Part shown: positions 1 through 64,000 of the stretch, in pieces
Layout: each line of letters starts with the position of its first letter
Position numbering within the stretch: the stretch's first letter is position 1
DNA from: Heliocybe sulcata
Lineage: Eukaryota; Basidiomycota; Agaricomycetes; Gloeophyllales; Gloeophyllaceae
Direction of reading: 5' to 3'
DNA length: 64,000 nucleotides
Assembly: GCA_004369045.1 (NCBI GenBank)
Contig: ML213525.1
Coordinates: 313,789 to 377,788 of the forward strand
Translations under genes and position numbers: made by a program
The notes under the pieces: generated by a model
The model's database searches: none
Told to the model about the DNA's origin: nothing
What the model saw: only the letters and a program-made list of their open reading frames with translations

Positions 1-69
1 AATGACGTCACACCCTGCGTAGGTACTATATAACCTTCGTCCTCCTACCCCCAAGCCCATCCATACACA
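1..69 (+). promoter_or_regulatory. Core promoter with CRE/ATF palindrome and TATA box
   Basis: The palindrome TGACGTCA (3-10), the classical CRE/ATF bZIP site, lies just upstream of a TATATAA box (27-33). The TATA box is about 43 bp before the ATG at 70, a plausible spacing for a compact fungal promoter. The window starts here, so more distal elements are not visible. Factor binding is inferred from the motif only. Confidence 0.5.
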
Positions 70-1633
70 ATGTCCTCGCCAATGTCTCTCCTGGCCTTCT
101 GCACTGACTCTGCCGGCATGCACCCCTCCCACTCCCTCCCTCAGAAGCTGCGGGCCATCCGCGACGCAGGCTTCCACAGCGTCGAGATGGGCTTCCCCGA
201 TCTCGAGGCCTACGCTGGTTCGCAAGTCGCGGGGTACACGAAGATCAACAACGCAGGACAGGGGGATGTGGAGACGTTGGTGGGTGTGGCCGAGAAGGTG
301 AGGGAGATGTGTGATGGGATGGGGTTGCGCGTCTTGGCTGTGCATCCGTGCGTGCTGTTCGTGGTCCTCAATTTGGCACTGACGCCGTCGTAGCTTCTCG
401 CAGTTCGAAGGCTACACCGACCCGAAAAAGCGAGAAGAAGGATTCGCCCGCGCGCATACGTGGTTCAAAGTCCTCACCGTGCGTACCCCCTCCCCAGTCC
501 TGAGCCTCAATCTCCATCGCACATAGGCTCTGAACTGCGACATGCTTCAAGTCGGGTCCTCCAACGACCCCGCCATCAGCGCTGACTACGACGTGATGGC
601 CAAGGACCTCCGCCAGCTTGCGGACGACGCCGCCACCCGCGGTATCCGCATGTATGTCCCTTTCTTCTTCCTCTTTCTCGACCGCCACCAATTCCGTCCA
701 GCGCGTACGAGTTGTGGGCGTGGGGCACATACGTCAACACTTGGGAAGGCGCCTGGGACATCTGCAAGCGCGTTGACCGGCCCAACTTTGGGCTCTGCCT
801 GGATACGTTCCAGATCGCAGGTGCGTCTGCTTCTGATCCTGCGCCCTCCAGTCCTCAGTTGGACACCCTACCAGCCCGCGCGTACGCCGACCCCACGACG
901 CCCAATGGCCTCCTCAAATCTTGCCCGAAAGGCGTCCTCTCTGCCTCGCTCAAGACCCTCACTGCCGCCCTCTCACCCCACACCGACAAGATCTTCTATT
1001 TCCAGATCAGCGATGGCAGCGGGCCGCATAACCCACTGTTCAGCGCGTCGAAGCTGTTGCAGGAGGCGAAGGAGCAAGAGTCCGACCCGCGGTACGCCTC
1101 CTTTATGCTCTCCTCTCCTGTGCGGGCAAGAGAAAGGTGCTGATGCAATGAGTGACGCAGGTACGTATGGTCGAACAAATGGCGACCCGTACCGTTTATG
1201 GACGAGATTGTGGGCGGGAGTGGGTGCGGGGAGAGCAGTTTTGGAGGGTATTTGCCGGTCGTGGACGTGATCGAGGCCGTGTGCCGGACGGGTTGGAAGG
1301 GCCCGTGGAGTTACGAGGTGAGTTGTTGCCTGTTGTACCTCCATCGGACTAGTCCTGCTGTGTGCTGCCTGCGTTGTTTGTGTCGCTGTCGTCTTCTTTG
1401 GTTATTCCTTATGGGCCTCCCTTCTTTCCCTGCCTTCGTTCCTTGTCATGTCTGCCCTCTTCCAAGTTACTGGGCTGCGTGAGTGGTGTACTGACTTGCG
1501 ACTTGGCGCGCAGGTGTTTTATGAGCCCGATATGGCGAAAGACGACCCGGACGTGCCGAAGCGGTGGGCGAACGCAGCTATGGAGAGTCAGAAACGGATT
1601 TTGAAGGAGTTGGAGAAGCGAGGGGTGCATTAG
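70..1633 (+). CDS. 3-dehydroshikimate dehydratase-like TIM-barrel enzyme (xylose isomerase-like superfamily)
   Basis: Six introns can be read by eye. Exons join to give, in order, LLAFCTDSAGMHPSHSLPQK, GFHSVEMGFPDLEAY, YELWAWGTYVNTWEGAWDI, RPNFGLCLDTFQIAARAYAD, FYFQISDG and WSYEVFYEPD. The block NFGLCLDTF, with the preceding tryptophan-rich segment, is typical of the fungal QA-4/QutC 3-dehydroshikimate dehydratase family. Those enzymes convert 3-dehydroshikimate to protocatechuate in quinate catabolism, using a divalent metal bound by acidic and His residues in the barrel. Clear splice sites are at 652-701 (GTATGT..CAG) and about 821-871, which removes an in-frame stretch and restores the family sequence. 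The length (about 360 residues) fits. It could instead be another sugar-phosphate isomerase or epimerase of the AP-endonuclease-2 superfamily. No neighbouring quinate genes are present. Confidence 0.78.
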
Positions 1634-2466
1634 GCCAAAAGTGAAGTTGGAGTGGTACTTGTAAGATATAAGGTATAGATGATTGGATTGTATTTCCACG
1701 AAGGATAGGCAGTAAGAGAAGCACATTCGTGCAGTCCTTGTGTCTGTAAACCGCAGCACGGTGAGAATGAAATGAATGAAGAAGCTAGATTCGTATACGT
1801 ACTCACGCACCGAGAGGAGTCGGCAGTGGTTGACGGAGAAGACAAGGAGTTTCGAGCGGCGTAGCGAAAATCACGAATGTGGATACGGAGAGGATGAGGT
1901 CGTTCGGTACGCCCTTCAGGGGGCACCAACCACGAGCCCTGATCAAGGAGAGTGACACAAAGTCTTCGCCGGGAATAGGATCCTTTTCCACAAGGTCTCA
2001 TCACCTGAAGCCTCCAAGCACAAAATGAGACGCCAAACGAGGACGCATTGCGAGAGAGAGCAACGCAGTCAGAGGGTCAATGCCACTTCAACTGGGTCGG
2101 TGGATCCGTGGCCGGCTGGTGGTACAAGTGCATGATTGAGATCAATACATCTGAAGGCGTTGTTATGACTCAACTGAATGAACAGCACATAGCCGCTGCC
2201 TCCATATTTCTCCTCTGAGAGCGGACACTTCCAGCCTTCCATTCTTCCGACTCAGCTGCGGACGTGTCGCGGTACCAGATTGTTTCCCGCTTCGAGCCGC
2301 ATGCTCAATCACCATACCACAGAACGCAGACGCGTCGGCGCGGGTGGACGAGCAAACACGACGTCTCAATTTAGATCGTCTATAAAGAGAATGGTATCAA
2401 ACGAGCACAGGTATAGATGTACAAACGCATCGAGGAGGAACTACAATAGCGATCCATGATGGGGCT
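1634..2466. other. Intergenic, no gene recognised
   Basis: These 830 bp separate the TIM-barrel enzyme from the first kinase-like gene, whose 3' end faces it, so the two genes are convergent. Short open frames exist on both strands but show no recognisable motif or splice pattern. I see no repeat, tRNA or transposon end. Confidence 0.5.
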
Positions 2467-3663
2467 CTAGTAGCTGACCTCGTCCGGTGTCAGACCCATC
2501 AACTGATCCGTAAGCTAAGCAAGCGCCAGTCAGGAATGTAAAGATTTGTACATGGAGCATGATGCGCTCACCATATGTGCGAAATATATGCACCAGCAAA
2601 GTTGCATTTCTTGCTTCAGGGCAAGCAGGTCGACGTCCTCGTGAGGCCAGGTGCTTGCCTTATCAAAATCAATTATGACCACAGTGCCGTCGCGGCGGAC
2701 GAGAGTATTGCGCGGGAGAAGGTCATTATGCAATACTCCTGCTTCGTGCAGGTGCTCAGCAGCCAATAGCGCTTGTTCCGCGATAGGCACCGAGATATTC
2801 AGCACCGAGAGCGTCTCAGCGTCGGCAACGTCTTCAATGAGGAGAGCGTACGGCGGCTTCTCGTCGGATGCGAAAGAGCGCAACCACTGGGAGCGCTTGG
2901 GTACACGGAGCTCGAACCAGCCATAACACATTGGTACGAATCCCTGCGCACAGACGCCGTGGTGCAGTAGACGCTCGTATGCCCGCTTCTCTCTTGCAAA
3001 CTTGTGAGGACCACACTCAGCGACGCAGTCAGGGATGACGGTGGAATGGAACTAGTAGAGCCAGAGTCAGTAGCAGTATACAGATGACATGCCACCGGGA
3101 CGTACGAGTTTGAGTATATAGCCTTTGCCCTTATACCTGACTCGAAATATGGAGCTGTAGTCCACACCTTCCTCGTTCTCATCGCGCACCACTTCGACGC
3201 AACTCAACTCACGATAACGAATGTTCAGTCGCTTGAGCGGTCCTACAGGATCCATTGGCGGCAACGCATGTATCTTGGGATCCGGAAACTTATGTCCCTT
3301 CCACATCTCTTTGAAAGGATTCCTGCCCCAGATTGGCACGGCGTGCAGAGGATTGCGTGCAGTCGTACGGTACTCCTCCCGCGCTTTGGCAATGAAAGCA
3401 GGATCGGTATATTGGGGATCGGGCTTGGAACGAACTGTATACGCGCCAGCATTCATTCGTCTCCGTTTGGGAGAGCGGCCTGTATCCTCTGTAGCTGAGG
3501 CATCAAGATTCGCAGCCTGGACCTTTCTCTTGGGGCGGCCGGCAGAAGACGCCCTCGCAGATTTGGAAGGAAAAGTGGACTTTGAGGGAGGAATGGACAG
3601 CTTATTCACTGCCGTAGATAGAGCAAGAATGCGAGCAGATCTTCGTGTAGGTTGGGCGGTCAT
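2467..3663 (-). CDS. Kinase-like protein, cassette unit 1 (paralog A)
   Basis: Three exons encode about 360 residues. The N-terminus carries a basic motif (TRRSARILALS) and an RPKRK/KRRR-rich, probably nuclear-targeting segment. A conserved block follows (PDPQYTDP, PIWGRNPF, DPKIHALPPMDP), then a protein-kinase-like fold. Visible kinase features are the beta-3 lysine in YILKL (about residue 185), a glutamate in REKRAYERL, a catalytic loop HNDLLPRN (H294, D296, N301) and IIDFD (D314) in place of DFG. The other paralogs have HRD, so HND is a private change here. The start is ATG 3663, matching all paralogs. The first intron begins at GTACGT (donor at 3105). The last exon encodes LTDQLMGLTPDEVSY and the stop. 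The essential residues are retained, so it may be active. The substrate is unknown. It resembles fungus-specific kinase families such as FunK1 (IDFD motif) but is not assigned. Confidence 0.85.
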
Positions 3664-3967
3664 TGCAGATGGTCGGTGCTGGTGGCGGTGAATAGGAATG
3701 CTGAGTCGATCAGATACAACAACATAGAATCTGAACTCCGCTATCACGTGATTTTCACGTACACGCCCCTTCTGCGTGGCCGCAGCCACAAATCGAAGGT
3801 CGCAGAGTCCGGCGGGGTCTAAATATCCTGGGAGTTGGCTTTGCCGCCTCCCCAGCAGCACGTCCCAGCGTGCCACCTGGTAAGTGCTCTCGTTCTGCTA
3901 CCTCGAGTAAGTTATTATTATGATATTCTGCGCTACAACTGATAACATTTTGTGGTTCTCTATAAGG
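3664..3967. promoter_or_regulatory. Divergent promoter of cassette unit 1 with ATCACGTGAT
   Basis: The 304 bp between the two start codons hold the perfect 10-bp palindrome ATCACGTGAT at 3743-3752. The same 10-mer is present in the equivalent promoters of units 2 and 3. CACGTG is the E-box core bound by bHLH factors such as Cbf1/Pho4-type proteins. A GGTAAG site near 3880 and the AG before ATG 3968 suggest a 5'UTR intron in the nuclease-like transcript, also alignable in units 2 and 3. Confidence 0.6.
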
Positions 3968-5545
3968 ATGCCGCACACGTCAATTAGGACGTCTGTTTTC
4001 GGTTATCTGATCAAGACAGAAGTAGCCAAATTGACCCCAAACAACTGGAAGAAAGGTCTGAATACACGTAGTGATGCTTTCAGTGCCAAAGACATTCGAC
4101 ATGTCGAGCACTGGGACCTCGCCCTCAAGGACATCACAACGGCTCCGTTCGCTCATTGTCTGGAAAGAGAGATCGAGTCGGAGCATACAACTGACTCCAA
4201 GCCTTACGTCAATGACGAAGCCACCACGGCGCAAAGACTAGAGATGGTGTTTTGGCCGCACATCCGACGCACTCTGAGGGCTGGCTGCGATCCCGAAGTC
4301 CCGGAAGGCCATGTCAGAATTTATTGTGACATAGGATCTGCCGCTAAATCCCACCCACAGGCCAAGCCAGACAGGGCAGCACGCGTTTCCGAAGACGTTC
4401 CGCTGCCATACCGCGACAACAGGCTTCCTGGGGAGCTCAAGGTCTCGTGGAAATGGTCCTCTGATATGGTAGAGGTGGCTCCGGACGACGAGGGAGAGGA
4501 GTACGAATACCGTCAAGTTTTGTCGCAGCTCCTCTTCTACATGAAGGTCCACCAGTGTCGCTGGGGCTACATCATAACAGACAGGGAAGTCGTGTGCGCC
4601 CGCCGCCAACCGCTGCAGGACAACGTGATAGAGCTATCAGATGCTATCCCACTCACGCGCTGCCAGGATCCTCTGCAGAACTGGAGTCTAGGGCCTAAAG
4701 TGTGAGTATAGCTTGTGCTTTACAGTGGCTGCCACCAATGACATGTTCTTACCGCATGCTAGTGACAATGGCTATCCACATGCTGAAGGAGAGCTGACAG
4801 CTTTGTTGGCGATCTGTACATGCACATGTTGGCATCCATGGAGAATTCGCCAGAGGGATGGTTCCTGGCTTGGGAACGGAGGTCCCCGGCTAAGCCTTGT
4901 ATACCTGTGGAACTCGCTGAGGAGGATGCGGACCACGACGGGGATGTGACCGTGGCTGACGCTGATGCGAATCCTGGAAAGGTGAAAACCGGGACGGCGT
5001 TTGAGTCTGCCAGGCAGAAGGATTTGGAGAAGAAGCCCTCTATCGTCGTCCGCCGATCAGCACGGATCAAGGCTGCAAGCAAATCCATCGTTCTCGCTAA
5101 CGCAGTGCAGCCGCAAGCTGAAAGTGAGACTGCGGTGGTCTCCAAGGGCGAGCAAGCCAACTCGAAGGTTTCTGGCTCTGGAGAGCAGGACAGAAACGTA
5201 GACACGGAGGAAGACGAAGAGGAGGCAGAGTTAACCACTGAACCGAAGGAGGAGCCTTCTATCGCGCTTCGGCGATCAGCGCAGGTCAAGCCTGCAAAAG
5301 ATGGCCTGACCTTGGAAGTAAAGAGTAAGACATCAGTGGTGAATAAGGGTAAGCAGGCCAAAGTCGAGTTCTCGGGGGCTCCTGGCTCCAGCAAGCAGGA
5401 GACTTCGAAGAAGGCTAGCAGAAACAACCGCAAAAAGGCGACTGACGCAGCTGTCCCGGAAATTGGTGATAAGAAGCAGGCTGCATCGACCGGTCGTACC
5501 CTGGGCAAAGGAAAGCAGCTCGAGAAGAGTGGCGCTACTGAATGA
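3968..5545 (+). CDS. PD-(D/E)XK nuclease-like protein, cassette unit 1
   Basis: Exon 1 (3968 to about 4702) encodes 245 residues. They include PD at 134-135 followed 21 residues later by E156-L-K158, and then YRQVLSQLLFYM with Q183 and Q187. This reproduces the PD-Xn-(D/E)XK plus Q-helix signature of the restriction-endonuclease-like fold. The sequence KVHQCRWGYIITDREVV follows. The start ATG 3968 is chosen because the frame then aligns with the unit 3 paralog. Exon 2 encodes a long charged, low-complexity tail with VVRRSARIKAASKS and ALRRSAQVKPA, echoing the RRSARI motif at the kinase N-terminus. The exon-2 acceptor is uncertain: next to unit 3 this copy lacks one base near 4812, and an acceptor about 20 nt further in (after 4787) would keep the frame. 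Function is inferred from motifs only. It may be an enzyme or a non-catalytic DNA-binding derivative. Confidence 0.7.
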
Positions 5546-5693
5546 GTAAGTGGCACGACGTAGCTCTGCGTGCAACAGAAAGGTAAAACATGTTCAGTCA
5601 ACCCTGCTTTAGTTTTCTCATGCCTCGCACCGTACACCAACATGTACTTGCTTCTCATGCTCGTTGAATAACGATGCGTGGATATTCCAACCG

Positions 5694-6882
5694 CTAGTAG
5701 CCAACTTGTTCCGGCGTGAGACCCAGCAACTTGTCTGAAAGCTGAGCAGACGTCAACGGGGGCTATGGCAACGACGTAGCGGAAAAGACCTCACCAGACA
5801 CGCATAATACAAATCCCAACATAGTTCCTTCTCAACCTTCAGCGAGAGACGGTGGACGCCCTTATGTGGCCAAGTGCTTGCCCTGTCGAAGTCGATGATA
5901 ACGACTGTATTATCGGGACGGACCAGCGTATTGCGGGGATACAGATCACGATGCAGGACACCGGCATTGTGCACATTCTCGGCGGCCAACATCGCCTGTT
6001 CAGCCACAGGGATGGAAATGTTCGATACATCGAGAGGAACTCCATCGGCGATATCCTCGAGCAACAGCGCGTAGGGCGGCTTTTCGTCGGAGGCAAAGGC
6101 ACGCAGCCACCCAGGTTTCTTGGGAACGACGAGCTCGAACCAGCCATGGCACATGGGGACAAAGCCTTGCGAGCAAACGCCATGGTGTAGCAAACGTTCA
6201 TAAGCGTGCTTCTCCCTCGCAAATTTCGACTGCACCCATTTCGGCGGTGCGGTAGAGCGAAACTAGGAGGAAAAAATCCATTGCTGTACACGAAGGCAGT
6301 GGCATGGGAACGTACCAGTTTTAGAATTACACCTTCGCCTTTATATCTGACTCTGTATACGGAGGAAGCATATGCATCCTCCTTAGCACAACCGCCGATG
6401 ACTTCTACACAGGTCAACTCGCTATACTGCACACGAAGCCGCTTCAACGACGGCGCAGAGCTCATGGTCGGCAGCGTGTGTATCTCCGGATCTGGGCCGT
6501 CCAAACCTTTCCATATCGCACTATAAGGATTCGCGCCGTAAACAGGCAGTTCATGGAATGGATTGCATGAGGTTTTGAGGAAGCGCTTTCGCGCCTTCCC
6601 TATGGAGGTAGGGTTCGCGTATTTGGGATCCGGATCGCGGCGGACGGTGTATGCAGTCACCGTAAGCCGCCTCTTCTTGGGTAGGCGTCTCTGGTCTTGC
6701 TGCACAACAGCGTCAGTGCTCGTAGCCGGAGCCTTCCTCTTTGAGCGGCCGGTCGAGGACGACTGTGCAGGTTTGGATATATGCGCTGCTGAACGAAGGG
6801 GAGGATAAATGGATTTGTTCCCGGAAGTGGACTGCGCGAGAATGCGAGCGGATCGCCTTAGAGTGAGAGGCTCAGTAGTCAT
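5694..6882 (-). CDS. Kinase-like protein, cassette unit 2 (paralog B)
   Basis: Three exons with the same splice positions as paralog A encode about 360 residues. It starts MTTEPLTLRRSARILAQS and continues through a KRK-rich segment, PDPKYANP, PVYGANPYSAIW and DPEIHTLPTM. Kinase features are GEGVILKLV (beta-3 Lys), EKHAYERLL, a canonical HRDLYPRN catalytic loop, and VVIIDFDRAS with an IDFD motif. The final exon reads LSDKLLGLTPEQVGY then stop. By eye it is roughly nine-tenths identical to paralog C and clearly less similar to paralog A, so B and C are the most recent duplicates. All catalytic positions are kept even though the divergent partner gene is dead. That suggests the kinase can be retained on its own, or that the loss is recent. 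Confidence 0.87.
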
Positions 6883-7236
6883 TGCAGCGATGGTACAGGA
6901 TGGTAGCAACCCAGGTGAAATAGAGAAGTTAGGATCGCCACTAACATCCTTTGTGCGATCAGACTACGCGATCACGTGATGAATGCAACCACACAGCCAG
7001 ATCTAGAACTGCGTGGCCCAGCGGAATCTGAACACACTCTTGACGAGCCATGATGCATGATGCATGAACGCCAATCTCGCATCTGCTGCCTTCTACACAC
7101 TTCGTCGCATAACTCCCAAGACCCTTACATATAACGCACCATATTTGTAGCGACTAGTAAGCTGCCAGGCCAGGCTCCGATATCCAGCTAATGTCCATGA
7201 TATCTTGCCTTATAGACTTGAGCCATCACGGCCACA
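6883..7236. promoter_or_regulatory. Divergent promoter of cassette unit 2 with ATCACGTGAT
   Basis: The perfect palindrome ATCACGTGAT lies at 6971-6980, at nearly the same distance from the kinase ATG as in units 1 and 3. Downstream, the block CTGCGTGGCCCAGCGGA is shared with unit 3, as is the CGCCAATCTCGCAT block. An imperfect direct repeat of TGATGCATGATGCATGA is present near 7050. Confidence 0.55.
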
Positions 7237-8098
7237 ATGGAACTATTTGCCTACCTCATGAACACGCAGATCTTCAAGTTCATTTCTGGGGAATCTTAAG
7301 ACAGCACCAATACCCGCAGCAGCTCGGGCTCGTGGGGTGCAAACAAAATTGAGATACCTCACGTCGGTCGTCGGCCACTGGGATCTGACAGCTGAGTTCG
7401 ATGCAAGAGTACGCCGGGATAATTTGCGACATCGGTTAAATTGTTAGATTCATCCCAGGAACTAAGCCTGACAGGGCAGCACGAGTCTCCAACTTGGCCC
7501 TGATCTAGGACCGTCCCAATAGACTGCCAGGGGGTATCAAACTCTCGTGTAACTGGTACGCAGGCATGGTCAAGGAGAAGCCTCATGATCTCGAGGCTCA
7601 GAAGGAGCATCTCCTCTACTACATGAGGCTACGTGGATGTCACTGGGGGTACATCATATCTGACAAGGAGGTCGTGTGCGCTCGCCGTCCAGCTTCGGGA
7701 GGCATCGTGATCGAGTTGTCTGACCCTATTCCGTTGACGTGCTATCGATAACCGACAGATGACTGGCAACTCGGACCGCAGATGTAAGCACCATCCGCAT
7801 TCCGTTCTGTCTGATGACGCATATTCTCCATGTAGAAACCGTCGCCGAGGAAGAGGAAGAGGTGGAGGCAGTGTTGGCCACTGAGTTGAAGGACCCTTCT
7901 ATCACCTTTCGTCGATTCTATCACCTTTCGTCGATCAGCGAGGGTTAAGTCCGCGAAAAACGGCGTGATTCTTGGAAGCCAAGTAAGAACAGCAACAGTG
8001 AGTATGGGCAAGCAGGCGAAAGCTAAGTCGTCGGAATCTGCTGTGAAGAAGGCTAGCAGAAAGCGAAGCAGCTCGAGAAGATTGCCACCACTGGATGA
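7237..8098 (+). pseudogene. Relic of the PD-(D/E)XK nuclease-like gene, cassette unit 2
   Basis: The sequence aligns with the unit 3 nuclease-like gene from its start (FAYLMNTQIFKFISG) through TKPDRAA-like DNA to HWGYIISDKEVVCARRPASG and ELSDPIPLT. It carries several stops and frame breaks and is shortened in the middle. Its 3' part (EEEEEVEAVLATELKDPSI, then KKASRK-like DNA) resembles the unit 1 tail rather than the unit 3 tail. It cannot make a full protein as it stands. One fragment of about 60 codons (7566-7751) is still open. Confidence 0.8.
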
Positions 8099-8210
8099 AT
8101 AGGTGGCACGGCGTAGGTCTGCGTGCAGCAGAAAGGTAGAACAAGTTTAGCCCAAACCTGGTTTTCTTTCTTGTATCTCGTACTGTGCGCCAAGATATAC
8201 TTGTAGGACC

Positions 8211-8582
8211 CCCTGCTTATCATGGTCACGGGAGGGCCGGAATGTATCAGTACTTTGGTCCGATTCTCCGGCATCGTTTCGCAAGGAGTTAAGGGATGCA
8301 GGACTTCCTAAGCTAAGACCGGGGCCACGGGCACCGCCCTTTGGCGCGGCGCCTTGTGACCTTAGACAATATTTCTTGAAATATGTTGAGCTCTTCGCTG
8401 ATGTACAGTACGGAGGGAGCAGAGCTCAAGCGCATCTCGAGCACAAGCTACGAACGGTGATAGAGGATCAGATGCAATGAGCATCGGCAGAAACGATGAA
8501 GGAACCATGTCCCGATCTCTGAAAATATAACACTGCAGGCAGACAGGTATCTAAGGCTACAGCAATGGGCGGTACAACTGCT
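8211..8582. other. Spacer between cassette units 2 and 3
   Basis: About 370 bp without a gene. It includes a GC-rich patch (GGGGCCACGGGCACCGCCC and GGCGCGGCGCC near 8320-8355). I see no equivalent stretch between units 1 and 2, so this is either an insertion or part of an ancestral flank lost elsewhere. Confidence 0.4.
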
Positions 8583-9769
8583 CTAGTAGCCAACTTGATC
8601 TGGCGTTAGACCCAGCAGCTTGTCTGAAAGCTGAGCAGATGTCAATCGCGGCTACAGCAAACATAGCGGGAGAGACGTTACCAGGCGTGTGTAGTACAAA
8701 TTCCAACAGAGTTCCTTCTCTTCATTCAGTGAGAGACGTTCGACGTCCTTGTGCGGCCAAGTGCTTGCCCAGTCGAAGTCGATGATGACGACGGTATTAT
8801 CGGGACGGACCAGCGTATTACGGGGATACAGATCACGATGCAGGACACCGGCATCGTGCATGTTCTCGACGGCTAACATTGCTTGTTCAGCCACAGGAAT
8901 GGAGATATTCGATACGTCAAGGGGAACTCCATCGGAGATATCCTCAAGCAATAGGCCGTAAGGTGGGTTTTCGTCAAAGGCAAAGGCTCGAAGCCACCCA
9001 GGTGTCTTGGGAACGACGAGCTCGAACCAGCCATGGCACATGGGGACAAAGCCTTGCGAGCAAACGCCATGGTGTAGCAGACGCTCATAAGCACGCTTCT
9101 CCCTCTTGAATTTCGACTGCACCCATTTCGGCGGCGGGGTAGAGCGAAACTGGGGAGAAAAGGTCTATTGCTATAGGCGAAGGTAGGGGCACGAAAACGC
9201 ACCAGTTTTAGAATGAAACCTTCACCCTTATACCTGACTCTGCATACGAAGGTAGCATATACATCCTCCTTATCACAACCGCGAATGCGTTCAACGCAGG
9301 TCAACTCGCTATACCGCACTCGTAGCTGCTTTAACGACGGCGCAGAGCTCATGGTCGGCAGCGTGTGTATCTCCGGACCTTGGCCGTCAAAGTCTTTCCA
9401 TATCGCGCTATAAGGGTTCATGCCGTAAACAGGCAGTTTATGAAATGGATTGGATGAGGTTTTGAGGAAGCGCTTTCGCGCCTTCCCGATGGAGGTAGGA
9501 TTCGCGTATTTGGGATCTGGATCGCAGCGGACGGTGTATGCAGTCGCTGCGAGCCGCCTCTTCTTGGGTAGGCGTCGCTGGTCTTCCTGCCCAACAGCGT
9601 CAGTGCCCGTAGCTGGAGCCTTCCTCTTTGAGCGGCCGGTCGAGGACGACTGTGCAGGTTTGGATCTATGCGCTGCTGGACGAAAGGAGGGAGAGGCAGA
9701 TTTGTTCCCTGAAGTACACTGCGCGAGAATGCGAGCGGATCGCCTTAAAGTGAAGGGCTCAGTAGTCAT
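8583..9769 (-). CDS. Kinase-like protein, cassette unit 3 (paralog C)
   Basis: The three-exon gene is nearly identical in layout to paralog B and encodes about 360 residues. It begins MTTEPFTLRRSARILAQC, followed by a KRK-rich linker, PDPKYANP, PVYGMNPYSAIW and GPEIHTLPTM. Kinase motifs are GEGFILKLV, REKRAYERLL, HRDLYPRN and VVIIDFDWAS. The last exon ends LTPDQVGY-like then stop at 8583-8585. The start ATG 9769 follows the same context as paralog B. The first intron starts at a donor following the ILKL codons, as in the other copies. It is divergently paired with the intact nuclease-like gene at 10092 across a 322-bp promoter, which is the basis for suggesting joint function. Confidence 0.87.
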
Positions 9770-10091
9770 TGTAGCGGTGGTACGGGATGGTGGCAGGATA
9801 GGGGAAATGCGCGAGAACTGAGTACGATAAGATTTCGGACTCCGCAATCACGTGATAATTTCAACCACCCTGACCCTGCAGGCTGCGTGGCCCAGCGGAG
9901 TCTGAACGTAACATTCGCGCATGAACGCCAATCTCGCATTCTCGTGCCTTCACCCTACTTCATCGCATACCTCCCAATACTCATATCTAGAGCACTATAC
10001 TTGTAGCAACTGGTAAGCTGCTAGTCGTGCCTCCCATACGTAATTGAATCTGGATGTTCACTGACATCTTGCCTTGGAGGATTGGGACATT
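9770..10091. promoter_or_regulatory. Divergent promoter of cassette unit 3 with ATCACGTGAT
   Basis: The perfect 10-bp palindrome ATCACGTGAT is at 9847-9856. The CTGCGTGGCCCAGCGGA block follows near 9890. A CTGGTAAGCTGC donor-like site near 10010 and the AG just before the coding start suggest a 5'UTR intron in the nuclease-like transcript, aligned with units 1 and 2. Confidence 0.6.
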
Positions 10092-11502
10092 ATGGCCACG
10101 ATGGAAATATTTGCCTACCTCATGAACACACAAATCTTCAAGTTCATTTCTAGAGAAACTCGGGAGGGCACTAATACTCGCAGCAGCTCGGGCGCGTGGG
10201 GTGCCAACAAAATTCGCATAGACAACATCGGCCACTGGGATCTGACCATCCAGGAGATAACGACAGCGTCGTTCGCGTATCTTCTGAAAAGACAGGTTGA
10301 GCCCAAGCAGTTGACAAACTCGAAGCAGTATGTTTACGACGAGCGCTCCACGGAAGCGAGGTTGGAGAGTGTCTTCTGGCTGCATGTCAGACGCGCGCTC
10401 AATGCCGGGTTCAGTGCAAGAGTGCCTCGCGGACACGTCAGGATAATTTGCGACGTCGGTTCAACCGCTAGATTTATCCAAGGAACCAAGCCTGACAGGG
10501 CAGCACGAGTCTCCGACGCGGTCCCGATCCAGGACCGTCCCAATAGACTGCCAGGGGATATCAAAGTCTCGTGGAAGTGGTATGCAGACATGGTCAAGGA
10601 GAATCCTGATGAACCCACGGTCCGGAAGGAGTATTTCCAAGTTGTCTCCCAGCTCCTCTACTACATGAAGGTACATGAATGTCGCTGGGGGTACATCATA
10701 TCTGACAAGGAGGTCGTGTGCGCACGCCGCCCAGCGTCGGGAGAGATCGAGATCGAGCTGTCGGATTCCATCCCGTTGACGCGCTATCGAAAGCCGACAG
10801 ACGACTGGGACCTCGGACCGCAAATGTGAGCGCCATTTGCATCCCATTCTGTCTGATGACACTTATGTTTCATGTAGAAACCGACGCTATCCTGAAGCCC
10901 GTGGAGAGGTGACAGCTTTGTTAGCCATGTGGTACATGCACATGTTGGCGTCTAAGGAGAACTCATCGGACGGATGGTACTTGCCTTGTGAGACCCAGTC
11001 TGCAAGTGCCATGACGCTGTCGAGTGCGCCGACGACCGGTAGCGAGTACCGGGAACACGAGAAGACCAAGAAAGCGGACAAGGGTAAGTCCAATGTACCT
11101 TCCCAGACAGACAATGGGGGGCCAAGCACGAGGACTCGAGGGGCTCTGGAAAGGGCTAAGACGCCAACGTTGGAAGGAAGTGAGCCGGAGCAAATCGCTT
11201 CTGCGCAGGCATGCAAGGGCAAGTCGAAGAAACCTTCCCAGACAGCTACTGCGGGACCGCGAATGCGAACTCGGTCCGCTGTGAGGAAGGCCACTGCTGC
11301 AACATCGCAGGCAAAGGAGCCTAAGCGGGCCGTGGCCACTCGGACGAGCAAGGGTAAGTCGAGTAAGCCTTCCCAGATAGCTACTGCAAGACCGAGCACG
11401 CGAACTCGCGGCGCTGCGAAAGAGGCTGCCGCCGCTACGTCCGATGCAAAGGAACCAGAGCCGACTGTCCCTGCGAAGCGCAAGCGGAAGGCGAGGACTT
11501 AG
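10092..11502 (+). CDS. PD-(D/E)XK nuclease-like protein, cassette unit 3
   Basis: Two exons encode about 450 residues. Exon 1 (10092 to about 10825) contains PD at 134-135, then D156-I-K158, then YFQVVSQLLYYM with Q183 and Q187. The unit 1 copy has E-L-K at exactly the same positions, so the acidic residue varies between D and E as expected for a PD-(D/E)XK site. The sequence KVHECRWGYIISDKEVVCARR follows. Exon 2 starts after TGTAG with NRRYPEARGEVTALLAMWYMHM and then encodes three imperfect repeats of about 45 residues built on KGKS..PSQ.AT..P..RTR. The protein ends in a basic cluster (AKRKRKART) that looks like a nuclear localisation signal. I infer a nuclear, nucleic-acid-binding protein. 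Catalysis is unproven. Confidence 0.75.
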
Positions 11503-11764
11503 GGACTGAGGTCGGAACAGGTCTAGATGAAAGGGAGACGAAGCCGACCATGAGTTTATGCTGTATGTTTTATGTCGTATGCCACCCATGTGTTATGCCA
11601 TCATATTTATCGATATGCTTAAATTGCGGGCGGAGCGGCAGGACAGTCCTTTGGTTTGCTAGATGCATATGCCAGGGCCCACGTCGACTTAACACGTCGT
11701 CGGTACTACTGAACGTGTCATTCCCATTTCATAGACGTAAGTGTACCAGAAATCATGCCTCTTG
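11503..11764. other. Short intergenic spacer
   Basis: This is the convergent spacer between the unit 3 nuclease-like gene and the GMC oxidoreductase. No feature is recognised. It marks the right edge of the tandem array. Confidence 0.4.
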
Positions 11765-14533
11765 TCACTGCGAATGCCGCGCACTTGCTATGATATCCGC
11801 CGCTGAGAGGGAAGTAATGGCGTGCATCAGGACATCGCAAAGTGATTTGACTCGTAAGACCAGCTACCTTTCTCCCCAACCATCAGAGCAGTCGCTTAGT
11901 GGCATTGACGATAAGCTTCAAGGACAAGCTATGCGGAATTGGTGATGGCACATACCGTAAGTATGGGAGGCGACGTGTAGGGGGATAATCGAGAGATCAA
12001 CCACGCGCACGTTGGAGGTACCATATACCTGACACTCCTATCAGATCCCAAAGATGTGTCTGAAGTAGGACACTTGCCTTGAGATCGGGGTCGACGACGC
12101 CACCTTTGTCGCGGGGTAACATCGAGCAACTTCCAACGGTATCTAAGTGGGCAGAGTCATTTATCGGACGCCACAGGTACAAAGAGTATGCCATGGATAC
12201 TTACGCCAACAAGAAGCTTGGGTGCTCTTGATGTATTCTAACGATACATGGGTTTCAGTACCGGATCTTCCTCTACATATGAGATGTACACAGTACCATG
12301 TATCTCCTCGTCCGTCGTGCAAGATGGGCCCGGATTAATTTCACGTACTGTACCGGACTTCCACGGTTCGATATCCGTCAAACTTCTTACAAACTTCACA
12401 GCTTCGGCGAGGATTTGAAGATCTGCATATGCCTTGAGCCAACTTTCTCGGTGCAGACAGCTAAGCATGTGTATGGTCACCGTGGTCATCTTCCAAATAA
12501 CAAGGATCTATCTCTGGTTGTTCCAAGGGATCCGGGCTGGAGGCATGCTGGTGATGGAGTTAGCCTTATGCCACAGGACGCAGTCAAGTAGCAGCGTACA
12601 ATTGTGCCCCGGGAGAAGGGATGGGTCGAAACGATGAGTACAGTGATGTAATTCTTGCCAGTCTCCGGCTTCGCTGAGGAGTGCAATCGATGAGTCTTCC
12701 CAGGAGTAATGTGATGGGGTCGTACTAATTGGAGTGAAATACCCGGGGAACCCTATGAACTCTACATCGGGCACAGTCCCGTCCCGAAGGGCGTTGAGTT
12801 GAACGTCCAGTTGTTCCAAACGCCCAGGTGGTAGGCTCGCAGCATTCTTGTAGTCCAGAATACGCCGATGGACTTCTTCAATAATCTGATCTGCACTCGT
12901 AGGACTGTAGAATGACAGTGGGAGATAGGAGAGAGAGGTGATTCCGAGCCTGTACAGCCCTTTCAACTCTTTGCTGGTGGAATTTCAGTGCTCTGGGTAG
13001 GATCTATGGTCTGTTAATGCGTACTATAACTCCCGCTGACGGGCTGCAAATTCTGGGTCGCGTAGGGAGTCGAGAGTTTCATGGTACCGGTCTGGACTTA
13101 GCTCATAGGAGACACCCAGGAAGACATGCTCCTGGACATTCTCCCCGACGGGCAAGTCAATCTTCTGGTCAACACCTATCCTTGACAAGGCTGGTGTCGT
13201 GCCGATACCTGCTCCTGCATTCAGTCTGGTCCGAAACAAGAATGGCAGCGCCAATAGAACGTGCCAGATAATTCGAGAATCTGAGGCGATTTGATAGCAC
13301 TTTGTAGATTGTCAGTAAGGTGCCAGTAAGAGAATGGCGTGGAGAGTACCCTGCACTGAGGATGACTTCTTTCCTAACGTGAATCGAGTAACTCTGCCCT
13401 TCATATATGAAGTCTACTCCCGTGGCCGTCAGAGTCTCGCCAGCAGGAGCATTCCTCCAAATAAGTCGTGCTACGGTGGCACTTGTGAGCACCTAAATAG
13501 CAGCAGGTGAAGATCATGCACGTTATAATACTTTGATAGGGCATATGACGGACCTTTAAATTTGTTCTCTTGCGATTCGGGAGATAATATGCTGTCGCTG
13601 CATAGGACCGCGTCCAGGAGGTCCGGTCTAAAGTAGCAGCGGCAATCCAGGTGCCAGTGATCTGTAACGGACGGATGTGGGGATGGCCATCCATGACAGT
13701 GAAATAGGAAGGCTTACATCGCCACCATAAGGATCCCTAATCGCCTTCACACCTTTGTTTACTAGAGTTCTTTGGAAAACCTCGTCGACCGTGTGTGCGA
13801 GATGCGGAACAGTAGTCTGAATAGGGCCCGACATGCCTCGATAATCCTTGTCATAAGTATGAGGATATATGCTCATTTGGTCTTCACTTGCTTCCCGAAA
13901 ACTACTTCCTGTCTGAGGAACCGGTAGGGCAAGAGAATGTAGGATGGACTCACGTCTCGGATTTCATGCTATACTTTATGTACTCGGACCAATTCCAGCC
14001 TGGATTACCCAGCTTCTCGATGGCATCGATGTCCTGTGCTGGTGGCTTAGTCCAGGCACAGAAATTAATGGCCGAACTTCCACCTACGCCTAGTTAGTCG
14101 CGTCTTGACTAGATTTTCGGGATGCGCACCTAAGCATTTCCCTCGGGGCCAGTCGAAGACCCTGTCGTTGCTGTCCTTCTGTGGGACTGTGGAAAAACAC
14201 CAGTCGTACTACTGGCAGCGACATCCCTGAATATTGCACCGCCGCTCGCAATATCAATCTTACCTTCGGGTCTGAAAAGGTTGCCCCGAATTGCCCGGGT
14301 ATCAGAATCTTCGGATCCTCTAAGTTTGGGGGGCCCGCCTCGAGGACTGTTACACTAATCGACGGGTCTTCCGTAAGGCGAGCAGCGAGAGCCAGTCCTG
14401 CGGTCTTTACGCAGCAACGCTAGATGAATGAATCTCAGGATGTCCTTACGGAATCACGCACCCCGCCCCCACAAATCACATAGTCGACAGTCGCGTTTGC
14501 GACTTCATGAAGGAGACAAGTTGGTGGTGGCAT
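11765..14533 (-). CDS. GMC oxidoreductase (FAD-dependent alcohol/aryl-alcohol oxidase family)
   Basis: Read on the minus strand across at least twelve short introns. The start MPPPTCLLHEVANATVDYV leads into the FAD dinucleotide-binding motif VICGGGTAGLALAARL, then VTVLEAG, GVGGSSAINFCAW (family signature 1), NPGWNWSEY, AIKSPQILELSG (signature 2), LPVGENVQEHV, THPFSRGTI, EQPEIDPCYL and FVRSLTDIEPWK. The C-terminal block is HTVGSCSMLPRDKGGVVDPDLKVYGTSNVRVVDLSIIPLHVASHT, with the catalytic His region. This is the family of glucose, aryl-alcohol and choline oxidases. There is no convincing signal peptide. One intron after ELSG seems to need a GC-AG junction, and the exon after QREL is unclear, so partial decay cannot be excluded. 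The last exon (ending about 11765) is tentative. Confidence 0.78.
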
Positions 14534-14786
14534 GACCGAAGAAGTCAAGGCAGCAAGATGCGTGCTCTGCGAGCGGTCATCTGATGCATCAACTTCTCAA
14601 GATCTCATGGATCATTATTGGCTCGGTCTCTACGCCGGCAGCATTGCACCCGTTTCTGCATCTAACCATGCGAACCATTCACACGAAGTCGGGTCGCTAA
14701 GCTCCTCAACAGATTGTACAAGAATACAGATCAGGACGTACAATCTAAACCAATTTTCCCAAAAGCCCTTATACCAAAAAGACACA

Positions 14787-16026
14787 TTACGATTTGCAGC
14801 CCATCTCAACCGGACCGTACGGTCCATCGTGATCTGACTCGTGGCCATCCCAAATTTCGGGCACATCGCCAACAATGCATAGCGTGCTTGGATTGTCTTG
14901 TCCTGAAGCGCAGGGTAAGTAACCACAGTTAAAATAGCCGAGTCCGATGTTTGCTACTCACCAGGGCAAGCATCCCACGAACCGGAGTCCTGAATGTGAA
15001 CTTCTCCCGACGGATGAACAAAGCCCAAAAATCTCCCAGGTAAGATGGGAATATAATCCTCCTCGTTGTTGATGTGCGTGATCGGGTGGTTCGCGTCGAT
15101 GTAATCAGCAAAGGCTTGATTTCCGACCTTGTATGCGCATCGGATCGGTCAGCAGCTCAGCATCATGATAGGACTAGAGCGTACCCTCGGCAACCCATAA
15201 CCAAACATCTGATATGTGAGACCAGAAGGCAAGTGCAGTGGAAGATACACCAGGTCCAAAAGTGAGATAGCTCCGCCTGCAGCCAATGTCAAACGGTGGC
15301 AAACCTGCAGAGCGAAATGGCATACCGAGAGAATGCCCGACGAGCGTCACGGTGCTGGTACCGTATGTCGACAACGTACTCTTGACGGCTGCCAGCACGT
15401 CCGTGGCAGAGTCGGCCTGAGATTCCGCGAATCCCGCATGGACCTCGATGGACGAACTGATGCCTGGGAAGAGCGTGGAATCAAGGGTCGTCTTGTCGAT
15501 ATCCGCGTCCGTTATGAGGGGCAGGCTGTACGTGCGCACGATCAGTCAGGGGGTACACATCTTTAATTGCGCTTTGCGGAGAATCTCACATTTCCGAAGG
15601 ATCAGTACCCTGATGAGAAACGATCACCGTATCCAAGGATGGGTCGTACCCGACGAACCCTTTGAAAAGAGAGTCAGTCGAGCCGTCGGCACCACCCATT
15701 CATACATTCACTTACAATACTGTTTGTCGCTACCATCTCCACCGGAAGCCACGGGCTGGAACCCGCTGTTAGCTTCGCAGTTGGCTGAAACCCTAGTTAT
15801 GACATTTCCGAAGAGAACAAGTGATATATTACGCACTTCCGCAGGTCCAAGTTAAAGTGGCAGAAGCCTCACAGTATCCAGCGCTCGCATACCACGAGTA
15901 GGGCGTGTATGCCGACACCTGAGACGAAGACAGCGTAGTTATAGATTGACGTGTCCTCAGGCTCGGGGCGGCGTCCACAGCGGCACCAACAGCGAGGGCA
16001 ACGGCTACAGATAACAAGGCCATCAT
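14787..16026 (-). CDS. Secreted class 3 lipase (triacylglycerol lipase / feruloyl esterase-like)
   Basis: The minus-strand, multi-exon gene starts with a signal peptide (MMALLSVAVALAVGAAVDAA) and a short propeptide ending near TRQ. It continues with YTPYSWYASAGYCE, FVGYDPSLDTVIVSHQGTDP, SIEVHAGFAESQ, VTLVGHSLGGAISLL (the nucleophile elbow GHSLG formed across an intron), MFGYGLPRVGNQAFADYI, NEEDYIPILP (probable catalytic Asp) and FVHPSGEVHI (probable catalytic His). It ends CIVGDVPEIWDGH..YGPVEMGCKS then stop at 14787-14789. This is the Lipase_3 fold found in many basidiomycetes and is presumably extracellular. A TATTTAAA-type element lies about 75 bp upstream of the ATG. It sits in tandem with the GMC gene, 253 bp apart on the same strand. 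Lipase versus feruloyl esterase activity cannot be decided from sequence. Confidence 0.88.
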
Positions 16027-17051
16027 GACGGATGCCTGAAGTGTAGCGGGCTAGCAGTCGACGAGCTGAATGCTGCTGCATCTCCCACCTTCACTGCGCA
16101 TTTAAATATCCCGGCGAATCTGAATGTAACGCAAATAGTATGCAATGTTCCCATATGATGTAGGGTTGCCGTTCCAAGTATAGGATCAACCAACAGGCAA
16201 GGCAGCGGTGGACAGATGATGCCGCATGTAATGCACAGCAGAAGCGACGAATCAGATGGTATGCAGTGAGGTCGGACACGATGTGACGGGACCGCGCTGC
16301 AGGCGACTGATACTCGTCGCACGTGTCTCGGAGGTAAACGCGTTCTGAGGGGATTACGCGCGGAAGTGGTTGATGCATTGCACTTCCATTGCTCCGGGAC
16401 TTCCGAGAGAACCGCTCCCGAGCGTCAAACACTCACTGGACCTCGGGGCAATAAATCAAGGGACCGCGTGCTACCTAGAAGCCCCGGAATATAAATGCAA
16501 TCATTGGACATCGGAGGCTTCGCTCAACGGCAGAGAGAGTACCCCAGTTGCAGGGCGGCCGCGAGTTGAAGGGTGTTGCTGATGATACATCTCGGTTCAG
16601 CAAGACGCTTATAATCCGCTGGCGCCCTTATCTCCATTGTCCGAATGTCTGCAATCGCTGATAGGAAATATCATGACGGCAAGGATGTGGAAGCAAATGG
16701 AAGGGAGGACGAGCTTCACATGGTCCCATTGAGAATATGATGCAGAGGGAAGAAGCGGAAGGCCAGCATCGATAAAGTCCTCGCGCGATGGTCTTGCATT
16801 CCTGACACCGAAGGACAATACAGGCCAGACTGAGTGAGACTCTGAGCAACCTGCGCCTCTAGAGGGGGCAGTTCAGAATCTTCAGATCTGCGGCGGTAGA
16901 TAGACCGTGACCATTGGTAGAGAAAAGTTAGCTCGGGAGCTCCATGGAGGTCGTGAACAAGCCAGTCAAATTGGGCGTCAGATTTCTCATGCGCGTTCCT
17001 CCCGGACGCCGACACCGTCTCTTGCAGGCTAGCTCTCAATATACGCCCTCT
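16027..17051. other. Divergent intergenic region (lipase / DEG1)
   Basis: About 1 kb between the divergently transcribed lipase and pseudouridine synthase genes. An AT-rich element at about 16098-16108 probably serves the lipase. The plus-strand frame of the next gene is open back to 16944, but the conserved protein start lies at 17052. No other feature is recognised. Confidence 0.45.
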
Positions 17052-18566
17052 ATGGCTGCTCCAGAATCCTATGAAAACTGGACACGACAAGATCTAATAG
17101 CGCGACTCAGGCGCTTGGAACGTGCTGGTGGCACCTCCGCAAGCAAGTCTCGGGCGGGCAGAGATGTTGATTTCGCCGCCCAACCTAGGCGGAAAATCGC
17201 ACTCAAATTCTGCTACTCCGGCTGGGAGTATGGCGGGCTGGCATTTCAAGAAGGACATACAGTGCTCCCGACGGTAGAGAATGTCCTCTTTGACGCTCTA
17301 GCCCGGACAAGGCTTGTAGATCCTGCGAAAGGCTTCGACGGATGCGGATGGGAGAGGTGTGGTCGGACAGATCGGGGTGTCAGTTCAGCAGGCCAGGTTG
17401 TGTCGCTGTGGATCAGGACTACGCTAGACTGCCCCGATGGTCCCTCATATCTTCCTCCTGAGCGGGATGCAGTTGCACTGTCGACTCGAAGGGAAGCGCC
17501 ACAGGATGCTTCAGCGTCTGATGATGACTCCGATAGTTTGTTGGATCAGACTGAGCCCTCCTCTTCCACTGCTCATGGAACCAGGAAAAGACCAGAATTT
17601 CAGTTCGTGTCCATGCTTAATCGCGTTCTCCCGATCACCATTCGCATCCTGGCGTGGTCTCCTGTATCCTCGGACTTTTCAGCACGTTTCGCCTGCAGGT
17701 ACCGACATTATAAATACTTCTTCACGTCTCACGGACTGGACGTTGAGCGCATGCGGGATGGTGCACGGAGACTTCTCGGCGAGCACGATTTCCGCAATCT
17801 ATGTAAACTCGACCCTGCGAAGCAGATCACAAGCTTCAAGCGCAAGATTCTTGAAGCAGAAATCTCCGAAGTCGACAGTGCACCCAGTGACCGTGGTGGG
17901 GTCCCATCGGAGCCTCTCTATGTATTCGATCTTGCGGGGACTGCATTCTTGTACAACCAAGTCCGCCATATTGTGGCTGTCTTATTTATGATTGGTACTG
18001 GCTTGGAGCATCCTTCCGTGATAACGTCGTTGGTCAATGTCGACCGTAGTAATCCGTATCCTCCCTTCCAAGAGGGAGAACCCGCGCCGGAGATCGTGGA
18101 CACCAAGCCCGTATATCAGATGGCTGACTCTCTGCCGCTCATGCTCTGGGATTGTGTCTACGACGAGAAGGATGTATCCTGGAGGGTGACCAGCGGCGAC
18201 CCTGCCGTCGAGAAAGATCTTCTAAAAAGCGAGAACGGGCCTGGCAATCTCATCCAACAATTGGGCTCTGCCTACGGTCGGTCACGCATTTTTACCGCTT
18301 TGAACAGACAGTTTCTGGCCGCTGGTCAGCAGTATATCCCTCCGCCCAAATCATATCTTCCAATCGGAGGGCCTGGCGTTGATGCTCTTGTACCTAATGC
18401 TATGCTGGATATCCCACTCGGAGGTGGGACGTATAGGCAAACCACCAAGTATGTTCCCCTTCTGCAGCGAGATCGGCTTGAGCATGTCGACATTGTCAAT
18501 GAGCGCTGGAGGGAAGGGAAAGGGTCAAGACGGGCGGCTCGCCAGCAGGTTGATGGTGACGAGTAA
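17052..18566 (+). CDS. DEG1: tRNA pseudouridine synthase 3 (Deg1/PUS3, TruA family)
   Basis: This is a single uninterrupted frame of 504 residues, unusual in this intron-rich window. It begins MAAPESYENWTRQDLIARLRRLE, the typical Deg1/PUS3 N-terminal helix. The frame is open upstream to 16944, but that stretch is not family-like. Motifs are KFCYSGWEYGGLAFQ, CGRTDRGVSSAGQVVSL (the catalytic Asp lies in GRTDRG), FQFVSMLNRVLP, FSARFACRYRHYKYFF, GEHDFRNLCKLD and FLYNQVRHIVAVLFMIG. The enzyme isomerises uridine to pseudouridine at positions 38/39 of tRNA anticodon stems. The C-terminal extension (GPGVDALVPNAMLDIPLGGG) is typical of fungal members. Confidence 0.93.
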   Translation: MAAPESYENWTRQDLIARLRRLERAGGTSASKSRAGRDVDFAAQPRRKIALKFCYSGWEYGGLAFQEGHTVLPTVENVLFDALARTRLVDPAKGFDGCGWERCGRTDRGVSSAGQVVSLWIRTTLDCPDGPSYLPPERDAVALSTRREAPQDASASDDDSDSLLDQTEPSSSTAHGTRKRPEFQFVSMLNRVLPITIRILAWSPVSSDFSARFACRYRHYKYFFTSHGLDVERMRDGARRLLGEHDFRNLCKLDPAKQITSFKRKILEAEISEVDSAPSDRGGVPSEPLYVFDLAGTAFLYNQVRHIVAVLFMIGTGLEHPSVITSLVNVDRSNPYPPFQEGEPAPEIVDTKPVYQMADSLPLMLWDCVYDEKDVSWRVTSGDPAVEKDLLKSENGPGNLIQQLGSAYGRSRIFTALNRQFLAAGQQYIPPPKSYLPIGGPGVDALVPNAMLDIPLGGGTYRQTTKYVPLLQRDRLEHVDIVNERWREGKGSRRAARQQVDGDE

Positions 18567-19165
18567 GCCTCGAAGCCGTATGCGCGGCGAGGCCACGGCG
18601 TTCACGAATGAGCAAGTCATCCTATAACCAGGGTCCTTGGGGCTCTCCTACTGCAGTGTTTGTCTGGTGAGTACCGTCCCTATGATGGGGAGCTCTACTC
18701 CTGCTCATCGAGGGTTCCAGGATGGCACTTTTGCATTTTCATGGACTTGCGCTTGGGATACCTAGCTTCCGAAAGCTCCCAACGTCGTGGCATATACCTG
18801 TTGACGGGTCGCTGTTCCTCTCGTTATACCGAGCTGCATCTCGTAAATGATCAGAGCGTGGCTGCTGCCTCTCCACTAACGTATCCCAAGGCTGATGTAC
18901 CTCCGTGTCTGCCTCCCCAAATAGGCAAGAAACACAGCCACCCGGGGCAGGACCCAGCCTCCGGGCCGTCCCCCATCACAAGCGGGCGGTGCAGTTGGCT
19001 GGGAGAACGGCTTACATAAGCGGTTGATCCACCCTGGCTTTCTGAGCCGCCGCCGCCCAGTGCTTTCGCTGTTCCCTTTGCCTGAGGCCTGCGCCTAGTA
19101 TATACTGCCCACTAAATCCCAAATACCTGCCCTAGTCCGTCTGTCCCCCCTCTACCACTGCAAAG
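18567..19165. other. Intergenic / NHP6 promoter region
   Basis: About 600 bp without a recognisable gene. It includes a GC-rich stretch (CACCCGGGGCAGGACC and GCCTCCGGGCCGTCCCC) and a TATATACT element near 19098, which probably serves the HMG gene downstream. Confidence 0.4.
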
Positions 19166-19391
19166 GTGAGTCTCTTGGAATCATTTGGGATGGTGTACGA
19201 AAGCTGTGTTATCGATCGCGCGTCGTCGTCGTGTGCGACGGTGTCGGCGAGTGCGGGGTGTATAATGCATCGAGACGCGTCGGGCGCGCGAGGTGGCCCG
19301 GGGTGATCGGGCGCCCGTGGACGCGTTTTCCCCTGGCTTCGCGATCGCAAACGGGCTGGATTGTGGTGCTGATAACGTATCTGCGTTGCAG
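19166..19391 (+). promoter_or_regulatory. Probable 5'UTR intron of NHP6
   Basis: A good donor (AAG/GTGAGT at 19166) and an acceptor (GTTGCAG ending at 19391) frame a 226-nt intron that ends immediately before the ATG. Leader introns of this kind are common in highly expressed fungal genes. No protein start fits upstream of it. Confidence 0.5.
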
Positions 19392-20021
19392 ATGCCCAAG
19401 GACTCGACGAGAAGCAGAGTAGGTGTCGTATATTCTGTTCACGGTGCAAAATGCTGATGTATCGCGTTTACCTGTAGAAGGCGGCTGAGAAGGGCGAGAA
19501 GGGCACGCGCGCGAAGGCGAAGAAGGACAAGAATGCGCCGAAGCGTGCGTTGTCGGCGTATATGTTCTTCAGCCAGGACTGGCGGGAGAGGATCAAGGCC
19601 GAAAACCCTGATGCCGGTTTCGGTGGGTATCTGCAGCGTCTCTGCTGGCTGTGTGCGCTCATGCTGCGTTGTTAGGCGAGGTGGGCAAGCTGTTAGGCGC
19701 CAAGTGGAAAGAGATGGACGACTCGGAGAAGAAGGTGAGTGTATGCGCCCCCGCATGCGCATATAGCGAGTGTCGCGTTCGCGTCGATGCTTTGCCGTGC
19801 CTGCCGTGGTTGTATGCACTATCGTGGACGTGTCGCTGACGGTGCTCCTAGCCTTATGTCGAACAGGCTGCCAAAGACAAGGAGCGGGCTGAAGAAGAAA
19901 AGGCTGCCTACGACGTATGCCTTTGCTTTCCAACCTTTCTACTCGACTCGGCTAACAATGGATTCTGCAGAATAAGAAAGCCGACGCCAGCGGGTCCGGT
20001 GGGGACGAAGATGACGAGTAG
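19392..20021 (+). CDS. NHP6: Non-histone chromatin protein, single HMG-box (NHP6/HMGB type)
   Basis: Exons join to a protein of about 115 residues. It starts [18 protein letters not shown], then a basic [19 protein letters not shown] segment. The complete HMG box continues [55 protein letters not shown], and the protein ends in a short acidic tail (GGDEDDE). Introns are at 19419-19479 (GTAGGT donor) and then after AENPDAGF, after SEKK and after AAYD. NHP6 proteins bend DNA without sequence specificity and assist FACT and transcription initiation in the nucleus. The basic N-terminal arm and PKRALSAY match the NHP6 family closely. Confidence 0.93.
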
Positions 20022-22566
20022 TCGCCCCCCCTTCCCTCTTGCCGCATCGCAAGTCCTCCTCGCTCCTCTACTGTACTCTGAACCATCAATCACATTCGTC
20101 TCGTTCTCCGCGCTTCTCGTTTGCTCTCAGTGCTTTATTATTCGCGTACCCTGTCCGTGCTGACGTTACTCCCTGTTCTCCTCCCTGATCGGCTTACTGT
20201 GTGTGTACGCGTCAAATACTCCTGCTCGCCTTGTTACCCATTACCCCGCGTAGTCCTCTGGACTTTATTCCGCTGGCAGACTACATGTAATTATAAATAA
20301 TTAGCCCATAGGCGTGGCATGTATTTATTGATGCTGTGCTATGCGCGAGACTTGCTGCATGTTTTGAGGGATAGGGATCGTACACGGCGCTCGCCCTCTC
20401 TCTTCCCCGTGCTGTGAGCCTCTAGGTTGCAGTTCCGTCCAGTGAGCAAGATCGGGGAGTGGGGCCGAGCATGATAGAAAGACTATTGATATAGACCAGC
20501 CGGGAGATATGGAGCTAGCACTGCACCCGGTGCACTCCAGGGCGGAGGTAAATGAAGGTTTGGGTCTCGTGAATGACCGAGGAAGTGCATTTAGAACAGT
20601 CATGCATATACATTCTACTTAAGACGCACAGGTGTACAAGAATATGTGATCCAAATTGAGCTCGTGACGGGCCGGGGAAAGAGAGACCTTGTGAGCGTCG
20701 CCTCCTCGATGAGCGGCGGAAGGAATGGACAATATGAGACTTGTAGAGCACCGTATCACCGAGACATGTATCAGACCGCCCTGACCGCATGTAGACGTTC
20801 CTACCCTAGTGCAGGTAGGGAAGCGAATGAGCTTTGATACAGACGCGCAGCGACATCATGGCCTCGGACGAGCGGGATGCGAGAGATCTTCGGACGGAGG
20901 GCATGTCGACACAGGTCACGAGACTTCGAGAGAGCGTGCGGCGTGAGAGTGACGCCGAGCGGACAGCCTGGACGTCACCACCATGTCAGAGCTCGGAGAC
21001 TGCCACCACACCAGCGACACTGCTGGCGAGGATGGCTGCTTGGCATCACACAGCGGCGGCCTTGTGTATCGTCAGGGCGGCCTCTCTGTCGCATCTGTTT
21101 GCTCCGCAGAATCCTTTTGTACCATGTTAATTGGGGGATCCTGCCTATCCGACCTCGAAGCGAAACGGATCCTGGCGGCTCGACTTGGGCACGGACGACG
21201 AGAAGTAGTCTTGTTCCCGGGCTATGGGGGAGCGGGTACGACGAGTCTGAGGCCCTAGCCACGCCTACTGCGAGTAGATGAGAGAATGGCGGTTTCGTAT
21301 AGATGCGCAGCGACATTATGGCCTCGTCAGAGCGGGATGCGCATTCAGATACAAAGCTTCCCCGCGCCGCACGCATGCCTGGAATGTACACTGACAAGGT
21401 GGGGGGAGAAGCCACGGGGCGGATCGTGGGAGCATGGGCTTTTAAACTGCACGGAGCCCGAAAAAGGGAGCGGGAAGCCTGGAGGTCACGGCCACCATGT
21501 TAGAGCTCTGAGACCGGGCGCTCCTGATTTGACCAGCGAGAGGGGAAGCAAAATCATGAGGATGGCTGTCCCGGGATCGTGAGTGATGGACCTGTGTCGT
21601 CAGAGCGTCTTTTCCGGTTGCTCTGCTGAACTACAAGGGCAAGAAGAGCACCGTAGTATCCCCGTTTGCCATGAGACCACGTAGGGACAGGGAAAGACAC
21701 GAGGATGGCGAGGCGTCCAGTACAAAAGACCTGAGCGGAGATGGGGAGGAGGGGACGCTCTATTCGTGGGAGGTCTGCGCAGCTTTGATAGGGAAACTTC
21801 AGAGGGGGATGCTGGAGAGCGCCGTGAAGTCATACCGGCTCTTGAATGTTCCGCGGCTCCCTAGCGCGCTTTCTGAAGACATAGTCGGGAGTGCTGTGTA
21901 GCCGGGATTGGACGTACACGCGCTGTGGTCGGAGTAGGGTGTTTCAAAAGATAAGTGAGCGGACGGCTGACTCTTCGTCGGAGGCGAGGGTATCTGGTGG
22001 CCGAGACGAGTATAACAGCGTCATTCAGACTAGGCGATTTGACCGGCTCAGCCTGGGTAGTGCTCTTGCGGATGCATGGGGGCTTTCATGCGGGTGCGAG
22101 GCCAGGGAAGGACGGTGTTAAGCCTCTAGTGATGTATCCAAGAGAGGAGGATAGTATGGAAGAGAGCCCGCGGGGCGACTTGGGGATGGTGCCCTCGGGT
22201 TCCTCTGGAGAGTATGATTTCGGGGCCAGCTCGATGCCGCTCGCAAGCTTGAATTGTGTTATAGGGCCATACAGCACCCAGAGATGGCCATTGCTTGTCC
22301 TTTGACGTGATATCGGAGGCAGAGAAGAGATACGCGCCAGCTTCCCCTAGTTTAGCTGACCTGGGAACGTTCCTAGAATTAAGCACAGTATCAATGGTTA
22401 ACATGGCTGCGCATTCGCGAGCAATAAGGCGCGCAGAGAAGTGGTGCGATGGGATGTATGCGATGGGATGTAGAGACTGCCACTGATCAGAACGTCATCG
22501 GCACGTGGGCGGGGACGACGGCGTTGCTCCTGCCCCTAGCGCCCTCCACTCATCATCACAACTACC
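20022..22566. other. Long gene-poor interval (2.5 kb)
   Basis: No gene is recognised. The first 270 bp look like the NHP6 3' region. Further on, a diverged direct duplication (about 20835-21080 and 21290-21600) is listed separately. Open frames here have no recognisable motif and no consistent splice sites. Confidence 0.45.
20835..21600. repeat. Diverged direct duplication of noncoding DNA
   Basis: Two blocks about 450 bp apart share, in the same order, GCGCAGCGACAT(C/T)ATGGCCTCG followed by AGCGGGATGCG (20846 and 21306), CCTGGA(C/G)GTCAC..CCACCATGT(C/T)AGAGCTC (about 20966 and 21478), and GAGGATGGCTG (about 21026 and 21558). The intervening sequence has diverged with indels. No terminal repeats or target-site duplications are evident. 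Confidence 0.55.
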
Positions 22567-24437
22567 ATGACAGACACACCCACCGTCGGCGAGGCAAGTC
22601 GTCCTCGTTCAACGTACCCACCCCGCCCGCGCTGACACTGCTCACAGGCCGTCCCCGCCACCCAGCGCGGCTCCTGGTCCTCCTTCCTCAAATCGTGCGT
22701 GCCCTCCCCTCTCCTCGACCCCGCTGACCCTCCTTAGCATCGCCTCCTTCTCGGGCGACCTCTCCTCGCTCACCGCCCCGCCCTTCATCCTCTCCCCCAT
22801 CTCGCTCACCGAGTTCCCTGGTGCGCCCTCCCTTTCCAAGTGGTGTGGTGGCGCGCTGCTGATCCCGTGCAGCGTACTGGTGCGAGCGCCCCGAGCTGTT
22901 TGCTGCCATCGCCGATGCGAAGACGGACGAGGATCGGATGCTGGCGGTGCTCAAGTGGTTCATCGTGCGTGTCGCTTATTTCATAATACCACGGTGCTCT
23001 ACATCTCGCTCTAGAGCACGCTGAAAGACCAGTACACCTCGCGCAACGAGTCCATGGGCTCGGAGAAAAAGTGCGTCTGCCCCTCTCCTCTCCTCTGCCT
23101 TACTCACCCCTACCCTCCTAGACCCCTCAACCCCGTCCTCGGCGAGTAAGTCCCCTCCCTTCCTATCCCTCCTCCCTCCCAAACACCCCCCTACAACAGA
23201 CTCTTCTACGCATACTGGCCCGACAAGAACAACCGCGGCAAGACGAACCTCCTCGTCGAGCAAGTCTCGCACCACCCGCCCATCACCGCCTACTACATCT
23301 CCAACCCCAGCAAGGGCCTCAGCCTCCAGGGCCACAACGCGCAGAAGACGAGTTTCTCAGGTGCGCTTGTCCCTCTTCTCCCCCTCCACCCCACATGCGC
23401 ACCCGACTAACCCGACTTAGGCGGCTCGATCATCGTGAAACAAGTCGGCCACGCGACGCTCAGCGTCCTCCTCCCCTCTGGCGGCACCGAAGAGTTCCTC
23501 ATCACCCTCCCGCGCCTGCGCATCGACGGGCTGTGGTACGGCAGTCCCTACATCGAGCTCACCGAGAGCAGCTATATACAGAGCTCGAGCGGGTGGTTGA
23601 GTACGGTGAGTTCCTGCCGCCTTCCCTTTCCCTTCCCTTCCTCCTCCCTCCCTCCCCTTCTCCGTCTCCTTCAATTCCCCCTCCCCCCTCACCCCACACC
23701 ACTCACCCCCCCCCCACAGATCGAATACAAAGGCAAAGGCTACTTCTCCGGCAAATCCCACTCCTTCAAAGCACTCGTAACTCCCCCAGGCTCGTCCTCG
23801 CCCGCGCACACCGTCGAAGGCACATGGCACCAGACGAGCAAAGACGTCAAGACAGGGCGGGCGTTTCACGATGTCACGGGGGCAAAGGTGCGTGCTTCCT
23901 CCCCTCCCCTGTGAAACTCGATTCTGAGGAGAGAAAATGGGGTAAAGGAGGAAGCGACGGTGGCGGACGTGGAGGCGCAGGGGGAGTGGGAGAGCCGGAG
24001 GTTGTGGAGGGGTGTGGCGAGGGGGATTAGGGAGGGGGATTTTGAGACTGCGAGTAGGGAGAAGAGTAAGATTGAGGTGAGTGGGGTCTTCATTCGGGGG
24101 AGGGGGGCAGGGGTGGTGAGAAAGAGGGGGGGAGAGGAGAGGAGAGAGAAAGATGCTGACGAGATTTCCGCAGAACGAGCAGCGCCAGCGGCGCAAGGAC
24201 GAAGCCGCCGCGGGCACAAAGTGGCAGCTGAAGCACTTTGCGCACGTGGACAGTGATCCGACCTGTACGTCGCGCCCCTTGCGCTCTCCATATCCATACC
24301 CACTGACGCGCGTGCGTGCAGACGAGAAGCTGGGGAAGCTGTTCAAGGCGAGCCCGCCCACCGAGGACGCGTACGTCTTCCAGCACAACCCGCCCTTTGC
24401 CGACATGAGCACCACCACGACGGAAGTGGCCAAGTAG
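22567..24437 (+). CDS. KES1: Oxysterol-binding protein (Kes1/Osh4 type)
   Basis: The multi-exon gene encodes roughly 400 residues. Exons give MTDTPTVGEAVPATQ, WSSFLKSIASFSGDLSSL, PPFILSPISLTEFPAYWCERP, AVLKWFISTLKDQYTSRNES, KPLNPVLGELFYAYW, then the family signature LLVEQVSHHPPITAYYI (about 23253-23305). PRLRIDGLWYGSPYIEL, IEYKGKGYFSGKSHSFKAL, GTWHQTSKD and KWQLKHFAH follow. This is the single-domain ORD type without a PH or ankyrin domain, like yeast Osh4/Kes1. Such proteins exchange sterol for PI4P between membranes at the Golgi/ER interface. The N-terminal lid and the HHPP PI4P-binding pair are both present. Several introns are strongly pyrimidine-rich (for example 23607-23720). Confidence 0.92.
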
Positions 24438-24542
24438 TATTAGTCACACATACCGGACATTGTACGCTCGGGGCTAGACAAGACAAGACAAGAAGAAGCA
24501 TGTGGATTGATATACACTATAGTCTACCGCGTCCGCTATCTA
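24438..24542. terminator. Convergent 3' ends of KES1 and leucyl-tRNA synthetase
   Basis: Only 105 bp separate the two stop codons, so the 3'UTRs probably overlap or abut. A/T-rich sequence (ATATACACTATAG) near 24510 could contain the polyadenylation signals. Confidence 0.35.
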
Positions 24543-27500
24543 TTACACGTTATAATACTCGAACGCGGGCGCGCCGGGCTCGGAGCTCTCGATGATCGCG
24601 CGCGTGAAGCCGGGGCCTTCGTTTGCGAGCGCGTCGTCGACGGTGTAGATGGTGGCGTCGACGAGGGTGAGCGTCTTTTTGAGGTAGGGAAGAAGCTCGG
24701 TGAGGACCTCGGCTTCGGAGAAGGGGAGCGTGCGCTTGAAGGCGGTCTGGGCGCCAAACTCGGCCATTCGTTTCTAACAGACGTTGTGAGACCACCAGGG
24801 GACTTGGTATAAGTTCCGACGTACCTTGAACAGCTGCACAAAGGGCATCGCGCGCTTGTCCTTGATGAGGCCCTTTTCGGTCAAGACCTGCCTGACCTTG
24901 GCGTCGTCCACCTTGTCCGCGCCGGGCGCATACGCGTCCTGCACCGCCTGCACGCACGCGTCCTGCCACGCGGGGAACGCGCGCGCGACGTACACGCGCA
25001 CGGCCTTTGGCGCCTTGGGGTCGTACGGGGCCCTGCCGCCCTTGTTCTTGCCCAGCTTCTTGAGCAGCCCGAGCTCCGCGTCGCGCATCGTCTTGACCGT
25101 GCCGCGCATGTACGCGCCCGCGTCGATCGCGCTGCGGTCGACGGCGCGCGGGGGCTCCGGCCAAAGCGCGCGCTGCACGGACTGCGGCGCGGCGAGGACG
25201 GAGGTCCAGATGTGCTCGGCGTAGTGCGGCGCAATGGGCGCGATGAGGAGCGCGTTGGCGCGCACCCAGTATTTGACGAGGTCGGCGTGCATGCCGACGT
25301 CGGCGGTGACCTCGCGGTACCAGTCGCGCGCGCTTTGGAAGTCGTAGAAGCCGTACTTTGTGGCGTCCTTGAAGCACATGCTATAAGCAGCATTAGCGTC
25401 AGAAAGAAGGGTGGCTTGCATTGCTTACTCGTCATAGTACTTCTTGGTGATGTTGGTCAGATCGTGGATCTCTTCCTCGAACACCTTGTCGTGGTAGTTA
25501 CGAGGTCCTTGCCGAAGCTTGGACTGGTCCTTCACGTTCTCCTGTAAACCGTTAGACCCTAAGAGACGAAACGAGACATCAACGACGCTCACCTCGCACC
25601 ACCCAATGAGCGTATGCAACCTCAGAATATTAGCATTCGCATTCTTCTCATCAAAGTTCGCATCCTCCATCCCGTCCCCCGCATCCGCCAACGCCAGGCG
25701 ACTCGCATCCGCGCCAAACTTCTCCATCGACTCCCTCAAAGTCAACGTATTGCCCTTGCTCTTGCTCATCTTCTGCCCGTTGAGCATCAAGTGCCCGTTC
25801 ACACGCATGCTCGCGGGCCACTTGTCCTCGGGGAAGATCGCGCAGTGGTTATAGAGCGCGAACGTCAGGTTGTTCGGGATCAGGTCCTTGCCCGACGACC
25901 GGACATCAAAGGGGTAAAAGTAGTCAAACTCGCGCTTCATGACGTCGGCTTTCTCTTTGGGCAGGGGAGCAGGGTCGGGGAAGGGTGCGTTGCAGAAGAT
26001 GTATTCAAAGACTTCGTCGGTCATTTGCTCTGGCGTGACACCCAGAGGTCCGGGTTTACTGCCGTTGATGACACCACCTACAGACGGTGAGAATTTGCAC
26101 GGACAGCAGTCCATATATGCGCGCACCTTGTAACAAATGGGCAATAGTGTAATAACTCATGTAAATCGTCGAGTCACTCAAACTCTCGACAAGGAATTGC
26201 GGATCCCAGGGCATCTTACTGCCCAGCCCGTACGTCCTCGCGCACGCCCATTGGTTCAGCCACGCCAGTGTCCCCTCGAACGCGTTCCTCGTCTCCTGGT
26301 TGTACGTCTGCATCTTTGCCAGCGCCCTATGAACAGCCTCAGCTCACCCAAGTAACGTCATGACCAATCAAACTCACTTCTCCGCCTGCTTCCTCCACTC
26401 CGGCTCACCATAGTCCAAATACCACTGGTCCATCAAGGCGACCACGCACTCATCACTACTCCTCGAAATCACCAGCCCCTCCGGCTCCGCATACGCAAAC
26501 GCTAAACCCTGACTAACCATACTATCCCGCACCTTTGCCTTCGCTTCCTGCACGCTCTGGCCCTTGAACTCGCCAATGACCATCGTGCCGCTATAGAAGC
26601 CCTCCTTATATGCGATCTCCTTCGCCTCCGCAAGCTGCTTGATGTCCTTCTGGCTCTGGATCTTCAGCTGCTTTACGAGCGCGGGTGCCGTCATGTCACC
26701 ATAAGTCGGCGTGCTCAGCACCGGCACAGGTTCAAACGCCGCCCACTCTGGCTGGATCTTGTAAAACTCGGCCTTCTTCCGCAGATCCATGAGCGTCGCG
26801 TAGTCGTCGGGTGAATCGGACGGGACGGAGGTGACGACGCCAGTGCCCTTGGTTGCGAGCACGTTGTCCATAGGCAGGACGTACACTTCAGGGTAGACGG
26901 AGAACGGCGCCTTGATCTTCGTGCCGACAATCTTCGTCCCGTCGATCTCGAGCAGCTGGTTGACCTGCCCGCGCACGTCGAAGATGCCCTGGAAGGTCAT
27001 GTTGCGCGCGCCTCGGTACGTGCAGACATACGCCTCCTTGTCGTTCGCAGCGAACACACCGTACTTGATCTGAGTACCGACAAAGCAGTTGGTCTGACCA
27101 TACCTATGCCAGAGTTAATTCGCAATGGAGACGGCAGGGCCAGATGCTCACATTGTCTCTGGGCGCAGCGTAGCCGCGACAAGGTAGACCTTCCGCCCAC
27201 CGACCTTGCCCTCAATCTCCTTTGCTGCCGCCTCACTCCACTGTACTACCTCCATCTTGATTCCCGTGTACTCCTGCGGCCCGAGCGCCTCGCCCTCCGC
27301 ACGGTCATGGTCCATACACGGCTGGCCGTCCTTTGGACTGTAGATTGTATAGCGCTCGCCGAACTTGATCTTCCCGAGCTTGTAGAGCTTGTTGATCTGC
27401 CAACGAACAAATGCGTCATAGTAGGGATTTGCGTCCGTGGTCATGAACGACCGACGCCAGTCGATGCGGTTGCCCATGCGGTTGTTGTCTTCCTGGAGAG

Positions 27501-28269
27501 ACGCTCATCATATAACGGCACAGAGTGGGCAATGAAACAAAGCGCACCACAGCGATGGGAGGGAAGTATTCCAGCCAGTAGTATGGGTCCGCGAACTTCT
27601 TGATCTCAGCACGGGGGACGCCTATCGACTCCATGATCTGGAACTGGTACGTAAGACCAGTCTTTTTGGCAGCGACCTTGCCCTTGGTCCCCTTTGCAGG
27701 ATTAGTGCTATTGGGTGCGCCCTGAACAGGTGCGGGGGCCTCAGGCTCCTCCTCCGGTTTGTAGTTCTCGAAGTCTGGGCCGAACATTTCCATCTCTCGG
27801 ATCAGTTTGTCTGCGCATGCCTGGAGAATCATATATCGTGTCCGCAGTCAGTGGTGGCGGGCAACACACCTTGATGGGCATTCCGGTTACGTGGAAGCCG
27901 TGAGGGAAGAGGACGCGCTTGCCCTGCATCCTCTGGAAGCCTGCGGCGAACTCGATCTTGGAGATGGTGAAGGCATGTCCGAGATGCAGCGAGCCGTTCA
28001 TGTACGGGTATGGGAAGTTACCAAACCACTTGGGAAACTTTTGCCGGATGTCCACTGTGGAGAGACCTGCTGTTTCCTCTGGTGTCGGTGCATCGACCTC
28101 GAACAGATGCTCCTCAGCCCATCTTTTCTGGTACTTGACCTCCAGCTCCTTCAAAAAGTCACGCTTGCCAGTCTAAGGAGAGATGCACAAGTCAGGACTA
28201 TGTAACTGTGCTCAGGACGTCGCAGATTGTACATACCTGAGCGAGCTCCAGAACGTTTGCAGACGACAT
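24543..28269 (-). CDS. CDC60: Cytosolic leucyl-tRNA synthetase
   Basis: Minus strand, about ten exons, roughly 1,080 residues. The start is [26 protein letters not shown]. Class I signatures are visible: [19 protein letters not shown] (HIGH-type motif HLGH) and [16 protein letters not shown] (KMSKS). Between them lies the CP1 editing domain, with [27 protein letters not shown] and a [19 protein letters not shown] block, typical of archaeal/eukaryotic LeuRS editing sites. The catalytic domain continues with [21 protein letters not shown]. The anticodon-binding region follows, and the protein ends APAFEYYNV then stop. It charges tRNA-Leu in the cytosol. No mitochondrial presequence is present, consistent with the cytosolic enzyme. 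Confidence 0.96.
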
Positions 28270-29272
28270 CGTACGCCGAGGAAAGGAGAGTATAGTACAG
28301 GAAGGAGAAGGGCGCCTCGCAGCTCGCCGGAGCACCAGAATCTTGCCGGCTGCTGTGAGTCAGACTGGACGGACGAGTGAGCCTGTATCGATGCAGCCTT
28401 TGGTATACAGAATCAAGATGCAACTTTTCCGAGTCAATCTCGATCAAGTAACGAGGCGAAGCGCTGCCGTTCCCAGGGTACACCGCGGCTAGCCTGCGAA
28501 TTCGAACGCGTTCGACACGTCACTCAGTGCAAAATGCTAGCTAGGAAAGTAGATAATGGAAAAAAGAGCAGAATCCTCATTACTTGCTAGAGATCTTATA
28601 TACTATACCACTATGCATACCAGTGGAAGGAGTGGGTCATCATGCATCAATTATGAGACGTCGAAGGATTCAGAGTCTGCCCGTTTGGAGTCAATATTGA
28701 CCCCGGAAGAAGTCAAAGAGAAGAAATAATGGGATAGTGTCACCAATCTCAATCAGTCCGCATGCAAATCTCTGCCAGAGGTCAACGGATACCACGAAAC
28801 AGAACAATATTAATTCTGCGTCGAGCAGGATCTTGAGGCACGAAGTGCTGGAATCGCAACGGACCATACAGCTACTGCAGTCCCTACTATCAACTTGTTT
28901 TGAGGAGCATTATTCCGTATTACACAGCCAAATTAAATCCAAGACGTCATTCGAAAGTGCTTACATGGCGGCTCTCCTCTTCGTAGCTGCTGCTCCTGCA
29001 AGACGTAATTTTGCATACCAATGGGAGTATGACCGTCCTTTTGCGGTACAATGCTGCAGCTAGCGCAGTGCTGCAACAACACGCATTGATGGAGAGTTTC
29101 ATAGCGACTTGTGGCCTTTGAAGACATGTACAGCCACAGCCGATCTCGATCTTCCTTCGATCACAAAAATAGCCGCCCCCACACGCTCCGTGACCGTAAA
29201 GGCACGGAACATATATAATGGCGCCTGCGAGGCTGCAACACGGCACACCACCTCTTCATCGCCGCCACCATC
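28270..29272. promoter_or_regulatory. Divergent intergenic region with TATA box for the small secreted protein gene
   Basis: About 1 kb between the divergently transcribed leucyl-tRNA synthetase and the Ser/Thr-rich protein. A TATATAA element at 29212-29218 lies about 55 bp upstream of ATG 29273. The rest shows no recognisable feature. Confidence 0.45.
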
Positions 29273-29843
29273 ATGAAGGTCCTCGCCATCCTCGCCGTCG
29301 TCGTCGCCAGTGTCAGCGCTCAGACGCTCGTGCCGCCTCCCGTGACTATCTCCACTGCCACGGGCAGCACTGGCAGTACCATAATCCGACCTAGCGGAGT
29401 CCCAGGGTAAGTGTGCGTCTTGCCTCAAGGACGCCGACAGGAATTCTGATCCTCTTATTCCTCACAGATCAAGTGCAATCCAGACGTCCATGCCGCTCAG
29501 TACCGTATCCGCTCCCACTACTTCTACAGCGCCCAGTACATCCGAAACCACTACTACTCCCAGTTCCTCGGGAAGCGTGACCACCACTACAAGCAGCATC
29601 ACGATACAGACGAGTGCGACTGGGACAGGAACCGGGTCGGTCCCAACGACGATCTCGGGAAGCGGAGTCTCTTCCATCCCCGGAGGCACACTATCCTCCC
29701 GGTCCATTCCATCCGCGTCCAGTACCAGCCCTGCAACTTCGCCCTCTCCTACCACTAGCACCGGTGCAGCAGTGGGAGGCGTCCAATCCGACCATGCAGT
29801 GTGGGCTGCAGCGGGTGCCGGTCTTTTGGCCGCATTGTTCTGA
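29273..29843 (+). CDS. Small Ser/Thr-rich secreted protein with probable GPI anchor
   Basis: Two exons, about 170 residues. The N-terminal signal peptide is MKVLAILAVVVASVSAQ. The middle is a low-complexity Ser/Thr/Pro region rich in TTTTS and TGTGTGS runs, a likely O-mannosylation substrate. The C-terminus (GGVQSDHAVWAAAGAGLLAALF) is a hydrophobic tail preceded by small residues, as in GPI-anchoring signals. The intron is GTAAGTGTG..CTCACAG (about 29407-29467). It is probably a cell-wall or plasma-membrane mannoprotein. No enzymatic domain is present, so the specific role is unknown. Confidence 0.8.
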
Positions 29844-30103
29844 AATCATCGGCGAATCTGGTCGGAATATAGCCTGTCAGGTCGTGCCATCTACGAAGGG
29901 GAAAATGTTTGAATAACGAGGGAGCATATCGTACAGCATGCGTGTAGTACCATAACTGTATTATACGATGCTAGTCAACATTAAGAAATTGCTTGCTGGT
30001 ACGAAGTAGGGCCATCGACTGGGCAACGGCGAAGATACAGTAGCACTAGAGAGAATCGGAATGCTCTAAAGAGATGATAAGGAAGCAGCGCCAGTGGCGA
30101 ACC
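29844..30103. other. Convergent spacer
   Basis: 260 bp between the stop codons of the secreted protein and the SNF2 gene, containing their 3' regions. Nothing else is recognised. Confidence 0.3.
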
Positions 30104-33100
30104 TTAGTTGTCAGGTCTGACGCCAAATAGCTGCAGAGTCGTCAATACATTAGCAGAAGATGTGCTATTGAACCATGGAGCAACTCACATTGACAATGTC
30201 CTTCACGCTCAGCTTGTGCAAGTTCCCAGTTCCCTCACCGAGCGCAGCATTCGCCAGATCTACCGGAGCATCTCAGCCATCTGCACCCTACCGTCCACGT
30301 TCGAAGAACATACCTGTCTTCAGAGCTTGCAGCTTCAACATCCTAATTCAGAGGCGTCAGTACGCCATCAGACAGGTATGAGCGGGCCCTGACCTCTCTT
30401 CAATCGTATTCTTCACAATCAGCCTCTTCACAAAGACTTCCTTCTCCTGGCCCAGCCGGTGCACACGGTCGTACGCCTGCGACTCGGTCGCAAAGTTCCA
30501 CGACAGATCCAAGCTGTAGGGCCATCGTTCAATGGCGTTATTGGGCGAGAGACAACAAGGAAGAACGCACTTGACGACCCTATTTGCAGAGACCAAGTTC
30601 AATCCGACACCACCGCACTTCGTGCTGTCGAAGCACGGCATAAGCGGCGGTGACCACGAGCATTTGGTGAAGCTTACCTGATGAGCATCACCTTCGGACC
30701 ACCGTTCTTCTTGAACGTGCTCAACGCTTTCTCGCGCGACTCCCTATCCATCTTCCCGTCGTACCGCAACGAGCGAATACCGTAGCGGAAGAACACATTC
30801 TCGACAAGATCAAGCATGGACGTCCCTGATAAAGCGAGAAGTCGATGAACCAATCAGCAGAGTCCAAGGTCAGAAAGGTAAAGAGCACACATTGCGAATA
30901 ACAAATGGTCTTGTCACCAGCCACGTCAGCCTCCTTCAGCTCCTTGACAAGAGCCAGCATCTTCGTGCTCGGCTCCACGTTTGAACCACCTTTTGCCCAG
31001 GTGTCAATGAGTGACTGTGAGACGGGCGCATCGTCCTCATCGTCGCTATCATCTCCAGCCTTGGCCTTCTGCTTGCCCTTGCTCTTGTTGTCCACCTCCA
31101 CATCCGAATCTTCCTCCTACGACCAACCAAATAATCAGTTCATACTATGAGTATTCCTGCATCGCTAAACTTCAGCATACCTCTTTCTTCTTCGGCGACA
31201 ACCCCTGCGAAATCAACGTCGACACATCAGGGAGATCATCATCCGAATCCTCCAGGTCAGCGTCGAAGTCAGTCACGCTGGGCATCGGTTCAGGCGACGC
31301 TTTCTTTCCCTGCTTCTTCCTCCTCGCGTCCTTCTTCTCGCGCTCGATCTTCTCCATCTCCTCTGTCGTCGGCTCGAACGCTGAGGAGCGGAACATCTTC
31401 TCGTTCATGTCGCACATCTTCTTGCAGGTAGGACAGGGTCGCCAGCCCTTGGCCACCGCCGCTTCGTACTCCTTCTCAGCTTTGAGGTTCTCGGCTTCAC
31501 TGCCTTCGCCGCTGGCCATGAGAGACAGCCCTCAGTATCTCAGCCACCAGGATATAGACATCACGTCTTACAAGTTTCCATCGTGGGCGACGGGAGCAGT
31601 TCTCAAGCCCAATGCACAATCTGACAGCAAACATACGGGTATAATCGGCAGAGTAGAACGCGGAGGAAATTCGCCTTACCGAAGCAGATTTGATGCTTGC
31701 AAGTTAACACTCTTCCACTATCATTTACGTACACTAGGATAGATGTCAACAGTCAGTAGTCACTTAGAGACTAGAACACGTACAATCACCACAGACGGGA
31801 CAGAATGTGTCCGGACCCTCGTCCTCGTCCTCGAACTCGAGGGCCATCATACGGGCTCGCGACATGAAGCTAGCTAATATGTCACGCGCGATTAACCTCA
31901 TGGATGAGGATGCTGTACCTTTTCTTGACCTGAACAGCACGACCTTCCTTAACTGCATGTGTCCGAGCCAACACGACAGAACTCACCTCAGCGACCCAGC
32001 TATGTCCCATCACTTGCATAGCACGAGCTCTTTCCTTATCTGCATCGCTTGCCACGAGCAACGTGGGGTCCGAGTAGGGCTCAGCCAAACTCTGTGCAGA
32101 AGATCTATCTAGTCACCACTTACACATAATTGAGAGTATGAATTTCCGTACCAGGATGAGATGTGGGTGACAAGAGAGCTGTCGCAAACGCAGGATCATG
32201 GCCTAACGGAAAGTCATCAATGTCGGCTCGCTGTTATCGAAAGCAAGCGGATGAGACAAACAAGGATATAATGGTGGCTGCACGGCGGGAAAGGCAACTT
32301 ATTAGACTCAACACGTGACCGGCTATGAACGAAGCAGCATACTTCTTCAGAATGGTTCCTTCTCTGTAGAACTTGTTGATTCTGAACGACACCCTCTTCT
32401 CAAAGGAGTCATAGAGCTATTGTGCAGGCACTGAGCATGTGACAGGCACCTCAGATCGGAATAGACCCACGTCTCGTTCCTCAGAGGAGAACTCGAGCTC
32501 GACGACATCCACATTCTTCTTCGGCAGCTGCAGCAACGGCTCTCCTTCCTATATAGACATTCAGAAGGGCCGTCAGAAAGAGATAATCACAGGGTAACGC
32601 ACGAGCTCTGCATCCTTCGTTCGCCGGAGGAGTACCGGCTTCAGAATTTCTTGCGCGCGCATTCCTATAAAGCCGAACGAATGTTAGCAAAAGTCTACAG
32701 CGCAGATGACATAGGCTACCAGCGAGTACAGCGTCTTCCAATTGCACTTTAGCCTGTCAAGACATTAGTCCAAACGCGTAATGAGGAACGAGGGCGCGTA
32801 CGATGTACTCGTTGAAGTCTTGCCAATCATTCCATGGCCGGAAACGACCGAAACGTATAAGGCCATATATATCCGCCCTATAAGCGCACGCAGTTCGATG
32901 GACCTCAGTGAGGATCGAGCATTGGCAATAAATTGGAATTGGACGCACAAAGAATTAGTGACAGGAGTTCCCGTCAGCATCCATCGATACTTCGACCGCA
33001 ACATTGCAACGCTCTTGCTCGAGCGCGTAGTCCTAGAAGACAATGCTAAAGAGATATAACAGACTGTGACTGTTACTAACCTGTTCCGAATGAACTGAGC

Positions 33101-34512
33101 CTCATCTAGAATTACCCTGTACCAGTGCATACGCGACGGAATTCCTCTGTAAGAAGGCAAGAAGGCAAACGAGACAACGATCAACGCAAGATCCCGCGTC
33201 CCGCTAGACACATACCCATTCTCAGCGAGCCAATCTAACTCTTCCTCCTCTGGGATGTCACTTGGAATGTTGAAGTCTTGGTTCAATGTTTGGTAAGTCG
33301 TGATGATCACCTATTCACGGAGACGATTATTCCAAAGGCTGTCAGATATGCAGGTATGCTGCTTACGTCAAACCCGCGCATGGCTGAGAGTTTCTTGATC
33401 TTGTCCCTGCCGTGATGGATGTGAATCGAAAAGACATCGTTGGTCTTCGATTCGATTTCTTCTTTCCACTGTCATTCCACCAATCGGTGAGACAAGACGG
33501 GCGCGAGGAGAGATGATACCCGCGTACCTGAAGCAACAGAGCTGCAGGCACGACAATGAGAGTCGCCCGGTGCTTGTCGTGCGGTTCTGGCAGATTCTTG
33601 ACCATTGTGGCAATCATCTGCACGGTCTTGCCTGAAGCGGGGAGACAGAAGATAGAACTTTGAGTGGGTTAACGCGGAAAAGACGTCAACCTACCAAGAC
33701 CCATCTCGTCGCTGATCACGACTAGTGCTTAGCAGTCATGGAAAGGCAAAGGCGATTTAAACATACGCGAGAACACCCCCTTTATGAGGTGACTTGAGCT
33801 CTTGCTCCACCATCCAGGCTACACCAATAACTTGGTGGGGCAGAAGACGGACTTCAAGCCCAGGAATAAGGTCCCTTTTGCTATGGACGCGATGAGAGAG
33901 GAAGGCAAGAAATGACATATTGTCTTACTTCTTAAGGCCGAGCTTTTCCATCGCTCCCCGCACCGTTATGCCTTGGCTCAGATTATCAATAGATCGAGTC
34001 ACAAACTCAGCCATTCTGAGACATCCAACAGTTAGCTGAGATTGTTTTCGCCACCTCTCAAGTACGCACCTCTGAGCCTGGTCGGGCCCTCCTCTGTCAA
34101 TATGGGAGATAGGAGCCTCGTCATCATAGTGTAAGCTGAATCCAGTCAGGACGCGGGCGTAGTTCGTTCCTTTCGACGGAGAAGAGGGTCCTGCTTGGTT
34201 GCTAGAGTCGTGACCTCCGGGGCGTACAGGAAGTCAAGGTCTCGTACTCCTGTAAAGAGCCGTCGACTTACTCCCGGCAGGCACTGGTGTCGCTGTTATA
34301 TTGCCTCGATCCCGTCCGACTGCCCTCCTCTTACCGCCACCCCCGACAGACACCTCCTGACTGCTCGAAGGTCTCTTTCCATTGGAGATTTCAGGTGTCT
34401 GGATGAGGTTGAGGGTTCCATCAGCCAGAGATGACTGTGCAGCACTGAAAGAATTTTCAAGAGCAGCGAGGACAAGAGACCCCTTCTTTGACGTCTGAGA
34501 GGCCATCGCCAT
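30104..34512 (-). CDS. SNF2-family ATPase with internal RING finger (Rad5/Rad16/Uls1-like)
   Basis: The minus-strand gene has many short introns and encodes roughly 1,000 residues. It starts [18 protein letters not shown]. The helicase core has [19 protein letters not shown] (motif I, split by an intron), [36 protein letters not shown] (DEAQ box) and [20 protein letters not shown]-type finger is inserted between the two RecA lobes: [20 protein letters not shown] and RPCPTCKK. After an acidic linker ([10 protein letters not shown]) come [49 protein letters not shown] and [13 protein letters not shown]. The last residues are LFGVRPDN. This lobe-splitting RING is the hallmark of Rad5/Rad16/Uls1 and SHPRH/HLTF proteins, which act as DNA translocases and ubiquitin or SUMO-targeted ligases in DNA-damage tolerance. 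No HIRAN domain is visible, which favours a Uls1/Rad16-like member. Confidence 0.88.
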
Positions 34513-34703
34513 TATGGTAGGACAAGGATAGGTGGGAGCGGAACGGAGAGGAAGCGAACGACTCCGAACGCGGTGGCCCACTAGCGCGCCACAAGCGCGT
34601 CGCCGCAACGGCCGTCTTGTGATCATGATTCAGAAGCAATACCAGCGTGCTGGTGCTGTTCGTTTATCTCGTCCTTCCACCACCATCGAGACCCGTCTCT
34701 AGC
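34513..34703. promoter_or_regulatory. Short divergent promoter between SNF2 gene and kinase-like paralog D
   Basis: Only 191 bp separate the two start codons. Unlike the tandem cassette promoters it contains no ATCACGTGAT or CACGTG. Paralog D therefore appears to have exchanged its original regulatory region for that of the SNF2 gene. Confidence 0.45.
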
Positions 34704-35899
34704 ATGGCATCTCAACCAATAAGACGATCTGCTCGCATTCTCGCTCTGTCTACGGCAGCAAACAAACAAGCAGGCCCTTCGTCGCGGCCGACAGGCTCAT
34801 CTAAACCTTCCACATCGACTTCGACTCGGCGCCTCAAGAGGAAGGCTCCGCCGGCCGAGCCTAGCACTTCAGCTGGGAAGGATCTATCCCATGCGTCGAA
34901 AAGGAGACGCATAGACGCTAGTGCATACATTGTTCGTTCCGAACCCGACCCTCAGTATCTGGATCCTGTTCCCGTCGCCCAGGCGCGGGAGTACTACCTC
35001 ACCAGCGTATCGAATCCTCTACAATGCCTACCAATCTGGGGTGAGAATCCGTACAGAGAGATATGGAAGGAGTATAGGGTCCCCGATCCAAAGATACACA
35101 CCTTGCCTCCGATGGAGCCCGTGGATCCATTGAAGCAACTGGATGATGTTCGATATAAGGAGTTGACTTGCATGGAGGTTATACGTGATGGAGACGAAGA
35201 GGGTGTAGACTTTACCTCCATTTTCCGAGTCAGGTACAAAAGAAAAGGCTATATACTCAAACTTGTACGTTCCTGTGGCGCGTCTGCTATATACTGCAAC
35301 TGACTCTGTGCTCGTCAGTTCCATTCATCGACATACCCATCCCCGCTCGTTGAAAGTGGCCCGCACAAATTTGACAGGGAAAAATGTGCTTACGAGCGTC
35401 TTTTGCACCACGGCGTATGTTCGCAAGGATTTGTGCCTATGTGCCATGGCTGGTTCGAGCTACGCGTACCCAAGGGCTCTACGTGGCTGCACTCTTTCGC
35501 GTCCGACGAGAAGCCACCGAACGCGCTGTTACTTGAGGATATTTTCGACGGAGTGACACTCTCCGTCTTGAACATCTCGCCGTCTATAGCGGGGCAAGCA
35601 CTATTGGCCGCGGACCAGATGCACGAAGCAGGCGTACTGCATCGTGATCTTCAGCCGCGCAACACCCTTGTCCGTTCCGATGGCACGGTCGTTATCATCG
35701 ACTTCGACAAAGCAAGTACTTGGCCGCACAAGGGTGTCAACCTCCTTTCCCTGAAGAAGGAGATGCAGCTTTGCTGGTGCCTCTATTTCTCCTGTATGGT
35801 AAGTGCCCGTTCCTTTACTTATCTTCACTACGCTGAGCGACGTCTTCTCAGCTGACAGATCAGTTAATGGACCTCACACCGGAGCAAGTTAGATACTAG
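34704..35899 (+). CDS. Kinase-like protein, solo copy (paralog D)
   Basis: Three exons with the same intron positions as paralogs A-C, about 360 residues. It starts MASQPIRRSARILALSTAA, followed by a KRK-rich linker, PDPQYLDP, PIWGENPYREIW and DPKIHTLPPMEP. Kinase motifs are KGYILKLV, DREKCAYERLLHHGV, HRDLQPRN and VVIIDFDKAS. The final exon reads LTDQLMDLTPEQVRY then stop. By sequence it is closer to paralog A than to B or C (RRSARILALSTA, KGYILKL, STWPH..NLLSLKKEMQLCW). It is complete and probably functional, but no nuclease-like gene lies beside it. Confidence 0.87.
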
Positions 35900-36155
35900 G
35901 ACAACATGAGAACGACCGTCTTTCTATGTTGCGCTTGTATATTGATCCCCTCTAGCTATATACTATCTCTGTGGACGACCCATAAGAACCCTCTGGAGAG
36001 ACCTGTGCGGTAGGATCTTGGTATTGAATCCGGGAAGGCGACGCTCTGAACTGCACTCCAGCTGGCTCTGAGATACTAGATCCACTCATGGCGCGGAAAC
36101 GACAAACGGGCGGCTCCCATGGTACGCCGCACCTGCGTACCCGAGGCAGCCAGGG
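35900..36155. other. Convergent spacer between two kinase-like genes
   Basis: 256 bp separating the 3' ends of paralogs D and E, with no recognisable feature. It contains no remnant of a nuclease-like gene that I can detect. Confidence 0.3.
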
Positions 36156-37348
36156 CTACCAGCACCCGTAGCGGACTTGGTTCGGCGTTAATCCCATCAA
36201 TTTATCCGTCAGCTAATGTGGCGTCAACTACCGCGATGATGATCTAGCAGGAAAGGCACTTGCCATGCATTGGTAATATATCGACCAGCAGAGCTCCTTC
36301 TCTCTCTTCAGCGAGAGACGATTCACGTCCTTCTGTGGCCAAGTCCTTGACATATCAAAGTCAATTATGACCACATGGCCATCACGACGGACAAGCGTAT
36401 TGCGCGGATATAGGTCCCGGTGGTAGACCCCGGCCCCGTGCATGTATTCCACAGCCAACATCGCTTGTTCGGCTATAGGAACCCAGATATTCAGTACATC
36501 AACCTGGACGGCGTCCGGAATGTATTCAATCAGCAGAGCATACGGCGGTATCTTGTCTTCAGCATACGACCCTAGCCATCCAGCTCTTTTAGGAACGCGA
36601 AGCTTGAACCAACCATAGCACATGGGCACGAATCCGTCTGCGCAGACGCCGTGGTGGAGAAGACGCTCGTACGCTTTCCTCTCGCACAAATACTGCTGAT
36701 ATCCGCCTCTTCCTCCATCTGGAGCAGCGCAAGAGCGAAACTGGGGAATGGGTCATCAGTGGCAGAACAGAGCAGGTCGGGACAAGGACATACAAGCTTA
36801 AGGATGTGAAGTTGGTTCTTGTACCTAACTTTAAATATAGATGTATCTGGGTCTCCTCCGTCGTCCGCATCACGAATGGCTTGGACACAAGTCAGCTCAC
36901 TATAACGAACAGCCAACTCCTTCAGTGGGGCCACAGGATCCATGGGCGGCAAAGTGTGTATCTTTGGATCCGGAGTCTTGAAACCCTCCCAAATCTTGGC
37001 GTACGGGTTATTGCCCCAGATTGGAAGGCTATGACATGGGTTGAGCAGGCCGTTTTTGAGGTACTCCTCCCGTGCCTTGGCAAGAGCGGCAGGTTCCAGA
37101 TACTGGGGATCGGGCTGTGAGCGAACTGTGTATATGCTAGCGTCCATGCATATTTTCTTGCAAGGTCGTACTACCTCTTTCGAAGCCGCAATAGACTGGG
37201 TAGCGGGTGCCTTCCTCTTGCAGCGAAGGCCGGATGACTTCGCAGGTTCAGCAGGACGCGCCTTTCGCGATCGAGGAAGAGCTTGCTCATCTGCAGCAGC
37301 AGATCGTGCAAGGATGCGTTGAGACCTTCTGATGGTTTGAGCAGGCAT
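36156..37348 (-). CDS. Kinase-like protein, solo copy (paralog E)
   Basis: Three exons, about 360 residues, starting MPAQTIRRSQRILARSAAAD. The basic motif here reads RRSQRIL. Next come a KRK-rich linker, PDPQYLEP, PIWGNNPYAKIW and DPKIHTLPPMDP. Kinase motifs are NQLHILKLV, ERKAYERLLHHGV, HRDLYPRN and VVIIDFDMSRTWP. The last exon reads LTDKLMGLTPNQVRY, but the usual stop after this Tyr is absent and the frame runs three codons further (GCW) to TAG at 36156-36158. The upstream region contains ATCACGTGAC (37443-37452), nine of ten positions of the cassette palindrome. There is no nuclease-like partner on the far side. Instead a decayed rhodopsin-like gene follows. Confidence 0.85.
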
Positions 37349-37439
37349 AGTAGGGATGAGATGGGATGACAGAGGTTAGAGCGTGCTTGTGGCAGGTGGC
37401 GGGATTCAACTAATATAAATGTGATTCAAGTTGAATCCC

Positions 37440-37455
37440 ACCATCACGTGACACG
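37440..37455. promoter_or_regulatory. CACGTG element upstream of kinase-like paralog E
   Basis: ATCACGTGAC at 37443-37452 matches the cassette palindrome ATCACGTGAT except for the last base. It lies about 95 bp upstream of the paralog E start, close to the spacing in the tandem units (about 80-90 bp). Confidence 0.45.
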
Positions 37456-37539
37456 AACGGGCCACATTCTTCAACCTGGACGATCCCTTGGTTACGATAA
37501 AGAGCGCGTTTTTTTTCCGCTTGACTGTCCGTCTTGCTG

Positions 37540-38786
37540 AGTTTTGAGCGCAGTCACCGAGTCCGTGTGCGGTTTTGTGGCAATATGCCTGACCGTGTCG
37601 CGGCTATGGCTACGGCGGGGACGCTACTGGTGGGACGACGCCTGGGTATTCTTCTCACTAATAAAGTGAGCGCCTCCAGAGCTCCAGTCTACCTCGCTGA
37701 CACAGTCCGCCCAGCTTGTTCATCCAATTCGCCGCCGTCTTCATGCACGTCGAAGACCCCACCGAAATCTCCAAAACAAGCTGCATCGCCGCGTACTACC
37801 TCATGGCCGTCACGTTCTACACCATCATCTGGTCCGCGCGCCTTGCGATCCTGTTCTCCATCATCCGCCTTGACCCAAACCCCGTCAGCTACAAGCTGAA
37901 ATGGGTCGCGGGGGTTCGTCGCGGCCATATTCTTCTTCATCGCGCAGCTCTAAGGGTTGGGTCCGCAACCCCGAGCCTGGGTGGAAGGACGCGCGCAGCC
38001 CGCAGTACGGGCTGAACAAGGAGGTTGCGTGTAAGCCTCCTGCCTTAATTTCCATCCGAATGGATACTCACCTATAAATGCGTTAGCAGACGTGATCTCG
38101 GATCTGCTCCTCATCATACTCCCCATTCGTCTCATCCGTGGCATCAGGGCCGGCTCATGCTCATGTGCTCCACCAGCAGTAAGTCCATCTACCTGTCCAT
38201 GCCACTCACTAAACATCACCCTCCATCGTCGATTGGTGTGGCAGCGCCGATCGATCATCCACGTGCTGAGCGATCACGGTGACCGCCTTGCTGCGCCTCT
38301 TGGGCATCTACGGAGGTCGCGCGCAAGACGACTCATACGCAGATGGAACGACGGGGGACCACGGTTTAAGATGACGTTGTTTGGGTTCAACAAGTCGCGA
38401 TTCTCCACCCCTATAGGAATGTCGGGGGAACGGCATAGTGGGAAGACGACGACGGGGTTTGCGTACGGCGGGTCGACGACGTTAGGACTGAACAGACGAT
38501 GACGACGGTGGAGGTGGAAGGCGGTCGAGACGGGCTGAACATCTCGGATTATACGAAGGGGTGAGGACAGTCGAGTTCCAGCTCGGGAGCGGTCACCAGC
38601 AACGCCATACATGAAGGACGAGTACTGTACGCCGATGAAGACAGCGGGATATGATGAGGATGCGGATGGCCAGGTGGTCAGCCTAGCCAGTATGATCTTT
38701 GCTGCGTCGGATGAGAGGCAGAGAGAAGCGCCGGAGGGTGTGAAAGTGAGTGCGGAGACGGAGGGTTTTGTGGACTCTAGTTCATG
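37540..38786 (+). pseudogene. Decayed fungal rhodopsin-like integral membrane protein gene
   Basis: Several segments match a large family of basidiomycete seven-helix membrane proteins of unknown function. They are ICLTVSRLWLRRGRYWWDDAW, FIQFAAVFMHVEDPTEISK, AVTFYTIIWSARLAILFSII, WKDARSPQYGLNKEVA, DVISDLLLIILPIRLIRGIR and VTALLRLLGIYGGR. No start codon exon is found: the coding similarity begins abruptly near 37550, right beside the paralog E promoter. Small frame changes occur around 37910 and 37950 (GFVAAIFFFIAQL lies in another frame than its neighbours), and the segment between the third-last and last helices is missing. I conclude that it is 5'-truncated and internally deleted, though a heavily spliced functional variant cannot be ruled out. 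Confidence 0.6.
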
Positions 38787-39397
38787 ACGGTTCGAACGCG
38801 TTGTCATTTGCCTCGATAATTCAAGTTATGATCTAGGCGGTGGTGAGAGAAGATATCTTATAATTGTAATTTTATTCGTCATACGGACCTCTCGCCTCAT
38901 CCTACCCTGCCTTGTATCATGTCCCTGTCGTCAGTTGTTGCAGCTCTCTGTGATGCTCGTGCGCTATTATAATTGATGTACCATTCTTGTAGGATGGTAT
39001 TGTATGTGTGCCTGTAGGGTCAGAATATGTTTGCGTTATTTCTGGCTCAGAAGGGCAAACAAGAATGCAGACGAAAGCCGTCAACGCTAGAAGCATACGA
39101 TGATGATCCCAGTGGACAGGGCATAACATTGACAGCCAGAAACATCGAGCAGCGGGGCCTGAATTACATATAGAGCGAATGATGCAGATGAGATTACAGT
39201 GCGTGACCGCCCAGAGTAGTATGGTAGGATGATGTCCGAGGCATAAGCAAGTCCAGTCTATACACCTTGGAAGCCGCTCAGTCATGCTCATGATTGGTAC
39301 TCGAGGACCACTCACTTGAAAGGCCCAATTTTGCGTTGTTGAAGACAAACAAAGCCATCCAACAGCAACACGACCTCTTTTAACAAATAAAGATAAG
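38787..39397. other. Intergenic, nothing recognised
   Basis: About 600 bp, locally A/T-rich near 38860-38880 (ATTGTAATTTTATTC). No gene, RNA or repeat is recognised. Confidence 0.35.
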
Positions 39398-39935
39398 TTA
39401 ATCCAACTCCATCATCCTCTTCCGGAGTTGCTCCGCCGTCGTACAGGGCCCGCTGTGCAACACGGTGTGGTTCGGGACGATGCCGCCCTCGGTAGGTATT
39501 TGCAGCGCTACGGTCTGCATGGTGGAGGGATAGGTAGTGATATGGCCGTAAGTACTGACAGCAGCGGTGTCTGCTGCGATGATCATGCCGTTCTCGCCTC
39601 CGACGACCCACGCCTCCGCGGTCGAATTGGGAAGGGTAATGTGTGCCAAGCCGGATAGGAAGACGACGTATCTATCCATTGACTGTGAGCAGTGGTAACG
39701 AGGGAAGACTAGAACAAGGCGCTCACTGGACGTTCGGCGCGTTATGCCTGCCTGCGTCGAACTCTGCCGGCAGGATCGAGTAGCTGGCGTTTGCGAGATT
39801 GCCCAGCTGCAGACTAAGTGCCCCAGCTGTACCCGACTGCGTGGAGGACGTGAACCCGGGTTGGAGGGCCCAGCACTCGAATACAGAGGCCCCGTTGTGT
39901 GCGGTGAGCGCTGTGAGGTTCAGGGTACCGGACAT
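39398..39935 (-). CDS. Small cupin-like fungal protein of unknown function
   Basis: Two exons, about 160 residues. It starts MSGTLNLTALTAHNGASVFECWALQPGF, continues AGALSLQLGNLANASYSILPAEFDAGRHNAP and VVFLSGLAHITLPNS, and ends with ADTAAVSTYGHITTYPS, QIPTEGGIVPNHTVLHSGPC and KRMMELD. I recognise it as a conserved, uncharacterised family widespread in Ascomycota and Basidiomycota with a predicted small beta-barrel (cupin-like) shape. The GLAH and H residues could line the pocket. There is no classical signal peptide. A TATAAA element on the minus strand lies at 40021-40026. The function is not known. Confidence 0.72.
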
Positions 39936-42848
39936 GGTGGATAAATAGAGGGTCTATGTACGGATCGCGGCTGATATGACAAGGCTGGGTGGGTGCTTTT
40001 GTGTGTTGGGCTGGAGACAATTTATAGCGGGGGGCGTGTAGGATTAATGATTAATGAGGGTCGGCAGGCAAGTGTGAGAAGCAGGGTGGTTGCTATTGGC
40101 ATGCCCAGTGCAGGACCATGAGACTTAGAGAGACTGTAGAGCAGGCCGCAGAGGATCCAGGAACGTCGCACAGGCACAACCGACCATCATATGTCGGCAC
40201 TGCTTCTTCTCACCCGCCGTCTCCTTGGACCTCCTCCCGTCCGCCCCGTGCAGGAATATCTTGCATACAGCTGGTTATATCTCTTGTCGTGAGATGCAAC
40301 CCGAGAGCAATCATGCCGGGTGCGGTACATGGGAAGAGGAAGGCAGACGCGTCGTATCGGTGCGCCAAGTACTACGAATTACTTCCGGACCACTTCATCA
40401 ATACTCAGCTGTCAGATTCACTATCACAGGGCTTGGGTATGGGACTCTGCGCGCCTTTCTCTCCGCTCGGAATGATATTCATAATCACTGTCGCTGCGCA
40501 TCTCCACCTGTTTCATCGTCTGCGGGAGCTGTGGCGAATTATTCCTGGATCAAGGGCCTCTGCAGGACGAGGATGAAGCTTTAAAGTCCAGTATGCCAAA
40601 GCCTAGCTCGGAATGGCGTAGGAGACACAGCATCTCATGCGTCCCTGGTCCTTGGACGCGGAACTCAATTTAGTGTTCCCACTTAGCCTTCTCTGCTCAC
40701 TCAATCAACAGGTGTACATCTCAGGTACTTGTGACCCCCGTCTGTGCTTAGCGGAATTGCGTGGCTGATCTTCCTGGGGCCGTTAGTCGACCTGCTAGTT
40801 GACATCTGCAAGCCATCAGTGTCAATGCGTAAGACTTCGTACTCGTCTGAAGCTTGACCGCGTGCAGATGCTTGATGGATGTTTCATCACTTGAGTCTGG
40901 AGTAATGATCCATTCATCAAGCATCTCAAGGCCACAATCCCGAGAGTCAATCTGAACCTGCTGCCGACGACGATTCAGGGAGCCCTAGCCACTTCATCCT
41001 CCCCTGCTCCTCGACGTGAAAATCCTTCAGACTGACTTTCGAGCAATATCGTCAGGGTTCTCGGCAGTATGACTGGCTTTGCTAGGTCGTCGATATTCAC
41101 GGACACCGTGCCTCGTGATCTGGTGCACGTATCTCTACAATGGTGGGTTAATGTGCCTGAAGGCTGAAGCGTCTGTCAAACCACTATGATGCGGATGATC
41201 ATGGCCCCGACTGTATAAGGTACGAGGTGGCATACGCTTTGAACAATCAAGATAAACCGTCCTTGCAATGTGTTCACCAATTCTCCGTCAGGCCTCGCAG
41301 ATCCTAGCTACCATATCGACCTCAGAGGACGAGCTTCAGTTACTTCTTCTCTTGTTGTCAGAGATCCCGAGGAATCCAAGCACGACCTGGCGTATGCATT
41401 GGAGACAGCCCGGGGCACGGACCGTGCCTCTACAACAAACCGCTTCGGCGGCGGCAATCTCTCCCCTGTGCTTATGGCGCTATCCTGCTGAAAGCACGCA
41501 TTTTGCGAGACGTCTGAGTCGTCGTAAGTCTAACCAAGACGACGGTGTTTCGATACGGGCCAGCGACGTTCTCTACAGCATGGTGGTAAATTCTGAATCG
41601 TGGTATTACGTGCTTCTTGCGACAGGGACTATCTGATATATATGCCACAAATGCCAACTGGTCAGAGACTGGTACTTGAAGCCGAAAATCCAAGTTCGCA
41701 GGCAGGAATTTTGCAAGAGTGAAAAGGTTTGAAGGACTGGGACCGCACTTGCCTTGTGATGGCGTCCTGGCCCTGTCTTCCAGTGCGCCGGCTGGTGATG
41801 TGGTTTCCTGTAGGGCCCTCCCAGTAAGCAAAGGGTACGACCTCATACCTTAAGTCCTTGTCGCGAATTTGTATCTTATAGAAATAACCAGCTCACAGAA
41901 GTCGTTGTTATATGCTTGTCATACGATACCAAGAAATAAAATAATGCGGTGTCCGTACACTAGCCAGCCATCGGATGAATCACCACCTCCTGCAAGGGTC
42001 TCCGGCGCGAAACATATCGATCCCGGAAAATGCGGGGACTTCCTTGACGCCAGAACGTTCCTGCTCCTGCCTCGACGAACAACGCGTTCAAGAGGTCGCA
42101 GCTTGGGGCAATGGCAGAGGAGAGCAGAAGCTCTTGGGGACGTCTCCCTTCGAGCCTCCACGGCCATCAGCTCCCGGGGTCCATAGGCAGCCTATGGAGG
42201 GGTACCGCGACGCAGGCTAGGGAGGTGGGGGTGATCAAGTCCCCACCTCGACACGAGAAGGTTGATCAGACCCTCATCGTATCCCTGATAGCGTCACCCT
42301 GGCTGTCCGTGGATGGCTGGCTGCGCCCTGCGGGAGGCGAGCTCGCTTGAGCGTTGAGAACGAGCGGCTTGATGCGCGACTGTCGAGGGATACAGCGTGG
42401 ATGGGCTTTCTTCCAGCTCGTAGAGGGACGGTCGCTGCATGGTTGCCGAAGGACAGGGAAGAATGGGACAACGCGCTGGGAAGGTAAGGTGGTCGCATCG
42501 CGGAGGAGTAGACCGCTCATAGGCGGCTAGACGACCGTCGAAACGAGCATAGGCAGTGACTCCACCGATGACACACAAAAGTCCAAGAAAGAGAAAGTAC
42601 AACGCACGTTGAACAGGAATGTGCGTCGACTGCAAAGGAACTATCCAAGCTGAAGGTGAAGAGTGATTCCAAAAGAAAGCTGCGACGCGCGATGAAGGTG
42701 AAGGGAATACGCGCCGAGCACCAAGAAATACCGAAACTCGAGAGACTTGATATGAGATTTTGTTCTTTTATTCTTCTTTTTTGGGTTTTGTTGCTTTTCT
42801 TATTTTTTTGGGGTTTTCGTTTTCTTCTTCTATCGTCTTCGTGAGAGA
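39936..42848. other. 2.9-kb interval without a recognisable gene
   Basis: Only short open frames without motifs or consistent splice sites occur here. An AT-rich T-run (TTTTTTGGGGTTTTCGTTTTC, about 42776-42830) lies just downstream of the next gene's stop codon and probably belongs to its 3'UTR. Decayed genes may be hidden in this stretch, but I cannot name one. Confidence 0.4.
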
Positions 42849-44923
42849 TCAACGCCAGCCGGCGACGTTCTCCTTGCCAGACTCCCTCTTCGCCCTGACG
42901 GGAGCACCGCCCACAATGCCGTGCCGCCTCGCAGCGAGAGCCTGCTTGGTGACAGCCCGGGGAGACGGCGAGCCAAGAGCAGCATCCGCGTCTTCGCTCT
43001 TCATACCGGGCGTAGTCGTGCCTACACTTGACTGTTTGACCGCTCCGCGCCTGGGATGAGGGGTAGCGGGCTTCTTGCTCTTGGACGAGAACGGCGGGTT
43101 GCCAGACAGCGTGAAGGACGCGGGCTTGCCGTGGAGAGTCTGTTGACGGCGGGTGCGCTTAGCGTCCTTCGTCGTCTTGATAGCAAGAACAGGCTCTTCT
43201 GAGGTGGTGATACGAGCAGGGATAGACTCGTCGGTGGGGATGGTGGGAGCTTGGACATGTTCCTCCGAGATGGTGACGAGAACGGGAGCAGCCACTTCGG
43301 CTTCGGCGGGCTCCCCGGAATCAACAGTGACGACGGGAGCAACAAGAGGCTCTTCAATGGCAATGATAGGGACGATAGTAGACTCTTCTTCTTCTTCTTC
43401 TTCTTCTTCTTCTTCTTCAGCGACGACAAGAAGAGTCAGAGCCTTCTGCTTCAACTTGCCCAGAAAGGGGATAGGCCCAGGCGTCCGCTCGTCGACGACG
43501 GGAACGATCGCAGGCTGTTCATCCTTGACGATGACGGATCGGTGCTGGAGCTGGCAAGCCTGAGGTACAGGAAGACAGCCGTCGATCGGCTGGACATCGA
43601 GAAGAGGACTTGCAGGAGGGGTCGGCGCGGGTGGGGTGCAGAGGAGCTCAGGAACAGACGTCACGCTGGGCAGACCGGCGTACAGGGAGATGAGATTGCT
43701 GTTGTCGCCGCTCGGAGACTCGCAAATCATGTCTTCTTCGCTGGGGCTGGTGTATCCCGAGTATACCGAGGCAGTGTCCGTGTCCGTGTACAAGGAAATG
43801 ATATCGCTGTTGTCACCGCTGGGAGACTCGCTGATCGTCTCAGGCTCGTTTCTGTCGCCGCTGGGAGATACATGGATGGCACTGGCCTGGTTGTTATCAA
43901 TGTTGGCAGACTCGGACGTCGTCCTGTCCTCGTTGGCGATGGGCTGCGTGGGGTCCACAGTCCCGGAGGGAGTATCTTCGTCATCAGCAGCAAAGAGAAC
44001 CTGACTGGGCCCGGCAAAGTCAGGCGACGTCGGTGGGGTGGGGATACCGCAGTCACAGTCGCGCCGATAGAACGTAATGCCAGACTTCCTCTTGCTCTTG
44101 TTCCTTCCCGTCTCCTGCACGCGGTCGACTGGCTTGATCTCCCTAGAGGTCGGCAGAGAGTACCGCCGTCCGCCAATGATCCTGCAGGGTGCGTGGGTGG
44201 GCGACCAGGTGGCTCGGTTTGCTGAGCGGCCGGTGATAGGAGAACCAGTGAGGAGTGTCAACGGGCGGGGAGCAGCTTTGACCGGAGGTGGTGTGCGCCA
44301 GGAAGCAAGGCGAGCAAGGACGGAGGTGGCTGACAGTTTCCCAATGTCGTTGTCCGAAGTGACTGCCGATGAGCGACCGAGCCATGAGTTGAGACTGGCA
44401 CACTTTGAGACAAAGGACTTCGTGGGCTTGGAGCCTTGTACGTTGGGTGCGATGCAGGTGGGAAGAGGAAGACCACTAGCAGGTTGCGAAGCGGTGAGGG
44501 GAGACCGAGTCTTGAGCACGCTGAGGATCGAGAGCATCAAGGCCGCACGCTACATCACACAATGTCAGTTAACTGGTAGGACACGCGGATACATTGGACG
44601 TACCTTCCCCTTGGCCCACTCTTTTAGACCCATCCAGTATTTATTCCCAACATGCGAGACACCCACCTGGCGATCCTTCAGAGTGTATACGTCAGTCACC
44701 AATTCCGGTATGAGAGATAGACGTGACTTACATTGCCATTGACCTGAGGCAGGATCTCCGTCTCGACCGAAGAAATCCTGCTGAATACCGTCTGGACCAG
44801 GGCAATGGAGCCCATGAGAGGAAGGATCCCCCGGTAGTAGAAGACCGTGCCGACGCAGAGAACGAAGAACCCAGTGACGAAGATATACAGAAGCCACACG
44901 TATGGATCGATACTCTCGGCCAT
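42849..44923 (-). CDS. Membrane-anchored low-complexity protein, basidiomycete hypothetical
   Basis: Three exons, about 640 residues. The N-terminus MAESIDPYVWLLYIFVTGFFVLCVGTVFYYRG holds one strong membrane helix, followed by a second hydrophobic stretch (LMGSIALVQTVFS). A short conserved part follows (VGVSHVGNKYWMGLKEWAKGK, AALMLSILSVLKTRSPL). The rest is a long Ser/Pro/Asp-rich, probably disordered domain. It contains three copies of SPSGD-type repeats (ESPSGDNS.(L/I)ISLY) and a run of about 14 glutamates encoded by a CTT microsatellite at 43384-43418. Near the C-terminus are basic segments and a typical KRESGKENV end. The start ATG 44923 precedes the helix directly. I do not recognise a functional domain. 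A role at a cellular membrane with a cytoplasmic or nuclear tail is only a guess. Confidence 0.72.
43384..43418. repeat. CTT/GAA microsatellite coding for poly-glutamate
   Basis: More than ten uninterrupted CTT triplets on the plus strand encode poly-Glu in the minus-strand membrane protein. Such pure tracts usually vary in length between strains. Confidence 0.9.
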
Positions 44924-46742
44924 GGTTGGCGACAAGGGATGTTCACGTCGGCAGTAGTTGTCGGTGCACGGCGTGAATGCAGTATCGGCGAGGTGAAAAG
45001 CAGCAGAAGAACATGCCAGACAGAGTTATAATGGATGGGTGGAATTGTCAGCCAACATGGCTGGCAGATAGGTCATTTCTAGCATCCAGCCGCGACCTTC
45101 GAGTGGTCCCCGGTCAACACCAAAATCGCGTCTGGTTGGCATAGACATTGACCGGTCACAGGACGCTACGAGTAGAAGTCACGCTGGGAGTTGCAGCAAA
45201 TTAAACTTGAAGGAATAATCCGGCGGGACCGCTCGCTATGGGATCTAGATCAATTTTGGTGGCTGTGCTGAGTAAGTGCTTCTTCGCAAATTCGATGTAC
45301 TCGAGTACTACAAACAATCCCAAAAGCTAAACTTAGGCTCGTTACACTACGGCGCTGCCTGCTCTAGTCTCAAAATTTGCGGATGAAACTGGCCCCGAAA
45401 AGTCTCCAAGTTTTGGAAGTTTTACCTCATTCTCCAGGTTGGCCCATGCTGAGGGTTGAAACTCACGAAGTTGATGATCCAGGGATCCATCGATGCTTGC
45501 CCTGGTGGCGTCCGCGTGGATTCAAACTACTCGCCGAGAGGGTCTCGCAAGTACTGTAGTCCCGCATCTGCAGCAAATAGGTGCGGTTGGATATGTTCGC
45601 CGTATACCAAGTGCGTGGTGCGTGATCATGCTAGTACGATTCAGCTTTTATTTTCTCAAGTCCTCCCGTTTTTGAATATTCGGGACAATATATCAGATCC
45701 ATGTCAAGAAACGGGGTCGCACATTCGAGTGTGAGCCCTCATTTCTACTGTCAGATTCGACGCATGCTCTTGAAACTAACTGTGTATGGGCCCGGGGCGT
45801 TTGACAGCAGCTGACAGACGGTATACCCACCACCACTGATGCAGTGCGTTCCGTCTTCCGGTTGCGAATTTGCGTCACGGCAATTCAGAGCTCAGCGGCA
45901 CTCCGATAGGAAGTTTGCGATCCGACCGGACGGGGGCTGCTGTCAATAACGTCAACCATCGCACTAGGAGCTCCATGCAAATTGTCCTGGCATTCGCATC
46001 GTGTAATTCCGAGTCACATTATTCCGGAGAATCTCCAGGCGCAGGCACTCCATGGGCGGTGATTGTGGCTCAGATCGTTCGGTTCGCCCAAGCCGCTCAT
46101 TTATCGAAGGAGCGCAACCGTATAGCTGCGGCGGACAGTGTGCTTTCAAACCATTATCTTGCACATCATGCCACCACCCAGCGAAATCCGGAGTGCAGTC
46201 CGGATACCGCCTCTGACACCCAGATGCCCACCAGATACTTGCAGCTGGCAAGTTGTGTTCGGTTCCGATGGCCAGATCCACCGATTCTAGGTGGTAAACG
46301 GGTTATCTCCGTGCCGTCACCAGCACAGATCTTAGCTTCGCTTCCTGCGTGTGGCATTCGGTGGCGACACCAGATCTGCGGGCGTCACTACCCGACTGCA
46401 CGGGAAGGCAGTAAGTATACGGTGAGGTCTGAGCAAGGTCCTCGACCTTTGAAGGGACCAGGATGGCAAGCACTTGACGATCGCAATGCCATGTAGCGCT
46501 CTTGCACAATTATACTCCAAGGATGCATTGACGACGATATACTCAAGCCCAGGGAAACGCTTCGATTGCCATGACATACTTGAAAATGAACACGACGAAG
46601 GGACTACAATGGATGAAATAAGCCGATATACGTGAAGACATCGTGAATAAAGTCTGAACAAACTCGTAAATTGAGCTGATCCAGTACATGACGAGTGACC
46701 AAAGACAACACCAAGAGGACCAGGGTAAAGAAATGCAGCTGC
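44924..46742. other. 1.8-kb intergenic region
   Basis: No gene is recognised. A plus-strand frame of 208 codons (45870-46496) has neither motif nor codon character that I can support. The right end is the 3' flank of the E2 gene. Confidence 0.4.
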
Positions 46743-47682
46743 CTAATCGAAAGCCTCTTCTGCACTCTGTCGCACCAGACGCCTGACCTTCTTCTTATAC
46801 GCTGATAAGCGAACGCCACACAGTGAGTACCTGAGGGAGCTGGTATGAAAGGAGGATGTGCATACCTGGGAAGTTCTCGCGAACTTCCTTCGCCGCGTCG
46901 ACATTGGCGGGACTGTCGAGGTTAGGTTTGTCCGACGAAAGAAGAGAGATGACGCTCAGGAGCTACACAAACGAAGTGCATCAGCGCGTATGTTGATCAT
47001 GGATTGCGGGAAACACGCACAATCGATTCTATAGTGTGCACTGGCAGCCACCTCTCTCCAGAGTCCTCGTAACCGTACTGGTCCTCACCGGGTGGGTGCT
47101 GGGGCGGGATCAATGATCTGATAACAAAGGATAGCAACGAGTGAACAGAACTTACCAGGATCGAAATGCAGACGACTCCATCGGAGTAAACTGTCCTCCT
47201 TGTTAGCATCTATAAATGTTGGGTACGGATACAACTCACTGTTTGGATGCCACATTGGAGTAATGAATTTCATCTTCGGTGGCTGGATAGGGAAATCGGG
47301 TGGAAAGGATAACCGCGCTTTGAAGAATCCACCTTCGCTGCAGGTCAAAGGATTACGCATCCGACTATCGCCGTACCGATAGTAAACTCACTAGAGCGTA
47401 TCCGGTGGCCTGACATACATCCGATGAGTGGCGCTCCAAGCAGACCGACAGAGGCTGAACTCACCCGATAATCATGACCTCCCACTCATACAGATTGTTC
47501 TCATCAACAAGCCCTTATTCGACGTCAATCTGTCAGGGACCATTTGAAGATAGTCACTGCACGAGAGTGGAATACCGACCTGCGGAGAACCCCTCCACGG
47601 GATGCTTCATGAGCTCCGTAAGCTGCCGCCGGAGCAGCAGCGTGTTCGACGGTGTACCCGTTGTACTCGAAGACGACGCCAT
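46743..47682 (-). CDS. ubc15: Ubiquitin-conjugating enzyme E2, UBE2G1/Ubc15 type
   Basis: Minus strand, several short introns, about 165 residues. It starts MASSSSTTGTPSNTLLLRRQL, then MKHPVEGFSAGLVDENNLYEWEVMIIG, GGFFKARLSFPPDFP, PPKMKFITPMWHPN and YSDGVVCISILHPPGED. The active-site Cys lies in GVVCISIL, followed by the acidic loop insertion QYGYEDSGERWLPVHTIESI that defines the UBE2G/Ubc7 subgroup. The end SPANVDAAKEVRENFP and KKKVRRLVRQSAEEAFD matches fission yeast Ubc15/human UBE2G1 rather than Ubc7. It transfers ubiquitin from E1 to E3-bound substrates. It is divergent to RPC2 across 204 bp. Confidence 0.9.
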
Positions 47683-47886
47683 TGATGCCAGGGATATCCG
47701 ATGTTAGACGATGTGCACAAAGAACCGTCGGTTGTAAGTACGGGAGCTGATGGGCGCCTGTAGCCTCGGCGCCTTCCTTTGCCCCGTTATATACCCCGTA
47801 TCACGTGACGCATAAAAGTTGCGATCGGGGAAGGCTATATGCGCCTCTTGCGTCCTCGTCGGCGACCGTGACGACCGCACATCGAA
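47683..47886. promoter_or_regulatory. Bidirectional promoter of E2 (Ubc15 type) and RPC2
   Basis: This 204-bp region contains ATCACGTGAC at 47800-47809, the same E-box type as in the kinase cassettes, and a TTATATA element just before it. Its presence at an unrelated housekeeping promoter shows that the motif is not specific to the cassette. Confidence 0.5.
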
Positions 47887-50800
47887 ATGGGGCCTTACGC
47901 CATGGAGGAAGACGACTGGCAGAACCCGGATGCGGCTCACTGGAAGGGACTGGGCCTCACAGACCCCGTGAAGAGCATAGAGGTTCGTCTCATGTGAGTC
48001 ACTCCGTTTACTTCGATCCTCAGGCATCTCTACAGGACAAATGGCTATTGCTGCCCGCTTTTCTGAAAGTAAAAGGCTTGGTAAAGCAGCACATCGATTC
48101 TTTCAATTACTTCGTAGACGTGGACATCAAGAACATTGTCAAGGCGAATAACAAGATCACCTCCGATGTCGATCCTCGCTTCTGGCTGAAATATACCGAC
48201 ATTGCTGTGGGCTTTCCGGATCGGACGGACGCAGATGCCATAGACAAGAGTGTCACACCCCACGAATGCCGTCTGCGAGACACGACTTATGGCGCGCCGA
48301 TCCTCGTTACAATTCAATACACTCGAGGCAAGAATATTATTCGGAGGGCGAATGTGAATATTGGACGACTGCCTATCATGCTGCGAAGTAACAAGTGCGT
48401 TCTCACCGGCCGAAATGAGGCGCAGATGGCGCGCATGACCGAGTGCCCGCTGGATCCTGGCGGCTATTTTATTGTCAAAGGCACGGAGAAGGTCATCCTT
48501 GTTCAGGAGCAGCTCAGTAAAAATCGTATCATCGTGGAAACGGATCCGACCAAAGGTGTAGTTCAAGCATCCTGTACATCGTGAGTCATATACCCTTTTA
48601 ATGAGGTTGTCCCCTGACATTATCCAGGTCTACCCACGGTGGCTTGAAGTCGAAGACGTATGTCGCCACGAAGAAAGGGAAGATTTACCTCCGTCATAAC
48701 TCTATTCATGAAGATGTCCCGATTGTCATTGCACTCAAAGCCCTTGGCATCCAGTCCGACAAGGAGATTCTCTTGTTGACCGCGGGGAATTCTGAGGCTT
48801 ACAAAGTGACGTTCTCCGCCAACCTCGAAGAGGCCGCCAAACTAGGGGTCCTTACTCGCCATCAAGCCCTGGAGTATATAGGCGCCCGAGTCAAGATAAA
48901 CCGCAAGGTCGTCGGTCCGAGGCGTCCTGCCTGGGAAGAGGCACTCGAGGCACTAGCCACCATTGTCCTAGCTCATGTGCCCGTCGTTGGACTCGACTTC
49001 CGGTCGAAAGCAATTTTCGTCGCGACCATGACACGGCGTGTACTTATGGCGATGCACGATGAGAAGATGGTCGATGACCGCGATTACGTCGGCAATAAAC
49101 GTCTCGAGCTGTGGGTGTCATCACCTCTTCTATATCCTATGTAATCCATGTGGAGACCTCCTTTCTAGTGCCGGTCAGCTTCTTGCGCTGCTGTTCGAAG
49201 ACCTGTTCAAGACGTTCAATACCAACCTGAAGGCCTCCATCGACAAGGTCCTCAAGAAGCCTTCCCGGACGAACGAGTTTGACGCCTTCAATACGATGCA
49301 ATTCCAAGGCGATCACATTACCTCGGGCTTTGTGCGCGCCATCTCCACGGGCAACTGGTCGCTGAAGCGGTTCAAGATGGAGCGCGCCGGAGTCACGCAC
49401 GTCTTGAGCAGATTCAGCTATATCTCGGCATTAGGTATGATGACGCGAATATCATCCCAGTTCGAAAAGACCAGAAAAGTCAGCGGTCCCCGAGCACTCC
49501 AGCCCAGCCAATGGGGTATGCTATGTCCCAGTGATACTCCCGAAGGCGAGGCGTGCGGATTGGTGAAGAATCTTGCGCTAATGACCCATATCACGACCGA
49601 CGTGGAGGAAGAACCTATAGTCCGTATAGCCTATATGCTGGGAGTGGAAGGTGGGTGCTGACCGGCTTGATACTCCAGTAAGTGCATATTTGACGTGCAA
49701 TGCAGACATCAGCTTGGCCACCGGCACAGAGATCTATGGAGCAAACACGTTTGTTGTGCATGTGAACGGCACCATCATTGGTTTGACCCGGTATCCGGCA
49801 CGCTTCGTCAGCAACTTCAGGAAACTGCGTCGGGCAGGAAAATTCAGCGAATTCGTCAGCGTGTACATTAATCATCACCATCGTACAGTGCAGATTGCTA
49901 CGGATGGAGGTCGTATCTGCCGCCCTATGATCATCATCGAGAACGGCAAGCCCAGGGTGAACTCTGAGCATATCTCGGTACGTCCAAGTTGCGATAGTAT
50001 TGCGAGCTGCAGATTTCTTACCTTGATTGGGCAGATGTTGAAAAAGGGAGAGATGACCTTTGACGACTTCCTGCATCGCGGACTCGTTGAGTACCTTGAT
50101 GTGAACGAAGAAAATGACTCTTACATTGCCCTATACGAGCCGGACATTGTGCCGACCACGACACACCTCGAGATCGAGCCGTTCACCCTTCTAGGAGCCG
50201 TAGCCGGTCTCATACCCTATCCTCATCACAATCAGTCCCCTCGGAACACATATCAATGCGCTATGGGTAAACAGGCCATCGGAGCGATCGGATATAACCA
50301 GCTAAACCGGATCGATACCTTGCTTTATCTCCTGGTCTATCCGCAGCAACCAATGGTGAAGACAAAGACCATCGACCTGGTGGGCTACGACCGACTGCCA
50401 GCCGGCCAGAATGCTACCGTTGCCGTGATGAGTTACTCCGGCTACGATATCGAGGATGCCCTCATCCTTAACAAGGTCGGTCCCTTCGTGGTGGCGGTAC
50501 CTTGTCTCGATTCTGATCGCAGTACTTGTAAAAGGCTAGTTTGGATCGAGGCTACGGACGGTGTCAAGTGCTTCGCAAGAATACCGCGCTGATCCGCAAA
50601 TACCCCAACGGCACGTGAGTGGGAATCCCGGCGGTTCTGCCACGACGCACAGTGCTGATCTTGATATTGATTCCTCAGATTTGATCGTCTTGCCGATGCC
50701 CCTCTAGACGAGAACGGACAGGTACAAAAGAAATTTGATATCATCCAATTAGACGGGCTAGCGGGGGTCGGCGAACGTGTTGATCCGGGCGACGTCTATG

Positions 50801-52128
50801 TCAACAAGCAGATGCCCACGAACGCCAACGATAATACCTTCTCCGGGCAGGCGGCTACGGTACCGTACAAGAACTCGCCCTTGACTTACAAGTCACCCGT
50901 GGCTGGAAACATCGATAAGGTGATGATCACAGACACCGAAAATGAGCAGACGCTCATCAAAGTCCTGATCCGCCAAACCCGGAGGCCTGAGCTTGGGGAC
51001 AAGTTCTCATCGAGGCATGGACAGAAAGGTGTCTGTGGATTGATCGTCAACCAGGAGGACATGCCTTTCAATGACCAAGGGATCGTTCCTGGTACGTTAA
51101 TAGTACCGCTTGCCAGGAACTGCACATTGCGTGCTGAACTTAACTTTAGATACAATCATGAATCCGCATGGCTTCCCCTCGCGCATGACGGTCGGGAAGA
51201 TGATAGAGCTTTTGGCTGGCAAGGTCGGTCCGCTGCTATCACAACGTGTATGTCAAACTAACAGAATCAGCTCAGGCCGGAGTTCTGTCTGGAAAATTAC
51301 AGTACGGCACTGCATTTGGTGGTTCCAAGGTAAGAGAGTCTATCTCCGGAATAGATAGACCCGGCCTGACTAACTAAAATAGGTCGAAGACATGTCTCGA
51401 ATCCTCATTGAGAATGGATTTAGCTACTCTGGTAAGGACATGCTGACGAGTGGGATTACCGGCGAGCCTATGGAAGCCTACGTGTACTTCGGGCCTATCT
51501 ATTACCAGGTAGGCATTCTGCTCCATTCTCCAAGGTCCGTACCGGTATGCACTTACGATGCTTTACTACAGAAACTAAGTAAGAACCGCCCGTATCGCCA
51601 CTTGCTGCATATAGACTGAGACATATTCGCACAGAGCACATGGTGATGGACAAGATGCATGCGCGAGCGAGGTAAGTCCTGTACATCCGAGATCTGTCGG
51701 ACGTACTAGTACGCCACCTACGATCGTGCTGATATCGAGATCAGAGGTCCTCGTGCTACGCTAACGCGTCAACCCACTGAGGGTCGCTCGAGGGAAGGCG
51801 GGTTGCGTCTAGGAGAGATGGAACGCGATTGCCTGATCGGATACGGCGCTACCCAACTTTTGCTGGAGCGGCTCATGATATCTTCTGATCAGTTCGAGGT
51901 CAATGCGTGCGAGGAGTGCGGATTGATGGGATACAATGGCTGGTGCACCTACTGCAAGAGCTCGAAGAAGATGGCGCAACTCACTATCCCTTATGCTGCA
52001 AAGTTGTTGTTCCAGGAAGTACGTATCTCGGAAATATCTTCATGCTAAAGGCTGTGTGCTGATTGACATTGTGCGTACAGTTGATGGCTATGAATGTCGT
52101 TCCTCGGCTGGTGCTGGATGATGCTTGA
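47887..52128 (+). CDS. RET1: RNA polymerase III second-largest subunit (RPC2/Ret1)
   Basis: Multi-exon gene, about 1,130 residues. The start ATG 47887 (an in-frame ATG at 47902 is also possible) is followed by [21 protein letters not shown]. Diagnostic stretches are [42 protein letters not shown]-type [109 protein letters not shown] and [15 protein letters not shown]-terminal zinc finger CEECG..WCTYCK and the end [12 protein letters not shown] close the protein. The [11 protein letters not shown] start and the zinc-finger context identify Pol III rather than Pol II or I. It forms the Pol III active centre with RPC1 and transcribes tRNA and 5S genes. Confidence 0.95.
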
Positions 52129-52760
52129 GGTGTGTCAGGAAGGTACAGATCATTGTATTTTTATTGCCATCGTATTGCTGTCTAATCAATTGATCATCTA
52201 ATGTATTTCTCGTGTACCACTATGGAGCAACTCCTGACACAGCGAACAATCCCCGTTGTGTCGGCGGTCAACTGATATCGCTCTCTGGGACCCACTCTCG
52301 GGCAAGACTTGAAACGCCCGAATACCATGATTGGCAGACAACCGCCCTTGGGTATCATTAGAAGGTAGGATATCACTGTTATGACTCGCAGTTGCGACGC
52401 GGTGGGTGTTGGAGGGCGTCAGAAGTTGGATCAAAGGAACCGAGGTGCACATAACCTCGGTAATGGCTTTGTAATGGGTCCGAGTTGTTGTCTCGATTTG
52501 CTTGTCCTGGGACCCGACACTCGGCCGAGAGAAACTGGTTTCGATGTCGTGCAGTACTTAGCTCTCTTGTTCCGCTGAGCTCGGCGTACTTATTATCACA
52601 CGGCAGTAAATGTTGAGCGCTTCTGGATCGGGCACTCGAATATTCCCCGTGACCGGGGAATGGCAGCCAGAAACTCGGCACCGGCGTTCGCTTGCACTTG
52701 CTCTTACATCGACGAGCCCTTCCTTACATTGCTGGGGTTACTGTTCTAATCGCTATCATC
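52129..52760. other. Intergenic between RPC2 and the second E2 gene
   Basis: 630 bp holding the RPC2 3' region and the promoter of the downstream E2. Two loosely similar stretches (CTGGGACCC.CTCGG at about 52285 and 52508) may be a decayed short repeat. A perfect inverted pair ATTCCCCGTGACCGGGGAAT lies at about 52632-52651. Confidence 0.4.
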
Positions 52761-53691
52761 ATGTCTGCTCGAGGATCCGGAAGCGCCACCGCACTGAGAC
52801 GGCTAATGACAGAATACAAGCAACTGACTTCTCAGGGTACGTTGCTGGGCCTCCGGGTTATAGCTCCTGTTATGTGATACCTGTTCCACCTCTTAGGCTC
52901 GCCGGATGGCATGTTTACTGCCGGTCGGTGTATCGGATGAGTTCGTGTCAGTTGACACTGGGCTCACCCTTCTCTTCCGTCGCCTAGGCCCGGTGTCAGA
53001 ATCCGATTTCTTTACCTGGGAGGCCCTTATTGTCGGACCAGAGGACACACCGTTCGTGAGCGCCACACAGTCCCTTGGAACGAGAAACGCAGATACTGAA
53101 ACGACAGTGCGTCTGCGAAGGAAGGAGGGGTTTTTGTTGCGAAGTTGACGTTCGTACGTACTTCGGCCTGCTCGGGTTCAGGACCGGCTTGTCACTCGGA
53201 TATGACAGCCCTCCGACTATCCGTTGTCTCCATTCAAGATGAAGTTCGACCCACCCTTGTTCCACCCTAACAGTAAGCATCAAATCTCCCTCTGCCGTAA
53301 CCACCTGCTCAAATTTTCCTAGTCTATCCCGACGGCACGGTTTGTATTTCCATTCTGCACACACCGGGCGACGATCCGACGCAGTACGAGTCCGCTTCCG
53401 AGCGCTGGAGCCCCGTGCAGAGCGTCGAAAAGGTGATCCTCAGCGTCGTATCCATGCTAGCCGGTATGATCGTGATTCCTGTGCGCGCACCGAACGACCT
53501 GACACTGCGAATCCCTCGGACAGAGCCGAACTTGGAGAGTGGGGCGAACATCGACTGCTGCAAGCTGTATCGGGATAATCGGGCGGTAAGCACACAGCGC
53601 ATGGGTCACCCCCTCAACCTAATCAATGCCCGATTCACAGGAGTATGAACGGATAGTGAGGGAAAGCATCAAGGAACAACTTGGTTTGTAG
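52761..53691 (+). CDS. UBC7: Ubiquitin-conjugating enzyme E2, UBE2G2/Ubc7 type
   Basis: About seven short exons, 165 residues. It starts [25 protein letters not shown], then [55 protein letters not shown] and [22 protein letters not shown]. The active Cys lies in GTVCISIL, and the acidic loop insertion is present. [21 protein letters not shown] and [32 protein letters not shown] complete the protein. In yeast, Ubc7 works with the ER-associated degradation ligases Hrd1 and Doa10 through Cue1. The intron after TPF splices to EGGVF, confirming that the gene is intact. Confidence 0.92.
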
Positions 53692-53937
53692 TCACATTAA
53701 AGCAGATTTATCATCACGTGTACCACTAGTGCTGCATTCGTACATTGAACTGCCCTAATAACCAACTTGGACGGCTCCGTGTATGGCCTCCTCCAACCTA
53801 CGCGAAGAGAACCGACGCAACCACCGTGCCACCATGCTATTACAACAGAGCTAAACTATTTATGATGCTATATAGAGATATGAATCTTCGATACCAATTA
53901 ATTTACAGTAATCCAGATTGAAGGGGTCGTCCAGTCC

Positions 53938-55693
53938 CTAGCGTGCGGCTAATTGCGAAGATTTGAAGACCCTGGCGTCGACCTCTGGGCCCCGCCTTCC
54001 GAACAGGTGCCGCTGGGCGTACTCGTTCCTGAACATACCATACGGATCAACTGTTTCGAGTACGCCGATGAAGTCATGGAAACGAGGATATAGTTGCCGG
54101 AGATCCTCAGGGCGCAGTGGGTGGGCCTTTGCCCAGTGGGGCCGGCCACCATGCCTCCTCAGGATGTTCTCGAATCGCTCGAATAGTTTGCGATAAGGTA
54201 CTTTTAGATTGTAGGGTCTGGATACCGAGTTAGAGGACAACTGAATGTGGAACGAGAGGTGCTCACTTGTATTGTATAATGCCGATCCAGCATGTTCGCT
54301 GCCCGTTACTGGGAGAGAGCCATATATCATCTGCCTCCGTGAATCGAATCTCGATTGGGAAGTGGGGTCGCAGACCTCTCGGGTTACTATGCTCGTCTTG
54401 TAACCAGGAGCGCAAGTCGGATAGGCACGTCTTCGCCTGGTCATAAGGGACAGCCCATTCAGTGGTGTATTGGAGATACTGCGAAGCCGTCAGCCAATGG
54501 AGCATACAAATATCCGGATAAGCTCGCCTTGCAATCGAGGTTGAAAATCCGGTAGCTGTCATCAATGGCGACGGTCGTCTCGCTACTCAGCCAGGATGCA
54601 AACTTGCCCGTCCAGATGTTCACAGGTGCAATATACCGGCCGATGAACATCATGAATTGGATCAGATGGTACCCGAGGAGCGTATTCCAGAACCAACTCG
54701 TTGCTGCGGTTTTAGGCTGAGCACATGGTGAGTATCCGCAAAGAAGACGAAGGATGATGGGATTTTACCTCAGAGGTGCGGTTCGCCGCGCTCACTCGCA
54801 AGGTATCGGCCTGCGGGAACCACCACAGGCGGACGTGCTCCGCAGAAGGCACCAGCTCATCAAGGGTCCGGAGGCCCTCATCAAAGCCGATGGTGTACTG
54901 CGTCTCCTTGAGTCTGAAGGCGGGCTCGACCTCGAGCTGGATAGCGAGTATCAGGCCAGTCGTCCCGAGGCCGCATATCGACGCTATAAATAAATCGGAG
55001 CGTTCCTGCCGGGAACAGCGCACACGAGAGCCATCGGCCAAGAGGAGAGTCAGGGACAGGACATGCGTCGACATAACGCCATATGTGATGCCTGAGCCAT
55101 GGGTGGCGGTTGTAATTATGCCTGCGAGAGTCTGATCGGATATGGAGCCGACATTTATCATGGCAAGTCCATGCGCGGCGAGTTCATCGTGCAGCGAGTT
55201 GAGGGTGATGCCGGCTTGCGCCACGACATAGCGTTTCTCGTAGTCAACCTGTGCGGCGGATGCCGAGATGCATCAGAAGACGGAATAAAATCGGATGATA
55301 AGATAAAATTCGGGCGATCGGAGACGCGGAACCGTCCACAAACTGCAGAGATGCAGCACAGCAAGCAGGGGCAAACACGCGTACCTCGAGAACACGGCAA
55401 AGTTTATCGGTCCGCACCATGTACCCGCTCGTGCACGCCAGGTCGCTGGGACTGTGCCCGACCCCAGCTGCGCGCACCGTCTTGCCCTCGCGACGTGCCA
55501 GCTCGAGTATGAGTTCGCATTGGTAGTCCGTCTCTGGCTCGAAGACGGTGACAGGTACACAGGTGTAGGTCCTTGCCCAGTTGTGGAAGCGCGAGCGTGG
55601 CGAGGCCAGAGGGATGGTAATTGGCTCGAGAAGATTATAAAGGACAGGTAGAGGTATGTCGGGAAGCCGCTGGATTGCAAGTGAGTGAGACAT
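53938..55693 (-). CDS. ALO1: D-arabinono-1,4-lactone oxidase
   Basis: Minus strand, several introns, roughly 490 residues. It starts MSHSLAIQRLPDIPLPVL, then HNWARTYTCVP, AAGVGHSPSDLACTSGYMV (the VAO-family FAD-binding motif with the GHS block that includes the expected covalent-FAD His), VAQAGITLNSLHDELAAHGLAM, SDQTLAGIITTATHGSG, WLQDEHSNPRGLRPHFPIEIRF, GRPHWAKAHPLRPEDL (the HWAK motif) and DPYGMFRNEYAQRHLFG. The C-terminus is KSSQLAAR. The enzyme performs the last step of D-erythroascorbate synthesis on the mitochondrial outer membrane and yields hydrogen peroxide. The hydrophobic segment YHLIQFMMFIGRYIAP fits a membrane-associated enzyme. Confidence 0.94.
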
Positions 55694-56801
55694 GGCGAAA
55701 AATAAGTTAGCACGCAGACAGACCAGAAACACAGACTCTTATACCAGTGCGGTTGTGGCGGATGTGATGGTGATGGCTGGAGAAATCCCAGCCGATCGCG
55801 AGTGCTCAGCTCAGCCAGGCTCGGGAGCCGCCGAGACTACCGAGGAGATCCCCGGCCGTCGCTATCTACCGCGCAAAACACTCTGAATCCTCTCGGAGGG
55901 GCTACCGTCCTCATAGCCGAGTGCGGGATCCTTTATGCGGAAATATAAAGGCACGAATCCTGCACCAGTGGCGTCGTAATTTTGCCAATTGTTGGCGCAG
56001 TTGCTGAATTATCGGAAGAATGCAAGTGAGGCGTCAGCGGCGAAAATACTGCGGGATGCTCTTGTCATGGCAGCGCTTCGGGAGGGATCGTTCTCTCGGT
56101 GATACCTGCCTTCGATGTGGCGGTGGCACGTCCAGGAACACGCCTGCAAATCTATGGCGTCGATGCCATCGCGCCCATGTGCTGCAATTCCTTACAAGTA
56201 TTTGCAGCTCAACTCCTGTTCCGGAATTTCACGCAACTGCCGCTCACTTTCTCAGAAGGATACGTGTTCGGCAGCTCAGAATGTATCGATTCTCCTCACG
56301 GCCACGGAAGAACCTGCTCCTCCAGCTAGCATGCCACACTATACCTATTGCACGCTTAATGTCCTCCATGATCCCACGCAAACCTCGCATTCCGAAAGGT
56401 CCGGTCTGCCGTACTGTCAGACTACCCACCACAAACCATCAGCGTTTATGAGCGTTTCGGCAATCACGCTGGCATGAACTGCGCTGCCGCCCACTAGGTT
56501 CGTGCGACGGGACACAAGGATAAAAACTGGCAAGATGGCGCCGGACAGATTCGGGGACCAGAGTCCTGGCATGGGCACGGGTGATGCCACCGGACATCCA
56601 GCTCTCCACTGTTCCGCTTGTGTCGGGAACAACCGACCTCCGTTGGCATTATGCGACGACTATTGACCCGTCAGATATACGTAGAATAACCTAGATCTCT
56701 CATCTTCCACATTAGATCTCGTGCGTACGTACACCGTTCCGTAGGAACCATGGCTATAGAAACCTCCGCAGATAATAGTACCCATACTAACAAGACCAAG
56801 C
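55694..56801. other. Intergenic between ALO1 and the Hsp70-like gene
   Basis: 1.1 kb containing the ALO1 promoter and the Hsp70-like 3' region. No gene is recognised. Plus-strand open frames (56020-56477) overlap one another in different frames and carry no motif. Confidence 0.4.
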
Positions 56802-59800
56802 TCAAGCTAAAAAGTCGAAGACCACCCGGCCCCATTCTTGTCCCTGGTACAAGAGAATGCCTCGCACCTCCGCGCTGTCTAATTCGAGCCCAAGCTCGAA
56901 TTCTGTCAATTGCAACTCAGCGTCACGTCCAGCGGCCTTCAAGCGACTGGACACCAACCTGTGTAAAACCCGCTCGCATGAGGCATATTTGCATTTTGCT
57001 GGAAACTTGGCAACGAGGCGAGGTCGACCGTCCATTTGCACAGCTCCGTGGTTTCTCCCTGTTTGCTCATTTCATGAATGCCCTTCTCAACAGCCGTTTG
57101 CCGCGCCACTTACTTCGTCTGTGTATCGCATGACCTTATCCGTGTCAGATGTATACAGCGTGGCCACGAAGACGTGATCTAAATGATTGTCGTTAGGCAG
57201 GGCTCAAAAGAACTACGGCTTTCAAACCTTGCGCGGATTGAGAGAATTTGCTGCGATAGGGTTTAGTGGATCCGCACTACTTGCCATACACGATAACGCA
57301 CCAAAACTTGGTCTTGACACGTTGCCTGCTTAGCCATGAGATGGCGCTATTTCTCTGAGGTAGGGATTACGTACCCTTTCCGCAGGATCGCTCCTTTAAC
57401 GACCAGGTACTGCATCCTGTCCGGACCTTCAATGATGTCAAGGCTAGACTACGGTCGGCATAAGCGTACCTATTCTCGCATATTGACACTCCGGAATCAT
57501 TCTCCCGGATATACGCTGGCCGCTTCATCCAGTCTTCGGGCTCAGCAGGCAACTTCACCTGTGCGCCGGGACTTACTCAGCGACACTTACGCAAGTCAGA
57601 CGTGAAAGGGGTACGAACCTTCATGATGTACGATCGTGGAACAATCGTGCTGGAGACTAATGGTCTCCGGGCTAGTCCATACTGGGCAGAGCCTCTGCAG
57701 GTGGCTGTATCGGCATCGGCGGGCCGGGCGATTGTCTTGATGCGAGAGCTAAACTTTTCCTAAGCAGCACGGTGATTTGACTTGGCTTGAAACATCATCA
57801 AAGTATCCACGGGTCGATGTACTCACCTCTACGCGCTTAAAGAGGTACTCGCTGCCGGAGAAGCCTCCCACGAGGAGAAGGGCGTCAATGTGCTGGTCTG
57901 TCTTTCGAACCTGCTCTTCGATTAGATCCAGCACCTAAACGAGAACAGCAATAAATTTAGCACCATCCAAATACACAACGTGTGAGTGGTAGAAGTTCAC
58001 CAACCTGATTTACAACCGGATCGAACACTTCAGAGCGCAGGAGGACCCCAGGAATAGCGAGCTCGCCGTTGACTAAGCCGACAGATGGGTCGTCCGTGTC
58101 CTCGACGTTGAAGCACGTGAAGTAAAACAGTTTATCTGCTATAAGTGAGTAGCCGTCCATCTTCGAGTCCCAGAATAAAACACGAACCGTCATCGATCTC
58201 GCCCATGTACGCCAACTTATCGGTTTCGCTAAAAGCGTGCATGAAGTATGCCAAGCTAGCGGGATCAAGATGCGCTGGATGGTCCCCCAATAGGGTCCTT
58301 ACGAGTTCGCGGAAGCGGAGATCCAGGAAGATGGAGCCACAGTTAGCCCCCGAACGTGCACACATCTCAGCGATCTCCAGATTTGTCATCTGTCCAATTA
58401 CCTTGTATGTGGCGAGGTCCTTTGCGAGATAAAATCAGTCTCGTGCCTGCCAGCGCCAATAGTCATACGAAATATTACATACAACAGTACCGCCTCCGGC
58501 GTCGCATATAATGAAATTCTGACTTGGTCGCAGTCTGTGTAGATCCGTTAAGTGCGCGCAGTGCACGGCCGCAGCCTCCGGCTCCCTGTCAGAAGGCGAG
58601 AACAAATTAGCACCGAGCGGTGACAGTCTCGATACAGTACGTACGTGATGATCCTGAGTCGATCTCTCCAGTCTCGGTCACCAGCACGGGAAGATTGGAC
58701 CAAGCCCGCTGCGATGGCAGCCTCTCGCATGATATCACAGCCCTTGGCATCCCATGCAGCGGGTACAGTTAGCCAGACATCAGCAGAGTCTGCAGCCGTG
58801 CTTCAGTTCAATCCAAGCGCCGAGAGAGGCGCTCCAAACTGACCTAGATCAGCTACAGCCCCAATCTCCCGAGTTATCTGCTCCTTGGCATATTCCCATA
58901 GGCAGGACAGGAAGTCTACGATCAAGTCCAAAGCCCTCTTACCCGGCTTTCCAGGGGAGAAGAGTCACAGTCAGAAACAAGTTTGAGATGATATTAGAAA
59001 GGGGCACAAACCGGTATCTGGGGCAGCCTAGGATCTATCTCCCCATCATCTCGTAATGCCTTGGGCTCTAAAAATAGCTTGAACCTGTGTATGCAGGACA
59101 TGTCACTCATAGACTGCGGTACGCATGACAAACATCATACCACTCGCATCTTGTGGTGCCTGGCATCGGGCTGGCATTTTTGGCCTCAAGCCCCCATGCC
59201 AGGACTTGCCCCTGCTCGTCATACAGGAGACAAGTCGGCACTTTCCTAAATGTCTCGAACGAGCCCGGCCATTGCAAAATCTGCTGCACCTTCCCCGATG
59301 CTATCCGAGACGATCCGTATGCCTGTCAGAAGTTAGGTTCTGTTAAGATCTCTCCATAAGGCAAACACACTTACGACACCAGAAAAGGTGGTACCTATCG
59401 AGAGCATGAAGCGAATTCGCTGAGAAGTGCGGCTTACGACGTACCAAAGTCTATCGAGACTACTATCTTGCCCTCATCTGAAGGTGGTGAGAACGAGGCG
59501 CCCTGGGCCAGGGGAGGTGATACCACCTGCGGATTGGACAATGCCATGGGTGGTGAAGTCGTCATCGTCCTTGCGTAAGCATGCACGGGGCTTGGCTGCA
59601 GTACTTGAGGAGTCAAGAGTCGACTGAAGGTATCTGGGGAGCCAGTGGACGAGGAGCCATTCTGGGCATACGGATTGAACTGGGCCATTGCCGGTGGCGA
59701 ATGGCCAGGGCTGCCCCATGGTTGAGGAGGAGGAGAACTGGATGACCCATTGGCTCCAAACTGCAATGCAGCAGGAGGTGGCGACAAAGGAGGGGATTGG

Positions 59801-59928
59801 AAGCCTTTCTCGTTGAACTGTAGACCAGGATGGCTACCGGGTTGTTGAGTGATGTGGCCAGTATTGAAGGGCGTAATCCTGTTGCCTTCCTCCTCGTTAG
59901 GTTTGCGCGGTGTCCCACAGCAGCTCAT
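56802..59928 (-). CDS. HSPA12-like Hsp70-family ATPase
   Basis: Minus strand, more than twelve exons, about 720 residues. The N-terminus is a roughly 150-residue Pro/Ser/Gln-rich region (MSCCGTPRKPNEEEGN). The actin-like ATPase domain follows: GKIVVSIDFGT and FSGV (phosphate 1), DVWLTVPAAWDAKG, EPEAAAVHC, NFIICDAGGGTVDLATYKV (phosphate 2) and DALLLVGGFSGSEYLFKRV (adenosine motif). The C-terminal part includes LVVKGAILRKG, DHVFVATLYTSD and LQLTEFELGLELDSAEV, ending VVFDFLA. It lacks a canonical Hsp70 substrate-binding domain and EEVD end, matching the HSPA12-like proteins that are expanded in basidiomycetes and whose cellular role is poorly known. All nucleotide-binding loops are present, so ATP binding is likely. 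Confidence 0.88.
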
Positions 59929-62825
59929 GGTAGTCGTCTGGCAGTAAGGCGCGCCTCCGTCGTGGCAGAATGATGTTCATTTCCAAGACTTACTCCTGGC
60001 CGTTGAGAGAGGCGCCGAGGCTGTACTGGTATGTTTATGGAATGGTCCCGCCTTCGGCTATTGCCGATCAAGGGGTCGCAAGCGCCCATAATTGACCGAG
60101 GAGGCCAACATGGCCGCTCGCTGAGCGCTGGATTCTCGAGTTGTAACCAGACTCTCTACCTATGCGCTATGGGGACTGCAACCATATCAGTGTAGGATTG
60201 TGAGTGAGCCCCGCTACCGGTACGATGAGTAGTAATAAATCATTAAGTACTAGTGCCGATATCGCCTGCGGGAACTTAACCGCTTGAATTGAGAGACCTG
60301 ACGAGCGGGCGTTCATGAAGGTCCTCAAAGGTAAACAACCTTGTCGAAGCTAAAATGCTCCGGTCAATAGGCAGGAGCTGCTTCAAGTCAGTAGCCTATT
60401 TTCGACCGTACGCTGCCGGGCAGTATAATTGGAACTGCATGTTTGGTGCTTGGCATCGTCCCGTCTGTGCGAACTCACGCCATCGAGCCTGGCATGAATG
60501 CCCTTACATGGTTAGCAAAATCTCAATAGACTTTGTATACTAACCCTTCAATTGGTTGAACAGGATAGGAAATGCTTCGGAGCAGTTATAGGTCTCCCTC
60601 TCTCAGCAAGTATAACATTCGCTTCGACTTCGACTCCGAAATCTTCGAAGTACTTCTGAAAAGGATATCTAAAATATACGAAGGCACTTTATCATCCGCT
60701 TGACAGGTCGCATCTCAATAGATAGCCCGTGACGCAGCTTCTAGGAAGTGAAGACCTTTCAACTCTGAGCCGAGAGCACTGGGACCCGTGGTGACCGCGA
60801 GTCGGTGCACCTCGAGAAGAGGTGCCTGTAAGCGCAGAGATGACTTCGCTGGAACCTCGCACATAGAGCGTGTGCATGGGATGTTTCCACCCAAGGCCTA
60901 GCGGCGGAGATAGGATGCTAGATTTCCTTCAGCCATTGTTTCCCATGTCCATAGCGTCTTCATTAATGTTGCTGATGGGGTCAGAACGGCAAGAAAAGAA
61001 CTGACCACGAGAGCTCCGCCCGTTCTGAAAGTCGGCCTTAGCTCTTAACCCAAGAACGATCCGAAAAGATCCGGATAAGCACTCACGTCAAGGCCAAGGA
61101 ACCCTGAGGATACCAGCAATCAAACAACGTGATCTTCAGAGCTCCCGTCCGGCCAAGGAGCTGAGGACATTCATACGGGCCTATCGATTGGCGAAGAAGG
61201 TGATGATGCAATCTGCGAGTTTGACGCAAGTGCCTGTTTACCCGAGTATTGACTATCGGTTGCCGTGGTGGATTGTCGGGCCCCTCTTTCCTCGAGGTGA
61301 TAGATACGTTTTCCGCGCCAGAATGAAGTGAGTTTGCTTCGCATCTACGCGGTGGCGGCTATATCCTCGAAGCTTCGACCAAAGCGGTAGGCCAAGCTGA
61401 GCGACGTCGACAGCTTGACGTGAGAGCCCGCGGGGGACATAGTACAGGAGCGGGAAGCACCCGGATCCACGCAAATACGATGCAATGTAGAAGCCGAGCC
61501 CAACTTAGTGCTGTCCATTTAATTGGTAGTCGTAGTAAATAGCACCCACCCACAGGCCACAGCTCTGCTGGGAATGCCTGAAAACGCTGACCAATTTCTT
61601 CGTCGTCCCAGCGAACCACGGACCATGCCATTGACGTTGTTTCTGGAACGCCAACGGCATGGTCACTGTCATTCACAGGGTAAATGGACAGGATCAGTGA
61701 GAGAGTCGGGAAATTAGGGCATCGGTTACCAGGATTTGGCAATTTTGTCCATCCTCCGTAGGTTATTCCAGCGAACGGTAACAATGTCATTTTGTAACGA
61801 CAACGGTGCCAGAGAACCATTCAGGACAGGCAAGGTCGATACACGGTTGGCCATCTCGGACCGCACCCTTTCCATAGGACTATATTGCGCGAAGGCCACG
61901 CAGACGGAGCCGGAGAGCAGCCGCTACCCATATCAATTAGCAAGGTAGCAAAATGTGCATAAGCGGATTAAGGAAAGTGCTGACCTTTGGATAGACTTGA
62001 AAATCGGCTAGGTGATACCCATTGGCAGTCGTGCCTATCAGCTTGGAAAAATCAGCGGAAGGCCAGGGTCGGGTCACCACGCGAGAAAAAAAATCGCCAG
62101 CGAGTCCACGATCAATCAGAAGGACGTCAGTGATGCTATTACTAGGTCACCATTCCTTCAGAGTATCAGCGGTTGGTGACGCTTAATCCTGCATCAGTAA
62201 TGAATTCCCCACGTCGGGAAAATATTGTGTCGATGCGCTGCTGCTGCTCTCACAGCTCCCAGCACGTTGTGAACTTCCTGTGTCTCTGGATACCTTGCAG
62301 GACAGTTCCGCCCAAGTCGCCGCAGGAGCGAGAGCGGTCCATCCGGCGTGATCCTTGTTTCGATGCAGACTGTGGCAACAGCTCGAAGCCTAGTACTCGT
62401 GCTGCTACTCGCACTGCGAAGCTTGATGCTGCACGGCGACGACTGGGCCTTTGCTGCCATAGCATAATTAATGCAGCCTACGGCAGAATTCATTCCTTCT
62501 CGCTGTGCGGAGCCGAGAGGCGGAGAGAACCGTTGAACGCATCTGCATCTGCATCAGTTCCGTGCTTCCTTGGGTTTCAGACGGCTCATATACTATAGGT
62601 GTGGACTTTGTCGAAATTAACTATAATTAAATAATTAACTCGAAGAGGGAGGAGAAGGAAGAGAGGAGATAGCAATTCCTCAGACACAGGCAGAATTATA
62701 AAACTTGTAGCATAGCTAACATACATTGGTAATTCCTCAGGGTGGCATTTTCAGTTTCTTCCAGCCTGGAACATCCTTCCAGGACTGGTTTCTATTGCTT
62801 ACCGAACATATCTCAGCTCAGCTTC

Positions 62826-62842
62826 GCGGCGCTACGCGCCGC
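62826..62842. repeat. GC-rich hairpin, copy 1
   Basis: GCGGCGCTACGCGCCGC is a perfect inverted repeat (7-bp arms, TAC loop) within AT-rich DNA. An identical copy occurs at 62957. Confidence 0.8.
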
Positions 62843-62956
62843 CCAGCTCTCTAATTTACATTACGGCACTCTAACACATGCACAGCAACATTTGGTAAAT
62901 GCATTGTACCAACAGGGCGATTTCCGCTACTCACAAAGCTTTCTCTAGTCTCGGAC

Positions 62957-62973
62957 GCGGCGCTACGCGCCGC
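62957..62973. repeat. GC-rich hairpin, copy 2
   Basis: Identical 17-mer to the element at 62826-62842, 131 bp further on. The flanks differ, so this is a dispersed short element and not part of a longer duplication. Confidence 0.8.
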
Positions 62974-63127
62974 AGTACTACTTCCTCAGGCTTCGGAAAT
63001 CCTATTAAATACCCAGAAATCTTCTTCACCCTCTCAGAAACCAGAATCGGCACTCATGAAGTCCAGACATATGCGGAAGTTCAGATCAAAACATCAAATA
63101 AAGCATAAAAATGCCGATTTTTTTGGT

Positions 63128-63143
63128 CGGCGCTGCCGCGCCG
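63128..63143. repeat. GC-rich hairpin, variant copy 3
   Basis: CGGCGCTGCCGCGCCG has 6-bp arms and a TGCC loop. The left arm and CGGCGCT start match the other two copies, while the loop and right half differ, as expected of a related element. Confidence 0.6.
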
Positions 63144-63566
63144 TGCGTCAACAATATACTAGAAGAAGTAGAAGAACCATGTTAGTATATGGTTAAGCAG
63201 CCATAGTTTTGCCATCTTGCATCCGAGGGGCACAGCAGCATCAATTACAGTCAGGAATCGACATAGATTCTGTATGCCACAGCCGTGAGAACATATACAA
63301 ACTCCGAACTACCTCTCGAACTGGACCCTGCAACGTCTTCGCGTTTACGCTGAGATGCACCCGCTCATGGATCATACAAACACATACCGATTTGTTTTAT
63401 GGTTCTAACTACATATACTACTGTCTGGTCAGCGGGGTCTACCGTCATAATATGAATACTATCGGAAGATGACATCGCGCCACAGGTGTGGGAGCAATTT
63501 CGAAGTCCGAACTATATTTCGAACTCAGTTATAGATCTATATGTCCACACCTATAGTATAACTGCC

Positions 63567-63939
63567 ATGGCGTCCACCTCGAAGCTCTCAAGGCAGTTGA
63601 ACAGGATCGCTCTCTCATGGCCATACGACGCCTTCAGACCGAACCTGCAGTTGAAGACCTTCCTCTCGTCTTTGTCGACTCATCCCAGTCTTAGGGCGGA
63701 CGTCGTCGATGCCGCACGAGCCCTGAGTAACAACGAAATCGCGGAACAGGTATGGCAATTGTCGAGATGAGCCGACTCCGTGTTTTACTTACGTTCAGGC
63801 ACCCTAGTACCCTGTACCTCCGAATCTGCTGAAGCCCGCGTCGATGCCGCACCATTACACGCGTCTCGTCGAGGGTTACGAAAAGAGCGCCAAGGGGATC
63901 GGTCGCCCTTGGTGGAAAGTCTTCTTCAACATTTGGTGA
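63567..63939 (+). CDS. Mitochondrial complex III assembly factor, UQCC2/CBP6-like
   Basis: Two exons, about 107 residues. Exon 1 reads MASTSKLSRQLNRIALSWPYDAF and continues RPNLQLKTFLSSLSTHPSL to NNEIAEQ. The intron (GTATGG..CCCTAG) joins it to YPVPPNLLKPASMPHHYTRLVEGYEKS and the end GIGRPWWKVFFNIW. The L-KPA-x-x-x-YY-RL-type block and the overall size resemble the UQCC2/CBP6 family, which supports cytochrome b synthesis in mitochondria. I recognise the fungal sequence as conserved but assign the family with moderate certainty. The gene is complete in the window. Confidence 0.65.
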
Positions 63940-64000
63940 TTTTGAACGCCGTGCACCGGAACGTCTCGTCCTCAAAAACCGCAGTTTCTCTCTCGGGCGA

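What the first reader, a model, noticed from the sequence alone, without database searches (positions are those of the whole stretch)
2467..11502. Tandem array of a divergent kinase-like / PD-(D/E)XK nuclease-like gene cassette
Three head-to-tail copies of a 2.9-3.2-kb unit each pair a minus-strand kinase-like gene with a plus-strand nuclease-like gene around a roughly 300-bp promoter. Both proteins have enzyme-like motifs and basic nuclear-type segments. The duplication includes flanks and promoter, so the pair moves as a unit. From memory, many basidiomycete FunK1 proteins carry an E-x-K..Q block ahead of an IDFD-type kinase in one polypeptide, so this pair may be a split two-gene version of that design. 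A kinase acting together with, or controlling, a nuclease would be a new two-component arrangement in fungi.
Basis: partly seen in the sequence, partly recalled or inferred. Interest (0 to 1): 0.82.

Follow-up and report, generated by a model that had tools for sequence, protein, structure and literature searches.

The report
Duplicated kinase and nuclease-like gene pair
In a mushroom genome, a kinase gene and a little-known gene with nuclease-like signature residues sit head to head and have been copied several times; the kinase copies stayed intact while most nuclease-like copies broke, which hints that the kinase may restrain its neighbour, but no partnership is proven.

Summary
The array is real but less symmetrical than described. 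The window lies in Heliocybe sulcata (contig C23). Three divergent units K1/N1, K2/N2, K3/N3 span 2467-11502; a fourth, K0/N0, lies just upstream of the window. All four kinase genes are intact. Of the nuclease-like genes only N3 is; N1 loses frame in exon 2, N2 has stops and missing stretches, N0 is cut short. Three further kinase copies have no detectable N. K keeps the kinase catalytic residues and fold but is not FunK1. N matches no Pfam family; relatives at 27-36% identity keep a D...(D/E)xK...QxxxY pattern, as in PD-(D/E)XK/RecB-like nucleases. Structure prediction failed, so the fold is unproven. K and N also share a contig in Neolentinus lepideus (4 K, 4 N found), so the linkage probably predates most of the duplication. 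The split-FunK1 idea fails for the kinase and finds no profile support for N. REase-kinase coupling is already published, as fusions in Crinkler effectors. Best reading: an old linked kinase/nuclease-like pair, locally amplified, the kinase plausibly regulating the nuclease. An antidote role fits the one-sided decay in Heliocybe, but Neolentinus shows no such imbalance and nothing is tested.

The parts
2467..3663 (-). K1: kinase-like gene of unit 1, 361 aa, exons 3663-3106, 3051-2572, 2514-2467; intact
   Evidence: deposited as P0006, 361 aa
3664..3967 (.). Divergent promoter of unit 1 (304 bp) with TCACGTGA at 3744-3751
3968..5545 (+). N1: nuclease-like gene of unit 1; exon 1 3968-4701 intact with D...(D/E)xK...QxxxY pattern; reading frame lost early in exon 2
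   Evidence: (deposited product P0003, 306 aa)
5694..6882 (-). K2: kinase-like gene of unit 2, 360 aa, exons 6882-6316, 6262-5795, 5741-5694; intact
   Evidence: P0005, 360 aa
6883..7236 (.). Divergent promoter of unit 2 (354 bp) with TCACGTGA at 6972-6979
7237..8097 (+). N2: nuclease-like pseudogene (several in-frame stops, missing stretches); ends approximate
8583..9769 (-). K3: kinase-like gene of unit 3, 360 aa, exons 9769-9203, 9149-8682, 8630-8583; intact
   Evidence: P0004 100% identical
9770..10091 (.). Divergent promoter of unit 3 (322 bp) with TCACGTGA at 9848-9855
10092..11502 (+). N3: the only intact nuclease-like gene, 452 aa, exons 10092-10825 and 10878-11502; D135, D156-x-K158, Q187-x-x-x-Y191; basic C-terminal tail
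34704..35899 (+). K4: further kinase copy (362 aa model) without an N neighbour
   Evidence: genome search for N finds nothing here at E<=10
36166..37348 (-). K5: further kinase copy, convergent with K4, without an N neighbour; first two exons open, last exon not resolved, so the low end is approximate; TCACGTGA upstream at 37444-37451

Best explanation
This is a locally amplified, ancestrally linked pair of genes read divergently from a short shared intergenic region. K is a minimal kinase (N-lobe, catalytic loop, DFD, short C-lobe) with a basic N-terminus. N is a protein with a PD-(D/E)XK/RecB-like residue pattern and a basic tail. Shown: the array, the intact kinases, purifying selection on the recent K2/K3 pair, decay of three of four N copies, shared contig in Neolentinus, and a TCACGTGA site upstream of five K copies. 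Inferred: both proteins act in the nucleus, N binds or cuts nucleic acid, and K keeps N in check by phosphorylating N or its chromatin surroundings. That would let a kinase outlive its nuclease; in this genome the one intact N lies beside an intact K.
Against: No REase fold could be shown for N (pLDDT 33.9; no Foldseek match at E<=0.001; no Pfam match). The upstream D falls in two different columns of the alignment (Gloeophyllales members against the distant ones) and lies 14 to 26 residues before the D/E, so its equivalence is read by eye. Three further K copies have no detectable N. Neolentinus shows no K excess: 4 K and 4 N, one short model in each. No interaction, expression or activity data. 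The order of K and N on the Neolentinus contig was not seen. The trees show mostly separate expansions in the two genera, which close linkage alone would also give.
Confidence: 0.48

Rival explanations
1. Ordinary local tandem duplication of two unrelated neighbours: K is the gene under selection, N is a passenger that is decaying, and the pairing has no functional meaning.
For: N is broken in 3 of 4 units; K4, K5 and the C2 copy stand alone; the TCACGTGA site also sits upstream of K5, which has no N, so it goes with K and not with the pair.
Against: The two families share a contig in Neolentinus too, 4 K and 4 N found; N1/N3 dN/dS of 0.17 in exon 1 (dS saturated) and strict motif conservation at 27-36% identity show that N has been under selection.
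Confidence: 0.37
2. Split FunK1: N is the FunK1 N-terminal REase-like domain and K is the FunK1 kinase, separated into two genes.
For: FunK1 proteins of this genome have a similar order of elements, PD...(D/E)xK...QxxxY, in 12 of the 14 long N-terminal domains recovered; UniRef labels P0003 and P0014 as fungal-type protein kinase domain, origin of that label unknown.
Against: K3: 11.9 bits against a 24.1-bit cut-off for PF17667; no FunK1 serine in 9 of 9 K. N: no Pfam hit, hhalign probability 2.4% or less, HMMER E 0.6-3.4.
Confidence: 0.05
3. Toxin-antidote (addiction) pair: N is a self-harming nuclease and K is its antidote, which would explain why K is kept in every unit and in extra copies while N is free to decay.
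For: One-sided loss in Heliocybe: the only intact N lies beside an intact K, while K occurs alone at three more places.
Against: n is small (four units, one intact N, one genome fully searched); plain passenger decay gives the same picture; in Neolentinus K and N are equal in number; no toxicity or drive data; N activity unproven.
Confidence: 0.1

Closest known systems
Crinkler-type (CR/CRN) REase-kinase effector C-termini (Zhang et al. 2016, seen only through PMC5289972 passages)
   Same: [quoted passage not shown] the kinase is proposed to regulate the REase; nuclear location reported there and inferred here
   Different: There it is one polypeptide with a CR header; here two separate divergent genes. 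No header or secretion signal was looked for. N was not compared with those REase families.
FunK1 (PF17667, Pkinase_fungal)
   Same: Fungal, expanded kinases; FunK1 of this genome has a D..(D/E)xK..QxxxY block upstream of the kinase (12 of 14 long domains recovered)
   Different: K fails the PF17667 cut-off and the FunK1 active-site serine; N does not align to the FunK1 block above noise
Minimal atypical kinases (Kdo/WaaP PF06293, Bud32, RIO, APH)
   Same: K3 passes the PF06293 and APH (PF01636) cut-offs; short C-lobe; weak Bud32 model hits
   Different: Long basic N-terminal extension and a conserved C-terminal tail; only the catalytic-loop region matches those profiles
PD-(D/E)XK nucleases, RecB-like branch (QxxxY motif; name recalled, no call)
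   Same: Residue pattern D..(D/E)xK..QxxxY; helices and strands around it in a plausible order, but from a low-confidence model
   Different: No profile or fold match obtained

Membership tests
FunK1 (PF17667) | Score above Pfam gathering cut-off | tested here: not met
   K3 11.9 bits against 24.1; no PF17667 hit listed for K1 or N3 at E<=5
FunK1 (PF17667) | Serine in place of the catalytic-loop lysine (VIB position 8; criterion from a passage of PMC3203195) | tested here: not met
   0 of 9 K proteins have Ser there (Y, Y, L, R, Y, D, D, Y, Q for P0004-P0012; position mapped by me as the residue two after the HxD aspartate)
FunK1 (PF17667) | REase-like block fused upstream of the kinase, as seen in own-genome FunK1 | tested here: not met
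   Block seen in 12 of 14 long own-genome FunK1 N-terminal domains; K has a different basic N-terminal region and N is a separate gene
Protein-kinase-like superfamily | Catalytic Lys, Glu, HxD, Asn, D(F)D | tested here: met
   Invariant in 9 of 9
Protein-kinase-like superfamily | Kinase fold | tested here: met
   [not shown]
PD-(D/E)XK nuclease superfamily | D...(D/E)xK(...QxxxY) pattern conserved in distant members | tested here: met
   (D/E)xK and QxxxY in 11 of 11 rows of A6; [PA]D[RC] upstream in 10 of 10 rows covering it, but in two alignment columns with 14-26 residues spacing. P0018-P0020 are near-identical, so there are three distant lineages
PD-(D/E)XK nuclease superfamily | REase core fold | tested here: inconclusive
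   Model pLDDT 33.9; Foldseek best E 1.1 with that model
PD-(D/E)XK nuclease superfamily | Significant profile match to a known family | tested here: not met
   No Pfam match for N3, P0001-P0003, P0013, P0016, P0018-P0020; two non-nuclease hits at E 0.019 and 0.12 for P0017; no NCBIfam or PADLOC match for P0001, P0003
PD-(D/E)XK nuclease superfamily | Nuclease activity | not testable with these tools
   Needs purified protein
CR/CRN REase-kinase effectors | REase and kinase in one polypeptide | tested here: not met
   Two genes on opposite strands
CR/CRN REase-kinase effectors | CR N-terminal header or secretion signal | not tested
   No predictor was run

The most novel reading that the evidence does not exclude
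A fungal two-gene nuclease/kinase addiction or self-defence module: N is a PD-(D/E)XK nuclease of a family with no Pfam entry, read divergently from a kinase that neutralises it. Selection keeps spare kinases and tolerates loss of the nuclease, and both may be sent to chromatin by a shared RRSxR[ILV] peptide (at the N-terminus of K and the C-terminus of the distant N relatives).
Probability: 0.1. Interest if true: 0.8.

Novelty: new variant of a known kind. Interest (0 to 1): 0.4.

Why it matters
In the passages I saw, REase-kinase coupling in eukaryotes is described as fused effectors. A separate, divergently transcribed pair with one-sided decay would give a simple genetic system in a mushroom to ask whether such a kinase restrains such a nuclease. 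It also describes a protein family (N) without a Pfam match, with members in two Gloeophyllaceae genera and on unnamed contigs, and a named active-site hypothesis.

Tried and rejected
Split FunK1: rejected for K; for N no support. The Foldseek search with that poor model carries no weight. N against PDB sequences: only dynein light chain hits at E 0.03 or worse, taken as chance. Viral contigs for N: 22 pattern matches, 0 confirmed. Bidirectional-promoter idea for TCACGTGA: weakened, because the site also lies upstream of K5, which has no N, and is absent upstream of K4 and the C2 copy. Kinetochore FTA2 family (PF13095): below cut-off in K1 and K3, not followed. In the 50 rows of the VIA-align list no RIO, Bud32 or Kdo structures appear; this excludes nothing.

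Literature: nine searches (terms FunK1, PF17667, crinkler, REase, Heliocybe sulcata, Neolentinus lepideus, toxin-antidote and the like). By title and abstract start, no listed paper is about this pair; four lists were capped (20 of 44, 10 of 21, 10 of 23, 8 of 191 shown), and only open-licence PMC papers are held. Papers: passages only of PMC5289972, PMC3203195 and PMC6131194; listings for the rest. Zhang et al. 2016 itself was not read.

Full report
Where it is. The window is C23:313789-377788 of a 31.6-Mb, 51-contig genome. C23 is 503,043 bp, the same length as the contig of the Heliocybe sulcata proteins that match K1-K3 and N1, so I take the source to be Heliocybe sulcata (Gloeophyllales).

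Anatomy. K1, K2 and K3 (minus strand) are intact three-exon genes of 361, 360 and 360 aa. N3 (plus strand) is an intact two-exon gene of 452 aa. N1 has an intact first exon but loses frame in exon 2 and is deposited as a 306-aa product. N2 has several stops and missing stretches. Just upstream of the window lies unit 0: K0, intact (deposited as P0007, 362 aa), and N0, cut short and out of frame. A xylose-isomerase-like gene (PF01261, 30.7 bits against a 31.1 cut-off, one exon tested) separates units 0 and 1. So N is intact in 1 of 4 units and K in 4 of 4.

Copies elsewhere. A six-frame search of the genome with N3 gives nine matches: eight at C23:313.3-324.8 kb and one on C3 at E 1.3. The same search with K3 gives 32 matches; seven loci are strong (E 1e-24 or better): K0-K3, K4 and K5 (window 34.7 and 36.3 kb, convergent) and one on contig C2; weaker matches start at E 7e-8. 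K4, K5 and the C2 copy have no N. The match at C23:302265 reads as a decayed copy without the HxD motif. In the tree K4 groups with K0 (72% support), so K also duplicates without N.

Selection. K2/K3, the only pair with dS below 1, has dN/dS 0.24 (dS 0.30); the other K pairs have dS of 1.3 or more or saturated. N1/N3 exon 1 gives 0.17 with dS near 2. Identity is 87.5% for K2/K3, 82.4% for the comparable N2/N3 stretch and 69.6% for the promoter, as expected if N2 has been free of constraint.

Promoter. TCACGTGA lies about 85-102 bp before the start codon of K0, K1, K2, K3 and K5, but not within 320 bp of K4 or the C2 copy (5 of 7). The window has 5 such sites against 1.17 expected (0 of 100 shuffles reach 5); four of the five belong to K1, K2, K3 and K5, the fifth is at 47801. 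In the alignment of the four divergent promoters it is the longest fully conserved run (8 bases, next 4). Because K5 has it without an N, it belongs to K at least.

What N is. No Pfam, NCBIfam or PADLOC family (NCBIfam and PADLOC were given P0001 and P0003). A first protein search found three proteins; a profile search found 12 at E<=10: three of Heliocybe (P0003, P0014, and P0021 at E 0.11), four of Neolentinus, and five from unnamed jgi or lgn contigs at 27-36% identity, three of which are near-identical. Across 11 aligned rows the strictly kept residues include RxxG(D/E)xKVSWKW, QVxSQxxxYM and CRWGY. [PA]D[RC] precedes them in 10 of 10 rows that reach so far, but 14 to 26 residues ahead and in two different alignment columns, so that D is matched by eye. 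D...(D/E)xK...QxxxY is the signature I recall for PD-(D/E)XK nucleases of the RecB type; the name comes from no call. The fold is not shown.

FunK1 link. Profile comparisons with N give hhalign probabilities of 2.4% or less and HMMER E-values of 0.6-3.4. Homology is neither shown nor excluded.

Linkage. The four Neolentinus K and four N proteins found are on a contig of 461,899 bp (same contig inferred from equal length). N locus tags span 1242047-1242079. The gene order itself was not seen, and K and N are equal in number there, with one short model in each family, so the K excess is a Heliocybe observation. The trees suggest that most duplications happened separately in each genus (N: 80% for the split that holds the Heliocybe pair together; K: 71% for K0-K4 against the rest; K5 weakly placed), so linkage probably came first and amplification later.

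A shared short peptide. RRSxR[ILV] sits near the N-terminus (residues 7-14) of K0-K5 and of P0008 and P0009, and within the last 20 residues of the five distant N relatives; it also occurs in the N1 tail (beyond the frame loss) and the N2 remnant, but not in N3 or the four Neolentinus N proteins. Seven of nine six-frame matches in the window lie in K or N; background in other fetched loci is 7 in 327,748 residues, or about 2.7 expected per window. It may be a nuclear or chromatin address; this is a lead only. No localisation predictor was run.

Known or new. Passages of PMC5289972 report, citing Zhang et al. 2016, that about one sixth of Crinkler-type C-termini couple a REase domain to a kinase, with the kinase thought to regulate the REase. 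Passages of PMC6131194 report REase domains in crinklers of the fungus Rhizophagus, and a kinase domain in one predicted pseudogene. The coupling is thus not new; a separate divergent two-gene form with one-sided decay would be a variant, if N is a nuclease. Nine searches of the open PMC library listed nothing on this pair by title or abstract start; four of the lists were capped.

Verdict. A real, moderately interesting array. The restraint model is the one I would test first; passenger decay of N is the sober alternative.

Noticed in passing
window 3645, 6858, 9745, 34722, 37330 (K genes); 5051, 7929 (N1, N2 tails); P0016-P0020 C-termini: Short peptide RRSxR[ILV] shared by the K N-terminus and the C-terminal parts of N1, N2 and the distant N relatives.
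   Followed up: partly
window 3744, 6972, 9848, 37444; L048 upstream of K0: TCACGTGA (E-box) about 85-102 bp upstream of 5 of 7 K copies.
   Followed up: partly
window 10092-11502: Deposited Heliocybe annotation appears to split N3 into two short proteins (P0014, 207 aa; P0021, 149 aa), whereas three Neolentinus relatives (P0001, P0002, P0013) are single proteins.
   Followed up: partly
own genome, 114 exon-level FunK1 matches (none in the window): Large FunK1 family; 12 of 14 long N-terminal domains recovered from the 30 best loci show PD..(D/E)xK..QxxxY ahead of the kinase.
   Followed up: partly
L049 3227-3690 (C23:302265): Degenerate K-like remnant about 9.5 kb upstream of K0, HxD motif lost.
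   Followed up: partly
window 34704-37348: Convergent kinase pair K4/K5 without N, next to a helicase-like minus-strand gene at about 32.5-34.5 kb (read by eye, no family search).
   Followed up: no
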